From Dyella sp. BiH032 (GTDB taxonomy: Bacteria > Pseudomonadota > Gammaproteobacteria > Xanthomonadales > Rhodanobacteraceae), in the NCBI RefSeq assembly GCF_031954525.1, contig NZ_CP134867.1, positions 1,612,001 through 1,676,000 on the forward strand: DNA of 64,000 nt, given 5' to 3'. The notes under the pieces are model-generated. The model was given only the letters and a program-made list of their open reading frames with translations, was not told where the DNA came from and did not search any database. A program made the position numbers and the translations under genes. Positions 1-64,000 of the stretch are shown here, one piece after another (within the stretch, counting starts at the first letter, position 1; each line of letters opens with the position of its first letter).

Positions 1-1
1 T

Positions 2-556
2 CCGCAGCTGGGCACGGCCGAGCCGGTGGCGACCGCGCTGGCAGCCCATCCGTCGCTGGCCTGGCTGAAGATCCTTACCCAGGTGGGCGCCGTCGCTGGC
101 CTGACCTCGGTGATCCTGGTGATGCACCTGGGGTTGTCGCGCATCCTCTACAGCATGGCGGGCGACGGCCTGCTGCCGACGTTCTTCGGGGCCGTGCACG
201 AACGCCACCGTACGCCGCACCGGACCACGCTGCTGGTGGGTACGGTCGGCGGCATCCTCGCCGCGGTGTTCCCGCTCAGCCTGCTGGGCGACCTGCTTTC
301 GATGGGCACCTTGCTGGCGTTCGCCACGGTCTGCATCGGCGTGCTGGTGCTCCGCCGCACGCATCCCAACATCCCGCGCGGCTTCCGCGTGCCGGCGGCG
401 CCGTTCGTCTGCAGCCTGGGTGTGCTGGTGTGCGCCTTCCTGCTCGCCCAGATGAACCTGGGGAACTGGATGCTGCTCGCCGCGTGGACCACGATCGGCC
501 TGCTCATCTACGCCGGCTACGGCTATCGCCACAGCCGCCTGCGCGGGCGCGGCTGA
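2..556 (+). CDS. APC-family amino acid permease, C-terminal part (5' end outside window)
   Basis: The reading frame is open from the first bases of the window and ends at a TGA at 554-556, so about 184 C-terminal residues are present. Hydrophobic helices alternate with short loops. One loop reads SMAGDGLLPTFFGAVHERHRTP, and a tail helix pair is followed by a short basic end (RHSRLRGRG). That loop is the part between helices 8 and 9 of amino acid/polyamine/organocation permeases, especially the YfnA/cationic amino acid transporter branch. It would import amino acids across the inner membrane. The substrate cannot be told from this fragment. The family call is firm, the exact subfamily is not. 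Confidence 0.8.
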   Translation, partial: PQLGTAEPVATALAAHPSLAWLKILTQVGAVAGLTSVILVMHLGLSRILYSMAGDGLLPTFFGAVHERHRTPHRTTLLVGTVGGILAAVFPLSLLGDLLSMGTLLAFATVCIGVLVLRRTHPNIPRGFRVPAAPFVCSLGVLVCAFLLAQMNLGNWMLLAAWTTIGLLIYAGYGYRHSRLRGRG

Positions 557-594
557 GCAAGCGGCGGCCGATCCGGTCCGTACGGGTCCATCCT

Positions 595-810
595 TCAGGA
601 AATGCGAAAGCGCACTTCCCAGGCCGGCTGTTCGATGTAGTGATCCAGGCCGGCGACCTTCAGCGGGTGCAGGTTGTAGTCAACGTGGCCGACGTCGGGC
701 AGCGGTAATGACGGTGTGCCGTTTGCGGCCACGGCGGATACCGTGCCGTGTTCTTCAGGCATGTACAGGCTACCGGGGCTGACGGGGTGGATGGTTTCCT
801 GACGTTTCAT
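595..810 (-). CDS. small hypothetical protein (71 aa)
   Basis: The 71-residue protein begins MKRQETIHPVSPGSLYMPEE and ends with an aromatic and charged tail (AWEVRFRIS). The start at 810 is chosen because a good AGGAG ribosome site lies just upstream on the minus strand; the longer upstream frame is arginine/proline-rich and not protein-like. There is no signal peptide, membrane segment or motif that I recognise. It is convergent with the permease gene, from which 38 bases separate it. It could be a lineage-specific small protein. Function unknown. Confidence 0.55.
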   Translation of the reverse strand: MKRQETIHPVSPGSLYMPEEHGTVSAVAANGTPSLPLPDVGHVDYNLHPLKVAGLDHYIEQPAWEVRFRIS

Positions 811-1220
811 GGCTGGACTCCTGCGGCGTCTCGCATGCGCCGCTGGCGTTCCCGCAAGGCATTGGGCCGGTGCCCGCGGAGGGTTGCACCATGCGTCCCT
901 GCCTGAAGTTGCGACCGCGCCGTGGGATCGGTGTCCGGCGGTCGACGATGCAGTCAGCCTACTTCGTCCTGCTTCATCCGTTCGATGCGTCGCGCCGCAC
1001 AAAGGTTGCTGCCGTGGGCGCCCCGGCGAAAGACGGAGCCCGATCGGACGGATGGCTCTCCTTGCAGACGCGGCGGACCACGCGCGGCGTCTTCCGATCG
1101 TGGACGTAGTCTAGTCCTTTCCCCGGGACGATGGCCCATGTCGAAGGACATGCGCGGAAAGGGCGTCTGCCCGCGGATTTTGGCCTCTTTGATGCTTCGC
1201 CGCGTGCAGCGGCGGCGGAC
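811..1220. other. intergenic region without recognised gene
   Basis: The 410 bases lie between the small minus-strand gene and the end of rnhB. Both neighbours are read on the minus strand. A perfect 6-bp hairpin with a GAAG loop lies at 1137-1152 but has no adjacent T-run, so I do not call it a terminator. Frames here are GC-driven and none has a convincing ribosome site. No promoter I would defend was seen. Confidence 0.4.
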
Positions 1221-1814
1221 TCAGAACAGCGTGCCCTGGTCCAGCATCAGCTTCACCGGCGCGAAGCTGCGGCGGTGTTCGATGCACGGCCCGAGACGCT
1301 GCAGCGCCTCGACGTGTGCGGGCGTCGCATAACCCTTGTGCGAAGCGAAGCCATAGCCCGGATGCGTCGATTCCATCGCCACCATGATGCGGTCGCGCGT
1401 GACCTTGGCGAGGATCGAGGCCGCGCTGATCGCCGGCTCCAACGCGTCGCCGCCGACGATGGCGCGGCCGGGGCAGGGCAGGTTCTTCGGCAGTGCGTTG
1501 CCGTCGATCCAGGCTTCGTGCGCGCCGGGCTGCAGCCCGGCGACGGCGCGGCTCATGCCGGCCATGGTGGCCTGGAAAATATTGAGCTGGTCGATCTCCG
1601 TCACGCTCATCGCCACCACGCAGTGCGCGATCGCGTGGGTGACGATCAGTTCGTAGAGGGCTTCGCGCTTGGCTTCGCTGAGTTTCTTGGAATCGTCGAG
1701 CCCGTCGATGGGGCGCGCCGGATTTAGGATCACCGCAGCCACCACCACTGGCCCGGCGAGCGGTCCGCGGCCGGCTTCGTCGACACCCGCGATGTGGCGC
1801 ATGCGCTTGCTCAT
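1221..1814 (-). CDS. rnhB: ribonuclease HII
   Basis: The 197-residue protein cuts RNA in RNA-DNA hybrids and removes single ribonucleotides from DNA. The N-terminal signature [13 protein letters not shown] (residues 11-23) carries catalytic Asp12 and Glu13. [12 protein letters not shown] follows near 40-51, AWIDGNALP carries Asp104, and the C-terminal YGFASHKGY block is in place. The start at 1814 overlaps the lpxB stop by four bases (ATGA), showing translational coupling at the end of the lipid A operon, the usual location of rnhB in gammaproteobacteria. Length is normal. Confidence 0.97.
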
Positions 1815-3085
1815 CGCGGGCGCTCGATCAGATCGGCGATGGCCGCGGCAGCGTGATCGCCGGCCTCGCCCTCCAATTCGCCGCGCAGGATGCGATGCAG
1901 TTGCTCGAACGCGGCGACGATCTCGCCGCGCCGGCGGCTGTCGCGAAAGAGTTCCAGGGTGGCAAGGGCGAGCTTGTCCGGCGTGCAATCGTCCTGCATC
2001 AGTTCCGGCGCGAGGATGGCCTGGTCGCCGAGGCCGCAGGCGCGCGCGAGGATGTTGGGCAGTGCGTAGACGTCCGTCTTGAGCATGTTCATCGCGCGGG
2101 CGATGCGGTAACTCAGCGGCGAGACGCGATAACCGACCACCATCGGCCGCTTGGCCAGCATGGCCTCCAGCGTGGCCGTGCCGGAGGCGAGCATCACCAC
2201 GTCGGCGGCGAGCATGGCCTCGTGCGCATGGCCATCGAGCAGCATGGGCTTGTCGTCGCTCGCCGAGCCGTCGCCGAGCATGGATTTCAGCGTGGCATGC
2301 ACGCGTGCGTTGGCGGCAGGAACGACGATGCGCAGGCCGGGCACCTCGGCCGCGACCTTGCGCGAAGCGTCCAGGAAAATGCGGCCGAGGCGGGCGACTT
2401 CGGAGGCGCGGCTGCCGGGCAGCAGTGCGAGCACCGGCACGTTCTGCGGCAATTGCAGGAAATCCCGTGCGCCGATGCGATCGGAGACCAGCGCGAAGCG
2501 GTCCGCCAGCGGGTGGCCTACGAAGCGCGCATCGACGCCGTGGCGCGCGTAGATCGCCGGTTCCATCGGAAACAGGCAAAGCACGCGATCCGCGCTGCGG
2601 CCGATCTTGGCCGCGCGGTTCTCGCGCCAGGCCCATACCGAGGGGCTGACGTAGTGAACGGTGCGCAGGCCGGCCTCGCGCAGGCGGCGCTCCACGCCGA
2701 GGTTGAAGTCCGGCGCGTCGATGCCCACCACGACCGCCGGCTTCGCGGCAAGCAGCCGCGCGACCAAAGCCTTGCGCAGGCTAAGCAGGCGCGGCAGGTG
2801 GCTGACGACTTCGGCCAGGCCGAACAGCGAGAGCTCGCGGATGTCGTACCAGGAATCGAAGCCCTGCGCCTGCATGCGCGCGCCGCCGATGCCGACAAAG
2901 CGCGCGTCCGGATAGCGCTTGCGCAGTGCGGCGATCAGGTCGGCGCCAAGCTGGTCGCCGGAATCCTCGCCGGCGATCAGGGCGATCGTGGGGTTGCGTG
3001 CGGCGAGGGGCGGGCCGGCCGCAGGAACGACTGCGTCCGATGGCGTGGTGTTGTCGACCGGCTTGTCCGATTCGCCAGAAGCCAT
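1811..3085 (-). CDS. lpxB: lipid-A-disaccharide synthase
   Basis: The 424-residue GT19 glycosyltransferase joins UDP-2,3-diacylglucosamine and lipid X to make the lipid A disaccharide at the inner membrane. The family blocks are [13 protein letters not shown] near the N-terminus, [15 protein letters not shown], the [17 protein letters not shown] active-site block, [10 protein letters not shown] and the C-terminal [10 protein letters not shown]. The start at 3085 gives a roughly 30-residue polar N-terminal extension (MASGESDKP...) before the conserved core, slightly longer than in E. coli; a later start is possible. It lies 28 bases after lpxA and overlaps rnhB by four bases. Confidence 0.96.
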
Positions 3086-3113
3086 GCCTGATGCTCTCGC
3101 CCGACTCTCTCGT

Positions 3114-3887
3114 TCAGCGCGCCAGGGCGCGCTCGCTGCGATCGAGGAATTCCAGCATGGCACGCACGTCGTCGCTCTCCTGCGCTTGCGCGACGAGCTG
3201 TTCACGCGCATCGGACAGCGTGAGGCCGGCCATGTACAGCGTTCGGTAGGCGCGCTTGATCGCGGAGATCCGCGACGCGTCGAAGCCGCGGCGCTTGAGG
3301 CCTTCGCTGTTGATGCCGCGCGGACGGCCGCGCTGCTCGTTGGCCATCATCACGAAGGGAGGCACGTCGGAACCGACCAGGCAACCCATGCCGATGAAGG
3401 CGTGCGCGCCGACCTTGCAGAACTGATGCACGCCGGAGAAACCGGACATGATCACGAAATCGCCGATCTCCACGTGCCCGGCCAGTGCCGAATAGTTGGA
3501 AAACACCGTGTTGTTGCCGATCTGGCAATCGTGCGCTACGTGGACGTAAGCGAGCAGCCAGTTGTCGTTGCCCACGCGGGTGATGCCGCCGCCATCGCCC
3601 GTGCCGCGGTTGATGGTGGTGAATTCGCGGATGAGGTTGCGGTCGCCGATCACCAGCTCGGTGCGCTCGCCCTGGAACTTCTTGTCCTGCGGTGCGCCGC
3701 CGAGCGAGGCGAACTGGCTGATGCGGTTGTCGCGGCCGATGCGGGTAGGCCCTTCGATGACCACGTGCGGGCCGACCACCGTGCCTTCGCCGATCTCGAC
3801 GTCAGCACCGATCACGCTGTAGGCGCCGACGGTGACGTTGGCACCAAGCCTGGCAGAGGGATCGATCTGTGCGGTGGGATGGATCAT
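3114..3887 (-). CDS. lpxA: acyl-ACP--UDP-N-acetylglucosamine O-acyltransferase
   Basis: The 257-residue protein catalyses the first step of lipid A synthesis, transfer of a hydroxyacyl chain from ACP to the 3-OH of UDP-GlcNAc. It begins [15 protein letters not shown] and continues as left-handed beta-helix hexapeptide repeats. The catalytic-histidine region [19 protein letters not shown] follows. A helical C-terminal domain ends the protein. The start at 3887 overlaps the fabZ stop by four bases (ATGA), consistent with one coupled operon. Length is typical of the family. Confidence 0.97.
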
Positions 3888-4357
3888 TTGTCCGACCTCG
3901 CGGCGCACATCAGCTCACAGGAGGCCACTTCCTTGCCATCCACCAGCGCACGCGCCTCGAACAGCCCCATGCTGCGCAGCAGGCGCTTGAGGGAGACCTC
4001 CATCCGCAGCTGGTCGCCAGGCGAGACGATGGCGCTGAAGCGGGCGTTGTCCACCTTCGCCAGGTAGAACAGCGGGCTGCCGGTGTCGCCCTTCAGGCGG
4101 CTGCTGATCTGCGTGAGCAGGCCGGCGGTCTGCGCCATCGCCTCCACGATCAGCACGCCGGGCATCACCGGGTGGCCGGGGAAGTGCCCCTGGAAGAACG
4201 GCTCGTTGATCGTCACGTTCTTCAGCGCGACCACGCTCTTGTCGGGTACCAGCTCGATCACCCGGTCCACCAGCAGGAACGGATAGCGATGCGGGAGCAG
4301 GTTCTGGATCTGCTCCACGTTCACCGGCAGGTGGAAGGGCACGGTCTTGTCACTCAT
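3884..4357 (-). CDS. fabZ: 3-hydroxyacyl-[acyl-carrier-protein] dehydratase FabZ
   Basis: The 157-residue hot-dog-fold dehydratase removes water from 3-hydroxyacyl-ACP in fatty acid elongation. It competes with LpxA and LpxD for the same acyl-ACP pool. The substrate-binding and active-site block [14 protein letters not shown] is followed by [23 protein letters not shown], containing the catalytic His and Glu. The ATG at 4357 overlaps lpxD by eight bases and its stop overlaps lpxA, so the gene sits inside the lipid A operon in the usual order. Confidence 0.97.
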
Positions 4358-5393
4358 TGTTACTGTCCTTCTCCAGCGCCGAGACGCGGCGCGCGAACTC
4401 ATCCAGGTGCTTGAAACGGGCCGCATTGCGCCGCCATTGGCGGTTCTCCTGCAAGGGCACACCCGAGGAATACTCGCCGGGCTCGCGGATCGAGTGCGTC
4501 ACCAGGCTCTTGGCGGTAATGGTAACCCGGTCGGCCAGCTCCAGATGGCCCAGCACGCCGGCGTTGCCGCCGATCATGCAGTAGCGGCCGATCCTGGCGC
4601 TGCCGGCGACCGCCGCGCAGCCGGCCATGGCGGTGTGCGCGCCGACGTAGACGTTGTGGGCGATCTGGATCTGGTTGTCCAGGCGCACGTCTTCTTCCAG
4701 CACGGTGTCCTCGAGGGCGCCACGGTCGATAGTGGTATTGGCGCCGATCTCGCAGTCGTCGCCGATGCGGACGCCGCCGAGCTGGGGCAGCTTGATCCAG
4801 CCGCCGTGGTCGGAAGCGCCGCGGTCGAAGGCCAGACCGAAACCATCGGAGCCGATGACGGCGCCCGGGTGGACCAGCACGCGCTTGCCCAGCGTCACGC
4901 GCGTGACCAGGGTGACCCGCGCGACCAGCCGCGACTGCGGGCCCACCACGCAGCCGGCGCCCACGATGCAGTGCGGGCCGAGCACAGCGCCTTCCTCGAT
5001 CACCGCATCGTCCTCGACCACGCAGCAGGGGCCGATGCTGGCCGTCGGCGCGACCCGTGCGCTGGGCGATACCACCGCGCTCACGTGGATGCCTGCGGGC
5101 GAGGCCGGCAGGCGTTCGAACAGGGCGGCGATCTTCGCGTAGGCGACGTACGGGTCCTTGGCGACGAGCGCAGCGGTGGGGCAGTCGCCGAGGTTTTCCT
5201 CGCGCAGCACGACCACGCCCGCCCGCGTGCCGGCCAGCTGGGCGCCGTATTTGCTGTTGGAGAGAAAACTCAGCTGGCTCGGGCCGGCGCCGGCGAGGGT
5301 GCCGACGCCGTCGATGATGCGCTGGGCGTCGCCCTGGAAGGCGAGGCCGAATCGTTCGGCCAGCTCGGCCACGGTGTACTGGAAGGTGCTCAT
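4350..5393 (-). CDS. lpxD: UDP-3-O-acylglucosamine N-acyltransferase
   Basis: The 347-residue protein adds the second hydroxyacyl chain to UDP-3-O-acylglucosamine. An N-terminal uridine-binding domain carries the [13 protein letters not shown] block. A long hexapeptide beta-helix follows, containing [10 protein letters not shown] and the [20 protein letters not shown] catalytic-histidine region, then a C-terminal helix that ends [14 protein letters not shown]. The start at 5393 ([15 protein letters not shown]) is the family start. A strong terminator behind bamA lies just upstream, so lpxD probably opens its own transcription unit (lpxD-fabZ-lpxA-lpxB-rnhB). No skp gene separates it from bamA. 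Confidence 0.96.
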
Positions 5394-5454
5394 GCGGGCT
5401 CCCTGGCGGTGCGGGGCATTGTAGGGCGTAGGCCCCGCGGCGTCTTTCCGCACG

Positions 5455-5487
5455 GGAAAAAAGAAAGCGCGGCAGGGCCGCGCTTTC
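5455..5487 (-). terminator. intrinsic terminator of bamA
   Basis: A perfect 11-bp stem (left arm 5463-5473, right arm 5477-5487) with an AGG/CCT three-base loop is followed, on the minus strand, by six T residues (A-run at 5457-5462). It stands between the bamA stop and the lpxD start, so most bamA transcripts should end here and lpxD needs its own promoter in 5394-5455. Confidence 0.88.
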
Positions 5488-5511
5488 CGGAGACGCCGCC
5501 TCGGCGCGAAA

Positions 5512-7950
5512 TCAGAACTGGCTGCCGAAGGTGAACTGGATGCGCTCTTCGTAGTGGCGGTCTTCCTTCTTGGAGCGGATCGGCACGGCGAAGTTGATGA
5601 TCAGCGGGCCGATCGGCGCCTGCCACTGCAGCGAGAGACCGGTAGACGCGCGCAGTTCGGAGGCGCTGAAGCTGCTGTAGTCCTTGTAGACATTGCCCAC
5701 GTCCACGAACCAGGACACACGCGCCGTGTTCACGTCCTTGAGGAACGGCAGCGGCAGGAACACCTGCGCGGTGCCCAGCACCTTGAACGCGCCGCCGACC
5801 GGCTGGGCGTAGGTGTAGTAGCCGCCACTGCAGCGGCCATTCGCGTCGGGCTTGATCACCGAGCCGTCGGTGTTGGTGCCGACGCAGAGCTTCGGACCCA
5901 GGGTGTTGTCCTGGAAGCCGCGCACGTCGCGCACACCGCCGGAGTAGTAGTTCTCCCAGAACGGGAAGTCGATCTTCTGGCCCTTGGTGTATTCGCCGAA
6001 GGAGTTGTCGTACTCCTGGCCATACGTCTTGCCGTAGCCGACCTGGCCGTCCAGATACAGCACGAAGCCGCCGCCGATGGGCCAGTAATGATTGGCCTCG
6101 CCGAAGATCTTGTAGTACTGCACGGTGGAGCCGGGCAGGGCGATGTCCGTGGACAGCGACATCAGGCCGCCGCGGGTCGGCGCCCAATAGCCATTGCGGG
6201 TGTCGTGCGTCCAGCCCAGCTGGCCCGTCCAGGAATGGATGGTCTTGTGGCCGATCGCGTTCTGGTAGTCGATCAGCTGCTGCGGCGACAGGCTCTGCGA
6301 GACCAGCTGGCCGTTGTAGTAGTACTGATAGTCCAGGTTGATCTTGTTGCTGCTCAGGCCCAGGCCCGCGCGCACGCTGTCGAAGTCGGTGATCGGGAAG
6401 TTCAGGAACGCCGAGAACGACTTCTGGCTGCTGGTGAAGTTGACGAAGTCGCTGTTCGCATCGCCGTAGTCGCTCTTGCTGTAACCCAGGTTGTAGCCGA
6501 TGCCCACGCCGTTGTCGGTGAGGTACGGATTGAAGTACGTGGCGGTGACGCTGGTGACGTAGTCACTGCGCTGCGCGGCTACCGAGAAGCTGTCGCCCGT
6601 GCCGAGGAAGTTGTTCTGCGACACCGAGGCCGAAAGGATGATGCCCGAGTACTGCGAATAACCCACGCCGAACATCAGGCTGCCGGCGGACTGTTCCTCC
6701 ACCTTCACCGTCAGGTCGACTTGGTCTTCGGTGCCCGGCACCAGCTTCTTGTCGATGTCCACCTTCTTGAAGTAGCCCAGGTGCTGCAGGCGGATCTTCG
6801 AGCGATCGATCGCCGGCTGCGAGTACCAGCTGCCCTCGAGCTGGCGCATTTCGCGGCGCATCACGTCGTCTTCGGTGCGGGTGTTGCCCTGGAAGACCAC
6901 GCGGCGCACGTACACGCGCTTGCCCGGCTCGATGTAGAAGGTGAGGTCGACGGTGCGTTTGTCCTTGTCGAGCTTCGGCACCGGCGTGACCTTGGCGAAG
7001 GCGTAGCCGATGCTGGCCAGGATGCTCTTGATGGCGTCCGAGCTGGCTTCGATGGCCTTGCGGTTGAAGGTCTGGTCCTTCTTCTGGAAGACGAGCTGGC
7101 GCAACGTGTCTTCCGGCAGCACCAAGTCGCCCAGCAGATGGATGTCGGAGACGGTGTAGATCTCGCCTTCCTTCACGCTGGCGGCGATGTACATCTCGCG
7201 CTTGTCGGGGGCGATCGTCACCTGGGTGGAATCGACGCCGAAATCAGCGTAGCCACGATCCATGTAGTACGACTGCAGCTTCTCCAGGTCGCCGGAGAGC
7301 TTCTCGCGCGAATACTGGTCGTCCTTCGAGTACCACGACATCCAGTTGGTGGTGTCGGACTCGAAGTCCTTGCGGATTTCCTTGTCGGTGAACGCCTTGT
7401 TGCCGACGATGTTGAGCTCTTTGATCTTGGCGACCTTGCCCTCGCGGATCTCAATGTCCACCGCCACGCGGTTGCGATCGAGATTGGTGACGTGCGGATC
7501 GACCGACACATTGTACTTGCCGCGGTTGTAGTACTGGCGGATCAGCTCCTGCTGGACGCGGTCGAGCGACAGGCGGTCGAAGGTCTCGCCCTCGGACAGG
7601 CCGATCTCCTTGAGGCCCTTGCGCAGGTCATCTTCCTTGATGTCCTTGTTGCCGCGGAGCGTGAGCTTGGCGATGGACGGACGCTCGACGACCTTGATCA
7701 CCAGGATGTCGCCTTCGCGGTCCAGCTCCACCTCGCTGAAGAACTTGGTCTGGTACAGCGCGCGGATCGCGCGCTGCGCCGCGTCCGTGGTGACGCGGTC
7801 CCCCTTGTTGACCGGCAGGTAGTTGAGCACCGTGCCGGCGGAGATACGGCTCAGGCCATCGATACGGATGTCGGAGACGACGAAGGGCTCGAACGCGAGC
7901 GCCTTGGCAGAGAGTGAGGCAAGCAGGATCAGGGCGGCGATACGCTTCAT
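5512..7950 (-). CDS. bamA: outer membrane protein assembly factor BamA
   Basis: The 812-residue Omp85 protein is the core of the BAM complex that folds beta-barrels into the outer membrane. A signal peptide ([19 protein letters not shown]) is followed by five POTRA domains to about residue 420 and a 16-strand C-terminal barrel. The barrel ends in the aromatic terminal strand ([11 protein letters not shown]). The substrate-independent VRGF motif is visible as [12 protein letters not shown]. It lies downstream of rseP but is separated from it by a terminator, and is followed by its own terminator, so it is likely a single-gene unit. Length matches the family. Confidence 0.97.
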
Positions 7951-8030
7951 CGTCGATTCCGTTGTTTATTCCGACGAGGCAGCCGCCATGGCCACCCCGA
8001 GCAAAGTTGGAAGCGGGAGGGTTCCCGGCC

Positions 8031-8063
8031 TCAAAAAAAAGCGCGCGCCGATCAGGGGCGCGG
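8031..8063 (-). terminator. intrinsic terminator of rseP
   Basis: On the minus strand a GC stem built from the GCGCC/GGCGC arms (8044-8060) is followed by an eight-T run (A-run at 8033-8040). It lies between rseP and bamA, 102 bases after rseP, and separates the dxr-rseP unit from bamA. The remaining 80 bases before bamA should contain the bamA promoter, which I could not assign. Confidence 0.72.
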
Positions 8064-8165
8064 CGGAGGATATCTCAACGCATGGCGCCGCGGCCTGGGC
8101 GACACCACGGGTCGCCTTGCCACGGCAGGCCAATCGTCCCCCGACGCTGGCGTTGGGCGCACGCG

Positions 8166-9512
8166 TCACAAGGGCAAGCTGCGATGGATGTCGTTGTAGA
8201 ACGCCAGACCCATCAGCGTGAACAGCAGCGCGAGGCCGATGTACTGGCCGGCCATCATCGCACGCTCACTCAACGGGCTGCCCTTGACCAATTCGATAAG
8301 GTAATACAGCAGGTGACCCCCGTCCAAGACGGGAATCGGCAGCAGGTTCAATACCGCGAGGCTGAGCGACACCAGCGCCAGGAAGCGCAGGAACCAGGCC
8401 GGGCCCATGTTGGCCGAGGCGTTGGCCACCTGCGCGATGCCGATCACGCCCGACAGGTTCTTGGTCGAGGCCTGGCCGGTGAGCATCTTGCCGATCATGT
8501 TGAACAGCGACTGGGTGTTGTCCCAGGTGGCGGACAGCGATGCCGGCAGCGCCGCCAGCAGGCCGTAGCGCCGTACCACCCGTTCGGTCTGCGGGGGCTG
8601 TACGCCGACCAGCCAACGCGCGGGCTGGCCCTCCATCGAGGCCATGCGCGCCGTCACCTTGAAGGACAGCGGCTTGCCCTGGCGCTCGACGGCGATGTTC
8701 AGTGCCGGAGACTTGGCCGCTTCGGCCGCCACCACGTTCGAGAACGCCTCGAAGTCCGCCACGGCCTGCCCGTTGATGCTGACAATGCGGTCGCCGCCCT
8801 GCAGGCCTGCCTCGGCGGCAGGAAAGCCCGGCGTCACCACGGCGGCTATGGCCGGCGCGGGAGCGGGTTTCAGACCGAGCTTGTCCGCGTACTGGCCGAT
8901 ATCCTGCCCGGCAGGCAGCTTGTTGAGCGGCAGGACGACCGTGCGTTCCGTGCCGTCCGTTCCGCGCACGCGGAGAGGAAGCGGTTCCCGCCCCAGCAGT
9001 CCGTTGGCGATGGCGTCGTAAGCGCCGCTCCAGGTGTCCACCGCCTTGCCATCGACCGCCAGCATGCGGTCGCCCGGTCGAATGCCGGCGTCGGCTGCCA
9101 TGCTGTGGGGCGCGGCGGTAAAGGTCGGGGCATAGTCCGGCATGCCGACCACGAACATGGCCCAGAACGCCACTACGGTGAAGATGAGATTGAACAGGGG
9201 ACCCGCAGCGACGATGGCAATGCGCTGCCACACCGGCTTGCCGGTGAACTCGCGGCCGCGGTCGGCGGGGTCCACCTCGCCCTCGCGGGCGTCCAGCATT
9301 TTGACGTAGCCGCCCAGCGGAATCGCGGCGACCTGGTACTCGGTGCCGTCCTTGCCGATGCGCTTCCACACGGCCTTCCCGAAACCCACGGAGAAGCGCA
9401 GCACCTTGACGCCGCAGCGGCGGGCGACCCAGTAGTGGCCGAATTCGTGAAAGGTCACCAGCACGCCCAGCGTGACCAGCAACCAAAACACCGAGCCGAA
9501 GAAGGAATTCAT
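8166..9512 (-). CDS. rseP: RIP metalloprotease RseP
   Basis: The 448-residue site-2 protease of the inner membrane cuts anti-sigma factor RseA after DegS and so releases sigma-E in envelope stress. HEFGH at residues 22-26 in the first membrane helix gives the zinc ligands. Two PDZ domains fill the periplasmic middle. The second zinc site PIPVLDGGHLLYY lies near residue 395 in the last helices. It sits 13 bases after dxr, in the order uppS-cdsA-dxr-rseP-bamA found in many gammaproteobacteria, linking isoprenoid and phospholipid synthesis genes with envelope quality control. Confidence 0.96.
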   Translation of the reverse strand: MNSFFGSVFWLLVTLGVLVTFHEFGHYWVARRCGVKVLRFSVGFGKAVWKRIGKDGTEYQVAAIPLGGYVKMLDAREGEVDPADRGREFTGKPVWQRIAIVAAGPLFNLIFTVVAFWAMFVVGMPDYAPTFTAAPHSMAADAGIRPGDRMLAVDGKAVDTWSGAYDAIANGLLGREPLPLRVRGTDGTERTVVLPLNKLPAGQDIGQYADKLGLKPAPAPAIAAVVTPGFPAAEAGLQGGDRIVSINGQAVADFEAFSNVVAAEAAKSPALNIAVERQGKPLSFKVTARMASMEGQPARWLVGVQPPQTERVVRRYGLLAALPASLSATWDNTQSLFNMIGKMLTGQASTKNLSGVIGIAQVANASANMGPAWFLRFLALVSLSLAVLNLLPIPVLDGGHLLYYLIELVKGSPLSERAMMAGQYIGLALLFTLMGLAFYNDIHRSLPL

Positions 9513-9525
9513 CTGCAGGAGCTTA

Positions 9526-10710
9526 TCAGCATGCGTTGCGGAGAATGCGGCGGGCGGCCTCGCGGGCCGTCCTGTCGCGTTCAGTCAGAGACTGGACATC
9601 GACCACGGGTTGCGGCGGCAGTTCCATGAGCACGCTTTCGACCACGTCGGCGATCGACAGGAAAGGCAGGGCTCCTGCCAGGAATGCCTCCACCGCGATT
9701 TCGTTGGCGGCATTGAGGATCGCCGTGGCGTCCCCGCCGGCACGCAGCGCCTGGAACGCCAGGGCCAGGCAGCGGAACGTGCCCAGGTCCGGCTGCTCGA
9801 AATGCAGTGCGGCGTGAGCGGCCAGGTCGAGCGGCGGCACGCCCGAGTCGACCCGGTCCGGCCAGGCCAGCGCGTGGGCGATCGCGGTCCGCATGTCCGG
9901 ATTGCCCAGTTGGGCCAGCACCGATCCGTCGACGTATTCCACCAGCGAATGGACCAGGCTCTGGGGATGCACCAGCACCTCGATCGCATCGGGCGAGGCC
10001 TGGAACAGGTGAAGGGCCTCGATGACCTCGAGCCCCTTGTTCATCAGGGTCGCCGAGTCCACCGAGATCTTGCGGCCCATCGACCAGTTGGGATGGCGGC
10101 AGGCCTGCTCGGGGGTGATCCCGGCCAGTTCGGCCCGGCTGCGGCCGCGGAAGGGGCCGCCCGAGGCGGTGAGGATGAGCCGGCGGACGCCGCTGTGGCC
10201 CAGATCGGGTCGGCCGCCCGGCAGGCATTGGAAGATCGCGTTGTGTTCCGAATCGATCGGAATGAGCTCGCCCCCGCCTTGGCGCAGCGCGGCCAGCAGC
10301 AGAGGGCCGGCCATCACGATCGATTCCTTGTTGGCCAGCAGGAGGCGCTTGCCGGCGCGGGCGGCTGCGAGCGTGGAATCCAGGCCGGCGGCCCCCACGA
10401 TCGCGGCGACGACGGTATCGCAAAGGCTACCGGAGGCTGCCTCGCTGATGGCCTCCGGGCCGGCCGCGACGGCGCAATCCACCCCTGCGGCCGAGAGTCG
10501 GCGGGCCAGCTCGCCTTCCAGTGCCGGGTCGCCGATGACGGCCAGCGCCGGACGATGCCGGACGCACAGCTCCGCCAGTGCTTCCACCTGCCGGTGCGCC
10601 GCCAGTACGCTGGCGCGAAAACGCTCGGGGTGGCGCGCGATGACGTCGAGCGTGCTGCTGCCGATGGAGCCGGTGGCGCCAAGCACGGCGATCTGGCGTG
10701 GCGAACTCAT
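9526..10710 (-). CDS. dxr: 1-deoxy-D-xylulose-5-phosphate reductoisomerase
   Basis: The 394-residue enzyme converts DXP to MEP, the committed step of the non-mevalonate isoprenoid pathway, using NADPH and a divalent metal. The dinucleotide fold opens with [15 protein letters not shown] near residue 8. The substrate and metal block [19 protein letters not shown] and the family-specific [16 protein letters not shown] follow. The start at 10710 overlaps the cdsA stop by four bases (ATGA). Length is normal. Confidence 0.96.
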
Positions 10711-11525
10711 AGGCCGAGCAGCAACTTGCCGGCGGCAAAGACGGGCAGGGCGGCGAAGACGCTGTCGAGGCGGTCCAGCAACCCGCCGTGGCCCGGAAAG
10801 AGATTGCCCGAGTCTTTCACCGCGGCGTGTCGCTTCATCAGGCTTTCCAGCAGGTCGCCGACGATCGAGGCAACCACGGTGACGACGGACAAGCCGACCA
10901 GCCCGGCGAGATTTCCGCCGCGCACCTCCAGCAGCCAGCCGCCCACGCCCGCGACCAGGGCGCCGGCGACGAAGGCGCCGTACACGCCGGCCCAGGTCTT
11001 GCCGGGGCTGATGGTCGGGGCCAGCTTGCGCTTGCCGAAGGTGCGGCCGCTGAAATAGGCGCCGATGTCGGCCGCCCAGACGATGGCCAGGGCGAGGAAG
11101 GTCCACCAGTGTCCGTGGGGCTGCCCGCGGTGGATGCTCAGCGCGGCGACCCAGGCCGGGATGATCACCAGCGCGCCGGCGCCAAGCTTGATCAGCCGGT
11201 TCTCGCGCGTTGGCGCGGCGCCGAAGGCGAAGTGATTGAGCCAGACGCAGACCAGGGCCCACCACAGTACGCCGATGCCGATCAGCACCGGCCAGGCGGC
11301 CGAATCCCGCGCCCACCAAAGCCAGGCGAACAAGACGGCCGCGGCGGCCAGCAGGCCGCCGCGCAGGGCATAGTTCTTCAGGCCCGAAAGGCGCGTCCAT
11401 TCCCACAGGGCGGCGAGAAAGGCAGCCGCCACGATGGGCGCGAACACGGTCGTCGGCGGCCACAGGATCAGGAGGATCGCAAGCGGCGCGAGCAGCAGTG
11501 CGGTGAGGGTGCGCTGAAGCAGCAT
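10707..11525 (-). CDS. cdsA: phosphatidate cytidylyltransferase
   Basis: The 272-residue inner-membrane enzyme makes CDP-diacylglycerol from phosphatidic acid and CTP, feeding all phospholipid synthesis. It has about eight hydrophobic helices and the family signature [20 protein letters not shown], in which the Lys and the [14 protein letters not shown] block just before it are typical. Its stop overlaps dxr by four bases. Upstream it is separated from uppS by an unusually long 274-base gap. Confidence 0.95.
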
Positions 11526-11533
11526 GCGGTTCC

Positions 11534-11788
11534 TTAGGGCCTGTTCGTGGCCTCCCCATGGCCCGCGCCGGGAATCGGCCGCACGCAGGACAAGGAGGAG
11601 CGAAGGAGTGTACGTCCGCGCAAGGCGGAGCGAGGCCGCGAACCCATCGCCAGGCGGGCGCGGTCTTCCGGGCGGCTCTTGCGGTGCCGGCAGGCGGGGG
11701 CACGCGATTTGCCATGGCGGCCAGCCGGGCCGGTGCGGCGCACCGCCTCGGGGTCATTCACGCGCACGGCGGGCCACGGAGCGGTCAT
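11534..11788 (-). CDS. possible small ORF filling the uppS-cdsA gap (84 aa, doubtful)
   Basis: An 84-codon frame starts 11 bases after the uppS stop and ends eight bases before the cdsA start, so it fills the gap exactly. It begins [18 protein letters not shown] and is rich in Arg, Pro and Ala with little hydrophobic content. No Shine-Dalgarno sequence precedes the ATG. The fit to the gap is suggestive, but the composition is what random high-GC DNA gives. I treat it as unproven; it could be a decayed or non-coding spacer. Confidence 0.2.
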
Positions 11789-11799
11789 GAGGCGCCGGC

Positions 11800-12543
11800 C
11801 TAAGCCTTCACCGCAGCGACCTGCTCGCCGGTGCGCCCGAAACGGCGCTCGCGGCGTGCATATTCGTCGATGGCCTGCTGCAGGCAGGCCTGGTCGAAGT
11901 CGGGCCAAAGCGTGTCGGTGAAATACAGCTCGGCGTAGGCCACCTGCCACAGCAGGAAATTGCTGATGCGCAACTCGCCGCCCGTCCGGATGAACAGGTC
12001 CAGCGGCGGCAAATCGGACAGGCTCATCCAGTGGCCGAGCACTTTCTCGTCGATCTCGTCGGCGCGGAATTCACCGCGAGCGACCGATTCGGCCGCCTTG
12101 CGCGCTGCCTGTGCCACGTCCCAGCGACCGCCGTAGTTCACCGCCACGCTGAGGTGAAGCTTGTCGTTGCCGGCGGTAAGTGCCATGGCCTGGTTCATGC
12201 GCTGGCGCAGCGAACCATCGAAAGCGGCCAGGTCGCCGATGAAACGCATGCGCACGCCATGGCCGTGCAGCTCGTCCACTTCCTTGTCGAGCGCGCGCAG
12301 GAACAGTTCCATCAGCGCGCCCACTTCGTCCTGTGGACGTTGCCAGTTTTCGCTGGAGAAGGCGAAGACGGTGAGCGCTTCCACCCCTTGGCGGAGACAG
12401 CCCTCGACCACCTCGCGCAGCGCCTTGCGGCCGGCGTTGTGGCCGAAGCTGCGGGGACGGTGGCGCGCCTTGGCCCAGCGGCCGTTACCGTCCATCACGA
12501 TGGCGATGTGGCGCGGGACCCGCGCTGCGTCGGCAGCGGTCAT
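11800..12543 (-). CDS. uppS: (2E,6E)-farnesyl-diphosphate-specific undecaprenyl diphosphate synthase
   Basis: The 247-residue cis-prenyltransferase extends farnesyl diphosphate with eight isopentenyl units to C55-PP, the carrier for peptidoglycan and O-antigen. IVMDGNGRWAKAR holds the catalytic Asp. FAFSSENWQRP and the C-terminal RTGGELRISNFLLWQVAYAELYF block with its metal-binding Glu are present. It lies 20 bases downstream of frr, in the common frr-uppS-cdsA-dxr order. Confidence 0.96.
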   Translation of the reverse strand: MTAADAARVPRHIAIVMDGNGRWAKARHRPRSFGHNAGRKALREVVEGCLRQGVEALTVFAFSSENWQRPQDEVGALMELFLRALDKEVDELHGHGVRMRFIGDLAAFDGSLRQRMNQAMALTAGNDKLHLSVAVNYGGRWDVAQAARKAAESVARGEFRADEIDEKVLGHWMSLSDLPPLDLFIRTGGELRISNFLLWQVAYAELYFTDTLWPDFDQACLQQAIDEYARRERRFGRTGEQVAAVKA

Positions 12544-12563
12544 GCGAGGGAAGTCGATGGCGC

Positions 12564-13121
12564 TCAGAGCGCCATCAGCTCCTCTTCCTTGGCCTTGACG
12601 ACGCTGTCCACGTCCTTGACGAAGCGATCGGTAAGCTTCTGGATCTCGTCTTCGGTACGGCGCTCGTCGTCTTCGGAGATCTGCTTTTCCTTGAGCAGAT
12701 CCTTGACCTTCTGCATGGCATCGCGGCGCACGTTGCGGATGGCGATCTTCGCGTCCTCGCCTTCATGCGACACGTGCTTGGCCAGTTCGCGGCGGCGCTC
12801 CTCGGTGAGGGGCGGCATGTTCAGGCGGATCACGGTGCCGGCGGTGGTCGGCGTGATGCCGACATCCGAGGACAACAGGGCCTTTTCGATGGGGCCGACA
12901 TGGCTCTTGTCGAACGGCGTGATGATGATCGAGCGGGCATCGCCCAGCGAGATCGTCGCCACCTGGTTCAGCGGCATCTCGGAACCGTAGGCGGGCACCT
13001 TGATGTGCTCCACCAGCGCGGTGCTGGCGCGGCCGGTGCGCAGGCGGGTGAGGTTGTGCTTGAGCGCATCGATGCTCTTTCCCATGCGGGTCTGGGCATC
13101 GGTCTTGATGTCGTTGAGCAT
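12564..13121 (-). CDS. frr: ribosome recycling factor
   Basis: The 185-residue factor splits the post-termination ribosome together with EF-G and IF3. It has the normal length, the LRTGRASTALVEHIKVPAYGSEMPLNQVA stretch and the C-terminal helical bundle ending in a run of charged residues. It sits upstream of uppS and downstream of pyrH in the same direction; a putative promoter with an extended -10 lies about 35 bases before the start. Confidence 0.96.
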   Translation of the reverse strand: MLNDIKTDAQTRMGKSIDALKHNLTRLRTGRASTALVEHIKVPAYGSEMPLNQVATISLGDARSIIITPFDKSHVGPIEKALLSSDVGITPTTAGTVIRLNMPPLTEERRRELAKHVSHEGEDAKIAIRNVRRDAMQKVKDLLKEKQISEDDERRTEDEIQKLTDRFVKDVDSVVKAKEEELMAL

Positions 13122-13151
13122 GGGCGTACCCCTTGAACGTGCAAGCCTGGA

Positions 13152-13160
13152 AGTATAACA
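13152..13160 (-). promoter_or_regulatory. putative extended -10 promoter of frr
   Basis: On the minus strand TGTTATACT reads as an extended -10 element (TG-N-TATACT, five of six matches to TATAAT). It is placed so that transcription would start about 20-25 bases before the frr ATG. No good -35 is visible, which an extended -10 can tolerate. Confidence 0.4.
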
Positions 13161-13240
13161 GGGGGTGATAGGCGGAAAGGGGCAGGGCCCTTCCGCCAGT
13201 CAATGCGGGTGCCGGAGTGCCGGCGCCCCGCTGCCGCCGG

Positions 13241-13963
13241 TCAGCGGTCGTAGACGAGGGTGCCGATGGGCTCGCCGCGCATGATCCGCATCAGATTGCC
13301 CGCCACCGTCATGTCATAGATGCGCAGGGGCATGCCGTGGTCGCGGCACAAGGCGATGGCGGCCGTATCCATCACCGCCAGCTTGCGCTCGATCACCTGG
13401 TCGTAGGTGAGCTGGTCATAGCGGGTCGCGTCGCTGTGGCGGGCCGGGTCGGCGGTATAGACGCCATCCACCTTGGTGGCCTTGAGCAGCAGGTCCGCGC
13501 CGATCTCCACGGCGCGCAGCGCCGCGGCGGAATCGGTGGTGAAGAAGGGGTTGCCGGTTCCCGCGGCGAACAGCGCGATGCGGCCTTTTTCGATGTGGCG
13601 GATGGCGCGCCGGCGGATGAAATCCTCGGCCACGTCGTGGATCTGGATGGCGCTCATGACGCGTGCGAAGCCGCCGCGGCGCTCGATGGCATCCTGCATG
13701 GCCAGCGCATTCATCACGGTGGCGAGCATGCCCATGTGGTCGCCGGTGACGCGGTCCATCCCTGCGGCGGCGAGGCCGGCGCCGCGAAAGATGTTGCCGC
13801 CGCCGATGACGACGCCGATCTGCACGCCGGCTTTCTGGATCTCGATGATTTCGTCGGCCAGGCGGCCGATCACTTTCGGGTCGATGCCGTAGTCCGCATC
13901 GCCCATCAGGGCTTCACCGGAGAGTTTGAGCAGGATGCGGCGATATTTAAGCGTGTCGCTCAT
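13241..13963 (-). CDS. pyrH: UMP kinase
   Basis: The 240-residue bacterial UMP kinase phosphorylates UMP to UDP; it is hexameric and GTP-activated. The amino acid kinase fold shows [14 protein letters not shown] at the start, the [12 protein letters not shown] phosphate loop near residue 50, [14 protein letters not shown], and [16 protein letters not shown]. It lies between tsf and frr as in most gammaproteobacteria, but with about 260 bases of non-coding DNA behind tsf that contain a terminator and a probable own promoter. Confidence 0.96.
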
Positions 13964-13997
13964 GGGGGCTCCGGTTTGTGTGTGGCAAAACGCGCGT

Positions 13998-14026
13998 ATT
14001 GTAGCCGCTGCGGCATAGTCGCGTAA
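13998..14026 (-). promoter_or_regulatory. putative sigma-70 promoter of pyrH
   Basis: Minus-strand -10 TACAAT (13998-14003, five of six matches) lies 17 bases from a weak -35 TTACGC (14021-14026). Transcription would begin about 30 bases before the pyrH ATG at 13963. The position right after the tsf terminator supports it. Confidence 0.42.
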
Positions 14027-14176
14027 GCGCGCACTCAGTCGCAGCGGAGCCAGGCGCGTGGTTCGTTCATGCGCGCGCGTCTACGTGAGCTGTCCGCACG
14101 GACGTCCGGCCGTCCGTGGCGCGGTGCGCGAGGACGATTGCTGGCGCCCGCGTTTTGCCTGCGCATGATGGGCGCA

Positions 14177-14212
14177 AACAAAAAAGCCGCGGTTTCCCGC
14201 GGCTTTTTTTGG
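14177..14212 (-). terminator. intrinsic terminator of the rpsB-tsf operon
   Basis: A GC-rich hairpin AAGCCGCGG / CCGCGGCTT with a four-base loop is flanked by A-rich and T-rich runs on both sides (14180-14185 and 14204-14210), so it can work in either direction. It lies 14 bases after the tsf stop. Confidence 0.9.
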
Positions 14213-14225
14213 CGCTGAGGTCGGA

Positions 14226-15104
14226 TCAGACCTGCATGGCCTTCTGCACTTCGGCCAGGTAATCCTCCTGGACCTTCTCGATGCCTTCGCCCACGACCAG
14301 GCGCACCACCTTCACCACGTCCGCGCCTTCCTTCTTCAGCGCGTCGCCGACGGTGACGTTGGTGTCCAGCACGTACGGCTGGCCGACCAGGGTCACTTCC
14401 GAGACGATCTTGTTGATCTTGCCGGAGATGATCTTGTCGAGGATATCGGCAGGCTTGTTCTTTTCCTTGTCCGACATGGCGGCGAGGGCGATGTCCTTCT
14501 CACGCGCGACGAAGTCGGCGGGGACGTCCTCGGCCTTCACGTACGGCGGGTTCATGGCGGCCACGTGCATGGCGATGCCCTTGGCCAGCTCTTCCGAGCC
14601 GCCCTTGAGCGCCACGATCACGCCGATCTTGCCGCCGTGCGAGTAGACGCCCAGCGGGCCGTCGTTCTCCACGCGGGCGGCGCGGCGCACGTCGATCTTC
14701 TCGCCGATGGTCGCGGTCTTGGCCTTGGCGGCCTCTTCGATGTTGCTGTGGCCCGGGATGGCGGCGGCCTTCACGGCCTCGATCTCGGTCACGCCTGCCG
14801 CCAGCACGGCCTGCGCCACGGCATTGGTGAACTCGATGAACTCGGCGTTCTTGGCGGCGAAGTCGGTTTCGCTGTTCACCTCGACGAGCACGGCCTTGCC
14901 GTTCTCGCTGGCGGTGGCGACGCGGCCTTCGGCGGCCACGCGGTCAGCCTTCTTGTCGGCCTTGGCCAGGCCGGTCTTGCGCAGGTGCTCGATGGCGGCT
15001 TCGATGTCGCCGTTGGTCTCGGTGAGCGCCTTCTTGCAGTCCATCATGCCGGCGCCCGAGCGCTCGCGCAGTTCGCCGACCAGTTTTGCGGTAATGGCAG
15101 TCAT
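14226..15104 (-). CDS. tsf: translation elongation factor Ts
   Basis: The 292-residue factor exchanges GDP for GTP on EF-Tu. The N-terminal ubiquitin-associated-like domain reads [20 protein letters not shown]; the core includes [14 protein letters not shown], the Asp-Phe contact that reaches into EF-Tu. The start at 15104 (MTAITAKLV) is the family start with AGGAACCCAG just before it. The gene follows rpsB after a 57-base gap and ends at a clear terminator. Confidence 0.97.
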
Positions 15105-15161
15105 CTGGGTTCCTCGAAATCTTTGAAGCACCCCGGCCGCGAGGGCCGGGGCGTGGATGGC

Positions 15162-16040
15162 TTACTCGCCGTCCGCGTCGTCGTTCTGGCGGCCACGGCC
15201 ACCGCGGCCACCGTCACGGCGCGGGGCGCCGGCGCCCTTCTTGGCCGGACCGCGGTTGTCGCGGCGCGGGGCGGCCTTGCGCTCTTCCTTGGCGACCGGG
15301 TTGCCTTCCTCGTCGAGTTCGACGAAGTCGTTGGCGTCGCCCTGGGCGGCGGCCGGGGCGGCAGCCCTGCCCTCGAGGATCGAGTCGGCGGCGGCGCGGG
15401 CGTACAGCTGGATCGCGCGGATCGCGTCGTCGTTGCCCGGGATGGCGTAGTCCACCAGCTCCGGGTTGTAGTTGGTGTCAACGACCGCGACCACCGGGAT
15501 GCCGAGCTTCTTGGCTTCCTGAACGGCGATGTCTTCATGGCCGATGTCGACCACGAACAGCGCGTCCGGCAGGCGGTTCATGTCCTTGATGCCGCCCAGC
15601 GAGTTTTCCAGCTTCTCGCGCTCGCGACGGCGGGCCAGCACTTCGTGCTTGACCAGGCGGTCGAAGCTGCCGTCGGTCTCGGCCGCTTCCAGTTCCTTCA
15701 GGCGGGCCACCGACTGCTTCACGGTGCGGAAGTTGGTCAGCATGCCGCCCAGCCAGCGGGCGGTCACGAACGGCATGCCGGCACGGGCGGCTTCCTCGGC
15801 CAGGGATTCGCGGGCCGAGCGCTTGGTGCCGACGAACAGCACGGTGCCGCGCTTCTGTGCCACGCCCGACAGGAAGTTCATCGCGTCGGTGAACAGCGGG
15901 AGGGTCTTTTCCAGATTGATGATGTGAATCTTGCCGCGGGCACCGAAGATGTACGGAGCCATCTTCGGGTTCCAGTAGCGGGTCTGGTGACCGAAATGCA
16001 CACCAGCCTCGAGCATCTGGCGCATGGTGACTTGAGCCAT
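15162..16040 (-). CDS. rpsB: 30S ribosomal protein S2 with long disordered C-terminus
   Basis: Residues 1-227 are a normal S2 ([27 protein letters not shown]..., [42 protein letters not shown]). Residues 228-292 are an added tail: Ala/Pro-rich, then an acidic patch, then Arg/Gly/Lys-rich with [13 protein letters not shown] and [11 protein letters not shown], ending in acidic residues. E. coli S2 is about 240 residues, so the tail is about 50 longer. Codon use does not change at the junction. A promoter and a long leader lie upstream; autoregulation by S2 is known in enterics and likely here. Confidence 0.96.
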
Positions 16041-16303
16041 GGAATTACTCCTTCATTGGGCCTTTTTCGTGTGGCCCGGGGGTTGGGACCTCCACGCATC
16101 CCCGGCTTCGACCGCGGCCCGCCTGCTTCCCGAAGGGGGGAGGAAAGGGCCGCGGCACCCCGAAGGCGGTGCCGATGCGTGTGTGGCGTTGATTTGTCCA
16201 ATCAAGGACTTAAGTGATCATGCCGCAGCGCGGTTACAATCGCTTTTCGCTTTGCGACCGACAGAACGGAGCCTCCTGAAAGGCTTGTTCGTGGCAGCAA
16301 AAC
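16041..16303 (-). promoter_or_regulatory. long 5' leader of rpsB, possible S2 autoregulatory element
   Basis: If transcription starts from the promoter at 16310-16339, the rpsB message carries about 260 untranslated bases. The leader contains a TTGATT/AATCAA hairpin near 16190-16206 and several GC hairpins nearer the gene. Long rpsB leaders bound by S2 are known in gammaproteobacteria. I did not match a published consensus, so the regulatory role is inferred. Confidence 0.4.
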
Positions 16304-16309
16304 TCCCAA

Positions 16310-16339
16310 ATTATAGCCGGCGCGCCGGCACAGCGGCAA
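16310..16339 (-). promoter_or_regulatory. promoter of rpsB-tsf
   Basis: Minus-strand -10 is a perfect TATAAT (16310-16315), with an 18-base spacer from TTGCCG (16334-16339, four of six to TTGACA). It is the best sigma-70 -10 in the window and fits a strongly expressed ribosomal protein operon. It lies in the 383-base divergent gap between rpsB and map. Confidence 0.65.
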
Positions 16340-16423
16340 GCCGCCGGCAGGTTTGGCCGAACGGGTCCATGCATGGGCCCGTCCGTTGAACCCTGGGGTT
16401 TGCGGCGCCATGTGAGTGGAACT

Positions 16424-17188
16424 ATGGCCGTTACCCTGAAATCCCCCACCGACATCCAAGCCATGCGCGAGGCCGGCAAGCTGGCCGCCGAAGTGCTGGC
16501 CATGCTCAAGGAGCATGTCAAGCCCGGCGTCACCACCGAGGACCTCGACCGGCTGGCCTACGAGCACATCGTGAACGTGCAGAAGGCGATCCCGGCCAAC
16601 GTGGGCTACAACGGGTTCCCGAAGACCCTGTGCACCTCGGTCAACCACGTGATCTGCCACGGCATCCCGAGCCCGGCCAAGGTGCTGAAGGACGGCGACA
16701 TCATCAATCTCGACGTCACCGTCATCAAGGACGGCTGGCACGGCGACACCAGCCGCATGTATTTCGTCGGCACGCCGTCGGTGCTGGCCAGGCGCCTGGT
16801 GGAAACCACGCACGAGGCGATGATGCTCGGCATTCAGGCCGTCCGTCCGGGCGCCACGCTCGGCGATGTGGGCCACGCCATCCAGAAGCATGCCGAGGCG
16901 GCCGGTTTCTCGGTGGTGCGCGAGTACTGCGGCCACGGCATCGGCAAGGTGTACCACGACGAGCCGCAGGTGCTGCACTACGGCAAGCCCAGCAGCGGGC
17001 TGGAACTCAGGAAGGGCATGACCTTCACCGTCGAGCCGATGGTCAATGCCGGCAAGCCGCAGACGCGCCAGCTGCCGGACGGCTGGACGGTGGTCACCAA
17101 GGACCACTCCCTGTCCGCGCAGTGGGAGCACACCATCGCCGTGACGGACGACGGGTTCGAGATCCTCACGCCCTGGCCGGACGCCTGA
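16424..17188 (+). CDS. map: type I methionine aminopeptidase
   Basis: The 254-residue enzyme removes the N-terminal Met from new proteins. The five metal ligands are visible as Asp97 (NLDVTV), Asp108 (HGDTS), His171 (CGHGIG), Glu204 (TVEPMV) and Glu235 (WEHTI); His79 is in the HVICHGIP substrate loop. The start at 16424 gives MAVTLKSPTDIQAMREAGKLAAEV, the family start. It is divergent from rpsB, the usual arrangement, and is followed by its own terminator. Confidence 0.97.
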   Translation: MAVTLKSPTDIQAMREAGKLAAEVLAMLKEHVKPGVTTEDLDRLAYEHIVNVQKAIPANVGYNGFPKTLCTSVNHVICHGIPSPAKVLKDGDIINLDVTVIKDGWHGDTSRMYFVGTPSVLARRLVETTHEAMMLGIQAVRPGATLGDVGHAIQKHAEAAGFSVVREYCGHGIGKVYHDEPQVLHYGKPSSGLELRKGMTFTVEPMVNAGKPQTRQLPDGWTVVTKDHSLSAQWEHTIAVTDDGFEILTPWPDA

Positions 17189-17217
17189 GCGGCGGGACGT
17201 CCAGGAGCAACCCGGGG

Positions 17218-17241
17218 AAGGCGGCCAATGGCCGCCTTTCT
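17218..17241 (+). terminator. intrinsic terminator of map
   Basis: A perfect 9-bp stem AAGGCGGCC / GGCCGCCTT with an AAT loop ends in TTTCT. It lies 30 bases after the map stop. The short T-run makes it moderately strong. Confidence 0.65.
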
Positions 17242-17324
17242 GCATGTAGGGCGGCCGGTTTCCGTTCCGGCGTGGCAGACTGCACGCATTCCCGCCGTCC
17301 CGTTTCCGGTCCTTCGTCCAGCTC

Positions 17325-19967
17325 ATGACCGTCGTCCTGCCGCCTTTGCCACGCCTGCCCGCCGCGGTGCCCCGTTCGGGCGTTTCCACGGAGGCGCGCC
17401 GGGCGCTCCGGCAATTGTTGGGCGACGTGGACCGCGCCATCGCCACCGCCTTCCGCGACGGTGCCGACGCCAGCGCGCTGGCCCGGCGGCGGGGCGATTC
17501 GGTTTCGCGCATCGTCGCCCACGTGTGGACCGCCTGCCTCGGCGAAGTCACCGGCGCCGCGCTGTTCGCGGTCGGCGGCTTCGGCCGGGGGCTGCTGTTC
17601 CCGCATTCGGACGTCGACCTCCTGGTGCTGGTGGAGCAGGCCGACCCGGCGCGGTTGCGCGCCCTGGAGCAATGTTTCGCCACTTTGTGGGACATCGGCC
17701 TGAAGGTCGGCCATGCCGTGCGCGATCCCGCCCAGTGCCGCATGCTGGCCCAGCAGGACGCGAGCGTGTTCACCAGCCTGCTCGATGCGCGCCGCCTGAT
17801 CGGCGATCCCGCGCTGGAAGACCGCCTGCGCGAGATCGTCGACGACCCTGCGCTGTGGCCGCCGGCCGCTTATCTCGCCGTGCGCCTTTCCGAACGCGAC
17901 GCCCGACACGCGCGCTACAACGACACCGCCTACAACCTCGAGCCCAACATCAAGGACGGCCCCGGCGGACTGCGCACGCTTGACGCACTGCGCTGGCTGG
18001 GTCGCCGCCTGGCGCACGCGGACGACTTCGACGACATGGTCGAGGAAGGGTTGCTCGACCCGGCCGAGCGCTCGACGCTGGAGGAAGCGGAGGCCACGCT
18101 CCGCCGCTACCGTTTCGCTTTGCACCTGGAGGCCGGGCGGGCCGAGGAGCGGCTGCTGTTCGATTACCAGCGCGCGCTCGCCGCGCGGCTCGGTTTTCAG
18201 GACGAGCACGAGAAGAACCTCGGCGTCGAACAGTTCATGCAGGGCTACTACCGCGCCGCCAGCCAGGTCGAGCGGCTTGGCGTACAGATCGCGGAACGTT
18301 TCGAGGAGATGCTCGAGCCGCCGGCGGAACCGCAGCCGGTCGGCGAGGATTTCCTGCGCTTCGGCTCGCGCATCGCGGTCCGCGATCCGGACCTGTTCGT
18401 GCGCCGGCCCGCCGCGCTGGTGGAGATCTTCATCCTGCGGCTGGGCGAGCCGGGCATCGTCGGATTCACCGCGGACACCATGCGCCGCATCCACCAGGCC
18501 ACGGCCTTCTTCGGTACCGCGCTGGCGGACGAGCCGCAGGTGCTGAGCGCCTTCCTTCGCCTGCTGCGCCTGGGCGCCCCGGCGGTGGAGGCGCTGTGGC
18601 GCATGAACCGCCATGGCCTGCTGGCCTCGGTGCTGCCGGCGTTCGGCAAAGTGTTCGGGCGCATGCAGTACGACCTGTTCCATGTCTACACGGTGGACGA
18701 GCACACGCTGCGCGTCCTGCGCAATGTCGCGCGCTTCGCCGATCCGGCTGCGCGCACGGAATTCCCCATCGCCTGCGGCATCTGGCCGACGCTGGAGAAG
18801 CCCGAACTGATGCTGCTCGCCGCGCTGTTCCACGACATCGCCAAGGGGCGTGGCGGCGATCATTCCGTGCTGGGCGAGGAGGACGCGCGTGCCTTCTGCG
18901 CACGCCTCGGCCTGCCCGCGGAGGACACCGAACTCGTCGCCTGGCTGGTGCGCTGGCATCTGCTGATGAGCGTCACGGCGCAGCGGCAGGACATTACCGA
19001 TCCGGACGTCGTGCAGCGTTTCGCCGAAGCGGTGGGCGAGCGCGAACGCCTGGACCTGCTGTATCTGCTCACCATCGCCGACATCATCGGCACCAGCCCG
19101 CGGCTCTGGAATGCGTGGAAGGATCGCCTGCTGGCCGATCTCTACACCGCCACCCGCTATGCGCTCGCCAGCGAGGACGAACTGCCGCGCGACGCCGCCG
19201 CGCGCGTGCGCGAGTGCCGCGACGCCGCGCTGGCGCTGCTGCTGGCCGAAGGCTTCGACGCGGCCTCGTGCGAGCGCGTCTGGCGCGATTTCCCGGAACA
19301 GAGCTTCCTGCGCCACCGCGCCGAGCAGATCGCCTGGCAGACCGCGGCCATCCTGCGTTCCGGCGGCGCCACGCCGCTGGTGGAAGTGCACCCGCTCTCG
19401 GTGCGCGGCACCACCGAATTGTTCGTCTATACGCCGGACCGCGACGGCTTGTTCGCCTCGGTCACCGCCATGCTGGACCGTCTGCATTTCTCCGTGATGG
19501 AAGCGCGCATCCTCAACAGCCACAACGGCATGGCGCTGGATACCTTCCTGCTGCTCGAAACCGACAGCCAGCAACCCGCCAGCGCCGACCGCGCCGAAGA
19601 GCTCAAGCAGCGCCTGCATCGCGCGCTGGCGCAACCGGCCCACATGCACCAGCCTTCGCGCCGGAACATGTCGCGCCACCTCAAGCATTTCCAGGCAGCG
19701 CCCAAGATCGCCTTCAGCGCCGCCGGCGACCGTACGCGCCTCTCGCTGGTATGCAGCGACCGGCCGGGTCTGCTGGCGGCGGTATCGCAGGCCATGGTCG
19801 ATGCCGACGTGCGCGTGCACGACGCGCGCATCGCCACCTTCGGCGAGCGCGTGGAGGACTTCTTCCTGATCACTGACCGGCGCAATGCGCCGCTGGGCGT
19901 CCTCCAGCAGGACCGCCTGCTGCATACGCTGCTCGATCGCCTGGGCGCGGCCAAGCGGGCCGGTTAG
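17325..19967 (+). CDS. glnD: bifunctional uridylyltransferase/uridylyl-removing enzyme GlnD
   Basis: The 880-residue nitrogen sensor adds or removes UMP on PII proteins according to glutamine level. A nucleotidyltransferase domain has GGFGRGLLFPHSDVDLLVL (about residues 84-103) with the two metal Asp. The following helical region contains YNLEPNIKDGPGGLRTLDAL. An HD domain shows LFHDIAKGRGGDHS near residue 505. Two ACT domains form the last 200 residues (about 700-780 and 805-880). Length matches the family. The gene lies upstream of dapD, the same neighbourhood as in enterics. Confidence 0.97.
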   Translation: MTVVLPPLPRLPAAVPRSGVSTEARRALRQLLGDVDRAIATAFRDGADASALARRRGDSVSRIVAHVWTACLGEVTGAALFAVGGFGRGLLFPHSDVDLLVLVEQADPARLRALEQCFATLWDIGLKVGHAVRDPAQCRMLAQQDASVFTSLLDARRLIGDPALEDRLREIVDDPALWPPAAYLAVRLSERDARHARYNDTAYNLEPNIKDGPGGLRTLDALRWLGRRLAHADDFDDMVEEGLLDPAERSTLEEAEATLRRYRFALHLEAGRAEERLLFDYQRALAARLGFQDEHEKNLGVEQFMQGYYRAASQVERLGVQIAERFEEMLEPPAEPQPVGEDFLRFGSRIAVRDPDLFVRRPAALVEIFILRLGEPGIVGFTADTMRRIHQATAFFGTALADEPQVLSAFLRLLRLGAPAVEALWRMNRHGLLASVLPAFGKVFGRMQYDLFHVYTVDEHTLRVLRNVARFADPAARTEFPIACGIWPTLEKPELMLLAALFHDIAKGRGGDHSVLGEEDARAFCARLGLPAEDTELVAWLVRWHLLMSVTAQRQDITDPDVVQRFAEAVGERERLDLLYLLTIADIIGTSPRLWNAWKDRLLADLYTATRYALASEDELPRDAAARVRECRDAALALLLAEGFDAASCERVWRDFPEQSFLRHRAEQIAWQTAAILRSGGATPLVEVHPLSVRGTTELFVYTPDRDGLFASVTAMLDRLHFSVMEARILNSHNGMALDTFLLLETDSQQPASADRAEELKQRLHRALAQPAHMHQPSRRNMSRHLKHFQAAPKIAFSAAGDRTRLSLVCSDRPGLLAAVSQAMVDADVRVHDARIATFGERVEDFFLITDRRNAPLGVLQQDRLLHTLLDRLGAAKRAG

Positions 19968-20076
19968 CGGCACGCGGAACGATAGACGGCCAAAGCGCGC
20001 TGCGCGCGGTCCGCTCGCCCGCCGGGGCCAATCCCGCTAGCATGGCCGGGTTCTCCCCCTGCCTGTGTCGCAAGCC

Positions 20077-20900
<824 letters not shown>

Positions 20901-20904
<4 letters not shown>

Positions 20905-21257
20905 GCGCCGCGCTCTACGGCCTGCCCAACTGCGACACCTGCAAGAAGGCGCGTAACTGGCTCAACCGTTTCGACGTGGCGCACACCTTCACGGACTACC
21001 GCGCCAACCCCGTTGCCGCGGATACGCTGAAGGACTGGGCGCGCCAGCTCGGCGGATGGGACAAGCTGGTCAACAAGTCCGGCACTACCTGGCGCAACCT
21101 GCTGCCGCAGCGCAAGAACCCGGGCAGCGATCCGGAGTGGACGCTGCTGTTGAAGGAATATCCCGCGCTCATCCGTCGCCCGGTGGTGGTGCAGCCGGAC
21201 GGTTCGGTAAGCGTCGGCTTCTCCGACAACGGCTTCAAAAAACTCTTCGGCCGCTGA
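20901..21257 (+). CDS. ArsC/Spx-family thioredoxin-fold protein (YffB-like)
   Basis: The 118-residue protein has the ArsC-related fold with a CDTC motif at residues 11-14 in [16 protein letters not shown], followed by [18 protein letters not shown] and RRPVVV. The double Cys and short length fit the YffB branch, which uses glutathione, rather than a true arsenate reductase in an ars operon; no other arsenic gene is near. The ATG overlaps the dapD stop (ATGA), and placement between dapD and dapE is recurrent in Xanthomonadales as far as I know. The cellular role is unproven. Confidence 0.85.
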
Positions 21258-21259
21258 GC

Positions 21260-21754
21260 ATGCCCCTACGCCTGTCCAAGGTCCTGCTGGTCGCCGGGCT
21301 CGCTCTGCTGGTGACGCTGGTGGCGTTTGGCAACATTACCGACTACGGCACCAACTTCGCTTTCGTACGCCATGTGCTGGCCATGGACACGATCTTCCCG
21401 GACGCGCGCATCCGCTACCGCGCCATCACGTCGGTGCCGCTGCAGCACGCGGCCTACGTGCTGATCATTGCCATGCAGGTCGCGACCGCCGCGCTCGCAT
21501 GGGCGGGCGCCTGGCGCATGTGGCTGCGCCGGCGCGCGCCGGCCGCGCTGTTCCAGCGCGCGAAGGGGCTGGCCGTGGCCGCGTTGAGCCTGGGCGTCCT
21601 GCTCTGGCTGGTGGGCTTCATGGCGATCGGCGGCGAGTGGTTCGGCATGTGGATGTCCGCGCAGTGGAACGGTATCGAGACCTCGTTCCGGCTGGTGGCG
21701 ATCCTGCTCGGCGCGCTGGTGTACCTGGGGCAGCGCGAGGCCGATCCGGAATGA
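21260..21754 (+). CDS. DUF2165 family membrane protein
   Basis: The 164-residue protein has about four membrane helices. The first loop carries GNITDYGTNFAFVRHVLAMDTIFP, the pattern of DUF2165, and a second conserved loop reads GGEWFGMWMSAQWNG. The family has no established function. The start is two bases after the ArsC-like stop and the stop overlaps the transporter gene by four bases, so all three are one coupled unit. Membrane location is clear; role unknown. Confidence 0.85.
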   Translation: MPLRLSKVLLVAGLALLVTLVAFGNITDYGTNFAFVRHVLAMDTIFPDARIRYRAITSVPLQHAAYVLIIAMQVATAALAWAGAWRMWLRRRAPAALFQRAKGLAVAALSLGVLLWLVGFMAIGGEWFGMWMSAQWNGIETSFRLVAILLGALVYLGQREADPE

Positions 21755-22830
21755 ACGTCTCCGCGGGCGATCCGGGCAAGGCGCGCCGATTTCTCGCCAA
21801 CCTGCGCATCGAGCAGGACAACGCAGCGCTCTACGAACGCCTGGCCGACCTCGCGCCGGACGAGCGCAAGCGGCGCGCCTACCGCCGCATCGCGCTGGCC
21901 GAGCAGGCCAACGCGGCATTCTGGGAAGCGCACCTGCATGCGATGCGTGTCGAGGTGCCGCCCCACGTCGTCGGCCTGCGTGTCCGCGTGCTCACCTGGT
22001 TCGCGCGCCGCTTCGGCACCGAGTTCGTCATGCCTACCGTGGTGCGCCTGGAACATGCCGACCACGTGGAGCCTTCGGTCGACCGCAAGGAGCTGCGCAA
22101 CCACTTCGGCGGCCCCGAGCCCGTCAAGGGCGCGGAACGCCGCTCGCGCGCGCAGAGCGGCAACACCTTGCGCGCCGCCGTGCTCGGCGCGAACGACGGC
22201 CTGGTGTCCAACGTCAGCCTGGTCATGGGCATGGCCGGTGCGTCGAACAACGACCACGCCGTACTCATGGCGGGCATCGCCGGCCTGGTTGCCGGCGCAT
22301 GTTCGATGGCGCTGGGCGAATGGCTCTCGGTGAACAGCTCGCGGGAGTTCTACCAGGCACAGATCGCCGTGCGGGCGGAGCGCCTCGCCGTCGCGCCGGA
22401 AGACGGCGCACGCAGCATCGCCAGCATCTATCGCGACAAGGGTCTGGAGCCGCAAGTCGCCGAGACGGTGGCCGGCCAGCTGACCGAAACCCCGCGTGCC
22501 GCGCTGGATACGCTCGTGCGCGAAGACCTGGGCATCGATCCGGAAGACCTCGGCGGATCCGCCTACAGCGCCGCCATCTCTTCCTTCTGCATGTTCGCGC
22601 TCGGCGCCGCCTTTCCGGTCGCGCCGTACCTGTTCCTGGAAGGCCGTGCCGCGATGCTCGGCAGCGCCGCCGCCACCATCGCCGGGCTGACCCTGATCGG
22701 CATCGGCACCTCCCTGTTCACCGGCCGCACCCTGGCGTTCTCGATCGTGCGGCAGCTGGCCATCACTGCCGCGGCGGCGGCGATCACCTATGCCGTCGGT
22801 CACGCGCTGGGCGCGGCGCTGAGCGGTTAG
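21751..22830 (+). CDS. ferritin-like domain fused to VIT1/CCC1 metal transporter (MbfA-type)
   Basis: The 359-residue protein has an N-terminal soluble helical part (about 1-130) and a C-terminal VIT1/CCC1 transporter with LGANDGLVSNVSLVMGMAGA and GLVAGACSMALGEWLSVNSSREFY, then three more helices. The family exports or stores Fe2+/Mn2+. The first part resembles the erythrin-like domain of MbfA: Glu21, Glu29, Glu51 and Glu59 are spaced like ferritin ligands, but the usual ExxH reads EQAN (51-54), so His is replaced by Asn. It is coupled to the DUF2165 gene. Export of iron or manganese is inferred from the family. Confidence 0.85.
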   Translation: MNVSAGDPGKARRFLANLRIEQDNAALYERLADLAPDERKRRAYRRIALAEQANAAFWEAHLHAMRVEVPPHVVGLRVRVLTWFARRFGTEFVMPTVVRLEHADHVEPSVDRKELRNHFGGPEPVKGAERRSRAQSGNTLRAAVLGANDGLVSNVSLVMGMAGASNNDHAVLMAGIAGLVAGACSMALGEWLSVNSSREFYQAQIAVRAERLAVAPEDGARSIASIYRDKGLEPQVAETVAGQLTETPRAALDTLVREDLGIDPEDLGGSAYSAAISSFCMFALGAAFPVAPYLFLEGRAAMLGSAAATIAGLTLIGIGTSLFTGRTLAFSIVRQLAITAAAAAITYAVGHALGAALSG

Positions 22831-22862
22831 CCTAGGCGCCTGCGCAGCTCTCGGAATTCCGC

Positions 22863-23996
22863 ATGTCCGCCGTCTTCGATCTCACCCTGGACCTCATCCG
22901 CCGCCGCTCGGTCACCCCGGACGACGCCGGGTGCCAGGCCCTGCTGGCCGAGCGCTTGGCGCGGGTGGGGTTCGAGGTTGCGCATCTGCGCTACGGCGAG
23001 GTCGACAACCTTTGGGCGACGCACGGCCGGGGCGGGCCGCTGCTGGTGTTTCTCGGCCATACCGACGTCGTGCCGCCTGGGCCGGTGGAGAGCTGGCGCA
23101 GCGACCCCTTCGAGCCGGTCGTGCGCGACGGTTATCTCTTCGGGCGCGGCGCGGCCGACATGAAGGGTTCGGTGGCGGCGATGGCGGTGGCGCTGGAGGC
23201 GTTCGTCGCGACGCACCCGGACCATCCCGGCCGGGTCGGCTTTTTGATGACCAGCGACGAAGAAGGGCCGACCAACCTCGATGGCGTACGCAAGGTGGCC
23301 GAGCATTTCCGGGCCAGCGGCGAGCGCATCGACTGGTGCGTGGTGGGCGAGCCATCCTCTAAGGAACGCCTGGGCGATCTGCTCCGGGTCGGCCGCCGCG
23401 GCTCGCTGTCGGCGACGCTGACCGTGCATGGCGTGCAGGGGCACGTGGCGTATCCGGAGAAGGCGAAGAACCCGATTCATGCATTCGCACCGGCGCTGGC
23501 CGAGCTTGCCGCCGAACGCTGGGACGAAGGCAATGCGGACTTCCCGCCGACCTCGTTCCAGGTCTCCAATCTCAACGCAGGCACCGGTGCCACCAACGTG
23601 ATCCCCGGCGCGCTGACCGCGCTGATCAATTTCCGCTACAGCACGGCGAGCCGCGCCGACGATCTGCGCGCGCGCGTCGAAGCGATCCTGGACCGTCATG
23701 GCGTGGAGTACGCCATCGACTGGAATCTTTCTGGCGAACCCTTCCTGAGCCCCGCGGGAGGGCGCCTGCGCGAGACGGCTGTCGCGGTATGTCGCGAGCT
23801 GTGCGGCGTGGAGCCTGAGCAGAGCACCGGCGGCGGCACGTCCGACGGACGCTTCATCGCGCCGCTGGGGGCCGAAGTGATTGAACTGGGTCCGGTCAAC
23901 GCCACCATTCACAAGGTGGACGAGTGCGTAGCCATCGCCGATCTGGAGCAGCTGCCTTCGCTTTACCAGGCCATCTGCGCACGTTTGTTGACCTGA
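22863..23996 (+). CDS. dapE: succinyl-diaminopimelate desuccinylase
   Basis: The 377-residue M20 zinc hydrolase removes succinate from N-succinyl-LL-diaminopimelate. Ligands and catalytic residues are visible as His66 and Asp68 ([11 protein letters not shown]), Asp99 (GAADMKG), Glu133/Glu134 (TSDEEGPTN), and the later VVGEPSS and [21 protein letters not shown] with the C-terminal His region. It completes the succinylase branch begun by dapD in this same stretch. Length is normal. Confidence 0.96.
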
Positions 23997-24087
23997 GCGG
24001 TTCCGCCGCGCGGTCCTGCAAGTTGCCGTTGTCGAGCCATACGCAGTAACGAAGTGCCGTTCGTCCCTACGCACCAAGGAGGAAGGT

Positions 24088-26121
24088 ATGCGCAAGCTGT
24101 TGCTCGTCGCGGCCATTGCGGCCGCCGGTCTGCCCACCATGTCGTGGGCGGAAAATGCCTCCACGCCGCAGGCTCCCCTGATCGAGCGCGCCGCGCTGTT
24201 CGGGAACCCCAGCCGGGTGGCCGGCAAGCTCAGTCCGGATGGCAAGTGGCTGGCCTGGGTCGCGCCGCGCGACGGCGTGCTCAATGTCTGGGTCGCGCCG
24301 GCCGGGGCGCCGGACAAGGCGAAGCCGCTCACCGCGGAAAAGCAGCGGCCGATCCGCCAGTACTTCTGGGCGCCGGATTCGTCGTCGGTGCTGTACATCA
24401 ACGACCACGGCGGCGACGAAAACTTCCTGCTCTACAAAGCGAGCATGCAGGGCGGCGAGCCGCAGGCGCTGACGCCCTTCCAGAAGACGCGCGTGCAGAT
24501 TCTCGGCGTGAGCACGCACGTGAAGGACCGCATCCTGGTCGGCGTGAACAACCGTGATGCGCGTTGGCACGACGTCTACAGCCTCGATCTCAAGAGCGGC
24601 AAGCTGACGGAAGTGTTGGAGAACAAGGGCGAGTACGCCGGTTTCGTCGCCGACGAAAACCTGACCCTGCGCATGGCGACGAAGTCGCGCTCGGACGGCG
24701 GCACGGACTATTACCGCATCGAGCAGGACAAGGTCGACGCCAAGCCGTTCGCCAGCGTCGGGCTGGACGATTCGCTCACCACCGAGCCGGTCGGTTTCAC
24801 CGTCGACGGCAAGACGCTGTACTGGCTCGACTCGCGCGGCCGCGACACGGCAGCCCTGGTCGCGCAGGACGTCGCCAGCGGCAAGACCACCGTGCTGGCG
24901 CAGAATGCCAAGGCCGACATCGATGGTGCGCTCACCGACCCGGCGACTGGCAAGGTGCAGGCGTATTCGGTGCAATACCTCCAGCCGGAATGGGTGGCGC
25001 TGGATCCGGCGGTGAAGGGCGACCTGGCCTTCCTGCGCCAGGAGCTCAAGGGCAATATCGGCGTGAGTTCCCGCACCGACGCCGACGACTTCTGGACAGT
25101 GACTGTCGATCCGGTCGTGAAGCCGAGCGCTACCTATCTGTACGACCGCAAGGCGAAGAAGCTCAGCCAGCTCTTCGTCAGCCGGCCCGAGCTGGAAAAG
25201 GCCACGCTGTCGCCGATGTATCCGGAGGAGATCCGCACGCGCGACGGGTTGACCGAAGTGTCGTATCTCACCTTGCCCGCCGGCAGCGACACGGCGCATC
25301 CCGGGCGCCCCGACAAGCCGCTGCCGATGGTGCTGTTCGTGCACGGCGGGCCGTGGGGCCGCGACGTCTATGGTTACAGCAGCTACCACCAATGGCTGGC
25401 CAACCGCGGCTACGCCGTGCTGTCGGTGAATTACCGCGGCTCGACCGGCTTCGGCAAGAAGTACATCTCCGCAGGCGACCTGGAATGGGGCCGCAAGATG
25501 CACGACGACCTGATCGACGCCGTGCAGTGGGCGGTCAAGAACCGCGTCACCGAGGCCGACAAGGTCGCGATCATGGGCGGTTCCTACGGCGGCTACGCCA
25601 CGCTGGCGGGACTCACCTTCACGCCCGACGCGTTCGCCTGCGGCGTCGACATCGTAGGGCCATCCAACCTCGCCACGCTGCTGAAGACCATCCCGCCGTA
25701 CTGGGAAGCGGCGAAGATCCAGTTCTACAAGCGCATGGGCGACCCGACCACTGAAGCCGGCCGGCAGTTGCTGCATGAGCGCTCGCCATTGTTCAAGGCC
25801 GACGCGATCAAGCGGCCGCTGCTGATCGGGCAGGGCGCCAATGACCCGCGCGTCAACCAGGCCGAATCCGATCAGATCGTGAAGGCGATGCAGGCCAAGA
25901 ACATACCGGTCACTTATGTGCTGTTTCCCGACGAAGGCCATGGCTTCGCGCGGCCGGAGAACAGCATCGCGTTCAACGCGGTGGCCGAGCAGTTCCTGGG
26001 CAAGTGCCTGAGCGGGCGCGTCGAACCGATCGGCGGTGCGCTCAAGGCTTCGACCGCCAAGGTGCCGCACGGCAAGGAGTTCGTCCCAGGCCTGTCGCAG
26101 GCGATCGGCGCGGGCGATTGA
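24088..26121 (+). CDS. secreted S9 family prolyl oligopeptidase-type peptidase
   Basis: The 677-residue protein has a signal peptide (MRKLLLVAAIAAAGLPTMSWA), a WD/beta-propeller-like region from about residue 30 to 390 and an alpha/beta hydrolase domain. The catalytic triad is Ser499 (GGSYGGYA), Asp586 (ANDPRVN) and His618 (DEGHGF). HGGPWGRDVYGY forms the oxyanion region. It resembles the periplasmic dipeptidyl/acylaminoacyl peptidases abundant in Xanthomonadales. AAGGAGGAAGGT precedes the ATG. A strong terminator follows. The peptide substrate is unknown. Confidence 0.93.
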   Translation: MRKLLLVAAIAAAGLPTMSWAENASTPQAPLIERAALFGNPSRVAGKLSPDGKWLAWVAPRDGVLNVWVAPAGAPDKAKPLTAEKQRPIRQYFWAPDSSSVLYINDHGGDENFLLYKASMQGGEPQALTPFQKTRVQILGVSTHVKDRILVGVNNRDARWHDVYSLDLKSGKLTEVLENKGEYAGFVADENLTLRMATKSRSDGGTDYYRIEQDKVDAKPFASVGLDDSLTTEPVGFTVDGKTLYWLDSRGRDTAALVAQDVASGKTTVLAQNAKADIDGALTDPATGKVQAYSVQYLQPEWVALDPAVKGDLAFLRQELKGNIGVSSRTDADDFWTVTVDPVVKPSATYLYDRKAKKLSQLFVSRPELEKATLSPMYPEEIRTRDGLTEVSYLTLPAGSDTAHPGRPDKPLPMVLFVHGGPWGRDVYGYSSYHQWLANRGYAVLSVNYRGSTGFGKKYISAGDLEWGRKMHDDLIDAVQWAVKNRVTEADKVAIMGGSYGGYATLAGLTFTPDAFACGVDIVGPSNLATLLKTIPPYWEAAKIQFYKRMGDPTTEAGRQLLHERSPLFKADAIKRPLLIGQGANDPRVNQAESDQIVKAMQAKNIPVTYVLFPDEGHGFARPENSIAFNAVAEQFLGKCLSGRVEPIGGALKASTAKVPHGKEFVPGLSQAIGAGD

Positions 26122-26141
26122 GCATCGCCTTCGGTGCATGC

Positions 26142-26172
26142 AAAGAGCCGCCCGTGGGGGCGGCTCTTTTTT
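26142..26172. terminator. bidirectional intrinsic terminator
   Basis: The hairpin AAAGAGCCGCCC / GGGCGGCTCTTT with a GTGG loop ends in six T. It lies 20 bases after the S9 peptidase stop and 22 bases from the end of the convergent DUF4019 gene, so it can serve both. Confidence 0.88.
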
Positions 26173-26194
26173 GGAGCGATGAGAACGTGCGGCC

Positions 26195-26695
26195 TTACTT
26201 GCCGGTCTTCGCCGGCGCTGCCGCAGGCGCTGCAGGCGCGGGCGCGGCGGGTTGCTGCTGCTGAGCCGGGCGCACCACGAAGCCCACCGGCACCCAGCTA
26301 TTGCCCGACTGCGCGAGCGAGACCGTCTCGAGGGCCGGCGAATTGGCATGGCGCGCGACGAACACCACGTTGACGTAGTTGCCCGCGGGCAGCCCCTGCG
26401 GATTCTCCACCCGGCCGAGCTGCACCCAGTCGCGGCTCTGGGTCGTGCCGAGCTGCTTCTTCACGCCATCGAGATACTTGCCCCAGTCGGCCTTGCTCAC
26501 GCTCTTCTGCATGATCGGGCTGCTGGCCTGCCACATGGCATCCGCCTGGTTGGCGTCGGCCTGGCCCGCCCAGCGGGTGGCCACGGCCACGGCGCTGTCC
26601 AGCGAGGGAAGCTGCTGCGCGTGGACCATGCCGGCGGCGAACAGCGCAGACACGGCGGTGGACAGCGCGAACAAACGGTGAGTACGGATAGCCAT
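26195..26695 (-). CDS. DUF4019 domain protein, exported
   Basis: The 166-residue protein starts MAIRTHRLFALSTAVSALFAAGMVHAQQ, a signal peptide, then a domain with AVAVATRWAGQADANQADAMW, ADWGKYLDGVKKQLG, SRDWVQLGRVENPQGLPAGNYVNVVF and NSWVPVGFVVRP. This pattern is DUF4019, of unknown function. The C-terminus is a Gln/Ala/Pro-rich tail. The start at 26695 has GGAG spaced correctly before it; upstream codons are not protein-like. Confidence 0.8.
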   Translation of the reverse strand: MAIRTHRLFALSTAVSALFAAGMVHAQQLPSLDSAVAVATRWAGQADANQADAMWQASSPIMQKSVSKADWGKYLDGVKKQLGTTQSRDWVQLGRVENPQGLPAGNYVNVVFVARHANSPALETVSLAQSGNSWVPVGFVVRPAQQQQPAAPAPAAPAAAPAKTGK

Positions 26696-26882
26696 GGAGA
26701 TCTCCTTTGCGGTTTCAGAATGGTGCCGTCGGCCGGCGTGCATGTATGTGCCCCGCATCCCATCATCGATTGGCATCGCTGCCTATCCCTGAGCGGGGCA
26801 CGCGCCTGTTTCCCGCGCAAAATCCGGCGAATCCAAAAAGAACTGTCCGATCAGAGACGAGCTGCGGTTCACCCTGGCGCGC

Positions 26883-29303
26883 TCACATGTTCCGCGCGGG
26901 TTTGAGGGTGAGCACGTGCTGATCCGGGCCGGGCAACAGGGGTGTCGGCCGTCCATTGACCCAGTCCTCGTGTCCGGCACCGAAATACGGCGACAGCGGG
27001 TTGTCGCTCTGTCCGCCCGGCAGCTCCAGGATGCCGTCCGCCTCGTGTCCCGGCATCACGTCCAGCCGTTCGGAGGCACCAAAGCCCGTGCGTGCCACGC
27101 GTGGCATGTTGTCGTCGCCGGGCAGCGGTTCGTCGGGCATGTCCAGCCAGCGCCCCGCGAACGCCGGAAGCGCACGCGACAGCGGATGGCGGACACCGGT
27201 GCGGTTGACCTCGCCCCAGCTGCGCGCGGCCAGTCCGCCGGGCTGCTTGCCGAGCTCGTCCGCTACCTGACGTGCGGCATCGAGCAGCAGGGCATTCCAG
27301 TCCGCATAGCGCGGATCGAGCAGGTGCGCCGGCCGGTCGCGCAGCAAAGCCCATACGGCGGCCTCCGTGTGGCTGGGGCGGGGCCAGGCGAAATCCTGGA
27401 AGCGCCCGGAGACTTCCGCCGCGAACGGCGCCAGCACGGCGGCATGGACTTTTTCGCGAAACGCCCGCACGAGGCGGTAATCGACGCTGTCGGCCGCCGC
27501 GCGCCCGCGCCAAGTGGCGGTGAGCTGGCGAAGTTGCGCAAGCGCTGGTTCGTTCGCGCCGGCGAGCGTGTCCTGCAGCAGACGTTGCCAGCGCAACAGC
27601 AGCAGCGCGCGATGGTCGAGCTGGATATCCAGCAGGTTGCCCGGCGCGAAGCTGCTGCGTGCACGCAGGCCGTCGCGGATCTGTTGCGCGCGCGCGCCGA
27701 GGTCGTGGCCGCCCTCGCCGAGCAGGGCCAGGGCCGGGCCGTCCACCGTGCGGTTGTTGGCGGTCCACAGACGGCCGTCGCCGGGATTCTCGATGCGCGG
27801 GTATTGCGCCGGCGCGGCCCAGCCCAGCCACCCGGAGCCGGGCGCGGACCAGTCCGCCGGCAGCAACGGGTCGAAACCCGCGCGCAGCGGGATGCTGTTG
27901 CCGGTAACGGTCCAACCGATGTTGCCGGCACTGTCCGCAGCCAGCAGGTTCTGTGGCGGCATCCCCATGGACGGCGCCAGGTCGAGCGCGGCATTCACGC
28001 CCGTGGCATGTTCCAGCGCCATCACGCCGAGGTTGTAGCCGCGCGGCATGCCGCCGATCCAGGCCAGCGCGAGCGGCGTACCGTCCACGTCCTGCGCCAG
28101 GATCGGTCCCCAGCGTGTGTCCTCCACCTTGAGCGTGCGCGGCGGCGCGCCTTTGACGCGCACCACTTCGTCGTGCGTTTCGATTGCCGCCCAACCCTCG
28201 GGCACCTTGTAGCGCGAGGCATCGTGCGGATCGCGCTGCACGCGCACCCAGTCGAGCCAGTCGCCATAACTGTTGGTGAAGCCCCAGGCGACCTGGCCGT
28301 TGGAGCCGGCGACCAACGCCGGCGTGCCCGGCAGGCTGACGCCGCTGGCGTCGCGGCGGCCGTTCGGGGCGCTGGGGTCCGCGTAACGCAGCCGCGTGCG
28401 GAACCAGATGTCCGGCACGCGCAGGCCAAGGTGCATGTCGTTGGCGAGAATGGCGGCGCCGGATTCGGTCAGATGACCCGACACCGCGAAGCTGTTGCTC
28501 CCGGGGCGCGCCTCGTCGAGCGCCGGCTTCAGCGCGGCGAGCGCGCTCGCATCGGCGCTCGATGCGGTGGGGCGTCCGCGCAGGTCGAACACGTCGGGGC
28601 CAGGGATGACCGGCGGGCGCGAGAGATCGCCGGTGAGCGGCGCCTCCCAGTCCGGATCCGGCGCGAGCAGGAAATCCACCAGCGGCGACGGCAGCGCCGA
28701 GCGCATCTGCGCGAAACGCAGCTCGCGCTCGTTGCGGCCGTCGCTGTTGAGGTCCAGGTACATCGCCGCGATCACGAGGAACGTATCCTCCGGCCGCCAG
28801 GACTGCGGCTGCGTGCCGAGCAGGAAGTATTCCCAGGGTTTCACCCGCAGATCGGCCAGGCCGCGATTCACGCCCGCGGCATACAGCTCGAGCGTGTGCC
28901 TGTCTTGCGGGGACAGCTGCGCCAGTGCGGCTTGCGCCACCGCGCGCAGGCGATGGGGCCGGTGCGCGAGATCGGTATCCACGGCTGCGGCGCCGACCAG
29001 TTCGGCCAGCTCGCCGGCGGCCATGCGGCGCATCAGGTCCATCGGAAAGAAGCGTTCCTGCGCATGGACGTAGCCCAGCGCGTACGTCACGTCGTCGCGG
29101 TTCTTGCCGTCGATGGTCGCGGTGCCCAGCGCGTCGCGGGCGATGGTCACCGTATCGCTCGGGCCCGCCACGGTGACGTCGCCATCCAGCCTCGCGCGGC
29201 CGCCGGCGAGCAGGAACCACCCCGTGGCCAGCACGCCCAGGATGAGAAAGAGCAACGAGAGGACGAGGGCGCGCAGCCAGCGGAAGCGTCGGACTCGGGG
29301 CAT
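26883..29303 (-). CDS. penicillin acylase family protein (Ntn hydrolase)
   Basis: The 806-residue precursor has an N-terminal membrane anchor or signal (about 8-33). The Ntn-hydrolase core carries a self-cleavage site before Ser269 in ARPGSNSFAVSG, which becomes the nucleophile of the beta chain. DALGTATIDGKNRDDVTYALGYVHAQERFFPMDL in the alpha part and ILANDMHLGLRVPDIWF, GFTNSYGDWLDW and TANNR in the beta part are standard. Family members cleave amides such as penicillin G or acyl-homoserine lactones; quorum quenching is possible but not shown. The start at 29303 begins MPRVRRFRWL; a start 16 codons earlier is less likely. It precedes the DUF4019 gene in the same direction. Confidence 0.93.
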   Translation of the reverse strand: MPRVRRFRWLRALVLSLLFLILGVLATGWFLLAGGRARLDGDVTVAGPSDTVTIARDALGTATIDGKNRDDVTYALGYVHAQERFFPMDLMRRMAAGELAELVGAAAVDTDLAHRPHRLRAVAQAALAQLSPQDRHTLELYAAGVNRGLADLRVKPWEYFLLGTQPQSWRPEDTFLVIAAMYLDLNSDGRNERELRFAQMRSALPSPLVDFLLAPDPDWEAPLTGDLSRPPVIPGPDVFDLRGRPTASSADASALAALKPALDEARPGSNSFAVSGHLTESGAAILANDMHLGLRVPDIWFRTRLRYADPSAPNGRRDASGVSLPGTPALVAGSNGQVAWGFTNSYGDWLDWVRVQRDPHDASRYKVPEGWAAIETHDEVVRVKGAPPRTLKVEDTRWGPILAQDVDGTPLALAWIGGMPRGYNLGVMALEHATGVNAALDLAPSMGMPPQNLLAADSAGNIGWTVTGNSIPLRAGFDPLLPADWSAPGSGWLGWAAPAQYPRIENPGDGRLWTANNRTVDGPALALLGEGGHDLGARAQQIRDGLRARSSFAPGNLLDIQLDHRALLLLRWQRLLQDTLAGANEPALAQLRQLTATWRGRAAADSVDYRLVRAFREKVHAAVLAPFAAEVSGRFQDFAWPRPSHTEAAVWALLRDRPAHLLDPRYADWNALLLDAARQVADELGKQPGGLAARSWGEVNRTGVRHPLSRALPAFAGRWLDMPDEPLPGDDNMPRVARTGFGASERLDVMPGHEADGILELPGGQSDNPLSPYFGAGHEDWVNGRPTPLLPGPDQHVLTLKPARNM

Positions 29304-29366
29304 CGGGCGGCAATCCTGGAGGGGCGATGGGTCGAGTGTAGACCCGCGCACCGCCCGCGCGGCGGA

Positions 29367-30185
29367 TCAGGGCTTGGCCGTGGTGAAGACCGCGAAGATG
29401 CCTGCGTAGGGCTTGACCATGAACGTCGGTGCGCCCGCGTAGCCTTCGCCGTCCACATAGAACTGCGAGATGGTGCCGTCCAGGTACAGCGCGTCGCGGC
29501 AGCCCAGTTCATCGCGGAAGAGGCGCGCGAAGGTATGGAAATTCACGGGCGATTCGCTGACCGCGAACATCACCTTGTGCGGCGTCTTCGCGCAGACGCC
29601 GCTGCGCCATTTCAGGCTGGACGAGTCATCCACGAAGCGATCGTTGACCTGTCCGTCGACCAGCAACATCGGACCCGACTGCGTCGCCCACCGCGCCGGC
29701 TTGCCGTCGGCCTTGAAGTCGGTGCTGGTGCGCACGGCAGCATGGCCATCGGGATAGATGGCGAATACGCCATTCGGCTGGATGGAAAAATTGCCCGCCG
29801 CGGGATTGCCGCGGAAGAGATTCAGCGGCACGACGGTGCGGCCGTCTTCGACGTAGAGGCCCAGCGGCGCGAACTGGCGATCGTAGATACCGGCATTGGC
29901 GGCGAACAACAGCCGGGTGTCGTGCGCCATGCCCCACTGGCGCAGTGCTTCGATGGTGCCGAAGGGTTGCCCGTTCTCCGGATCCTTCCAGTGCAGAGAA
30001 AGGGATTCGCGCTGGAGGTCGACGCTGACCACGCGGAAGGTCTGGCTCTCGAACGTCACCTCGTCGCTGTCCACCGCCTGCGCCTGCCGCGAGCAGCCGG
30101 AGGCGCAGGCGAGCAGGGTGAGCGTCGCCAGTATGCAGAGGGGGCGGTGGCGTGAGGTGGAGTGGGGGAGGGCGGTCGCCTTCAT
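29367..30185 (-). CDS. phosphodiester glycosidase family lipoprotein (DUF2233/NAGPA-like)
   Basis: The 272-residue protein has a lipoprotein-like leader with Cys27 (LLAC) or Cys31 (ASGC) as possible lipid sites. The core FAANAGIYDRQFAPLGLYVEDGR, NFSIQPNGVFAIY, ATQSGPMLLVDGQVN and CRDALYLDGTISQFYV matches the phosphodiester glycosidase family related to the uncovering enzyme NAGPA. Such proteins may hydrolyse sugar phosphodiesters at the cell surface. Substrate unknown. It is transcribed toward the penicillin acylase gene with a 63-base gap. Confidence 0.85.
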   Translation of the reverse strand: MKATALPHSTSRHRPLCILATLTLLACASGCSRQAQAVDSDEVTFESQTFRVVSVDLQRESLSLHWKDPENGQPFGTIEALRQWGMAHDTRLLFAANAGIYDRQFAPLGLYVEDGRTVVPLNLFRGNPAAGNFSIQPNGVFAIYPDGHAAVRTSTDFKADGKPARWATQSGPMLLVDGQVNDRFVDDSSSLKWRSGVCAKTPHKVMFAVSESPVNFHTFARLFRDELGCRDALYLDGTISQFYVDGEGYAGAPTFMVKPYAGIFAVFTTAKP

Positions 30186-30288
30186 GCGAGGGATGTTGGC
30201 TGGGGTGGTGGGGTGGGTGCAAGCCGGAGGGTTGGTGTCGGCTTGCTGGGTGTTGGGGTTGGGGCGTTTCTGATGGGCGCTTGGCCTT

Positions 30289-30394
30289 GTCATTCCGGGG
30301 GGGGCGGAGGGAGCGCGCAGCGCGGAGTCGCGTAGGCTGGGGTGAGCCCGCGAACGCCAACGGGCGCTAAGGGTCGCCTCGCACCCCCATTCTC
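30289..30394. repeat. GTCATTCCGG-type intergenic palindrome cluster, upstream part
   Basis: This stretch begins with GTCATTCCGG, the same ten bases that open the two long repeats at 30395 and 53992. It continues with GAGCGCGCAGCGCGGAGTC and AACGCCAACGGGCG. These short palindromic pieces are typical of intergenic mosaic elements in this bacterial family. No gene is visible. Confidence 0.5.
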
Positions 30395-30830
30395 GTCATT
30401 CCGGCGTAGGCCGGAGACCAGTGACGACATCGCTCGGTTGCCGCCTTATCGCCAGTCGTGTCTCGCCCGAAGGGCGAGGGTTTCGCTCTCCTGCCGGAGA
30501 GCGAGTTACTTCTTCTTTGCTTGCCCAAAAGAAGAAGTAACCAAGAAGAAAGGGCCCCCTGCGCGGCGCCCTCCGCAGCCTACGCTGCTGCGGGTGCGTT
30601 GAGGGCTGGCCGGGCTTTTCGACAGGGCATCCTGCCCTGATCGAAAAGGCGGGGGCGTCCTGCCCCCGCCCCGCTTCGCGGGCCTGATCGTCCAGCCCTC
30701 ACCGCCGCGAAGGGAACCCGGGAGATCAAGAGCGTTACGGAGCGTCGCTTCGCTCGCTCTTGTTTTTGTTTTTGCTTGCCGCGGTACGCACTTCTCCTTC
30801 TCCCCTCCGGGGAGAAGGCGGGATGAGGGG
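30395..30830 (+). repeat. hairpin-array intergenic repeat, copy 1
   Basis: About 436 non-coding bases are shared with 53992-54448 in the same orientation. In order they hold GTCATTCCGG, stems CTCGCCC/GGGCGAG, CTCTCC/GGAGAG and TTACTTCTTCT/AGAAGAAGTAA, then GCAGC/GCTGC. A long-range 10-bp stem TGAGGGCTGG (30600-30609) with CCAGCCCTCA (30692-30701) encloses three inner hairpins. AGAGCG/CGCTCT and a terminal CTTCTCCCC/GGGGAGAAG hairpin complete the array. Compared with copy 2, loops differ while stems are kept. No protein-coding character. The copy ends about 115 bases before the first Nudix gene. Confidence 0.9.
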
Positions 30831-30945
30831 CGGGGCTTGCGAAAACGCGCAGGCAGCGACCGTTCGGCGGCACATATCACGCCGCGGAGCCGGTCTTCCA
30901 CGCCCCGCCGTTATAAACTGCCGCTTTTCCGCCGCGCGCCGTCCC

Positions 30946-31434
30946 ATGCCTTACACGCCTATCGTCGCCACGCTCGGTTACGTGCTTTCCCCGGACCGCC
31001 GCCGGGTGCTGATGATTCACCGCAATGCGCGGCAGGACGATTTGCACCTGGGGAAATACAATGGGCTGGGCGGGAAGATGGAGCCGGGCGAGGACATCGC
31101 TGCGTGCATGCAGCGCGAGATCCATGAAGAGGCCGGTATCGAGTGCGAGTCGATGCAGCTGCGCGGCACGCTCAATTGGCCGGGTTTCGGCAAGCATGGC
31201 GAAGACTGGCTGGGTTTCATCTTCGTGATCGACCGTTTCCGCGGCACGCCGCTGGACGCCAACCACGAGGGCACGCTGGAGTGGGTGGAGCTCGAGCGGT
31301 TGATGGAGTTGCCGATGTGGGAGGGTGACCGGCATTTCCTGCCGCTGGTGTTCGACGGCGATCCGCGGCCTTTCCATGGCGTGATGCCTTACAAGGACGG
31401 CCGCATGCAGTCCTGGGCGTTTTCGCGTCTGTGA
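30946..31434 (+). CDS. Nudix hydrolase, MutT/8-oxo-dGTP diphosphatase type
   Basis: The 162-residue protein carries a full Nudix box, GGKMEPGEDIAACMQREIHEEAGI (roughly residues 42-65), after VLMIHRNARQDDLHLGKYNGLGG. The YNGLGG and C-terminal MPLVF-like block (FLPLVFDGDPRPFHGVM) resemble the 8-oxo-dGTP diphosphatases of the MTH1-like branch, which clean oxidised nucleotides. The start MPYTPIVATLGYVL at 30946 is chosen because the upstream extension runs into the repeat. Its stop overlaps the second Nudix gene (GTGA). Confidence 0.9.
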   Translation: MPYTPIVATLGYVLSPDRRRVLMIHRNARQDDLHLGKYNGLGGKMEPGEDIAACMQREIHEEAGIECESMQLRGTLNWPGFGKHGEDWLGFIFVIDRFRGTPLDANHEGTLEWVELERLMELPMWEGDRHFLPLVFDGDPRPFHGVMPYKDGRMQSWAFSRL

Positions 31435-31835
31435 ACCCTGTGGCGCGCCGCATCGAGATCGTGGCGGCGATGATCCGGGATCCGGGCGGACGCGTACTGC
31501 TGGTGCGCAAGCGTGGTTCGGAAATCTTCCAGCAGCCCGGCGGCAAGCGCGACCCGGACGATCTCGACGATCTGCACACCTTGGCGCGCGAACTGGAAGA
31601 GGAACTCGGCTGTGCCATGCGGCGCGAAGGTGCGAGGCTGCTCGGGCGTTTCAGCGCGCCTGCGGCGAACGAGCCGGGCTGCGTGGTGGAGGCAGTGGTC
31701 TACGAAGTGATGGTCGATGGACCCTGCGAAGCGCGGGCCGAAATCGAAACCCTGTGCTGGGTCGACCCGGCGGATCCCGGCGATCTGCCCATTGCACGCC
31801 TGAGCCGGGAACAACTGCTGCCGCTGCTGGCCTGA
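31431..31835 (+). CDS. Nudix-fold protein with altered Nudix box
   Basis: The 134-residue protein starts at a GTG (31431) that overlaps the previous stop by four bases, so it is translationally coupled. It has the RIEIVAAMIRDPGGRVLLVRKRGSEIFQQPGGKRD opening. The Nudix helix reads GGKRDPDDLDDLHTLARELEEELG. Compared with the consensus GX5EX7REUXEEXGU, the first Glu is replaced by Asp or Leu and one residue is inserted before REL; the RELEEELG half is intact. Activity is likely but may be altered. No terminator is obvious after it. Confidence 0.85.
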   Translation: MNPVARRIEIVAAMIRDPGGRVLLVRKRGSEIFQQPGGKRDPDDLDDLHTLARELEEELGCAMRREGARLLGRFSAPAANEPGCVVEAVVYEVMVDGPCEARAEIETLCWVDPADPGDLPIARLSREQLLPLLA

Positions 31836-31885
31836 CCGGGGCGGAAAGGGCCATCCCTGGCCCGAATGGATCCGGCCTCAGTCGC

Positions 31886-32167
31886 TCAATGGCCGTGGGT
31901 CTTGCCGTGGCCCTTGGCCTCGTGCTTGCCCTTGTTCTTGTCGCTGGCGACGTCGCTCACCGCGGTGCCCACCTTGGTGTCGTCGGCGCGCGCATCGGCG
32001 GCGGCCTGAGACACGGCGTCACCATGTGCATCGTTATTGGTGTGCGTCGTCGGCGTCGAGTGCGCGGAACCGCCGCCATGGCCACCGGCGTGCTGTGCGA
32101 ACGCATACGAGACCGGCAGCGCGAACACGCCGAGTACCAGCGCGGCAGAAAGAAGCTTCTTCGACAT
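31886..32167 (-). CDS. small exported His/Asp/Lys-rich protein (93 aa)
   Basis: The signal peptide MSKKLLSAALVLGVFALPVSYAFA is followed by a low-complexity mature part: QHAGGHGGGSAHSTPTTHTNND, an Asp/Ala middle and a GKHEAKGHGKTHGH tail. About ten His suggest metal binding, which is inference only. ATG 32167 has GAGGACATTGACC before it. It lies downstream of the ketosynthase gene in the same direction, with a 152-base gap. I do not recognise a family. Confidence 0.65.
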   Translation of the reverse strand: MSKKLLSAALVLGVFALPVSYAFAQHAGGHGGGSAHSTPTTHTNNDAHGDAVSQAAADARADDTKVGTAVSDVASDKNKGKHEAKGHGKTHGH

Positions 32168-32319
32168 GGTCAATGTCCTCAGGTGAAGCCGTGCCCGTTG
32201 CACGGTGGCTACACCCTACGCGGCGAGGCTTGCGCGAGCGTGAACGCAGGCCCGCGCAGGAATTTGCGTACAGCCGCCGTACCGCTCCGGCCGATGCCGC
32301 CCATCGCGAGACGGCGCGG

Positions 32320-33537
32320 TTACGGGTCGATGCGCCGCAGCGCCACGACCGCGTTGAGGCCGCCGAAGGCGAACGAGTTGCTGATCGCCGCGTGCACCGG
32401 CATGCGGCGCACTTCATTGGGTACGTAGTCCAGATCGCAGACCGGGTCGCGTTCAAGATAGCCCAGCGTCGGCGGCACGATGCCGTCGCGCAGCGCACCG
32501 ATCACCGCCACCAGCTCAAGCGCACCGGAGGCACCCAGGGCATGGCCGTGCATCGGCTTGGTGGAGGAGATCGCCAGCGCACGTGCGTGTTCGCCGAACA
32601 CACGGTGCAGCGCGGCGGTCTCCGTGGCGTCGTTGGCCAGGGTGCCGGTGCCGTGCGCACTGACGTAGTCGATCTCGGACGGCGACAGCTGTCCGTCGCG
32701 CAACGCGGCGGCCATGGCGGCGGCTGCACCGATCTCGGACGGCGCGGCGATGTCGCCCGCATCGGAGCTCATGCCGGCGCCGGCCAGTTCGGCCAGGATG
32801 GTGGCGCCGCGCGCCTGCGCTTGTTCGAGCGTTTCGATCACGAACATGCCGGCGCCTTCGCCCAGCACGATGCCGCGGCGGCCCGCGCTGAACGGGCGGC
32901 AGGTGTCGGGGGCCAGCACGCGCATCGCTTCCCACGCGCGCAACGTGCCCAGGGTGAGGCAGCCCTCGGTACCGCCGACCACGGCGGCGTCCACCAGGCC
33001 CGAGCGGATCATCATCGCCGCCTGCGCGAACGCGTGATTCGACGACGCGCAGGCGCTGGCCACGACGAACGAGGGGCCGGTGATGCCGTGCGCCATGCTG
33101 ATCTGGCTGGCGGGCGCGTTCATCATCATGCGGATGATGCCCAGCGGATGCAGGCGCGAGGCGTTCTCCGCGTACAGCTTGTGATACTGCACATCGCGGG
33201 TGGACTCGCCGGCCACGCCGCTGCCGACCACCACCGCGGTCCGCATGGCTCGCTCGCCTTCGAAGACTAGCCCCGACTGGCGCACCGCTTCGCCCGCAGC
33301 CACCAGCGCATACTGGGTCGCCAGGTCGAGCTGGCTGAGCTTGGCTTCGTCGAAGTAGGCCGCGGAGTCGAAGTCCTTTACCTCGGCCACGACACCGCCG
33401 GCGCGCATCAACTCCGGCGCCACGCGCGTGATGGGGGCGATGCCGGTGCGGCCTTCGGTCATGGCCTTCCAGACGGAAGGCGCATCGTTGCCGAGCGCGC
33501 AGATCGCGCCCATGCCGGTGATGACGAGACGTTGCAT
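32320..33537 (-). CDS. beta-ketoacyl-ACP synthase (FabF/FabB-like, stand-alone)
   Basis: The 405-residue condensing enzyme extends an acyl chain on ACP. The Cys-His-His triad is Cys163 (SACASSNH), His295 (SAHGTGT) and His332 (MHGHALGASG), with Lys327. The GEGAG and SNSFAFGGLNAVV blocks are present. It lies 20 bases after a dedicated ACP and has no FabG, FabD or FabZ partner nearby, unlike the main fatty acid operon. It therefore looks like a secondary-metabolite or special-lipid condensing enzyme, in the same broad branch as NodE. The product is unknown. Confidence 0.9.
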   Translation of the reverse strand: MQRLVITGMGAICALGNDAPSVWKAMTEGRTGIAPITRVAPELMRAGGVVAEVKDFDSAAYFDEAKLSQLDLATQYALVAAGEAVRQSGLVFEGERAMRTAVVVGSGVAGESTRDVQYHKLYAENASRLHPLGIIRMMMNAPASQISMAHGITGPSFVVASACASSNHAFAQAAMMIRSGLVDAAVVGGTEGCLTLGTLRAWEAMRVLAPDTCRPFSAGRRGIVLGEGAGMFVIETLEQAQARGATILAELAGAGMSSDAGDIAAPSEIGAAAAMAAALRDGQLSPSEIDYVSAHGTGTLANDATETAALHRVFGEHARALAISSTKPMHGHALGASGALELVAVIGALRDGIVPPTLGYLERDPVCDLDYVPNEVRRMPVHAAISNSFAFGGLNAVVALRRIDP

Positions 33538-33557
33538 GAAGTCTGGGCTGGCTGAGG

Positions 33558-33806
33558 TTACTTGGCGGCGAGCTGGCGTTCGATGGCTTGCACCAGCTGA
33601 CCCACGGTGCCGTTGTCGAAATCCGCGTCCTCGTTGGGCAGCTGGATGTTGAAATGCTCTTCCAGGTCGAAGATCACTTCGATGGCGTCGAGCGAAGCGA
33701 CGCCCAGCTCCTTGAGCGTGGACTCGGGCTTGATGGTGTCGATCTCGATCTTCGCCTGCTTGGCGATGATCTCGAAGGTTTCGCGCTGTACGTTCTGCTC
33801 GCTCAT
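33558..33806 (-). CDS. acyl carrier protein (stand-alone)
   Basis: The 82-residue protein has the ACP fold with Ser39 in LGVASLDAIEVIFDLEEHF as the phosphopantetheine site. The usual DSL reads ASL, so the Asp before the Ser is replaced by Ala, while the following LDxIE helix is normal. It is acidic, as expected. It comes first in a two-gene unit with the ketosynthase. A divergent acyltransferase gene begins about 270 bases upstream. The pairing suggests this ACP feeds that ketosynthase rather than general fatty acid synthesis. Confidence 0.92.
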   Translation of the reverse strand: MSEQNVQRETFEIIAKQAKIEIDTIKPESTLKELGVASLDAIEVIFDLEEHFNIQLPNEDADFDNGTVGQLVQAIERQLAAK

Positions 33807-34075
33807 GATCGATGTCCTGGGTCCGTGGCGTTCGCCGAGGCCGCGCCTGGCGGCCGACCCGGCAAGCCTGACCAACCGCGGGGAGCTTGTCCAGAAGCGC
33901 GGTCCTGCTTCGTCATGATTGTGGGCGCGACGCCTTTCGCCAATCTTTGGCATCCTCCGCGGCGCCCGGGTAAGGGGCCTGAAAGCCGCTCCGGCCATGC
34001 TTCCGGCGCTGGGCCTGGGGCATCATCGTCCCGCCGTGCCACGGGGCGGCGGCCCTTCACTTGCGGAATCCTTGC

Positions 34076-35146
34076 GTGCGTTATCTCAACCAGCTCGAAC
34101 CGGACGGTCTCGTCGATTCGTTCGCGGTGCATCCGCCGATCGGCTTCCAGGTAGTCGACGCCGTCGGCACGCCGGCGTTTGTGGCGCCGTTCGACCTGCT
34201 GACCACCGCGGACGATGCCTTGCGCCGGCGCATCGTCCACGCGCCCGGCTACCGCTGGTGGGGGCGCCTGTTGCGCTGGCGCACCGCCTTCGTCGGCACC
34301 ACGGTGTCCGAGTACGCGCTGTTTCCGCGCCAGGCCGACCCGGCGGCGCTGGCGGGTGACTTGCGTGCGCGCCTGGGCGACGGGCAGCGCCTGCTGATCG
34401 TCAAGGACATCCCGCTGGATTCGCCGCTATGCGACGCCGCCGGGCGCGAGTGGTGCGCGCGTTTCGCCGACGCCTGCCGCACGGAAGGTTTCCTTCTGCT
34501 GGAAGGCCAGGCGCTGGCCTACGTGCCGATCGACTTTGCGGACGAAGACGAATACCTCGGCCGCCTGTCCGCGTCGCGGCGGAAGGACATCCGCCGCAAA
34601 TTGCGCAAGCGCGATGGCGTGCACGTGGAAACGGTCGCTTGCGGCGACGCGCGCTTTGCCGACGAGGCGACGGTCGACGCGTTCTACGCCTTGTACGAGA
34701 ACGTCTACGCGCAAAGCGAAGTGCATTTCGACAAGCTCAGCCGCGACTTCTTCGCCGCCGTGCTGCGGGATGCCGGCAATGGCGGCTTCGCCTTCGTCTA
34801 CCACTACGAGGGCGCGATGATCGGGTGGAATCTCTGCTTCGTGGCAGACGGCAAATTGATCGACAAGTACGTCGGCTTCGCCTATCCGCAGGCGCGCGAG
34901 CAGAATCTGTACTTCACCAGCTGGTTCCACAACCTGGCCTGGGCGCGGGAGCGCGGACTGACGCATTACGTCGCGGGCTGGACCGACCCCCAGGTCAAAT
35001 CCTATCTTGGCGCCAGGTTCACCCTGACCCGCCATGCCGTGTGGCTGCGCAACCCGCTGTTGCGGGCCATCGCCCGGCGCCTGGGGCACCTGTTCGAAAG
35101 CGACAGCCAATGGGCGGCGCAGCATGGCGACGCGAACGAGCACTGA
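34076..35146 (+). CDS. GNAT/FemAB-like acyltransferase (PF13480 type)
   Basis: The 356-residue protein has the tandem GNAT layout of the FemAB-like acetyltransferase family. A conserved basic helix SASRRKDIRRKLRKR (near 167-181) is followed by YALYENVYAQSEVHFDKLSRDFF, FAFVYHYEGAMIGWNLCF, DKYVGFAYPQAREQNLYFTSWFHNL and GWTDPQVKSYLGA. Such enzymes move an acyl or aminoacyl group onto an amine. I place the start at GTG 34076; a TTG at 34061 is also open. It is divergent from the ACP gene and 2 bases before the arginase-fold gene. The donor could be the neighbouring acyl-ACP; that is inference. Confidence 0.85.
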   Translation: MRYLNQLEPDGLVDSFAVHPPIGFQVVDAVGTPAFVAPFDLLTTADDALRRRIVHAPGYRWWGRLLRWRTAFVGTTVSEYALFPRQADPAALAGDLRARLGDGQRLLIVKDIPLDSPLCDAAGREWCARFADACRTEGFLLLEGQALAYVPIDFADEDEYLGRLSASRRKDIRRKLRKRDGVHVETVACGDARFADEATVDAFYALYENVYAQSEVHFDKLSRDFFAAVLRDAGNGGFAFVYHYEGAMIGWNLCFVADGKLIDKYVGFAYPQAREQNLYFTSWFHNLAWARERGLTHYVAGWTDPQVKSYLGARFTLTRHAVWLRNPLLRAIARRLGHLFESDSQWAAQHGDANEH

Positions 35147-35148
35147 CG

Positions 35149-36024
35149 ATGCGCAAGCGTGATCCCCTGATCCTGGATTTCGACGGTTCCGTCGGTGAGA
35201 TCGCCGGCGCCACCACCGTTCCGCTCGGCGACTGGCAGGAGGCGATCCGCTTCGGCTGCACGCTGCGCACGTTCGCGCGCCTGCGACGCCATCTGGACGC
35301 GGTGGCTCCGCCCGGGCACGGCACGGTGCTGATGGGCTCCGGCGATTATCACCATCTCACCTGGCCGCTGGTCGAGCGCCAGCGCGCGCGCGGGCCGTTC
35401 CAGCTGGTGGTGTTCGACAACCATCCGGACAACATGCGCTTCCCGTGGGGCATCCATTGCGGCTCGTGGGTGCGCAAGGTCGCCATGCTGCCGTACGTGA
35501 ACCACGTGCACGTCGTCGGCATCACGTCCTCCGACATCGGTGCCGGCCATGCCTGGGAGAACTACCTGCAGCCCTTGCGCGCGGGCAAGCTCACCTACTG
35601 GTGCATGGACGTGGACGTGGGCTGGTCCGCGAAGCTGGGCCTGCAGGATGCGTTTCGCCGTTTCGACGACCCGGATGCGCTGACCGCTGCCTTCGTGGCG
35701 CAACTGCGTCAGGCGCCGCAGCCGACCTATCTCTCGATCGACAAGGACGCTTTCAGCGTCGCTACCGCGCGTACCAACTGGGACCAGGGCCGGCTGGAAG
35801 AGCATCACGCGATGGCCATCATCGAGTCGCTGCGCGGGCGCATCGTCGCCAGCGACATCAATGGCGAAGTCTCGGCGTATCGCTACCGCACCTGGTGGAA
35901 GCGCCTGCTCAGCGGCATGGATGGTCAGGAACCGGTGCCGCAACACGAGCTGGACGCCTGGCAGGCGCAGCAACGCGAACTCAATACGCGGCTGCTCGCC
36001 GCCATCGGCGAAAGCAGCATCTGA
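35149..36024 (+). CDS. arginase/ureohydrolase-fold protein
   Basis: The 291-residue protein has no name I can give, but three blocks fit the arginase/agmatinase/HDAC metal site in order. SGDYHH (64-69) corresponds to GGDHS, VVFDNHPDN (residues 88-95) to DxHxD, and LSIDKDAFSVATARTNWDQG (from about 195) to SxDxDxxDP. The metal ligands are therefore likely His68, Asp90, His92, Asp94, Asp198 and Asp200. The rest differs from true arginases. It starts two bases after the acyltransferase stop. It could hydrolyse a guanidine or amide on the product; no direct evidence. Confidence 0.75.
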   Translation: MRKRDPLILDFDGSVGEIAGATTVPLGDWQEAIRFGCTLRTFARLRRHLDAVAPPGHGTVLMGSGDYHHLTWPLVERQRARGPFQLVVFDNHPDNMRFPWGIHCGSWVRKVAMLPYVNHVHVVGITSSDIGAGHAWENYLQPLRAGKLTYWCMDVDVGWSAKLGLQDAFRRFDDPDALTAAFVAQLRQAPQPTYLSIDKDAFSVATARTNWDQGRLEEHHAMAIIESLRGRIVASDINGEVSAYRYRTWWKRLLSGMDGQEPVPQHELDAWQAQQRELNTRLLAAIGESSI

Positions 36025-36073
36025 CCGGGTGCCCGCCGCCTGCACGGCGGTGGAGCCGTTCTACGCCAGCCCA

Positions 36074-36111
36074 AAAGAAAAGCCGCCCCCGGTTGCCCGG
36101 GCGGCGGCTTC
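36074..36111 (-). terminator. intrinsic terminator of the minor pilin operon
   Basis: On the minus strand a long GC hairpin (AAGCCGCC.../...GGCGGCTT, with a one-base bulge) is followed by TTTTCTTTT. It lies 22 bases after the pilY1 stop and also faces the convergent arginase-fold gene. Confidence 0.8.
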
Positions 36112-36132
36112 GATGGCATGCGCGCGCGGCGC

Positions 36133-39100
36133 TTACTTCACGCCGTCGATGTACCAGTACGTGCGCTTGCGCTTGCCCGTACCCGGCGGCGTGACCTTCT
36201 GCGAACCCAGGGAGGACGTGTTGTTGCCGCCCACCTGGCCCAGCTGGTTGCCGCCGCCGATGAGTACCGGCGTGAGCAACGTGCCGCCGCCGGCCGTGGG
36301 CAGCTGCACCAGGCCGAAGATCGGCGACGGGGGCATGCCGCCGCCGTCGAACTTCACGAAGCGGTTCGGGTTCATGCCGCTGCCGTCGAGGAAGTTGATG
36401 GCATAGCCGCGCGCGATACCCAGGTTGGGGTAGCACATGTTCGGGTTGTTCGTCGGATTGGCCGGCTGGTTGGTGCCGAAATAGGTGTAGCCGGCCACCG
36501 TCAGCGGTGCGTTGACCGCCTTCTCGCCCGCATTCGCTAGCGTGATGTAGAAGCCGCTGCCGCTGCCCGTGTACAGCGTGTTGGTGGCATCGGAAAGGCT
36601 GGATTCGGTGATGGTCGTCCAGCTGGCCGCCACCGAACTGCCGGTATTGGTGTCGCGCAGGCTGTAGAAGCGGTTGATGACATTGGAGGCGGCGTTCGAC
36701 GCCAGCGGATGTTCGCGGTCGCCGGTGGCGCCCACGACGGCGTCGTAGCTCGAGGTCGGCACGACGTCCGGCGGATAGAAGAACTTGCGCGCATTGGTGC
36801 CGGTGCCGCCCAGGCTGGCGATCTGGGACACGGTCCAGTTGGACGGCGAGGTCAGCGCGTTGGGCTCCAGGTCGGCGCGCCAGATGTTGCCGCCGAGGTC
36901 GCCCACGTACAGGCGCTCGATATAACCGTCGCCGTCGCGATCCAGCATGGTGATGTCCGACGGTATCGCGAAGGTCATCCCCGGCACGCTCAGGCAGGGC
37001 GAGGGCTCGCCGGTGCAGTTCGGCGCAGCGACCCATACCGGGGCGCCGCTAACGGCATCCAGCACGACGATGGCCCGGCCCATGGTGTCGGCGCTCTGCA
37101 CCGGGTCGGCGTCCTCGGCCGTGTCGTAGCCGCCGCCCATGATCAGCACCGGATTGGTGTTGCCCTTGACGCGCGCGACCTTGGGCTGCGACCAGGTCTG
37201 GCCCAGCTCGGGAATGTCCGTATTGGACTTCTTCCACAGGAAGCGCGGCGCCGTCGGATCGGTCACGTCGAAGGCGTAGACGAAGCGGCCGCCGCGGCGC
37301 GCGGTGAGGTAGATATAGGTCTTCGCGGGCGAGACGCGCTGGTCCTGGTACACGGTGGTCGTGCCGTCGAAGAAGTAGTCCTTCGGCTTGGCCGTCGCAT
37401 CGGTGATGCCGGGCAGTTTGATCACCGGGCTGTTGTCGCGCAGGCGCTTGAGCTTGCCGAAGAACTCCGGCGCGACGAACGACCACAGCTCGCCGCCGGG
37501 CCGCACGTTGCCGATGCCGGCGGTCTGGTTGCCGTTGACCGCGCGGAAGAAGCCATCGTTCGAGCCGTAGAACACCACCACGCCGGTGCTGCCGCCATAG
37601 TTGACGATGGCCGGGCGCGAGTGCAGCACGTCGCCATGGATCGACGGGCGGATCGTCACCACACCGCCGGGACCGGGCTCGGCTTCGTTGTTCGGGCTGG
37701 TGTTGTCGGCGCCGCGCACCCAGTTGATCAGATTGGACAGGTCCGCGCTGGTCGTGCCGAGCGCGGTGGTGGTAAGGGAGCTGTTGCTGGTGTTGAAGCT
37801 AGGCATAGCGACGGTGGTGGGGCAGCCGCCCACGCTGTTGCACGTGTAGACCGTGCGCCCCGTCTGCGAAGTCAGGTAATCGGCGCGCAGCATTTCGCCC
37901 ACACCGCCTTTCTCCACCACTTCGCCGTCCACGGCGTCGTAAGCCTGCGACACGCCGGAAGGCTTGTTGATCCAGAAGCCCGTCGTGGGCCAGTTGGCCA
38001 CCACGCTGGTACCGCCGGGGAAGGTCAGCGGGCCGTTGCGCGGCGTGCCGGTCTGCTGATCGGAGGTCCAGTAGCTCAGCGCGTTCGGCGAGATGAAGCC
38101 CGAGCCGTTATTGCTGATCGCTGAGTTGCCCAGCGAGTCCTCGGTGACCACGTTGCCGTTGCTGTCCAGGCCCAGCTGATACTGCTTGAGGTTGCCCACC
38201 CAGCGTGGCAGGGCGGTCGGGTCGGGGCGGAACATGCCCACGTACACCTGGTTCAACGACACGCCCTGGCTGTTCACGCTGATCGGCAAGCTGACCGAGG
38301 CGAACACGCTGTTGATCGACTGCACTTCGTTGAAGATCTGCATCAGATCCGAGATCAGCGCATCGAGCGCGTTCGGATCGTTGATGTTCACCACGAAGGC
38401 CTTGCCGCCGCCGTGGCTGGCCATGCTCTGCAGGAACTGCACGTAGTCGGGGTTGGTGCCGTCGGTGACGGCGATCGTGTACGTGATGATGTTCTGCGGA
38501 TTGGTCGACGTACCCCCGGAGAGGTCCGTGTTGTACATGTACTGCGCCCACTCGTCGCCCCAGTTGGACTGGTACTTGTTGTAGGGCGGCGGAATGGTGA
38601 TCTGGGTAGGCGCCTGGCCCAGCGCCTGCGTCAGCGACGACAGTGCACTCGGGCTGTTCGAGGGATCCTGGGGCTTGCCGTTGTTCATCGCGTTGGCGAT
38701 GTAGATCACGAAACTCTTCTGGCAAGGGCCGGACAACGGCGATTTGTACTTCACGCCGCTGAGGCCGGTGCCGCCGGCGAAGTAGGCCCACATCTCCTCC
38801 ATGCCGCCGCCGACCTGCGAATTGTTGGAGGTGTCGTTGGCGCGGTCGATGGTCTTGATCGCCGTCTGGAAGGACGCGATGCCGGTGCTGTCCATGAGGG
38901 GCAGCGGACCGGGGTCGGCACGGCCGACGTTGGGGAACCTGAAGATGCCGCCGTTGGTGGGGTTCTTCGCAGAGTCGAAGAGCATCAGCCCCATGTTGAT
39001 CTTGCCGAGCAGCTGGGCGTTCGAGCCGATCGTGGTGACGGCTTGATAAAGCGCGCATTGCTCGAAACCTACGTCCTTGCCGTTGTTGTTGCTGCCAACG

Positions 39101-39312
39101 TAGCTCGTGGTGGGGCAGGTGAAGTTCGCGCTGCCGTTCCACGCCGCGGCGTTGTCGAGCAGGATCATCAGATTCGGCGAGCCACCGTTCACCGGCGCGC
39201 CGGTGTACAGGTCGATGTCCTCGGCGAGGGCCAGGCCCGGCAGCGCCAGGAGGGCAGCGGCGAACGCCAGCTTGCGCAGGCGGCGGCTCAAGGATGGGCG
39301 CGTGTGGGACAT
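36133..39312 (-). CDS. pilY1: type IV pilus assembly/adhesin protein PilY1 (PilC C-terminal domain)
   Basis: The 1059-residue exported protein has a signal peptide (LRKLAFAAALLALPGLALA), an N-terminal part with a von Willebrand A-like region (NLMILLDNAAAWNG, AQYMYNTD, DYVQFLQSMASHGGGKAF) and a C-terminal beta-propeller PilC domain. The propeller has GSNDGFFRAVNG, IYLTARRGGRFVYAFDVTDP and MLDRDGDGYIERLYVGDLGGNIWRADL. The DxDxDG loop is the calcium site that governs pilus retraction in the family. I chose ATG 39312 (GGAG before it); the ATG at 39348, overlapping the pilX stop, would add 12 residues. It closes the minor pilin operon. Confidence 0.93.
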   Translation of the reverse strand: MSHTRPSLSRRLRKLAFAAALLALPGLALAEDIDLYTGAPVNGGSPNLMILLDNAAAWNGSANFTCPTTSYVGSNNNGKDVGFEQCALYQAVTTIGSNAQLLGKINMGLMLFDSAKNPTNGGIFRFPNVGRADPGPLPLMDSTGIASFQTAIKTIDRANDTSNNSQVGGGMEEMWAYFAGGTGLSGVKYKSPLSGPCQKSFVIYIANAMNNGKPQDPSNSPSALSSLTQALGQAPTQITIPPPYNKYQSNWGDEWAQYMYNTDLSGGTSTNPQNIITYTIAVTDGTNPDYVQFLQSMASHGGGKAFVVNINDPNALDALISDLMQIFNEVQSINSVFASVSLPISVNSQGVSLNQVYVGMFRPDPTALPRWVGNLKQYQLGLDSNGNVVTEDSLGNSAISNNGSGFISPNALSYWTSDQQTGTPRNGPLTFPGGTSVVANWPTTGFWINKPSGVSQAYDAVDGEVVEKGGVGEMLRADYLTSQTGRTVYTCNSVGGCPTTVAMPSFNTSNSSLTTTALGTTSADLSNLINWVRGADNTSPNNEAEPGPGGVVTIRPSIHGDVLHSRPAIVNYGGSTGVVVFYGSNDGFFRAVNGNQTAGIGNVRPGGELWSFVAPEFFGKLKRLRDNSPVIKLPGITDATAKPKDYFFDGTTTVYQDQRVSPAKTYIYLTARRGGRFVYAFDVTDPTAPRFLWKKSNTDIPELGQTWSQPKVARVKGNTNPVLIMGGGYDTAEDADPVQSADTMGRAIVVLDAVSGAPVWVAAPNCTGEPSPCLSVPGMTFAIPSDITMLDRDGDGYIERLYVGDLGGNIWRADLEPNALTSPSNWTVSQIASLGGTGTNARKFFYPPDVVPTSSYDAVVGATGDREHPLASNAASNVINRFYSLRDTNTGSSVAASWTTITESSLSDATNTLYTGSGSGFYITLANAGEKAVNAPLTVAGYTYFGTNQPANPTNNPNMCYPNLGIARGYAINFLDGSGMNPNRFVKFDGGGMPPSPIFGLVQLPTAGGGTLLTPVLIGGGNQLGQVGGNNTSSLGSQKVTPPGTGKRKRTYWYIDGVK

Positions 39313-39344
39313 GGCGGCGTCTCCGCGAAGGCGGGCAATAGGGT

Positions 39345-39884
39345 TCATGGACAGGCGGTTCCCACGGGGACGCGGACCGATGCACCCTGGTGCACGGTGA
39401 CCGAAGTCGCGGTGTTGTTCGGATCGGTGACGGTCGACTGGATTTCCCACTTCGTGTCGGAGCACAGCGACAGGACGGCCGTGGCGCCGCCGGAACCGAT
39501 CACCAGGTCGCCGCTGCTGCTGGTGGGCGTGCGGCACACGTCGCCCATCGGCAGGTCTTTGTTGAGGACCGGCTTGCTATCGAGGCAGAACGGCGCCGCC
39601 ACCTGGGCGGTGAAATCGTTATTGCCGTCGCCGTTGACGTCCACCGGAACCGACGAAGCGGGAATCGGGTTGAGCGTGAAGGACTGGTTCATCACCGACT
39701 CCACGCCCTGCTGGGCGACGCTCTTGGCTTCCACGCGGTACTGCTGGTTGGACGCCACCTTGGTGTTGACCATGCTGGAACTGGCCATGGAGATGGCGAA
39801 CAGCAGGAAGATCACCAGGAAGATCAGCGTCATCATCAGCGTGAAGCCGCGCTGGCGCCGGGAAGGGAAGGGCGCATGCCTCAT
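39345..39884 (-). CDS. pilX: minor pilin PilX-like
   Basis: The 179-residue protein begins MRHAPFPSRRQRGFTLMMTLIFLVIFLLF, a prepilin signal followed by the hydrophobic helix. The body has DVNGDGNNDF and Cys-containing loops (APFCLDSK, GDVCRT, LSLCSD). It sits between pilW and pilY1 as in Pseudomonas. It starts one base after the pilW stop on the operon strand. The usual Glu at position 5 after cleavage (GFTLVE) is Met here (GFTLMM), as in other PilX proteins. Confidence 0.85.
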   Translation of the reverse strand: MRHAPFPSRRQRGFTLMMTLIFLVIFLLFAISMASSSMVNTKVASNQQYRVEAKSVAQQGVESVMNQSFTLNPIPASSVPVDVNGDGNNDFTAQVAAPFCLDSKPVLNKDLPMGDVCRTPTSSSGDLVIGSGGATAVLSLCSDTKWEIQSTVTDPNNTATSVTVHQGASVRVPVGTACP

Positions 39885-39885
39885 G

Positions 39886-40932
39886 TCAGTTCTCCCGTAC
39901 GCCGCCGACATTCCACACGCGCGCGACCGCGCTGTAGACGTGGCGCTTGTAAGCGTCGTTGTAGGGGCCGTCCGGCGTCGCGCGGCCCAGGTCGTAGGTA
40001 CGCGTGTCCGTCCATCCCACCGTCGGATCGAGGTTGCGCGCCAGCACGGTCACGCGTACCGCGGTCACGTTGGCCCAGTTGGTGGTCGCGTTGATCCAGC
40101 TGTAGCCGCCGCTGCCGGTGCAGGTGGCCGAGTTGTCGATGGCCGGGTTGTCGACGTAGCAATCCGGCGAGCCGTTGTTGTCGGTGTCGACGCCGTAGGC
40201 CAGATGCACGTCCTGGATGCCCGCCACCAGCGACGAGACCTGGATCGAGCCGTTGATGAACTCCGCGACCTTGAGGGTCGGCATGCTGTCGCCGCCCGTG
40301 CCGCAGTTGTCGCAACCGGCCAGGTAATAGGAACGGACCACGTACTTGCGTAGTTCCGCGGGCTGGGCGCCGCTGCAGGTCTTGCCCAGCAGCGTGAAGC
40401 TCGCGGACTTGTTGTCGTAGACGAGCTGTTTCGTGTCAGTGGTGCAACTGGACTGCTGCAGGTAGTACTCGGTACCCGAAGCGGCCGGCGTGACATTGCC
40501 CGAGGCATAGCGGACGGTGATCGCTTCGCTTCCCGTCGCCATGTTGGTCAGGCAGGTCGGCACCGCGCCACCGGCGGCCACGCCGGACACGGCGACCGGC
40601 ACGGTGAGCGGCGAGGTGGTGGTATCGAAGCCCATCGAAGCCTGGGCGGTCGTGCAGGGGCCGGGCAGGCTGTACTGCAGCGACACCGGCAGGCCGGGGC
40701 GCCCGAAGAAGCCGGCCATCTCGATGTCGCGCGCCATCGACTCCAGCGCATAGCGGCCGTTTTCCACCTGTTCGCCGGTCTTGTTGAATTCGGCGCGGGC
40801 CTTGGAGGTGGCGACGTAGAGCGAGCCGAGCGCGGCCAACAGCGCCAGCCCGATCGTGACGCCGATCATCAGCTCGACCAGCGACAAGCCGCGCTGGCGA
40901 TGGGGATGCAGAGTTGGGCGGTGAGGGCGCAT
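39886..40932 (-). CDS. pilW: minor pilin PilW
   Basis: The 348-residue minor pilin has the prepilin motif RQRGLSLVELMIGVTIGLALLAALGSLYV (G at the cleavage site, Glu at +5). The large C-terminal domain has several Cys, including CDNCGTGGD, CYVDNP and SATCTGSGG, and a calcium-like DTDNNGSPD loop. Length and placement between pilV and pilX fit PilW. It helps start pilus assembly with PilV, PilX and FimT. Confidence 0.88.
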   Translation of the reverse strand: MRPHRPTLHPHRQRGLSLVELMIGVTIGLALLAALGSLYVATSKARAEFNKTGEQVENGRYALESMARDIEMAGFFGRPGLPVSLQYSLPGPCTTAQASMGFDTTTSPLTVPVAVSGVAAGGAVPTCLTNMATGSEAITVRYASGNVTPAASGTEYYLQQSSCTTDTKQLVYDNKSASFTLLGKTCSGAQPAELRKYVVRSYYLAGCDNCGTGGDSMPTLKVAEFINGSIQVSSLVAGIQDVHLAYGVDTDNNGSPDCYVDNPAIDNSATCTGSGGYSWINATTNWANVTAVRVTVLARNLDPTVGWTDTRTYDLGRATPDGPYNDAYKRHVYSAVARVWNVGGVREN

Positions 40933-40940
40933 CGTGCTCG

Positions 40941-41507
40941 TCAGGTGAGATTGGCGATCCGGACCTGCACGCTGACCGCGCGGCGCAGTTTGTCGTCAGG
41001 GCCGAACTGGTTCTGACCGCAGGTCAGGCTGGGCGCGGCGGTCGGCATCAACCCTTGCCAGACCACCGTGACGCGATAGATGTTGTTCGTGGCATCGATC
41101 TGTTCGACGCAGCCGATCGCGCCGATCATCGCGCCGACCTTGTTGCCGCCCGAGACCTCGCCCGCGCCGAGCAGCGCATTGCGCCATGCCGCCAGGTCGG
41201 CGTTGGCGGTGGCGGCCTGCAGCGCGGTCGGGGTCGGCGTGCCGGTGGCGCAGGTGGGCGGCGCGGCCGAGCCGGTGCCGGTGGTCAGGCCCGTGGCGCC
41301 ATTGGAATAGCAGGCGGCCACCTGCCGGTTGGCATTGATGCGGGACACCATGTCCTGCACCAGGGTGAGGGCCTGCACGCGCTGGTAGGACTCCATCTCG
41401 TTGCGCGTCGAGCGCGCCATGAGCGTCACCGTGCCCAATAGCGCCACGGAGGCGATGAGCATCGAGACCAGCACTTCGATCAGCAGAATGCCGCGCTCGT
41501 GTTTCAT
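40941..41507 (-). CDS. pilV: minor pilin PilV
   Basis: The 188-residue protein begins MKHERGILLIEVLVSMLIASVALLG, the PilV-type prepilin motif with RGILLIEVL. The start codon overlaps the fimT stop by four bases. The later part has paired Cys (VAACYSN, PTCATG, IGCVEQ, LTCGQN). Next comes pilW, eight bases further on. Order and length are standard for the minor pilin operon. Confidence 0.88.
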   Translation of the reverse strand: MKHERGILLIEVLVSMLIASVALLGTVTLMARSTRNEMESYQRVQALTLVQDMVSRINANRQVAACYSNGATGLTTGTGSAAPPTCATGTPTPTALQAATANADLAAWRNALLGAGEVSGGNKVGAMIGAIGCVEQIDATNNIYRVTVVWQGLMPTAAPSLTCGQNQFGPDDKLRRAVSVQVRIANLT

Positions 41508-41983
41508 GAGCAGGCTCCCTTGGTGGTCTGCACGCGACCGGTGGCGCCCACCGCGACGCACAGCGGCTGCTGGCCCCGCGACGTGACCGTGGGCTGCACG
41601 GAGAACGACAGGCCCGTACCCGACATGCGGCCGTCGCCGCCGAAATTGAACGAGGTGTTGCCGCCGGTCTCGCTGATGCTGAGCCCATCCAGCGCACTCT
41701 GCGCGCGGATGGTGCTGGCGGTCGATACGGTCGCGGCGCTGCTCACGGTCCACCCCTTGCTCCAGTCCGAGCCATTGGCGACCACGTAGACCGGGCCGTT
41801 GCGCTTGATCGCCTCGCTGCGCGCGAGCACGACGCTGGAGGCCAGGTCCATGGTGGCGTTCTTCAGCCGTTGGCGTTGCAAGAAGGGGGCCATCTGGGGC
41901 ACGGCCAGCACGGCGAGCACCAGCAGTACCGAGATCGTGACCATCAGCTCCACCAAGGTGAATCCGTTCGATTCGTGGCGCAT
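41504..41983 (-). CDS. fimT: minor pilin FimT/GspH family
   Basis: The 159-residue protein begins MRHESNGFTLVELMVTISVLLVLAVLAVPQM with the cleavage motif GFTLVE. The GspH/FimT domain follows (RLKNATMDLASSVVLARSEAIKRNGPVYV). The ATG at 41983 is two bases after the pilE stop; an ATG at 42001 would add six residues but overlaps pilE. It overlaps pilV by four bases. Confidence 0.88.
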   Translation of the reverse strand: MRHESNGFTLVELMVTISVLLVLAVLAVPQMAPFLQRQRLKNATMDLASSVVLARSEAIKRNGPVYVVANGSDWSKGWTVSSAATVSTASTIRAQSALDGLSISETGGNTSFNFGGDGRMSGTGLSFSVQPTVTSRGQQPLCVAVGATGRVQTTKGACS

Positions 41984-41985
41984 GG

Positions 41986-42459
41986 CTACTTCTTCCAGCA
42001 TGTCGTGGAAGAGCCGCTGGCGGTCTTGTTGCCGCTGCTATCCAGCTTGAGCGTGCCGCAGTCCGTGTCGCGGCTCTGCAAACTGCCGGATTTGGGCGCC
42101 GCGGTGATGGTGTATCCCGGGGGAGGGCCGGCCACCAGGGCGATCGTGAAGGTGTAGTTGGACGAGACCGAATCGGGCAGCGTCCCGTAACCCAATTGAG
42201 ACGGGTCAGTCGTGTACACCCGGCTGTCGATCATGTAGCGCTCCTGGGCGCTGGCCATGTCGAGCATCACGTCCTCGGCCGCGGCGCGGTTGGCGCGCAG
42301 CATGTAGCGGTAGTAGTTGGGAATGGCGACGGCGGCGAGGATGGCGATGACCGCCACCACGATCATCAGTTCGACCAGCGTGAAGCCGCGCGCGCGCGCC
42401 CGGCCCGCTCGCGCATGGGCGTCCGGCGCTGTGCTGAATGGCAAAGCAGGCGTGACCAT
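41986..42459 (-). CDS. pilE: type IV pilin PilE-like minor pilin
   Basis: The 157-residue prepilin has a 25-residue basic leader (ending RARG), then FTLVELMIVVAVIAILAAVAIPNYYRYMLRANRAAAEDVMLDMASAQERYM and a C-terminal Cys pair (CGTLKL, TTCWKK). It opens the minor pilin operon, whereas in Pseudomonas pilE stands at the end. GGGAGGGGACC precedes the ATG, and a good promoter lies about 110 bases upstream. Confidence 0.9.
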   Translation of the reverse strand: MVTPALPFSTAPDAHARAGRARARGFTLVELMIVVAVIAILAAVAIPNYYRYMLRANRAAAEDVMLDMASAQERYMIDSRVYTTDPSQLGYGTLPDSVSSNYTFTIALVAGPPPGYTITAAPKSGSLQSRDTDCGTLKLDSSGNKTASGSSTTCWKK

Positions 42460-42523
42460 GTGAATGGTCCCCTCCCCCTGGGGTGTCCATATGTGGTGTA
42501 GCGGGAAATAAACGTCGCTAAGT

Positions 42524-42537
42524 ATTTCCTAAGTAAT
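42524..42537 (-). promoter_or_regulatory. putative operator motif in the pilE leader
   Basis: Minus-strand ATTACTTAGGAAAT is followed at once by a second TACTTAG, giving two TACTTAG units 11 bases apart inside a CGCT...AGCG inverted repeat (42516-42541). A near-identical ATTACTTAGAAAT lies at 42758-42770 on the plus strand, before the divergent gene. An 11-base period fits one helical turn, so a shared DNA-binding protein is possible. Confidence 0.35.
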
Positions 42538-42566
42538 AGCGACTGTTCCAATTCTGATGCGTTCAA

Positions 42567-42595
42567 AGCGTAGGTCTGGCTATTCGGACTGTCAA
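42567..42595 (-). promoter_or_regulatory. sigma-70 promoter of the minor pilin operon
   Basis: On the minus strand a perfect -35 TTGACA (42590-42595) is 17 bases from TACGCT (42567-42572, three of six matches). Transcription would start near 42560, leaving a leader of about 100 bases before pilE. No sigma-54 pattern (GG-N10-GC) was found here. Confidence 0.5.
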
Positions 42596-42969
42596 TTTGC
42601 TGAACGGCCGTAAATCGAATGGCGGTGGGGGTTTTCCGCATGAAGCTGAACGATTTTGGCTTTTTTTCTTGCGGACTCGACCGGAACAGCAAGTTTGCCG
42701 AAAGAGAATCGAAAGTTTGCTGTCCTGGTTTTGTTGACCGGCGCACACGCGCGACCGATTACTTAGAAATCGCTTTGCGCGAAAGCAGAAAATCGCCTGA
42801 ATAAGCCTGCGCGTTACCTCTTTTCGTTTTTGTGATTGTCGGCAAGCATTCGCGCCGGGGCCATGGCCGGGAAATGCGGCGATGGCGGATGCGGAGTTCA
42901 TCTGACGGCCTTTCTGGGGACGGTGCCTCGATGCGAACGAACTCCAACCATGTGTTTCAAGGGCGAACC
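42596..42969. other. AT-richer divergent regulatory region
   Basis: The 510 bases between pilE and the plus-strand secreted gene are visibly richer in A and T than the rest of the window. They hold the pilE promoter, the two ATTACTTAG-type motifs (42524 and 42758) and a weak plus-strand -35 TTGACC at 42734-42739 with ATTACT about 18 bases later. No gene is visible in this part. Confidence 0.45.
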
Positions 42970-43707
42970 ATGAAAAGACATTTGCTTGCGTTTTCCGTGC
43001 TGAGCGCCGCCGTCGGCCTGGGTCTGACCGGCCAGGCGGCCGCGCAGACAAGCACCACGACGACCACGACGACGACCACCACCACGACGGTGGAAAGCAC
43101 GCGCCTGACCACGTCGTATACGACGCTGGCGGGTTCGACCGACAACGCACAGGCGCTGGTCACCGGTCTGCGCGGCGGTACGTCGGTCGTGCTGGTCACC
43201 CCGGCGACGGCGACCGCGCCAGCGGTGCAGACCACTTTCACGCCCGCCACCGGCCCGATGGGCTGGGGCAACGTCAACATCGCGCTGTCGCTGGCGCAGG
43301 CGGAGCTGACCAAGGCCGGCATCACCAATCCGACCGCGGCGGATCTGCAGACGGCGCTCAACGGCGGCACCATCACCACCTCCACGGGCACGGTGCAGCT
43401 GTCCGGCGTGCTCGCGCTACGCGCGTCCGGCGAAGGCTGGGGCCAGATCGCCAAGTCGCTCGGCTTCAAGCTCGGCGAAGTGATGGGGCAGGCCAAGGCC
43501 CATGGTCCGCTGCCTTCGAGCGAGGACATCGCGCACGGCGAGAAGGGCAAGGCGGAGAAGGCCGAGAAGACCGCGAAGGCCGACAAGGTCGATAAAGCGG
43601 ACAAGGCGGAAAAAGCGAACCGCCCGGACAAGCCGGAGCGTCCCGAGAAGGCCGATCGCCCCGACAAGCCCGAGCGCCCGGACAAGCCGGAACACGGCGG
43701 CCGCTAA
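42970..43707 (+). CDS. exported protein with poly-Thr tract and KAD/PDKPE repeats (245 aa)
   Basis: A signal peptide (MKRHLLAFSVLSAAVGLGLTGQAAA) is followed by TS and twelve Thr in a row. The middle carries PMGWGNVNIALSLAQAELTKAGI and the conserved-looking GEGWGQIAKSLGFKLGEVM. From about residue 196 comes a charged low-complexity tail of KADKADKAEK and PDKPERPEKADRPDKPER units. The GWGxIAxxLGxxLGxVM motif recurs in exported proteobacterial proteins of unknown function. It may bind the cell wall or stay intrinsically disordered. The ATG at 42970 has GGGCGAACC before it, a weak site. It precedes the barrel gene by 81 bases. Confidence 0.75.
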   Translation: MKRHLLAFSVLSAAVGLGLTGQAAAQTSTTTTTTTTTTTTVESTRLTTSYTTLAGSTDNAQALVTGLRGGTSVVLVTPATATAPAVQTTFTPATGPMGWGNVNIALSLAQAELTKAGITNPTAADLQTALNGGTITTSTGTVQLSGVLALRASGEGWGQIAKSLGFKLGEVMGQAKAHGPLPSSEDIAHGEKGKAEKAEKTAKADKVDKADKAEKANRPDKPERPEKADRPDKPERPDKPEHGGR

Positions 43708-43788
43708 GCCGCAGGAACAACTCCAACGAAAGACCCGGGAGGCCCGCGCAGGGCCTCCCTTTGCTGCTGCTCCCAAGGACAAGACGCT

Positions 43789-44631
43789 ATGAAGCTGAAG
43801 AACGCAAGCACGCTCGCCGCCCTCGGCGTGCTGGGCCTGATGGCCCAGGCGGCGCACGCCGACGACTCCACCGTGAAGGTGGGTGCCGGCGTGGATTACA
43901 CCTCCGGCAAGTACGGCACGTCGGAGACCACCGACATCACCCAGGTGCCGGTCTCCCTCGGTTACGACACCGGCGACTGGTCGCTGAAGCTGGTGGTGCC
44001 GTACATCCGCGTGTCCGGTCCCGCGGACGTCATTCCCGGCGTGGGTCCGGTGAACAACGGCAACCCGAACGGCCGCGGCAAGGGCCACGGCAAGGGCCAG
44101 GGTTCGGCCGGTTCCACCAGCACCACGGCGGACACCACGACGGGCTCGGCTTCCGGTCTCGGTGATGTCATCGCTTCGGCGACGTACTCGGCATACCACA
44201 ACGATGCGAACAACTTCGGCATCGATCTCACCGGCAAGGTGAAGTTCGGCACCGCCGACGAAGACAAAGGCCTGGGCACCGGCAAGAACGACTACACGTT
44301 CGCGGTGGACATGTACAAGGGCTTCGGCCAGTGGACGCTGTTCGGCGGCGTCAGCTACACCTCGCTGGGCAGCTCGCAGTACATCAAGCTCGACGACGTG
44401 TTCGGCGCGAACGTCGGCGCGAGCTACAAGCTCGACAGCCAGAGCACCATCGGCGCGTACTACGACTATCGCGAAAAGGCGTCCAGCACGAGCTTCTCGC
44501 GCAGCGAGCTGACGGGCTACTACTCGTACAAGTTTGCGAGCCAGTGGAAGGCCCAGGTGTATGCCACCAAGGGCTTCACCGACGGCAGCCCGGATTGGGG
44601 TGTCGGCGCTTCGGTGGTCTATTCGTTCTAA
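43789..44631 (+). CDS. outer membrane beta-barrel protein of unknown function (280 aa)
   Basis: The signal peptide MKLKNASTLAALGVLGLMAQAAHA is followed by alternating hydrophobic strands: VKVGAGVDYTSGKYG, DWSLKLVVPYIRVSG, FGIDLTGKVKFGTAD, WTLFGGVSYTSLG, STIGAYYDYREKAS, ELTGYYSYKFASQW. The C-terminal strand VGASVVYSF ends in Phe, the barrel insertion signal. A hydrophilic loop has NPNGRGKGHGKGQGSAGS. It resembles transporters of the phenol-degradation MetA-like type in layout, but I cannot assign a substrate. A strong terminator follows; it and the preceding gene are probably one operon. Confidence 0.8.
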   Translation: MKLKNASTLAALGVLGLMAQAAHADDSTVKVGAGVDYTSGKYGTSETTDITQVPVSLGYDTGDWSLKLVVPYIRVSGPADVIPGVGPVNNGNPNGRGKGHGKGQGSAGSTSTTADTTTGSASGLGDVIASATYSAYHNDANNFGIDLTGKVKFGTADEDKGLGTGKNDYTFAVDMYKGFGQWTLFGGVSYTSLGSSQYIKLDDVFGANVGASYKLDSQSTIGAYYDYREKASSTSFSRSELTGYYSYKFASQWKAQVYATKGFTDGSPDWGVGASVVYSF

Positions 44632-44947
44632 GCGAAGGCTAAGCTCGTTTTCTAAGTACGCGCTAAGAAAGGCGGGAAGAAGACGGCCGTTTGGCCGTCT
44701 TCTTTTTTTGTGCGCGAAAAATGCGACGCGGTATACGCGTTCGCAAATCATTGCGCTGCGTTTGAAAGATGGCGGTAAGGAAACGGGCGCAGCGTGCGGG
44801 CATCTCGTTCGCGTTGGGGCGCCGCGTTGCGGTCGTGAGCGAGATACGCAGCTGGTGGCGCCTTTGCGTCGCGGCATCATCGCGGGACGGGCGCGAACCG
44901 GCCTTGAGAGAGAACGATCGTTCGTCAACTCTTCATGGAGGCCCATC
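44632..44947 (+). other. intergenic region with terminator
   Basis: The 316 bases hold the terminator at 44675-44709 and, on the minus strand near 44648-44658, a third TACTTAGAAAA-like match to the motif seen beside pilE. The rest, before the large secreted protein, shows no gene. A GGAGG ribosome site lies at 44938-44942 before the ATG at 44948. Confidence 0.45.
44675..44709 (+). terminator. intrinsic terminator of the barrel gene
   Basis: A 12-bp stem AAGAAGACGGCC / GGCCGTCTTCTT with a GTTT loop ends in a seven-T run. It lies 45 bases after the stop. Confidence 0.92.
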
Positions 44948-46543
44948 ATGTTTCTGATACGAACCGGTGTCGCGGGCACCGCGTTGTGCGTCGCCGTCGG
45001 CCTGGCCATGGCGGGCGGTGCGCGCGCCGAGAGCCAGAGCGGCGCGGAAGTGACACCTGCCGTGCAGCACGACACGCTGCATTCCTTGCGCGGTGTGATG
45101 CCGCGCCCCGACGATTTCTCGAAGAGTCCACGCAACCACCCGGCGCGACCGGTGCCCATGCTGGACGGGCCGGGCACGCAAACCGACGGTGCCGTGCAAA
45201 CCAGCTACACGGGCGTGGCCGCACCCACCGCCGGTAGCGGCGTCGATGGCGTGGGCCAGGGCTTCAGCGGCCCGCAGGGCACCTTCTCCGTGAACAGCGC
45301 GCCACCGGACACCAATGGCGCGGTGGGCGCCACGCAATACGTGCAGCTCGTCAACACCGGCTTCGCCGTGTTCGACAAGGCGACCAAGAACGTCGTGTAC
45401 GGACCCGTGCAGACCAATACGCTGTGGTCCGGCTTCGGCGGACCGTGCGAGAGCGACAACGATGGCGACGCGGTGGTGGTGTACGACAAGGCTGCCAACC
45501 GCTGGATCATCTCGCAGTTCGCGGTCACGGCGGCGCCGTATTACCAGTGCGTGGCCGTGTCGGCGACGAGCGACGCCACGGGTGCGTATTACCGTTACGC
45601 GTTCAACTACGGCTCCGTGTTCCCCGACTATCCGAAGCTGGGCGTGTGGCCCGACGGGTACTACATCACCTTCAACATGTTCACCAATACGTTCGCCGGC
45701 GCGAAGGTCTGCGCCTACGACCGCAATGCCATGTTGAACGGGCAGGCGGCGACGCAGCAGTGCTTCCAGCTTTCCACCAGCTACGGCAGCCTGCTGCCGG
45801 CCGACCTCGACGGCAGCACTGCGCCGCCCGCAGGCTCGCCCAACTACATGATGAATTTCAGCTCGAACCAGCTCAATTTGTGGAAGTTCCACGTCGACTG
45901 GAGCAACAGTGCCAACACCACGCTGACCGGCCCGGTCGCCATCCAGGTGGCTTCGTTCTCCGCCGCGTGCAGTGGCGGCACCTGCGTTCCCCAGACGGGC
46001 ACCAAGCAGAAGCTCGATTCGCTGGCGGATCGCCTGATGTTCCGCCTGGCCTATCGCAACTTCGGCGACCACGAGTCGCTAGTGGTCAGCCATGCGGTGC
46101 GCGTAGGCACCACGCAGCGCAATCCCTACAGCGGCGTGCGCTGGTACGAGATCCGCAGCCCGGGTACCGCGCCGGTGGTGTACCAGCAATCCACGTACTC
46201 GCCTGACACGACCTACCGCTGGATGAGTTCGCTGGCGATGGACAAGCAGGGCAACATGGCACTGGGCTATAGCGCGTCGAGCAGCGCGATCCATCCGGCG
46301 ATCCGCTATACGGGCCGTCTGGCGACCGATGCGCTCAACACCATGCAGGCCGAGGCGAGCATGATCGAGGGCACCGGCTCGCAGAGCGGCAACAACCTGG
46401 CGCGCTGGGGCGACTACAGTGCGATGACCGTCGACCCGGTCGACGACTGCACGTTCTGGTACACCAACGAGTACCTGAAGACCACGGGCTCGTTCAACTG
46501 GAGCACGCGGCTGGCGTCGTTCAAGTTCGGCACCTGCCAATAA
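44948..46543 (+). CDS. large exported protein of unknown function (531 aa)
   Basis: The signal peptide ends near ARAESQ (residue 27). The mature part has no domain I can name but contains conserved-looking blocks: NSAPPDTNGAVGATQYVQLVNTGFAVFDKATKNVVYGP, DNDGDAVVVYDKAANRWIISQFA, FPDYPKLGVWPDGYYITFNMF, and WGDYSAMTVDPVDDCTFWYTNEY near the end. It has eight Cys, an even number, likely as disulfides. The repeats of aromatic and Asp-rich blades suggest a beta-propeller. The start at 44948 has GGAGG seven bases before it. The protein may act outside the cell. Function unknown. Confidence 0.75.
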   Translation: MFLIRTGVAGTALCVAVGLAMAGGARAESQSGAEVTPAVQHDTLHSLRGVMPRPDDFSKSPRNHPARPVPMLDGPGTQTDGAVQTSYTGVAAPTAGSGVDGVGQGFSGPQGTFSVNSAPPDTNGAVGATQYVQLVNTGFAVFDKATKNVVYGPVQTNTLWSGFGGPCESDNDGDAVVVYDKAANRWIISQFAVTAAPYYQCVAVSATSDATGAYYRYAFNYGSVFPDYPKLGVWPDGYYITFNMFTNTFAGAKVCAYDRNAMLNGQAATQQCFQLSTSYGSLLPADLDGSTAPPAGSPNYMMNFSSNQLNLWKFHVDWSNSANTTLTGPVAIQVASFSAACSGGTCVPQTGTKQKLDSLADRLMFRLAYRNFGDHESLVVSHAVRVGTTQRNPYSGVRWYEIRSPGTAPVVYQQSTYSPDTTYRWMSSLAMDKQGNMALGYSASSSAIHPAIRYTGRLATDALNTMQAEASMIEGTGSQSGNNLARWGDYSAMTVDPVDDCTFWYTNEYLKTTGSFNWSTRLASFKFGTCQ

Positions 46544-46566
46544 GCGCCATCACGCGGTGAAACCCG

Positions 46567-46598
46567 GAACCCCGCTCGCAAGGGCGGGGTTCTGTTTC
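46567..46598 (+). terminator. intrinsic terminator
   Basis: Stem GAACCCCGC / GCGGGGTTC with an eight-base loop is followed by TGTTTCT. It lies 24 bases after the large secreted protein and faces the convergent aminotransferase gene. Confidence 0.65.
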
Positions 46599-46603
46599 TG
46601 GGC

Positions 46604-47806
46604 TCAGCCGGGCAAGACAGCGCGCAGGCATTCGACGATGCGCATGAATTCGTCGTCGCGCAGCCAGGGGCTGTTGGTGATGGTCAACGATCGCGCGGCG
46701 AAGTCGCGCGCGTGCGGCAGATCGGCGCCGGGCACGATGTCGCGCAGATAGCCGTAGTCCGGCAGCGCATGAATGAACAGGCGGCTCACGCCGAGCCCGG
46801 CCGTCCAAAGTTTCGCCAGCGCCGCATCGCGCGAGGCAGCATCCGGCATCGTCAGCAGCAGGAACGGCCAGGTGCCTTGCGTTCCAGGTGCGTCGTCGAA
46901 AACGGTCACGCCAGGAAGCGCGCGCAGCGCATCGAGGCGCCGCAGCGCCTGCGCGCGCGTGGTTTCCAGAAAGCCGGGCAGCCGCCGCAATGCGTGCGAA
47001 CCCACTGCCTGGCGCCAGTGCCCGAGCGGATGCAAGGGAATGTCGGTGTCGAAGTCGTCGCCCACCGCCGCGACCGGATCGTTCTCCGCCAGCGCGCGGC
47101 GCAGCGGCTTGCCGTAGGCGAGGTAGAGCAGGGAGGGGCGATAGGCGATGGCATAACCCATCAGCTCGACCGCGCGCTGCATGCTCCAACGCAGGCTCGG
47201 GCGGATCACCTCGCGATGGCTGTCGGCGAAGGCGCGACGCAGGCCGGGGTCGCGTGACATCAATACGCCGCCTTCGTACAACGTCAGTCCTTTGCCGACC
47301 GCGAGACTGAAGAAGCCGGCATCGCCCATCAGCCCGACCGTGCGTCCGTCCTGCCGCGCGCCCAGCGCCTGGGCGGCATCTTCGAGGACGTAGGCGCCGC
47401 AGGCCCGCGCGGCGGCGAGGGCCTGCCGCACGTCCGCCACGCGGCCGGCGAGGTGCGTGGGTACGACCGCGAGCGTGCGTTCGCCGCACGATGCGGCGAG
47501 TGCCGATGGGTCCAGGTCGAAGTGATCCGGCGCGAGGTCGCAGAGGCGCGGCTTCAGGCCCACGCGATGAATGGCGAGCGCGACGAGCGGACAGGTCCAG
47601 GCGGGGACGACCACTTCGTCGCGCCCGGGACGCAGGCGATGCATCGCATGCAAGGCCACCACCATGGCGGCGGTGCCGGAGCATTCCAGCTGGACCTCGT
47701 CGATGCCGAGCCAGCCGGCGAGCGCCGCGCCGAAGTCGGCGCGGCGCGGCAGCAGGTCCGAAAGATGCAGCGGCAGGCCGGCGGTGGGCGGCAGCTCGCG
47801 GCGCAT
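46604..47806 (-). CDS. DegT/DnrJ/EryC1/StrS-family PLP aminotransferase
   Basis: The 400-residue protein has the sugar-aminotransferase layout: ECSGTAAMVVALHAM, VVVPAWTCPLVALAIHRVG, LEDAAQALGA (141-150, Asp143 to the PLP nitrogen) and FFSLAVGKGLTLYEGG with Lys172 as the Schiff-base lysine. The family forms amino sugars on nucleotide or lipid carriers, for example ArnB for 4-amino-arabinose. Here it lies four bases after two small EamA-like genes and no other sugar gene is near. The substrate is therefore unknown. It is the last gene of a three-gene operon. Confidence 0.9.
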   Translation of the reverse strand: MRRELPPTAGLPLHLSDLLPRRADFGAALAGWLGIDEVQLECSGTAAMVVALHAMHRLRPGRDEVVVPAWTCPLVALAIHRVGLKPRLCDLAPDHFDLDPSALAASCGERTLAVVPTHLAGRVADVRQALAAARACGAYVLEDAAQALGARQDGRTVGLMGDAGFFSLAVGKGLTLYEGGVLMSRDPGLRRAFADSHREVIRPSLRWSMQRAVELMGYAIAYRPSLLYLAYGKPLRRALAENDPVAAVGDDFDTDIPLHPLGHWRQAVGSHALRRLPGFLETTRAQALRRLDALRALPGVTVFDDAPGTQGTWPFLLLTMPDAASRDAALAKLWTAGLGVSRLFIHALPDYGYLRDIVPGADLPHARDFAARSLTITNSPWLRDDEFMRIVECLRAVLPG

Positions 47807-47810
47807 GGGC

Positions 47811-48257
47811 TCAGTCCCCGGCGGAAGCGCCGAGCGCGCCCTTGGCTTCGGTCGGCGCGTCGCCTTCGGGATGCGCGCCGCTCTCGGCGAAGGCGAGGCA
47901 GACGATGCCCGCCACGATCGCCAGTGCGCCCAGAACGCGCGCCCAGGTCAGCGGCTCGTTGAACAGCCAGACCGAAAACAGCATCACGCTGACCACTTCC
48001 AGGTGCGTCACCGCGAAGGCCGGGCCGATCGGCGCATGCTTGAGCAGGGTCATCCAGGTGAAGAAATTGCCGATGTAGCCGACCACCGCCAGGTAGATCC
48101 ACGGATGGCCGAACACGCGCACGATCCAGGCCCAGTTGGCCTCCGGCGGAAACGCGTGGTTGCCGGCGTACTTGAAGCTCAGCTGCACCACGGTGTCGAA
48201 GGCCACCAGGATCAGGAAGCCGAAGAAATAGAAGCGCCCAAGGCGCGCGGGTTGCAT
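47811..48257 (-). CDS. half-size EamA/SMR-like membrane protein, subunit 2
   Basis: The 148-residue protein has four membrane helices in the EamA/ArnE-ArnF pattern (GFLILVAFDTVVQLSFKYAG, then VGYIGNFFTWMTLLKHAPIGPAFAVTHLEVVSVMLFSVWLFNEPLTWARVLGALAIVAGI). Such half-size DMT proteins work as pairs. I chose ATG 48257 with GGAGG before it rather than the GTG at 48272, which would overlap the next gene upstream. It is four bases from the aminotransferase gene. It probably forms a heterodimer with the 121-residue protein. Confidence 0.85.
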   Translation of the reverse strand: MQPARLGRFYFFGFLILVAFDTVVQLSFKYAGNHAFPPEANWAWIVRVFGHPWIYLAVVGYIGNFFTWMTLLKHAPIGPAFAVTHLEVVSVMLFSVWLFNEPLTWARVLGALAIVAGIVCLAFAESGAHPEGDAPTEAKGALGASAGD

Positions 48258-48261
48258 GCGC

Positions 48262-48627
48262 TCAGCCTCCACCGGCGACTCCCACGATGGCGACGCCGGC
48301 GGTGACCAGCAGGATGCCGGTGACGCGCAGCGGGGTGAGCTTTTCGCGGAACAGGATGCGGCCCGCGATCATGATCACCACGATGTTGATGGAACCGAGC
48401 AGCACGCCTTCGGAGAGATCGACCAGCGACAGGAAGGCGATCCACACCAGGAACTCGGCGACGTAGGACAGGATGCCGACCCAGATCCAGGGGCGCGCGG
48501 CCATGTAGCGCCAGCGCGCCATGCCGTCGCCCGCGGCCGGGTCGCCGGCGGCCGCCTTGAACGCGAGCTGGCCCACCGTGTCGAGGGTGACGTTGAGCAG
48601 CCACAGCGTGATGGCGAGCGGGCTCAT
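48262..48627 (-). CDS. half-size EamA/SMR-like membrane protein, subunit 1
   Basis: The 121-residue protein has four membrane helices (MSPLAITLWLLNVTLDTVGQLAFKAAAG, ILSYVAEFLVWIAFLSLVDLSEGVLLGSINIVVIMIAGRILFREKLTPLRVTGILLVTAGV). This is the ArnE/EmrE-like pattern with a helix 4 of the DMT type. It begins the operon and precedes the second small protein by four bases. Paired genes of this type are typical for flippases such as ArnE/ArnF that move lipid-linked sugars. The cargo here is inferred, not shown. Confidence 0.85.
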   Translation of the reverse strand: MSPLAITLWLLNVTLDTVGQLAFKAAAGDPAAGDGMARWRYMAARPWIWVGILSYVAEFLVWIAFLSLVDLSEGVLLGSINIVVIMIAGRILFREKLTPLRVTGILLVTAGVAIVGVAGGG

Positions 48628-48748
48628 GCGCGCGTTTCGAGCGGCAGGCCGCGAGGGCGAAGAGGTTTCTCGCGAACGGACATCCGGATCTCCACTGTGG
48701 TCCTTGTCACCCGTCGTTACCCGGGCGGCCTGTCAGCCGTGGCGGCGG

Positions 48749-49588
48749 TCAGGCCGCGGCGCGTGCGCCGTCGGCGGTGGTGTTGGCGATCCGGCCGAAG
48801 AAATCGGCGGAGCGGTCGATCAGCAGGCGGCGTTCGCGGTCGATGGTGATCATGTGGTAGCTGTCTTCCAGCAGCAGCATTTCCACGGGACCGGATACGG
48901 AACGCTCGACCAAGTGCGCGTTGCCGACGCTGGCGATGTCATCTTCGGTGGCATGGGCGATCAGGCAGGGCGCGGTGACCTTGGGCAGGTCCCGCTTGAC
49001 CACCGCGGCCATCTTGTACATCTCGGCCAGCGACGGCCATGGATTGCCCGGCAGGCCGGCCGCGGCGCTGTCGCCGCCGAGCATCAGCGAACTGATCTGC
49101 GCGCGGATGCGCTCGTCGCGCAGGCCGTAGGGCTCGTTCTCGTACACCATGCGCTTGCGGCCGATGCCGAGCCGGTCGATCAGCGGGAGCAGGAACGAGA
49201 GCTTGCCGTACCAAGGCGTGGCCCAGCCGTCGTAGCGGAACGTGGCGCCGTAGACGCCCACCCCCTTGACCAGGTCGGGACGGTCGGCGGCCAGCTTCAG
49301 CGCGAGCACGGCGCCCATCGACAGGCCGGCGACGAACAGGTGATCCAGGCCGGCGGCGTAGCGTTCGGCGGCAGCCTTCACGCTGTCGTACCAGTCCGTC
49401 CAGCCGGTGGCGAGCAGGTCCTCGGCATCGCCGCAATGGCCGGCCAGCTGCATGCCATAGACATCGAAGCCGGCGCGGTTGAGGCCCTTGCCGACCAGGC
49501 GCATCTCCGCCGGTGTGCCCGTCAGGCCATGGATGAGCAGCACGCCGGCGCGGCCGCCTTCAAAGCGGAACTCGACGTTCTGGATCAC
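48749..49588 (-). CDS. alpha/beta hydrolase, carboxylesterase/monoacylglycerol-lipase type
   Basis: The 279-residue protein (GTG start at 49588, IQNVEFRFEGG next) has HGLTGTPAEMRLVG (20-33), the nucleophile Ser90 in AGLSMGA, Asp216 or Asp217 in HATEDD and His245 in DSYHM. This is the Est30-like carboxylesterase pattern, with the cap helix omitted or short. It would cleave short- or medium-chain esters or monoacylglycerols in the cytoplasm. It has no signal peptide. Neighbours give no clear pathway. Confidence 0.88.
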   Translation of the reverse strand: MIQNVEFRFEGGRAGVLLIHGLTGTPAEMRLVGKGLNRAGFDVYGMQLAGHCGDAEDLLATGWTDWYDSVKAAAERYAAGLDHLFVAGLSMGAVLALKLAADRPDLVKGVGVYGATFRYDGWATPWYGKLSFLLPLIDRLGIGRKRMVYENEPYGLRDERIRAQISSLMLGGDSAAAGLPGNPWPSLAEMYKMAAVVKRDLPKVTAPCLIAHATEDDIASVGNAHLVERSVSGPVEMLLLEDSYHMITIDRERRLLIDRSADFFGRIANTTADGARAAA

Positions 49589-49719
49589 GACGGGCGGCCC
49601 CCACGGGAAAGGAGGCAAGACAGTACAGCAGAGCGCATGGATTGACGGCTGGTAAGGCGGATGAGGGGAGTCTGGCCGGGGGCTCTTTCTAAAAACTTTC
49701 GATGCCCGCCGGCCCCGGC

Positions 49720-50214
49720 TCAGCGCCCGTTGAAGCGGCTGACCCCGATAGACAGGCCGATGCTCCCCGTGGGATGCGAGCAGTCGCCCAGGTTCTGCGA
49801 GAGATTCACCGCGCCGCTGTTGTAGGTGCCCGAACCCCAGTGGTTGCCGGTCACCACGCCCATGCCCACGCTGCCGTGGACCTGGGGCTGGTTGTAGGTG
49901 GCGTCGTCGCAGTGCGGGCGGGCGGCTTCCGCCTCGGCCTCGTCCTGGGCGGCGGTGCGGCCGCTGGTGTCGCCGTAGTAGACGCCCGGGGCGGGGCGGC
50001 CGGCGGTGGCGGCGCCGGTCGGACGGGCGTTGACCGCATCCATGGCGGGCGGGGCGTCGCGCGGCGTCGCCGGGGCCGGTGCCGTACTGGCGCTGGCCGG
50101 GACGCTGCCGGGCGGGAGCTTGAGGTTGAGGCCGCTTGCTGTCTGCGCCTGGGCGGCAGCGGCAGGCAGGGCGAGGGCGAAGGCGAGCGCGGCGGGGATG
50201 AGCTTGGTGTTCAT
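49720..50214 (-). CDS. exported hypothetical protein (164 aa)
   Basis: The signal peptide MNTKLIPAALAFALALPAAAAQA is followed by a Pro/Ala/Ser-rich region and a C-terminal part with HCDDATYNQPQVHGSVGMGVVTGNHWGSGTYNSGAVNLSQNLGDCSHPTGSIGLSIGV. Gly-rich beta segments and two Cys suggest a small surface barrel fragment or disulfide domain, but I recognise no family. ATG 50214 has GGAGTCTCCCC before it. Function unknown. Confidence 0.65.
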   Translation of the reverse strand: MNTKLIPAALAFALALPAAAAQAQTASGLNLKLPPGSVPASASTAPAPATPRDAPPAMDAVNARPTGAATAGRPAPGVYYGDTSGRTAAQDEAEAEAARPHCDDATYNQPQVHGSVGMGVVTGNHWGSGTYNSGAVNLSQNLGDCSHPTGSIGLSIGVSRFNGR

Positions 50215-50447
50215 GGGGAGACTCCGGGGGCGCTGCCGATAACGGTTGGGGCAGGGAGAGCGTGCACAACGTGGTTTTGATGATTTGCCGTGCGGAGAGT
50301 TCCAGTGCGGAACGCTTGTTCCCTTCGCGGAGGAGACGCCGGTCCTGCAGGGACTCCCTTGGTCGCGGCAGATGGGGCGGGGGCTCGATAAAGTGTTCTA
50401 CGAAGCGAGGCTGTTTTACGGGTTCCCGCTTCTACGCTTCGTAGGTT

Positions 50448-50488
50448 CCCCTCACCCCGGCCCTCTCCCCGGGGGGAGGGAGTGGGGA
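50448..50488 (-). repeat. partial copy of the terminal hairpin of the long repeat
   Basis: In inverse orientation this 41-base piece matches only the last element of the long repeat (CCCCTCACCCCG followed by a CCCTCTCCCC/GGGGGGAGGG palindrome, versus CCCCTCATCCCG and CTTCTCCCC/GGGGAGAAG). It lies in a 292-base gap between the exported protein and the lipoate ligase gene. A further stem ACGAAGCG/CGCTTCGT at 50400-50443 lies next to it. Confidence 0.6.
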
Positions 50489-50506
50489 GTGGAGGCGGCG
50501 CTTGGG

Positions 50507-51283
50507 TTAGGGCACTTCGGCCGTCCACTCGTGCTTGTGGAATTTGTTCGTGGCCAGCTCGCGCGCCCGGGCCAGCTCCTCCGGACGCAGCGCGTCGTCG
50601 CGCAGGCCGTGCAGGCGGCGGAAGGTGTCGATCATGCGCTGGATGACCGCTTCGCGCGGCAGGCCGGTCTGGCTGCGCAGCGGATCGACGCGCTTGGCGG
50701 CGCTGGCGGTGCCTTTGTCGGAGAGTTTCTCCCGGCCGATACGCAGCACCTGCAGCATCTTGGCCGCGTCGATGTCGTAGGCCATGGTCACGTGGTGCAG
50801 CACGGCGCTGCCGTGGCGCGCCTGCGCCGCGCCGCCGATCTTGCCGGCGGCGGAAGCGATGTCGTTGAGCGGCTGGTACCAGGCCTCGATGCCCAGTTCG
50901 CCGAGCGCATCGATCACCCAGGCGTCCATCAGCGCATACGATTCCTGGAAGGAAAGGCCTTCCACCAGGCTGAGCGGCGCATAGAGGGAATAGGTGATGG
51001 TATTGCCCGGCTCGATGAACATCGCGCCACCGCCGCTGATCCGCCGCACCACCTCGATGCCGTGGCGATGCGCGGCATCGCGGTCCACTTCGTTGCGAAG
51101 CGATTGGAAGCGGCCGATCACCACCGCGGGCGAGGCCCATTCCCAGATGCGCAGCGTGGGCTTGCGGCGGCCGGAGGACACTTCTTCGGTAAGGACTTCA
51201 TCCAACGCCATGTGCAGCGCAGGGGGCTGCGGCGCCTCGTGGACCAGCTGCCAGTCGTGCTCGGGCCAGGCGCTGCGGGTCAT
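50507..51283 (-). CDS. lplA: lipoate--protein ligase, catalytic (N-terminal) domain protein
   Basis: The 258-residue protein carries the biotin/lipoate ligase fold with RRISGGGAMFIEPGN (80-94) and the lysine Lys148 in NDIASAAGKIGGAAQARHGSAVLHH. It activates lipoate with ATP and transfers it to the E2 or H-protein lysine. The C-terminal accessory domain is missing from this protein and is instead a separate gene just upstream, overlapping by four bases (ATGA). This bipartite form is known from Thermoplasma. Symbol is by activity; it may be annotated as lipB-like in some genomes. Confidence 0.85.
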   Translation of the reverse strand: MTRSAWPEHDWQLVHEAPQPPALHMALDEVLTEEVSSGRRKPTLRIWEWASPAVVIGRFQSLRNEVDRDAAHRHGIEVVRRISGGGAMFIEPGNTITYSLYAPLSLVEGLSFQESYALMDAWVIDALGELGIEAWYQPLNDIASAAGKIGGAAQARHGSAVLHHVTMAYDIDAAKMLQVLRIGREKLSDKGTASAAKRVDPLRSQTGLPREAVIQRMIDTFRRLHGLRDDALRPEELARARELATNKFHKHEWTAEVP

Positions 51284-51570
51284 GCGCCGGCCCCTTGGTG
51301 CAGGGCGCGGCGCACGGCCACCGCGATCGCCTCGGGCGAGATGCCGTACATCAGCACGTCGGCCGACAGCGCGTCCTGCACGGCATTGGCCAGCTCGGCC
51401 TCACCGGCGAAGGCGCTGAGTCCTTCCAGCGCGGCGTTGATCCGGCGCAACGCTTCGGCCGGCTCCAGGAAGAAGTCGCCGCTCACCTGCACCTGCCGCA
51501 ACTGGCCGGCGTGGACGTCCAGATCCACCACGACCAGCTTGCCGCCGGGCATTTTGTACTCGCCGTGCAT
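51280..51570 (-). CDS. lplB: lipoate--protein ligase accessory (C-terminal) domain protein, LplB-like
   Basis: The 96-residue protein MHGEYKMPGGKLVVVDLDVHAG... VSGDFFLEPAEALRRINAALEGL matches the C-terminal domain that in bacterial LplA follows the ligase core. Here it is a separate gene that ends inside the start of the ligase gene (ATGA overlap), so both are coupled. In Thermoplasma acidophilum LplA and LplB are such a pair and both are needed for activity. Its start at 51570 is the only ATG that gives the whole domain. Confidence 0.8.
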   Translation of the reverse strand: MHGEYKMPGGKLVVVDLDVHAGQLRQVQVSGDFFLEPAEALRRINAALEGLSAFAGEAELANAVQDALSADVLMYGISPEAIAVAVRRALHQGAGA

Positions 51571-51587
51571 GCGTACGCCTCCGGCAT

Positions 51588-51617
51588 GAAAAACGCCGCC
51601 CGGCGGACCGGGCGGCG
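51588..51617 (-). terminator. intrinsic terminator of parC
   Basis: A perfect 10-bp stem CGCCGCCCGG / CCGGGCGGCG with a CGGA loop is followed, on the minus strand, by TTTTT (A-run 51589-51593). It lies seven bases after the parC stop and before lplB, so the lipoate ligase pair is probably transcribed separately. Confidence 0.85.
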
Positions 51618-51623
51618 CATGGA

Positions 51624-53864
51624 TCAACCCGTGGTTTCGATCCTTTCCACGCGGCGCAGGCCGCGCGGCAGCACGCCGCCTCGGGTGGCGCGATTGCCGC
51701 CGAACTCCACCAGGTCCGACCAGCGCAGGGTGAGCTTGCGCTGCCCCGCGTACAGCGTGACCTCGCCCTTGCCTTCGCTCACCACGGCGACGCCCGCGAC
51801 GCGCTCGTCGCCCGAGGCGAGCTTGGCCTTCGGAATCTCGATCAGCTTGTTGCCCTTGCCCTTGTCCAGTTCCGGCAGCTCGGCTACCGAGAACATCAGC
51901 AGATGGCCTTCGGTGGTGACCACGACGATGCGGTCGCGCGATGGGTCGGCGCTGATCTGCGGCGGCAGCACGCGCGCGCCATCGCCCAGCGTGAGCACTT
52001 GCTTGCCGGCCTTGTTGCGGCCGGTGAGCGCCTCGAAGCGGGTGACGAAGCCGTAGCCGAAGTCGGTGGCCAGGATCAGCCGCGTGTCGTTGTCGCCCGC
52101 GCACAGCGCGTCGAAGCTGGCGCCGGCCGGCGGGCTGAAGCGGCCGGTGAGCGGCTCGCCGTTGCCGCGCGCCGAGGGCAGCGTGTGCGCTGGCGTGGAG
52201 TAGGTGCGGCCGGTGGAGTCGATCACCACCACTTGCTGCGTCGTGCGCGCCTTCGCTGCCGCGAGCAGGCTGTCGCCCTCGCGGTAGGAGAGGCCTTCGG
52301 CATCGATGTCGTGGCCCTTGGCCGCGCGGATCCAGCCCTTCTGGCTGAGCACCACCGTGACCGGCTCGCTGGCGACCAGCGCGCTCTCGTCCAGCGCCTG
52401 CGCGGCCTCGCGCTGCACCAGCGGCGAGCGGCGGTCGTCGCCGTACTTGGCCGCGTCGGTGCGCAGTTCTTCCTTGATCAGGCCCTTGAGCTTGGCCGGC
52501 GACTTCAGCAGGACGTTGATGCGCGCGCGCTCTTCTTCCAGCTGGTCGCGCTCGGCATTGATCTTCATCTCCTCGAGGCGGGCCAGCTGGCGCAGCCTGG
52601 TCTCGAGAATGTAGTCGGTCTGCTCTTCGCTGAGCTTGAAGCGCGCCATCAGCACCGGCTTGGGCTCGTCCTCGGTGCGGACGATGCGGATCACTTCGTC
52701 CAGGTTGAGGTAGGCGATGCGCAGGCCTTCCAACAGGTGCAGGCGGCGCTCGACCTTGGCCAGGCGATGCTCCAGCCGGCGCGTCACCGTGGTGGTGCGG
52801 AAGCTCAGCCACTCCGTGAGGATGCGCTTGAGGTCCTTCACCTGCGGGCGGCCGTCCAGGCCGATCATGTTGAGATTGACGCGGTAGCTCTTTTCCAGGT
52901 CCGTGGTGGCGAACAGGTGCTGCATCACCTCGTCCGGATCGATGCGGTTGGAGCGCGGCACGACCACCAGGCGGATCGGGTTCTCGTGGTCGGACTCGTC
53001 GCGCAGGTCCTCGATCATCGGCAGCTTCTTCGCGCGCATCTGCGCGGCGATCTGCTCGAGCACCTTGGACGGGCTGACCTGGTGCGGCAGCGCCGTGATC
53101 ACGATGTTGCCGTCTTCGCGCTGGAACACCGCGCGCGCGCGCAGCGAGCCGGTGCCGTTCTGGTAGATCGCCAGCAGCTCGTTGCGCGGCGTGATGATTT
53201 CCGCCTCGGTCGGATAGTCCGGACCCAGGATGTGCTCGCACAGATCGGCCACGGTCGCGTCCGGATCGTCGAGCAGGCGGATGCAGGCACTGACCACTTC
53301 GCGCAGGTTGTGCGGCGGAATGTCGGTGGCCATGCCCACCGCGATGCCCATCGAGCCGTTGAGCAGCACGTGCGGTACGCGCGCGGGCAGCCAGCTGGGC
53401 TCTTCCAGCGTGCCGTCGAAATTCGGCACCCAGTCCACCGTGCCCTGGCCCAGCTCACCCAGCAGCGCCTCGGCGATGGGGCTGAGCTTGGACTCGGTGT
53501 AGCGCATCGCCGCGAAGCTCTTCGGGTCGTCCGGCGAGCCGAAGTTGCCCTGGCCGTCCACCAGCGGATAGCGGTAGGAGAACGGCTGCGCCATCAGCAC
53601 CATCGCCTCGTAGCACGAGGTGTCGCCATGCGGATGGAATTTGCCGATGACGTCGCCGATGGTGCGCGCGGACTTCTTGGGCTTGGCGGTGGCGGCGAGC
53701 CCCAGCTCGCTCATCGCGTAGATGATGCGGCGCTGCACGGGCTTGAGGCCGTCGCCCACGAAGGGGAGCGCGCGGTCGAGCACCACGTACATGGAGTAAT
53801 CGAGGTAGGCGCGCTCGGCGTATTCCTTGAGCGGGATCTGTTCGAAATTAGCTTGCAGATTCAT
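51624..53864 (-). CDS. parC: DNA topoisomerase IV subunit A
   Basis: The 746-residue enzyme unlinks daughter chromosomes together with ParE. The QRDR region reads [60 protein letters not shown]. Tyr122 is the catalytic tyrosine. Thr82 aligns with E. coli Ser80 and Glu86 with Glu84, the two main quinolone positions. The C-terminal beta-pinwheel carries [27 protein letters not shown] blades. Start at 53864 ([27 protein letters not shown]). Upstream lies the second copy of the long repeat. Confidence 0.96.
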
Positions 53865-53991
53865 GCCGTTGCGTTGGGTGGGTGGCGCGCGGGGCGCGTG
53901 GGGCAGGCGGGGGATGGTGCCAGATTGGCGGGGATGGGGACAGCGTGGGGCGGCTTGGGCGCCCTGTGGCGCCTCGCTCCCGCCTGCAGCC

Positions 53992-54448
53992 GTCATTCCG
54001 GCGCACCCCGAAGAGGGGGCAAGGACCGGGACCCAGTGGCGTCACGGCTCGGTTGTCGCGTGATCGCCTGGTTGTCTCGCCCTCTGGGCGAGGGTTTCGC
54101 TCTCCTGCCGGAGAGCGAGTTACTTCTTCTTGCTTGCCCAAGAAGAAGTAACCAAGAAGAAGGGCCCCCTGCGCGGCGCCCTCCGCAGCCTGCGCTGCTC
54201 CGGGTGCGTTGAGGGCTGGCCGGGCTTTTCGACAGGGCATCCATGCCCGAATCGAAAAGGCGGGGACGTCCTGTCCCCGCCCGCCTGCGGCGGCCTGATC
54301 GTCCAGCCCTCACCGCCGCGAAGGGAACCCGGGAGATCAAGAGCGACACGGAGCATCGGGCTGCGCCCTCGCTCTCGTTATGTTTTGGCTGCTTGCCGCG
54401 GTACCGCACTTCTCCTTCTCCCCTCCGGGGAGAAGGCGGGATGAGGGG
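53992..54448 (+). repeat. hairpin-array intergenic repeat, copy 2
   Basis: About 457 bases are the second copy of the element at 30395-30830, in the same orientation and with the same order of elements: GTCATTCCGG (53992-54001), CTCGCCC/GGGCGAG with loop TCT instead of GAA, CTCTCC/GGAGAG, TTACTTCTTCTT/AAGAAGAAGTAA, a long-range stem 54210-54219 with 54303-54312, GTCC-loop stem CGGGGAC/GTCCCCG (54261-54279), AGAGCG/CGCTCT and CTTCTCCCC/GGGGAGAAG. The whole 608-base gap 53865-54472 otherwise shows no gene. Confidence 0.9.
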
Positions 54449-54472
54449 ACCTACGGCGCGCAGCCTTCAACC

Positions 54473-55342
54473 TCACTCACGCTTCACCTCAACCCCCAGC
54501 TTCTCCAACTGCTTCTGCAAACTATCCGGCCCGGCGAGATGTCCGGCGCCGACGGCGACGAAGGTGGTGCCTGGCTGGTGCATGCGTTCGGCGATGGCCT
54601 TGGCCCAGGCCTGGTTGCGCTGGACGAGCATGCGGTCGTAGAGCTCGGGGGTGTCTTTGCGGAGGTCTTCGTCTTCGATGCGGGCGATGGTGTCGGTGTC
54701 GCCGCGGCGCCAGGCGTCGATCAGTTCGCGCAGGCGGGCAGGGCCTTCGGCGACTTCGTCCAGGCTCTGGCGGAGGAAGGACAGCTGCATGGATTCGGGC
54801 ATGTCGGCGAGCATGCGCAGTTGCTGCTCGGCGGTTTCCAGGCCCTGGACGGCCTTGCCGGCTTTCTCCATGCGGGCGCGCAAGGTTCGGTCCACGCCTT
54901 GTGCAGGGTCCATGCCGGCACGGACCAGCGGGGTCATCGCCAGGGTGACCGCGGCGAGCCAGGGGCGCATTGGCTGGAGCGTCGCGGCGCCGCCGGGGAG
55001 TTCGGCCTCGTTCGCGGCGCGTTCGAGCCGGTTGCGGTCGCGCGGCGACAGCTTGGCGGAAAGCGGATGCGCCGGATCGAGGCCGTACTTGAGCACCAGC
55101 GCCTGCATGTTGGCGGGGTTGTCGTCCACCAGCTCGATCAGCAGCGTGCCGCTGGCCTCGAGCGCGCGGTCCAGCGCCTGCGAGGACCAGTTGGTGTCCG
55201 ACGGCAGCAGGTGGACGGTGCCGAACAGGTAGACCGTGGCCTGGTCTTTCCGCGCGACCCAGAGCGCGGGTGTCGCGAAGGCGGGGGCGGCGAGCAGCAG
55301 GCTCAGGACGAGCAGCGCGCAGATACGGCGGAACGGCTTCAA
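54473..55342 (-). CDS. TraB/GumN family protein
   Basis: The 289-residue exported protein has a signal peptide (LVLSLLLAAPAFA) and the family blocks VYLFGTVHLLPSDTNW (GTVH at 41-44), LIELVDDN, GVDRTLRARMEKAGKAVQGLETAEQQLRML and FVAVGAGHLAGPDSL. The conserved GxxH and GAGH histidines plus Glu form the proposed metal site of TIKI/EreA-like hydrolases. GumN homologues occur beside xanthan genes, but no gum operon is here. Role unproven, possibly a metalloprotease or hydrolase. Confidence 0.88.
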   Translation of the reverse strand: MKPFRRICALLVLSLLLAAPAFATPALWVARKDQATVYLFGTVHLLPSDTNWSSQALDRALEASGTLLIELVDDNPANMQALVLKYGLDPAHPLSAKLSPRDRNRLERAANEAELPGGAATLQPMRPWLAAVTLAMTPLVRAGMDPAQGVDRTLRARMEKAGKAVQGLETAEQQLRMLADMPESMQLSFLRQSLDEVAEGPARLRELIDAWRRGDTDTIARIEDEDLRKDTPELYDRMLVQRNQAWAKAIAERMHQPGTTFVAVGAGHLAGPDSLQKQLEKLGVEVKRE

Positions 55343-55400
55343 CGCGGAGACTCCGGGAGGTGGCTGGCCACGGGCCGGGGAAAGCCCGTGGCGGAAGCGA

Positions 55401-56444
55401 TCAGTGGGCGGTGCGCCCGGCTTCGACGTTGTGCAGGAAGCGGATCAGTCCGTCGAAGTAGGTGCGCTGGTCATCGTACATCGCCAGGTGGCTGCCTTTG
55501 GGGCAGAGCAGGAAGCGACCCTGCGGCAGTTTCTTCGCCATGGCCGCCATGTAGGCCGGGTCCATGGTGTCGTACTGCGCGCCGATCACCAGGGTGGGCA
55601 CCTTGATCGCGTGCAGGTCGGCGCTGCGGTCCCAGTGCTCCAGCCTGCCGCTGGCGCCCAGCTCGCTGGGGCCCTGCATCAGCGTGTAGATGTGTTCGTT
55701 CTCGTGTGCGAAGGCGCGCAGCACCGGGTCCGGCCATTGCGCCTGCGGCATGCGCAGTACGTGCTGTTCGTAGTGCATCGGCGTGAGGATCTGCATGTAG
55801 CGCGGATCGGCCGTGCGGCCGCTGGCTTCGAGCTGCTTGGCCTCGGCCAGCAGCTTCGGATCCATCGCGGGCTCCAGCACCTTCTTCGCGTAGGCGTTGT
55901 AGGCGGGGATCGAGTCCATCATGTTGGAGATCACCAGGCACTTGAGGTGCTGCTGGTACTTGAGCGCGTACTCCATCGCGAGGATGCCGCCCCAGGAATG
56001 GCCGAGCAGGCAGAAGTTGTCCTTGTCCAGGTGCAGGGCCTGGCGCACCTGTTCCACTTCCTCCACGAAGCGTTCGGTGGTCCACAGCGCATCGTCCTTG
56101 GGCTGGTCGCTGTAGGCCGACCCGAGCTGGTCGTAGTAGTAGTACTCGACGCCCGCGGCGGGCAGGAAACTGTCGAAGGCCTCGAAATACTCGTGCGTCA
56201 CGCCCGGGCCGCCGTGCAGGAGTAGCAGTTTCAGCTTCGGATTGTTGCCCACGCGCTTGGTCCACACGCGGAACTTGCCCTTGGGCGTGTCGATCTCGAT
56301 GGTCTTCACGCCGCCGCTCAGCACGTCGTCGCGGCCGCTGTTGTCGAAGTAGGAGGTCGGCCGCGAGGGTGCGTCGGCGGCGCTGGCGAAACCGGCGGCG
56401 CAGAGCGCCAGCAGGCTGAGCAGGATGGCCAGTGTGCGCTTCAT
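55401..56444 (-). CDS. prolyl aminopeptidase-like alpha/beta hydrolase, exported
   Basis: The 347-residue protein has a signal peptide (LAILLSLLALCAAGFASAA), HGGPG at 77-81, the nucleophile Ser150 in GHSWGG, and C-terminal GAQYDTMDP and GSHLAMYDDQRTYFDGL with the acid and His. HGGPG plus GHSWGGxLA is the S33 prolyl iminopeptidase signature; the periplasmic form is common in Xanthomonadales. It likely removes N-terminal Pro or acts on related amides. It lies 58 bases from the TraB gene in the same direction. Confidence 0.9.
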   Translation of the reverse strand: MKRTLAILLSLLALCAAGFASAADAPSRPTSYFDNSGRDDVLSGGVKTIEIDTPKGKFRVWTKRVGNNPKLKLLLLHGGPGVTHEYFEAFDSFLPAAGVEYYYYDQLGSAYSDQPKDDALWTTERFVEEVEQVRQALHLDKDNFCLLGHSWGGILAMEYALKYQQHLKCLVISNMMDSIPAYNAYAKKVLEPAMDPKLLAEAKQLEASGRTADPRYMQILTPMHYEQHVLRMPQAQWPDPVLRAFAHENEHIYTLMQGPSELGASGRLEHWDRSADLHAIKVPTLVIGAQYDTMDPAYMAAMAKKLPQGRFLLCPKGSHLAMYDDQRTYFDGLIRFLHNVEAGRTAH

Positions 56445-56537
56445 GGCGTCTCCCCGCGCCGGATGGTGCGCGCACTATCCCGCGCCGGCCGCGTAGCGGC
56501 AAGCACGACGGTAAGGCGGCACTTGGCCCATGTTGCC

Positions 56538-57656
56538 TCAGCGAGGCACGCGGTAGCCGCCCGGCACGCCCTCAGGGCTGAGCGTCAGCTGCCAGAGCTG
56601 GTCGCGGCGGCTGCGGAACACGGCGGCCGATACCGACAGGTAGAAATGCCACATGCGGCGGAAGCGATCGTCGTAGCGCTCGGACAGCCGCGGCCAGGCC
56701 GCGTCGAAATTCGCGCGCCAGGCCATCAGCGTGCGGTCGTAGTCGGTGCCGAAGTTGTGCCAGTCCTCCACCACGAACTGATCCTGCAACGCCTCGGCCA
56801 CCTGCTGCGCCGAAGGGATCATCGAATTGGGGAAGATGTATTTCTCGATCCACGGATCCGGGCGGGACGGGGCACCGTTGCTGCCGATCGAATGCAGCAG
56901 GAACAGGCCGTCCGGCCCCAGGCAGCGACGGGCCACCTGGAAATAGGTGCGGTAGTTGAGCGCGCCGACGTGCTCGAACATGCCGATCGAAAAGACCGCG
57001 TCGAAGCGTTCGTCGAGTTCGCGGTAGTCCTGCAGGCGGATCTCCACCGGGAGGCCCGCGCACAGTTCGCGCGCGAACTCGGCCTGCTCCTGCGAGACCG
57101 TGATTCCTACGCCTTGCACGCCGTAGCGTTCGGCCGCGAACTTGAGCGCTTCGCCCCAGCCGCAGCCGATGTCCAGCACGCGTTGCCCCGGCTGCAGGCG
57201 CAGCTTGCGGCAGACCAGGTCGAGCTTGGCCTCCTGCGCGTCGTCGAGGTTGTCCGCCTGCGCCCAGTAGCCGCAGGAATAGACCAGCCGCTTGCCGAGC
57301 ATGGCCTCGAACAGGTCGTTGCCGAGGTCGTAGTGCGCGCGGCCGATCTCGTAGGCGTGCTCGCCGCGCTGGAGATTGATGAAGCGCGCCTTCAGGTGCG
57401 CGAGCAGCGTGTCCAGTGTCTTCAGTTCCTGGTCCACGTGCGAACGCAGCAGGAGGGTGAACATGCCGGGCAGGTCGTCCGCATCCCACCAGCCGTCCAT
57501 GTAGGCCTCGCCCAGGCCGAGCGAGCCGTGGGCGAACACGCGGGCGTAGAGGTTGTCGTCGTGTACGCGCAGATCGGTGGGCGCATCGCCGTCGAGGTGG
57601 ATGCCGGCGTGTTCCAGCAGGGTGGTGGCGCGTTGCTTCAGCGAATCCCGACTCAT
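56538..57656 (-). CDS. cfa: cyclopropane-fatty-acyl-phospholipid synthase
   Basis: The 372-residue methyltransferase makes cyclopropane rings in phospholipid acyl chains from SAM. It has the N-terminal lipid-binding part, AYEIGRAHYDLGNDLFEAML (residues 101-120), the SAM loop RVLDIGCGWGEA near 159-170, and GISVSQEQ-like and FEHVGALNYRTYF blocks. The C-terminal part is as in E. coli Cfa. It confers acid and stationary-phase tolerance. The start at 57656 gives MSRDSLKQRATTLL. Confidence 0.95.
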   Translation of the reverse strand: MSRDSLKQRATTLLEHAGIHLDGDAPTDLRVHDDNLYARVFAHGSLGLGEAYMDGWWDADDLPGMFTLLLRSHVDQELKTLDTLLAHLKARFINLQRGEHAYEIGRAHYDLGNDLFEAMLGKRLVYSCGYWAQADNLDDAQEAKLDLVCRKLRLQPGQRVLDIGCGWGEALKFAAERYGVQGVGITVSQEQAEFARELCAGLPVEIRLQDYRELDERFDAVFSIGMFEHVGALNYRTYFQVARRCLGPDGLFLLHSIGSNGAPSRPDPWIEKYIFPNSMIPSAQQVAEALQDQFVVEDWHNFGTDYDRTLMAWRANFDAAWPRLSERYDDRFRRMWHFYLSVSAAVFRSRRDQLWQLTLSPEGVPGGYRVPR

Positions 57657-57704
57657 GCGTGCCCCTAGATGCCGTTGAAAAGCCTGCGTTGGAATAGCTG
57701 TGCC

Positions 57705-58043
57705 TCAGCGTCGGCCGAGGACCTCGAAGCCTGCCGGCACGAATGCATAGACCACGTCGACGCCCGCCGCGCGCACCGCGGCCAGGAGCATGTCGGCCTG
57801 CGCATCGTCCAGCAGGAATTCGACTTTGACCGGCAGATCGTCGGCCAGCTCGAAGAATTGTTCCTCGTGCAGTACGCCGTGGCGTCCATAGCCGGCGATC
57901 GCGCGGAAGGCGGAGCCGCCGCCGATGCCCTGGCCTTTGGCCAGTTCCAGCAGCCACTCGTAGACCAGTTCGCCGTCGTGGCGCGCGCACTGGTGGCAGT
58001 AGAAGGCGAGCAGGCGTCCCGGGCGAACGGTGTTCTGGCTCAT
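57705..58043 (-). CDS. DUF190 domain protein, fluoride operon
   Basis: The 112-residue PII-like-fold protein shows GGSAFRAIAGYGRHGVLHEEQFFELADDLPVKVEFLLDD, the DUF190 pattern. DUF190 genes often stand beside crcB. It begins ten bases after the crcB stop and would therefore be under the fluoride riboswitch. Its biochemical role is not known; a regulatory or ligand-binding partner of the exporter is plausible from the fold. Confidence 0.85.
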   Translation of the reverse strand: MSQNTVRPGRLLAFYCHQCARHDGELVYEWLLELAKGQGIGGGSAFRAIAGYGRHGVLHEEQFFELADDLPVKVEFLLDDAQADMLLAAVRAAGVDVVYAFVPAGFEVLGRR

Positions 58044-58053
58044 GGCGTCTTCC

Positions 58054-58440
58054 TCAGCCGCGCAGCAGGAGCCGGGCCATGGCGATGCCGGCGATGGTCA
58101 TCGTGATGGAGCCGGCCAGGTGGACCACGACGTGCCCGGCGAACCACAGGTACTGCTGGCGCAGCAGCAAGGTCGTCGCCTCGGCCGAAAACGTGGAGAA
58201 CGTGGTCAGTCCGCCCAGGAAGCCGGTGGCCACGAACAGGCGCAGTTCCGGGGGCAAGGTCTGGTAGTGGTCGAACACGCCCAGCACGATGCCCATGAGG
58301 AACCCGCCGAGCAGGTTGGCCGCGAGCGTGCCGAGGGGCAGGGTGGGGAACAGGGGGTTGAGCAGCACGCCAAGCATCCAGCGCAGCCAGCAGCCGAGCG
58401 CGCCGCCGATGCCGATGACCAGGAATCCGGTATAGCCCAC
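58054..58440 (-). CDS. crcB: fluoride ion exporter CrcB/Fluc
   Basis: The 128-residue protein has four membrane helices and the Fluc signature: GGALGCWLRWMLG near the N-terminus, GTLAANLLGGFLMG with the central Asn, and GFLGGLTTFSTFSAEA with the Phe-box and the Thr/Ser. It works as a dual-topology dimer that lets fluoride leave the cytoplasm. The start is a GTG at 58440 with AGGAG ten bases upstream; it lies 60 bases after the fluoride riboswitch. Confidence 0.95.
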   Translation of the reverse strand: MGYTGFLVIGIGGALGCWLRWMLGVLLNPLFPTLPLGTLAANLLGGFLMGIVLGVFDHYQTLPPELRLFVATGFLGGLTTFSTFSAEATTLLLRQQYLWFAGHVVVHLAGSITMTIAGIAMARLLLRG

Positions 58441-58499
58441 GATGCAATGTCTCCTAAGGGCTGGCCCCCGGAACAGGCACGAGCCTGCACTCCGGACGG

Positions 58500-58595
58500 G
58501 CCGGTGAGCAGGCATCATCGGCGCCGGGCCCGGCGGGCCCCGGCGCGGTTCGCCCGCGCGAGCGCGGGACGGGAGGCATGCCATCTCCCTGTGCG
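58500..58595 (-). promoter_or_regulatory. fluoride riboswitch
   Basis: On the minus strand the sequence has the conserved core of the crcB motif RNA: GGAGATGGCATGCCTCC at the 5' side, AACCGC, a GC-rich P3 stem and then CCGATGATGCCTGC at the 3' side. These match the fluoride aptamer in order and spacing. It sits just before crcB and DUF190. When fluoride is bound it should allow expression of the exporter. A GC hairpin between aptamer and AGGAG may be the expression platform. Confidence 0.9.
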
Positions 58596-58712
58596 GCGAC
58601 ATGCTAGCGAAGCCGGTCCGCCCGCGCCAACCGGCACGTGACGTCAAGGCCATGCCGGGTCCGCGCGGCCCCCCGTATACTCGCTGGCCACGCGCAGCCC
58701 CCGACTTCCGCC

Positions 58713-59945
58713 ATGAACGCCACCCCACGTTCCGTGCAGCGCAGCCTGCCGGTGCTGCTCGCCGGCCTGTCGATGATCGGTCCGTTCTCCATCGATGCGG
58801 TGTTCCCAGCGTTCCCATTGATCGGCGCGCAATTCGGCGTGGAGAGCGCGCAACTGCAGCAGATGATCAGCGTGTACCTGCTGACCTATGCGGCGATGAG
58901 CCTGTTCCACGGCGCGATCTCGGACGCGGTGGGGCGCAAGCCTGTGCTGGTGACCGGTATCGCGGTCTATGCCCTGGCCTCGGCGGGGGCCGCGTTGGCG
59001 ACGTCCTATCCGATGCTGCTGGCCTGCCGCGCGCTGCAGGGCATGTGCGCGGGCGCGGGGCTGGTGGTGGGGCGCGCGATCGTGCGCGACTGCTACGAAG
59101 GCGCCGCCGCGCAGCAGTTGATGTCGCGGGTGATGATGATCTTCAGCGTCGCGCCGGTGATTGCGCCCATGGTGGGTGCGCAGATGCTGTTCCTCGGCGG
59201 CTGGCACGGCATTTTCTGGGTGCTGATGGGGTTCACCGCGGTGCTGGCCACGGCGCTGGTGCTGCTGCTGCGCGAAAGCCATCCGCCGGAAGCGCGCACG
59301 CGCTTCGCGCCGCGCGAGTTGCTGGCCGGGTATGCCGGCTTCGGGCGCGACCGCCCGTTCCGGCCGCTGCTGGTGTCCTGCTCGGTGAACTTCGCGGGGC
59401 TGTTCCTGTACATCGCCTCGGCGCCGCACATTGTCCGCGACCTGCTGCATCTGTCCGCGCAGGGGTTTCCCTGGCTGTTCCTGCCGGTGGTGGCCGGACT
59501 GATGGGCGGCGCGTGGCTTTCCGGGCGGCTCGCCGTGCGGCGCAGCCAGGCCTATACGGTCAACCTGGGCTACATGGCGATGCTCGCGGCCTGCACGCTG
59601 CACCTGGTGGTGGCGCTCGTATTGCCGCGGCCCATGCTGCCATGGTCGATGCTGCCGCTGATCGTGCACGGCATCGGCGTGCAGCTGGCGTTTCCCACGC
59701 TGACGTTGCTGCTGCTGGACCGGTTTCCGCATCACCGCGGCGGAGCGTCCTCCGTGCAGGCGTTCTCCAGCCTCCTGCTGTGCAGCGTGGTGGCCGGCGT
59801 GCTCTCGCCGCTGCTGGCAGACCGGATGCTCTATCTGGCCTTGGGGGCTTCCGCGCTGACCGTGGTGGGCTGGGTCTCGTGGCGGTGGTATCGCCGCATC
59901 GTCGAGCGGCCGGTCATTCCGGCCGCGACCGGGCAGGCGGCCTAG
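58713..59945 (+). CDS. Bcr/CflA-type multidrug efflux MFS transporter
   Basis: The 410-residue protein has twelve predicted helices. The DHA1 motif reads AISDAVGRKPVLVTG, and the N-terminal FSIDAVFPAFPLIGAQFGVESAQLQQMISVYLLTYAAMSLFHGA fits the Bcr/CflA branch that exports bicyclomycin, sulfonamides or chloramphenicol. The start at 58713 (MNATPRSVQRSLPVLLAGL) is chosen because the longer frame overlaps the riboswitch. It is divergent from crcB. Substrate is not shown. Confidence 0.88.
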   Translation: MNATPRSVQRSLPVLLAGLSMIGPFSIDAVFPAFPLIGAQFGVESAQLQQMISVYLLTYAAMSLFHGAISDAVGRKPVLVTGIAVYALASAGAALATSYPMLLACRALQGMCAGAGLVVGRAIVRDCYEGAAAQQLMSRVMMIFSVAPVIAPMVGAQMLFLGGWHGIFWVLMGFTAVLATALVLLLRESHPPEARTRFAPRELLAGYAGFGRDRPFRPLLVSCSVNFAGLFLYIASAPHIVRDLLHLSAQGFPWLFLPVVAGLMGGAWLSGRLAVRRSQAYTVNLGYMAMLAACTLHLVVALVLPRPMLPWSMLPLIVHGIGVQLAFPTLTLLLLDRFPHHRGGASSVQAFSSLLLCSVVAGVLSPLLADRMLYLALGASALTVVGWVSWRWYRRIVERPVIPAATGQAA

Positions 59946-59978
59946 CCTTCCGTTCCGCGGCGATGTCGCGGCGCGGCG

Positions 59979-60491
59979 TCAGGACGGAAACACCGGGCGG
60001 CCCTGCTCGTCGAGCAGGCGGTGCTCGATGAGCCATTGCCGCGCGTTTTCCGCATCCGCCGCGAACCACGCTGCCGTCGAGCCGAGCCGGAAGCTGTAGC
60101 CCCAGGCGTCCATGTCGGCCATCAGACGGGCACGGCCCACGCCCGGCAGCTCGTCGGCGAGGACGATCTGCAAGTAGCAGGTGGCGTCTTCCTCTTCGAT
60201 GGAATCGGTGGCGTCCGTATGCACCTGGGCACGGCGTTCCGCCGGCAGCACGATCAGATGCCCGGCCTCGTGCAGCAGCGAATGCACTGGCGTATCGCCG
60301 CGCGCATGGACGATGGCGCCGATGATGCCGGCTTCGTCGTCGCCCCAGAAGCTGCCGGGAATGGGCTGTCCGTCGGGCACCCGCTCCAGCGCCAGGCCAT
60401 AGCGGGCGAGCAGCGCGCGCGCGGCGTCCTCCGCGATGTCGGCCAGACGCAGCACGGAGCCGGAGGGGAGGGACGCAGGAGATGCTTGCAT
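59979..60491 (-). CDS. hypothetical protein with HEAGH motif (170 aa)
   Basis: The 170-residue protein has HSLLHEAGHLIVLP with HEAGH at 74-78, a possible HExxH zinc site, and DSIEEEDATCYLQI (97-110) with several Glu that could give the third ligand. There is no signal peptide. The protein sits 89 bases after minE on the same strand; a hairpin at 60545-60575 lies between them. I do not recognise a family. It could be a small cytoplasmic metalloprotein; catalytic activity is unproven. Confidence 0.7.
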   Translation of the reverse strand: MQASPASLPSGSVLRLADIAEDAARALLARYGLALERVPDGQPIPGSFWGDDEAGIIGAIVHARGDTPVHSLLHEAGHLIVLPAERRAQVHTDATDSIEEEDATCYLQIVLADELPGVGRARLMADMDAWGYSFRLGSTAAWFAADAENARQWLIEHRLLDEQGRPVFPS

Positions 60492-60544
60492 GAGAGGCGG
60501 CGCTTCGGACGACTTGCCCGCGCGCGTCGGCCAGGACGCGGCGG

Positions 60545-60575
60545 AAGAAGAAAGATGGCGGGCCCGGGGCCCGCC
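60545..60575 (-). terminator. probable terminator of the min operon
   Basis: On the minus strand an 8-bp stem GGCGGGCC / GGCCCGCC with a CCG loop is followed by ATCTTTCTTCTTCC. The T-run is imperfect, so strength is moderate. It lies six bases after the minE stop. Confidence 0.55.
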
Positions 60576-60580
60576 ACCGC

Positions 60581-60865
60581 TCAGCCGGCGACCGGTGCGG
60601 TCGATCCGGGTTTGTCGTTTTCCGGCAGGGCCACGGAGAGTTCCAGCACCTCGTGGCCGCTGTCGCGTTCAAGGTTGATGCTGATCGCGTCGACGTCCAC
60701 GTGGACGTATTTCTTGATCACTTCGAGCAGCTCGTTGCGCAGCAGCGGCAGGTAGTCGGGCGCTCCGCGGGTGGAACGCTCCTGCGCCACGATGATGCGC
60801 AGGCGCTCCTTGGCCACGACCGCGGTCGGCTCCGGCCTGCGCTTCAGGAAATCAAGAATACCCAT
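60581..60865 (-). CDS. minE: cell division topological specificity factor MinE
   Basis: The 94-residue protein has the anti-MinCD helix ([15 protein letters not shown]) after a membrane-targeting N-terminus ([12 protein letters not shown]), then the dimer domain with [29 protein letters not shown]. It stimulates the MinD ATPase and creates the pole-to-pole oscillation. It is five bases after minD in the standard minC-minD-minE order. Confidence 0.97.
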
Positions 60866-60870
60866 CGCGT

Positions 60871-61686
60871 TCAGCCTCCGAATACGCGCTGGAAGAAGCC
60901 CTTCTTCTGCACTTCGAGGAAGCGCAGCGGGCGCTCTTCGCCAAGGAGGCGGGCCACGGTGTCGCTGTACGCCTGGCCCGCGTGCGAGTTCTCGTCGAGG
61001 ATCACCGGCACGCCCGAGTTGGAGGCGGCCAGCACGTTTTCCGATTCCGGGATGACGCCGACCACCGAGATGCCGAGGATTTCCTCCACGTCCTTCACGC
61101 TGAGCATTTCGCCCACCGCGACGCGTGCCGGGTTGTAGCGGGTCAGCAGCAGATGCTGCTTGATCGCGCCGTCGCCCTTTTCGGCGCGCCGGGTCTTGCT
61201 GGAAAGCAGGCCCAGGATGCGGTCGGAGTCGCGCACCGACGACACCTCCGGGTTGACCACCACGACGGCGTGGTCGGCGAAGTACATGGCCAGGTGCGCG
61301 CCCTTCTCGATGCCGGCGGGCGAATCGCAGACGACGTAGTCGAAGCCTTCCTCGGACAGGCCCTGGAGCACCTTTTCCACGCCCTCCTGGGTCAGCGCGT
61401 CCTTGTCGCGCGTCTGGCTGGCGGCCAGCACGTAGAGGTTCTCGTAGCGCTTGTCCTTGATCAGGGCCTGCTTCAGCGTGGCTTCGCCGTGCACGACGTT
61501 GACGAAGTCGTACACCACGCGGCGCTCGCAGCCCATGATCAGGTCGAGGTTGCGCAGGCCGACGTCGAAGTCGATCACGGCGACCTTCTTGCCCTGGATG
61601 GCCAGGCCGGTGGCGAGCGAGGCGCTGGTCGTGGTCTTGCCCACGCCACCTTTGCCCGAGGTGACAACGATGATCTCAGCAGTCAA
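60871..61686 (-). CDS. minD: septum site-determining protein MinD
   Basis: The 271-residue ATPase has a deviant Walker [20 protein letters not shown] (10-28), [20 protein letters not shown], and the amphipathic C-terminal membrane-targeting helix in [15 protein letters not shown] place the start at a TTG at 61686 (TTG ACT GCT GAG), with GGGAG correctly spaced, because the family protein begins directly with ...[12 protein letters not shown]; the only upstream ATG would overlap minC by 43 bases. With MinC it blocks FtsZ rings at the poles. Confidence 0.95.
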
Positions 61687-61772
61687 GGGCTCATCTCCCA
61701 GAATATGTTCTTGTAATGGTGTTGCGATTAGTGGTGTAGCGACAGCGATCGTTGCAGCTGGACGAATCCGCG

Positions 61773-62555
61773 TCAAAGTTTCGCGATCAGCAATTTTTCC
61801 CCGTCGAGCCAGCATTGCACAGCCTGGCCCTCGAGGTCCTTCGGCAACTGTTCAAACACGCGGTAGTGACCGGCGATGGCCACCAGCTCCGCGCGGAAGT
61901 CGGAGACGTAGATGCGCGCCTTGGTGTCGCCCTGCGCACCCGCCATCGCGCGGCCGCGCAGGCCGCCGTAGATGTGGATGCTGCCGTCGGCGATCACCTC
62001 CGCGCCGTTGGCGACGCCGCCGGTGACGATCAGGTCGCGGTCGCGCGCATAGATCTGCTGGCCCGAACGTACCGTGCCGTCATGGTACTGGCCGCCCATC
62101 GGCGCAGCCTCGGCCGCGGCGGCCGGTTCGCGCGGGGCAGGCGCCGGTGCCGGGGCGGGTGCGGGCGCAGGAGCCGGCGCGGCGGCGGGCGGTGCGACGC
62201 TCCCGCCGTCGGCGGGTTCGTAGGCGGCCCGGAACTTGGCGATCAGCGGCAGGCCCATGCGGCGCGACAGCGCTTCGGTCTCGCTGGTGCCGTAGGCGAA
62301 ACCCACCGGAAGCATGCCGGCGCTGCGCACGGCCTCCAGCAGGGCGTCGACCGTGCCGTCGTCGGGCAGGTCGAGCAGGTGGCTCAGGTCCAGGATCACC
62401 GCGGCCCGGGAAAACAGCTGCGGAGCGGTGCGCACGCGGCGCTCGAGCTCGTCGTAGAGGGCGGCGGCGTCGGCACGGCGCACACGCACGCTGGCGATAC
62501 CGACCTGGCCGAAGCGCAGGTCGCAGACATCAGTGGTATCCATTCGGGCATTCAT
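61773..62555 (-). CDS. minC: septum site-determining protein MinC with long Ala-Pro linker
   Basis: The 260-residue FtsZ inhibitor has an N-terminal domain to about 115 (DLRFGQVGIASVRVRR, VILDLSHL, GLPLIAKF) and a C-terminal beta-helix that binds MinD (GTVRSGQQIYARDRDLIVTGGVANGAEVIADGSIHIYGGLRGRAMAG). Between them, residues 121-151 form a linker of (Ala-Pro)n repeats, likely a rigid extended rod. Its ATG overlaps the stop of the acetyltransferase gene by four bases. An 86-base gap separates it from minD. Confidence 0.95.
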   Translation of the reverse strand: MNARMDTTDVCDLRFGQVGIASVRVRRADAAALYDELERRVRTAPQLFSRAAVILDLSHLLDLPDDGTVDALLEAVRSAGMLPVGFAYGTSETEALSRRMGLPLIAKFRAAYEPADGGSVAPPAAAPAPAPAPAPAPAPAPREPAAAAEAAPMGGQYHDGTVRSGQQIYARDRDLIVTGGVANGAEVIADGSIHIYGGLRGRAMAGAQGDTKARIYVSDFRAELVAIAGHYRVFEQLPKDLEGQAVQCWLDGEKLLIAKL

Positions 62556-63169
62556 GGGCGCCGCTCTCCGGCGAGGCGACGCTTGTCGTTGTTATGGGAG
62601 GGCCGGGGGCGCTCGGCCAGCCACGGCACGTCGGGCAGGCCGCCGCGCTCCAGGTAGGTCTCGAGCACGTACGGGTAGCTGGGCAGTTCCTTGGCCAGCA
62701 GGCTGACCTGCGGACCGGATTCGCCCATGCGTTGCTGGCCGACTTCCTGGAAGCCGTAGGTGCCGTGGAACAGCAGCACCTTGTCGTCCCGCGGCTCCAG
62801 GAACACTTCGCAGGTCAGCAGCGGGGCGCGCACCTCGGCGTAGCTGGTGACGTCGCAATAGAAGATGCGACCCAGGCCATGGCGGCGGTAGGTGTTGGCG
62901 ATGACGATGCGGTCGATATAGACGAACTGCGCGTAGCGCTCGCCGAACCATTGGTAATTAGGGCTGGCGTAATCGCCGCGTTCGCGCAGCGCGATGAGGA
63001 AACCGGCGATGTGGCCGTCGATCTCGGCGACGCGGAAATAGTCGGCGTGCTCGTAGAAGTAGCGCAGTTGCCCGGCGTCCAGGGCGAGGATGATGCGCCC
63101 GGCGGCGTTGTTGAGCGCCAGTACGGCATCCAGGTCGTGCTCGCGCACGTCGCGGATGGCAAGGGCCAT
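62552..63169 (-). CDS. GNAT family N-acetyltransferase, coupled to minC
   Basis: The 205-residue protein has the GNAT fold: IRDVREHDLDAVLALNN, HIAGFLIALRERGDY, FVYIDRIVIANTYRRHGLGRIFYCDV (the RxxGxG acetyl-CoA loop is RRHGLG) and LLFHGTYGFQEVGQQRMGE. Its stop overlaps the minC start (ATGA), so it is the first gene of the min operon here. Substrate unknown. The C-terminus is basic (RPSHNNDKRRLAGERRP). Confidence 0.85.
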   Translation of the reverse strand: MALAIRDVREHDLDAVLALNNAAGRIILALDAGQLRYFYEHADYFRVAEIDGHIAGFLIALRERGDYASPNYQWFGERYAQFVYIDRIVIANTYRRHGLGRIFYCDVTSYAEVRAPLLTCEVFLEPRDDKVLLFHGTYGFQEVGQQRMGESGPQVSLLAKELPSYPYVLETYLERGGLPDVPWLAERPRPSHNNDKRRLAGERRP

Positions 63170-63334
63170 TCGTTGCTCCGCAGTGATGTTTCGAGAATCT
63201 GGCAGACCGGCTGACGGCGGCCCCGCGTGACGGGGCGCATTATGGCATGCGGGCAGGGGTCGGACATATCACGGCGCACCATGTAAAACCTTTGTAAAGC
63301 GCCCGGCGGCATGGCTTTCGGCAGGGGGTGCTCA

Positions 63335-64000
63335 ATGACTTCTCGCGCATTGCACCACGGTGCCCTCGGGCCGATGATGGCGCACATGGCATGGTCCAAC
63401 ATCAACCACATCCGGCTGCTGCGCTACGCCGGCCTGACCACGTACCTGTGCGTCGCGCTGCCCCTGCTGCCCGGCAGCTGGAGCCTGGCGCGCGTCAGTT
63501 CCTGGTGGAGCAACCCGAACATATCCGGCTGGATCTTCTCCTACCTCACCTTCGGGGTGACCTACGTCCTGCTGACCCGCCGTTCGACCCTGAACCGGCA
63601 GGACGGGCTGCCCACCGTCAGCCGGCTGATCGGGCTGACGGTCCTGACCTGCTCGGCGATCGCCATGGGCTGGTTCAGCCAGAGCGGCCTGTCGGCCATG
63701 CTGATGCTGGTGATCGCGGTGGTGCTGCCGTGGCAGCTGCCGGCAGGGATGGGGCTGGTGTGGATGCTGTTCCAGAACCTGATGCTGATCCCCATCATCG
63801 CCAACTACCGGGAGTGGACGCTGATCCAGGCAGTGCTACAGGTCTGCATGTACCTGGCCATTTCCGCGCTGGTGTACTTCACCTCGATGATCGCCAACCT
63901 GCAGGCTGAGGAGCGCGAGGTGCAGCGCCGGCTCAACTCCGAGCTGCGCGCGACCCGCGCCCTGCTGGCCGAGTCCACCCGCATCGCCGAGCGCATGCGC
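63335..64000 (+). CDS. membrane sensor histidine kinase, N-terminal part (3' end outside window)
   Basis: The open frame runs from ATG 63335 to the window end (222 codons). After MTSRALHHGALGPMM come about five hydrophobic helices (YAGLTTYLCVALPLLPG, WIFSYLTFGVTYVLL, LIGLTVLTCSAIAMGWF, LMLVIAVVLPWQLPAGMG, YLAISALVYFTSMIANLQAEE), then a helical, coiled-coil-like piece LNSELRATRALLAESTRIAERMR. This is the layout of DesK/LiaS-type kinases just before the HisKA_3 box, usually followed by IARELHD. The catalytic part is not in the window, so kinase activity is inferred. Confidence 0.75.
   Translation, partial: MTSRALHHGALGPMMAHMAWSNINHIRLLRYAGLTTYLCVALPLLPGSWSLARVSSWWSNPNISGWIFSYLTFGVTYVLLTRRSTLNRQDGLPTVSRLIGLTVLTCSAIAMGWFSQSGLSAMLMLVIAVVLPWQLPAGMGLVWMLFQNLMLIPIIANYREWTLIQAVLQVCMYLAISALVYFTSMIANLQAEEREVQRRLNSELRATRALLAESTRIAERMR

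Follow-up and report, generated by a model that had tools for sequence, protein, structure and literature searches.

We describe a dispersed, non-coding repeat in the genome of Dyella sp. BiH032 that is probably a non-autonomous, mobile, intergenic DNA element, whose function would reside in the shape into which one of its DNA strands folds and which would be copied or moved as a folded lagging-strand template. More tentatively, we regard it as a mobile element present across many families of the Gammaproteobacteria, the replicating form of which may be a tertiary-folded single DNA strand that combines a triplex pseudoknot of three co-evolving strands with a multi-branched domain. Dispersed, mobile, non-coding repeats that carry REP and triplex modules are known as a kind of object; the form found here is new and far more structured. 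All coordinates refer to the window, i.e., the whole stretch of 64,000 nucleotides that was analysed, which carries two copies.

Architecture and placement of the repeat

A first-pass annotation of the window had reported two non-coding segments with a common order of hairpins, and both are present where it placed them, at 30395-30830 (copy 1) and 53992-54448 (copy 2). Both are real, but the genome holds many more: blastn at a score of at least 300 bits in fetched stretches, mostly around sites of a core pattern, gives a total of 97 copies in the 5.25-Mb genome. The common order comprises a CGTC-REP-like hairpin, a CTCGCCC/GGGCGAG hairpin, the hairpins H0 and H1, a multi-branched domain, a GAGCG...CGCTC 3' hairpin and a final hairpin. 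The features of both copies and their neighbouring genes are as follows.

30333-30362, + strand: module U of copy 1, a GTAGG..GGGGTGAGC/GCGAAC..CCAAC hairpin outside the core
30394-30420, + strand: module A of copy 1, a CGTC-tagged REP-like hairpin with tag CGTC and tail CCA
30462-30478, + strand: CTCGCCC-GAA-GGGCGAG hairpin, with loop TCT in copy 2
30483-30504, + strand: H0 hairpin TCGCTCTCC/GGAGAGCGA, with stem covariation between genera
30505-30541, + strand: H1 hairpin, with a GTTAC base, pyrimidine arm 30510-30518, loop 30519-30527, purine arm 30528-30536 and GTAAC 30537-30541
30523-30526, + strand: pseudoknot, H1 loop side (GCCC), pairing with 30552-30555 according to a covariation test
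30543-30551, + strand: mirror purine tract, predicted third strand of a purine-motif triplex, with mirror covariation in relatives
30552-30555, + strand: pseudoknot, downstream side (GGGC), from the same covariation test
30570-30595, + strand: P0 hairpin CCGCAGC..GCTGCTGCGG, from sequence and consensus structure
30597-30705, + strand: central multi-branched domain (model R1, 105.8 bits); stem 30600-30608/30693-30701 encloses hairpins 30615-30648, 30648-30670 and 30671-30683
30730-30759, + strand: 3' hairpin GAGCG..CGCTC
30787-30830, + strand: module D, a second motif like a class II intrastrand triplex, similar to TMECO/BoxC
30949-31434, + strand: gene adjoining copy 1, Nudix in the first-pass annotation and by its motif presumably so; it served to locate empty sites
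53992-54448, + strand: copy 2, whole element, between parC and a TraB-like gene
54119-54152, + strand: H1 of copy 2, followed by the mirror tract 54154-54161
54207-54316, + strand: central domain of copy 2 (R1, 94.3 bits)
54473-55342, - strand: TraB-like gene adjoining copy 2, named after the first-pass annotation; it served to locate orthologous sites

Comparison of the two copies bears out the differences that had been noted between them. The loop of the CTCGCCC/GGGCGAG hairpin is GAA in copy 1 and TCT in copy 2, the GAGCG..CGCTC hairpin keeps its arms around a rewritten inside, and the pair 30655/30663 is G-C where its counterpart 54266/54274 is A-T. Among all 97 copies this pair is mostly A-T (85), with ten G-C (including copy 1), one A-C and one gap. 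The long-range stem could be located as well, at 30600-30608 with 30693-30701, where it closes the multi-branched domain. On both strands, the folding energy of copy 1 lies far below that of dinucleotide shuffles (z = -8.9 and -8.5, 100 shuffles each). Features beyond that annotation are the H1 pseudoknot, the mirror tract with its predicted triplex, the orientation bias and the broad distribution, all treated below.

Short blastn with each module detects H0-H1 in all 97 copies, and the counts for the central domain and module D are 96 and 95; upstream, module A is present in 64 copies and module U in 44. In loci L211 and L212, a module like U sits at the far end of the element. A 23-base core pattern, searched with up to three mismatches, gives 96 sites, and the reversed-pattern control gives none. 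All 96 are located on the main contig, the other 256 kb being free of them (Poisson 0.007). The copies are intergenic: none of the 97 overlaps any gene by more than 120 bases, as judged by a simple GC-frame ORF caller after calls within the element itself had been set aside. Convergent genes flank 42 copies, codirectional genes 45 and divergent genes ten. An inverted H0-H1 follows the element in two of the 97, and most copies in this genome have no inverted partner.

Stem covariation and the H1 module

For RNA helices, covariation is the standard line of evidence. In an enlarged alignment of 31 sequences, 41 of the 72 consensus pairs show two-sided changes, and the stems covary across genera. 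Both the covariation in a larger alignment and the copies in relatives on which the first-pass annotation had made its reading depend are present. RNA helices would show, in addition, a large G-U excess on one strand. Counted over 69 of the 72 pairs (left out were columns 56/63 and 119/124 and the invariant G-T pair 153/231), the element has 2004 Watson-Crick, 29 G-U and 34 A-C cells. RNase P RNA, taken from 30 family genomes and likewise treated with RNAalifold, has 2779, 168 and 5, respectively, although this control is the more conserved of the two (86% versus 71% mean identity). For covarying pairs only, the ratio of G-U to A-C is 24:26 in the element and 49:5 in RNase P. A distant set of 45 distinct rows gives 32:52, in which a single pair accounts for 20 A-C cells and another one for 16 G-U cells. 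When the reverse strands are folded afresh, the element gives 47:20 and RNase P 234:27, because the folding program then chooses other pairs. The near parity, unlike RNase P, means that the element bears no RNA signature.

This parity (29:34 against 168:5 in RNase P), together with the independence from gene orientation described below, makes it unlikely that the repeat is a structured non-coding RNA, i.e., a dispersed regulatory or sponge RNA whose helices the covariation would serve. Strongly covarying helices are what such an RNA would have, and the 47:20 of the reverse strand folded alone leans mildly towards it, although this ratio comes with the program's own pair choice. The Rfam scan of the element gives no match at gathering score. 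Its weak matches include RsmW (E 0.38), and loops of the minus strand show GGA; an RsmA/CsrA sponge was considered on these grounds and rejected, since the RsmW match lies under the Rfam cut-off. A mirror tract of the purine motif, as found in H1, fits a DNA triplex, and such triplexes are reportedly unexpected of RNA, for which Semerad and Maher (in 1994) are named as the source. The first-pass annotation had explained the selection for base pairing by either a structured RNA or a cruciform-forming mobile element: selection for pairing and a mobile, hairpin-forming element are supported, a structured RNA is not. Elsewhere in the window, an ordinary t44 RNA (Rfam, 62.8 bits) is located at 16082-16203 on the minus strand.

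Comparative evidence supports H1 as a predicted purine-motif intrastrand DNA triplex with a pseudoknot. Candidates were required to have a perfect stem, and those kept also have a purine-rich tract; 78 of 99 were kept, 17 antisense readings and four with a poor stem base being dropped. The tests of the mirror and the pseudoknot use 75 rows that are distinct within their locus, from 61 loci; these rows are related by descent, and the shuffles ignore kinship. The H1 loop pairs with the bases directly past the purine tract, as TGCC/GGCA, TGTC/GACA, TATC/GATA, CGTG/CACG, CAGC/GCTG and others. The mean best stem is 4.57 in the 75 distinct rows and 2.88 in shuffles (sd 0.14, maximum 3.31 of 1000 shuffles). 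One of the 78 H1s lacks this stem, and in seven it has only three bases.

The purine tract mirrors the purine arm of H1. At positions 3-7, arm and tract agree as A/A or G/G (56+18, 45+30, 31+43, 55+18 and 71+3 rows); A/G or G/A is found there in none of the 75 rows, and pyrimidine interruptions occur in five. Exceptions elsewhere are a C at position 1 of the tract in six rows and A/G once each at positions 2 and 8. In the interrupted rows, arm T faces tract C (L164, L285, L291) or arm C faces tract G (L273 at position 5, L173 at position 7). At position 8, the stem end, a C of the arm lies opposite G four times, opposite A twice and opposite C once, counted in rows. The interruptions in these five loci (T to C, C to G) look like a possible third-strand code, with few cases and lost at the stem end; the four arm interruptions within positions 3-6 match no published triad among those checked. 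Identity of arm and mirror is 0.929 within the family (10 distinct 7-base pairs) and 0.937 in other families (nine), with shuffled means of 0.66 and 0.68 and none of 5000 shuffles reaching either value. An earlier and cruder test on 53 H1s with 31 distinct pairs (0.902 versus 0.699 shuffled) is superseded by the 75-row test. Reading the linker as a direct repeat of the arm fits worse than the mirror and was discarded. Since the arm is symmetric in the Dyella genome itself (AAGAAGAA), the window cannot show the mirror and the case rests on relatives; 70 of the 72 H1s caught by a strict pattern fit it.

According to Holder et al. (2015, PMC4666352), the third strand of the purine motif is antiparallel to the purine strand and forms A.AT and G.GC triads, and class II denotes the order pyrimidine, purine, reverse-Hoogsteen. 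Judged by sequence only, H1 agrees in order and register with a class II purine-type intrastrand triplex. It is this agreement of the mirror covariation with the published triad rule, order and register that leads us to read H1 as a triplex. Template switching copies the complement and not the mirror, and thus cannot produce the tract. This bears on quasi-palindrome correction, according to which template switching in hairpins would match the arms without selection, leaving the covariation uninformative on function. Two-sided changes with hardly any G-U or A-C intermediates would also result from that process; it cannot, however, make a reversed, uncomplemented tract track the arm, and it does not easily produce the pseudoknot between loop and downstream bases. 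We consider it an improbable account of the repeat, although it may contribute to the matching of the stems.

Returning to the predicted triplex, the GTNNC stem base of H1 also varies in step (GATAC/GTATC, GTGAC/GTCAC, GGTAC/GTACC). Base 1 of the tract faces the arm base beside GTAAC, so the GTNNC stem base must open in the triplex. In the covarying register the triplex and a 5-bp GTNNC base exclude each other, as a single nucleotide would be left to bridge about 5 bp. Triplex and GTNNC-based hairpin would then be alternative states, or the base would be open. For the related TMECO sequences, published work detected a stable triplex neither in duplex context nor in vivo (PMC4666352).

Orientation, distribution and turnover of copies

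The copies are oriented with respect to replication in two genera. In the Dyella genome dnaA is located at 252 kb, and in G112, a genome from another genus of the family, at 806 kb; the terminus is placed by sampled GC skew only, the sign of which changes near 2.8 Mb and 3.1 Mb, respectively. Full copies (F) run with replication in 71 of 97 cases in Dyella (p = 5e-6) and in 30 of 35 in G112 (p = 2e-5). Single M copies in G112, M being a short end without the central domain, show no bias (17 of 29). Before the dnaA position was used, the Dyella count was 70 of 97, and in this count the bias points the same way in each of the four gene contexts (15:6, 15:9, 32:10 and 8:2). In codirectional contexts, the copies split 21:24 relative to the direction of the genes. 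Gene direction is therefore not the explanation. With the order pyrimidine-purine-purine on the sense strand, orientation with replication implies that the sense strand is usually the lagging-strand template. The Dyella bias is only slightly stronger in the least diverged half (38 of 48) than in the other (33 of 49), is weakest near the terminus (8:6) and shows no clear rise with distance from the origin; four copies just past the terminus oppose the rule. From its orientation, the element appears to be coupled to replication, where the bias could reflect retention instead of insertion.

A core match was found in 102 of the 147 genomes of the family, covering 21 of 26 genera; this search scored only five candidates per genome and left 45 genomes without a match. 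Model R1, a covariance model of the central domain, matches 17 of 274 genomes class-wide and five of 299 phylum-wide, all five inside the class. Model R2, which describes H0-H1, matches 86 of 369 genomes and 69 of 272 genera of the class at E<=1e-5. All these counts include the Dyella genome, and they are lower bounds, because the filters were strict and few candidates were scored per genome (12 to 14 for R1 and R2). One exact pattern searched in named genomes gave no match. Collections of phages and plasmids hold no match to the element at blastn E<=1e-5, so that carriage by either is unsupported by this search. Many H0-H1 matches in G317, G410, G726 and G292 are located at contig ends; short-read assemblies thus probably undercount the element.

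Copies also occur as inverted pairs. Among 35 distinct distant loci searched with R1, ten carry two copies, always in opposite orientation: seven have + then -, and three, all from G311, - then +. In G112, 30 pairs of a full and a short end (F-M) are found among 94 sites, all + then - and spaced by 442-724 bp, and an alignment of 29 of the 30 has a consensus module A at both outer ends. In G112 (L222-L261), a REP-like doublet in inverted arrangement, GTGGGAGCGCACCCTGTGCGCGAC / GTCGCGCACAGGGTGCGCTCCCAC, is located between the F and M ends together with a satellite of the AAGCC type that varies in length. In several genera (L092, L094 and L099), short tandem runs (GCAACA, GGCAAA, AGAGCAG) lie directly 3' of the core. 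Foreign inserts within the H1 loop were seen at L214 and in G112 near 82671 and 213273, as if repeats enter each other's loops.

Orthologous sites differ between the two copies of the window. Copy 1 is absent in all five congeners, by eye as well as by R1 and R2: four have short sites (L221 among them) and L217 has other sequence. These empty sites are too diverged for base-by-base alignment in a test for target-site duplication. L221 (G040) has a different palindromic insert, bounded by CCGCTCTCCGCG and CGCGGAGAGCGG, upstream of the Nudix gene and a little upstream of the site itself. For copy 2, three congeners (G053, G068 and G040) keep H0-H1 (R2) in the same place and orientation without an R1 match; in G040 the H1 loop holds an insert, and a decayed 3' part is visible. 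G081 and G019 match neither model. Judged by the TraB-like neighbour, Dyella genomes (L195-L205) are the nearest among those named, with 84% identity in the best segment. Of the 13 named loci with parC, three carry the M form; in six the intergenic stretch measures 122-254 bases, and the other four hold longer sequence, viewed over its first 700 bases. By their identical scores, the three M-form loci are apparently the G053, G068 and G040 genomes. In 15 named loci around the TraB-like gene, R1 finds no match and R2 only the three M-form loci. Empty sites of copy 1 and altered old sites of copy 2 indicate that the family gains sites and persists at old ones, and the empty sites support mobility of the repeat.

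A polar signal of the chromosome, maintained by the host for replication pausing, segregation or as a supercoil sink and spread by ordinary recombination, would share several of these properties: orientation with replication in two genera, intergenic placement with a preference for convergent genes, and absence from the 256 kb that do not belong to the main contig. Its presence, however, varies, as seen from the 15 TraB-like loci without an R1 match and the 45 family genomes without a core match at five scored candidates each, and the bias does not clearly increase away from the origin. We thus give such a signal little credence and retain the mobile, folded DNA strand as the preferred reading.

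Proposed folding and mobilisation, and related repeats

In the mechanism that we propose, the sense strand would be exposed as lagging-strand template, upon which H0, H1 and the central domain would fold. H1 would adopt a class II purine-motif triplex, consisting of the pyrimidine arm, the purine arm, a GTAACC turn and the mirror purine tract. The pseudoknot between loop and downstream bases would pin this triplex, which would exchange with a longer plain hairpin that uses the GTNNC base. The folded strand would then serve as the substrate that is copied or moved to new intergenic sites, by a host or trans-acting enzyme or by stalled-fork processing.

The first-pass annotation had suggested looking for a linked transposase. 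Run as a search for Pfam Y1_Tnp (RAYT/IS200 transposase) only, this gave no match in the Dyella genome at E<=1e-3; among 14 control genomes, the same search found the family in five. A REP mosaic (BIME/REPIN) mobilised by a Y1 transposase of the RAYT/IS200 type is therefore hard to reconcile with the presence of 97 copies, and we rate it as unlikely, even though the CGTC-REP-like ends, the REP-like inverted doublet of G112 and the inverted pairs would suit it. The same is true of the orientation, as IS608 is stated to target the lagging-strand template (PMC6006769). CGTC REPs, moreover, are reported to have no dedicated transposase (Di Nocera et al. 2013, PMC3733652). Loss of a Y1 enzyme after the spread of the element is possible.

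With IS200/IS605 elements such as IS608, the repeat has in common a folded DNA strand, predicted in its own case, and the orientation to the lagging-strand template (71 of 97 and 30 of 35 copies); it differs in its larger structure and in that no Y1 transposase was found in its own genome. For the same reason it does not belong with GTAG REPs and their RAYT, which would call for a Y1_Tnp gene in the genome (0 matches). Like BIMEs and REPINs, it is an intergenic mosaic of palindromic modules, some of which alternate in orientation; unlike them, it has a multi-branched core, and one of its modules is predicted to form a triplex with a pseudoknot. MITEs are likewise non-coding and dispersed, and the inverted end modules in G112 and in ten of the 35 distinct distant loci recall them. 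The end repeats are, however, folded modules, one end in G112 carries an extra domain, and no parent transposon was found.

CGTC REPs are characterised by a CGTC tag, a stem of 8-9 bp, a loop of 4-5 nt and a CCA tail (PMC3733652). Module A of copy 1 agrees with this by tag and tail, its stem being imperfect; a perfect form with an 8-bp stem, beginning with AT, is found in nine of 293 loci. In contrast to CGTC REPs, module A is one part of a large composite, and in G112 it forms both outer ends.

Closest to H1 are the TMECO/BoxC/PIT sequences (Hoyne and Maher; Holder et al. 2015), which share its class II order of pyrimidine, purine and reverse-Hoogsteen strands and, like the whole element, are intergenic and present in many copies without a transposase (PMC4666352). 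H1 differs from TMECO in its mixture of A and G, in a second loop of 6 nt that also forms the stem base, in the pseudoknot and in the covariation of arm and tract across families. It also sits in a composite of about 440 bp with an orientation that follows replication; for TMECO in E. coli, no strand bias is reported (PMC4666352). The strict published TMECO pattern, CCCTCNCCCN3-6GGGNGAGGGN3GGGNGAGGG, has no match in the window and thus does not cover module D; at the related locus L214, module D fits it exactly. Literature searches, judged by the titles listed, turned up no paper on the element; the H1 motif may be listed unnamed in the ITxF database or in subscription papers.

If our tentative view of the replicating form is correct, the element would provide comparative evidence of evolution maintaining a DNA triple helix, and of replication-coupled spread without known Y1 enzymes. 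Covariation would here point to a DNA fold that includes a third strand. Whether intrastrand DNA triplexes matter in cells is a long-standing question, which becomes testable with natural variants from many genera. A folded strand on the lagging-strand template would also offer a mechanism-level clue for abundant bacterial repeats that have no known mobilising enzyme.
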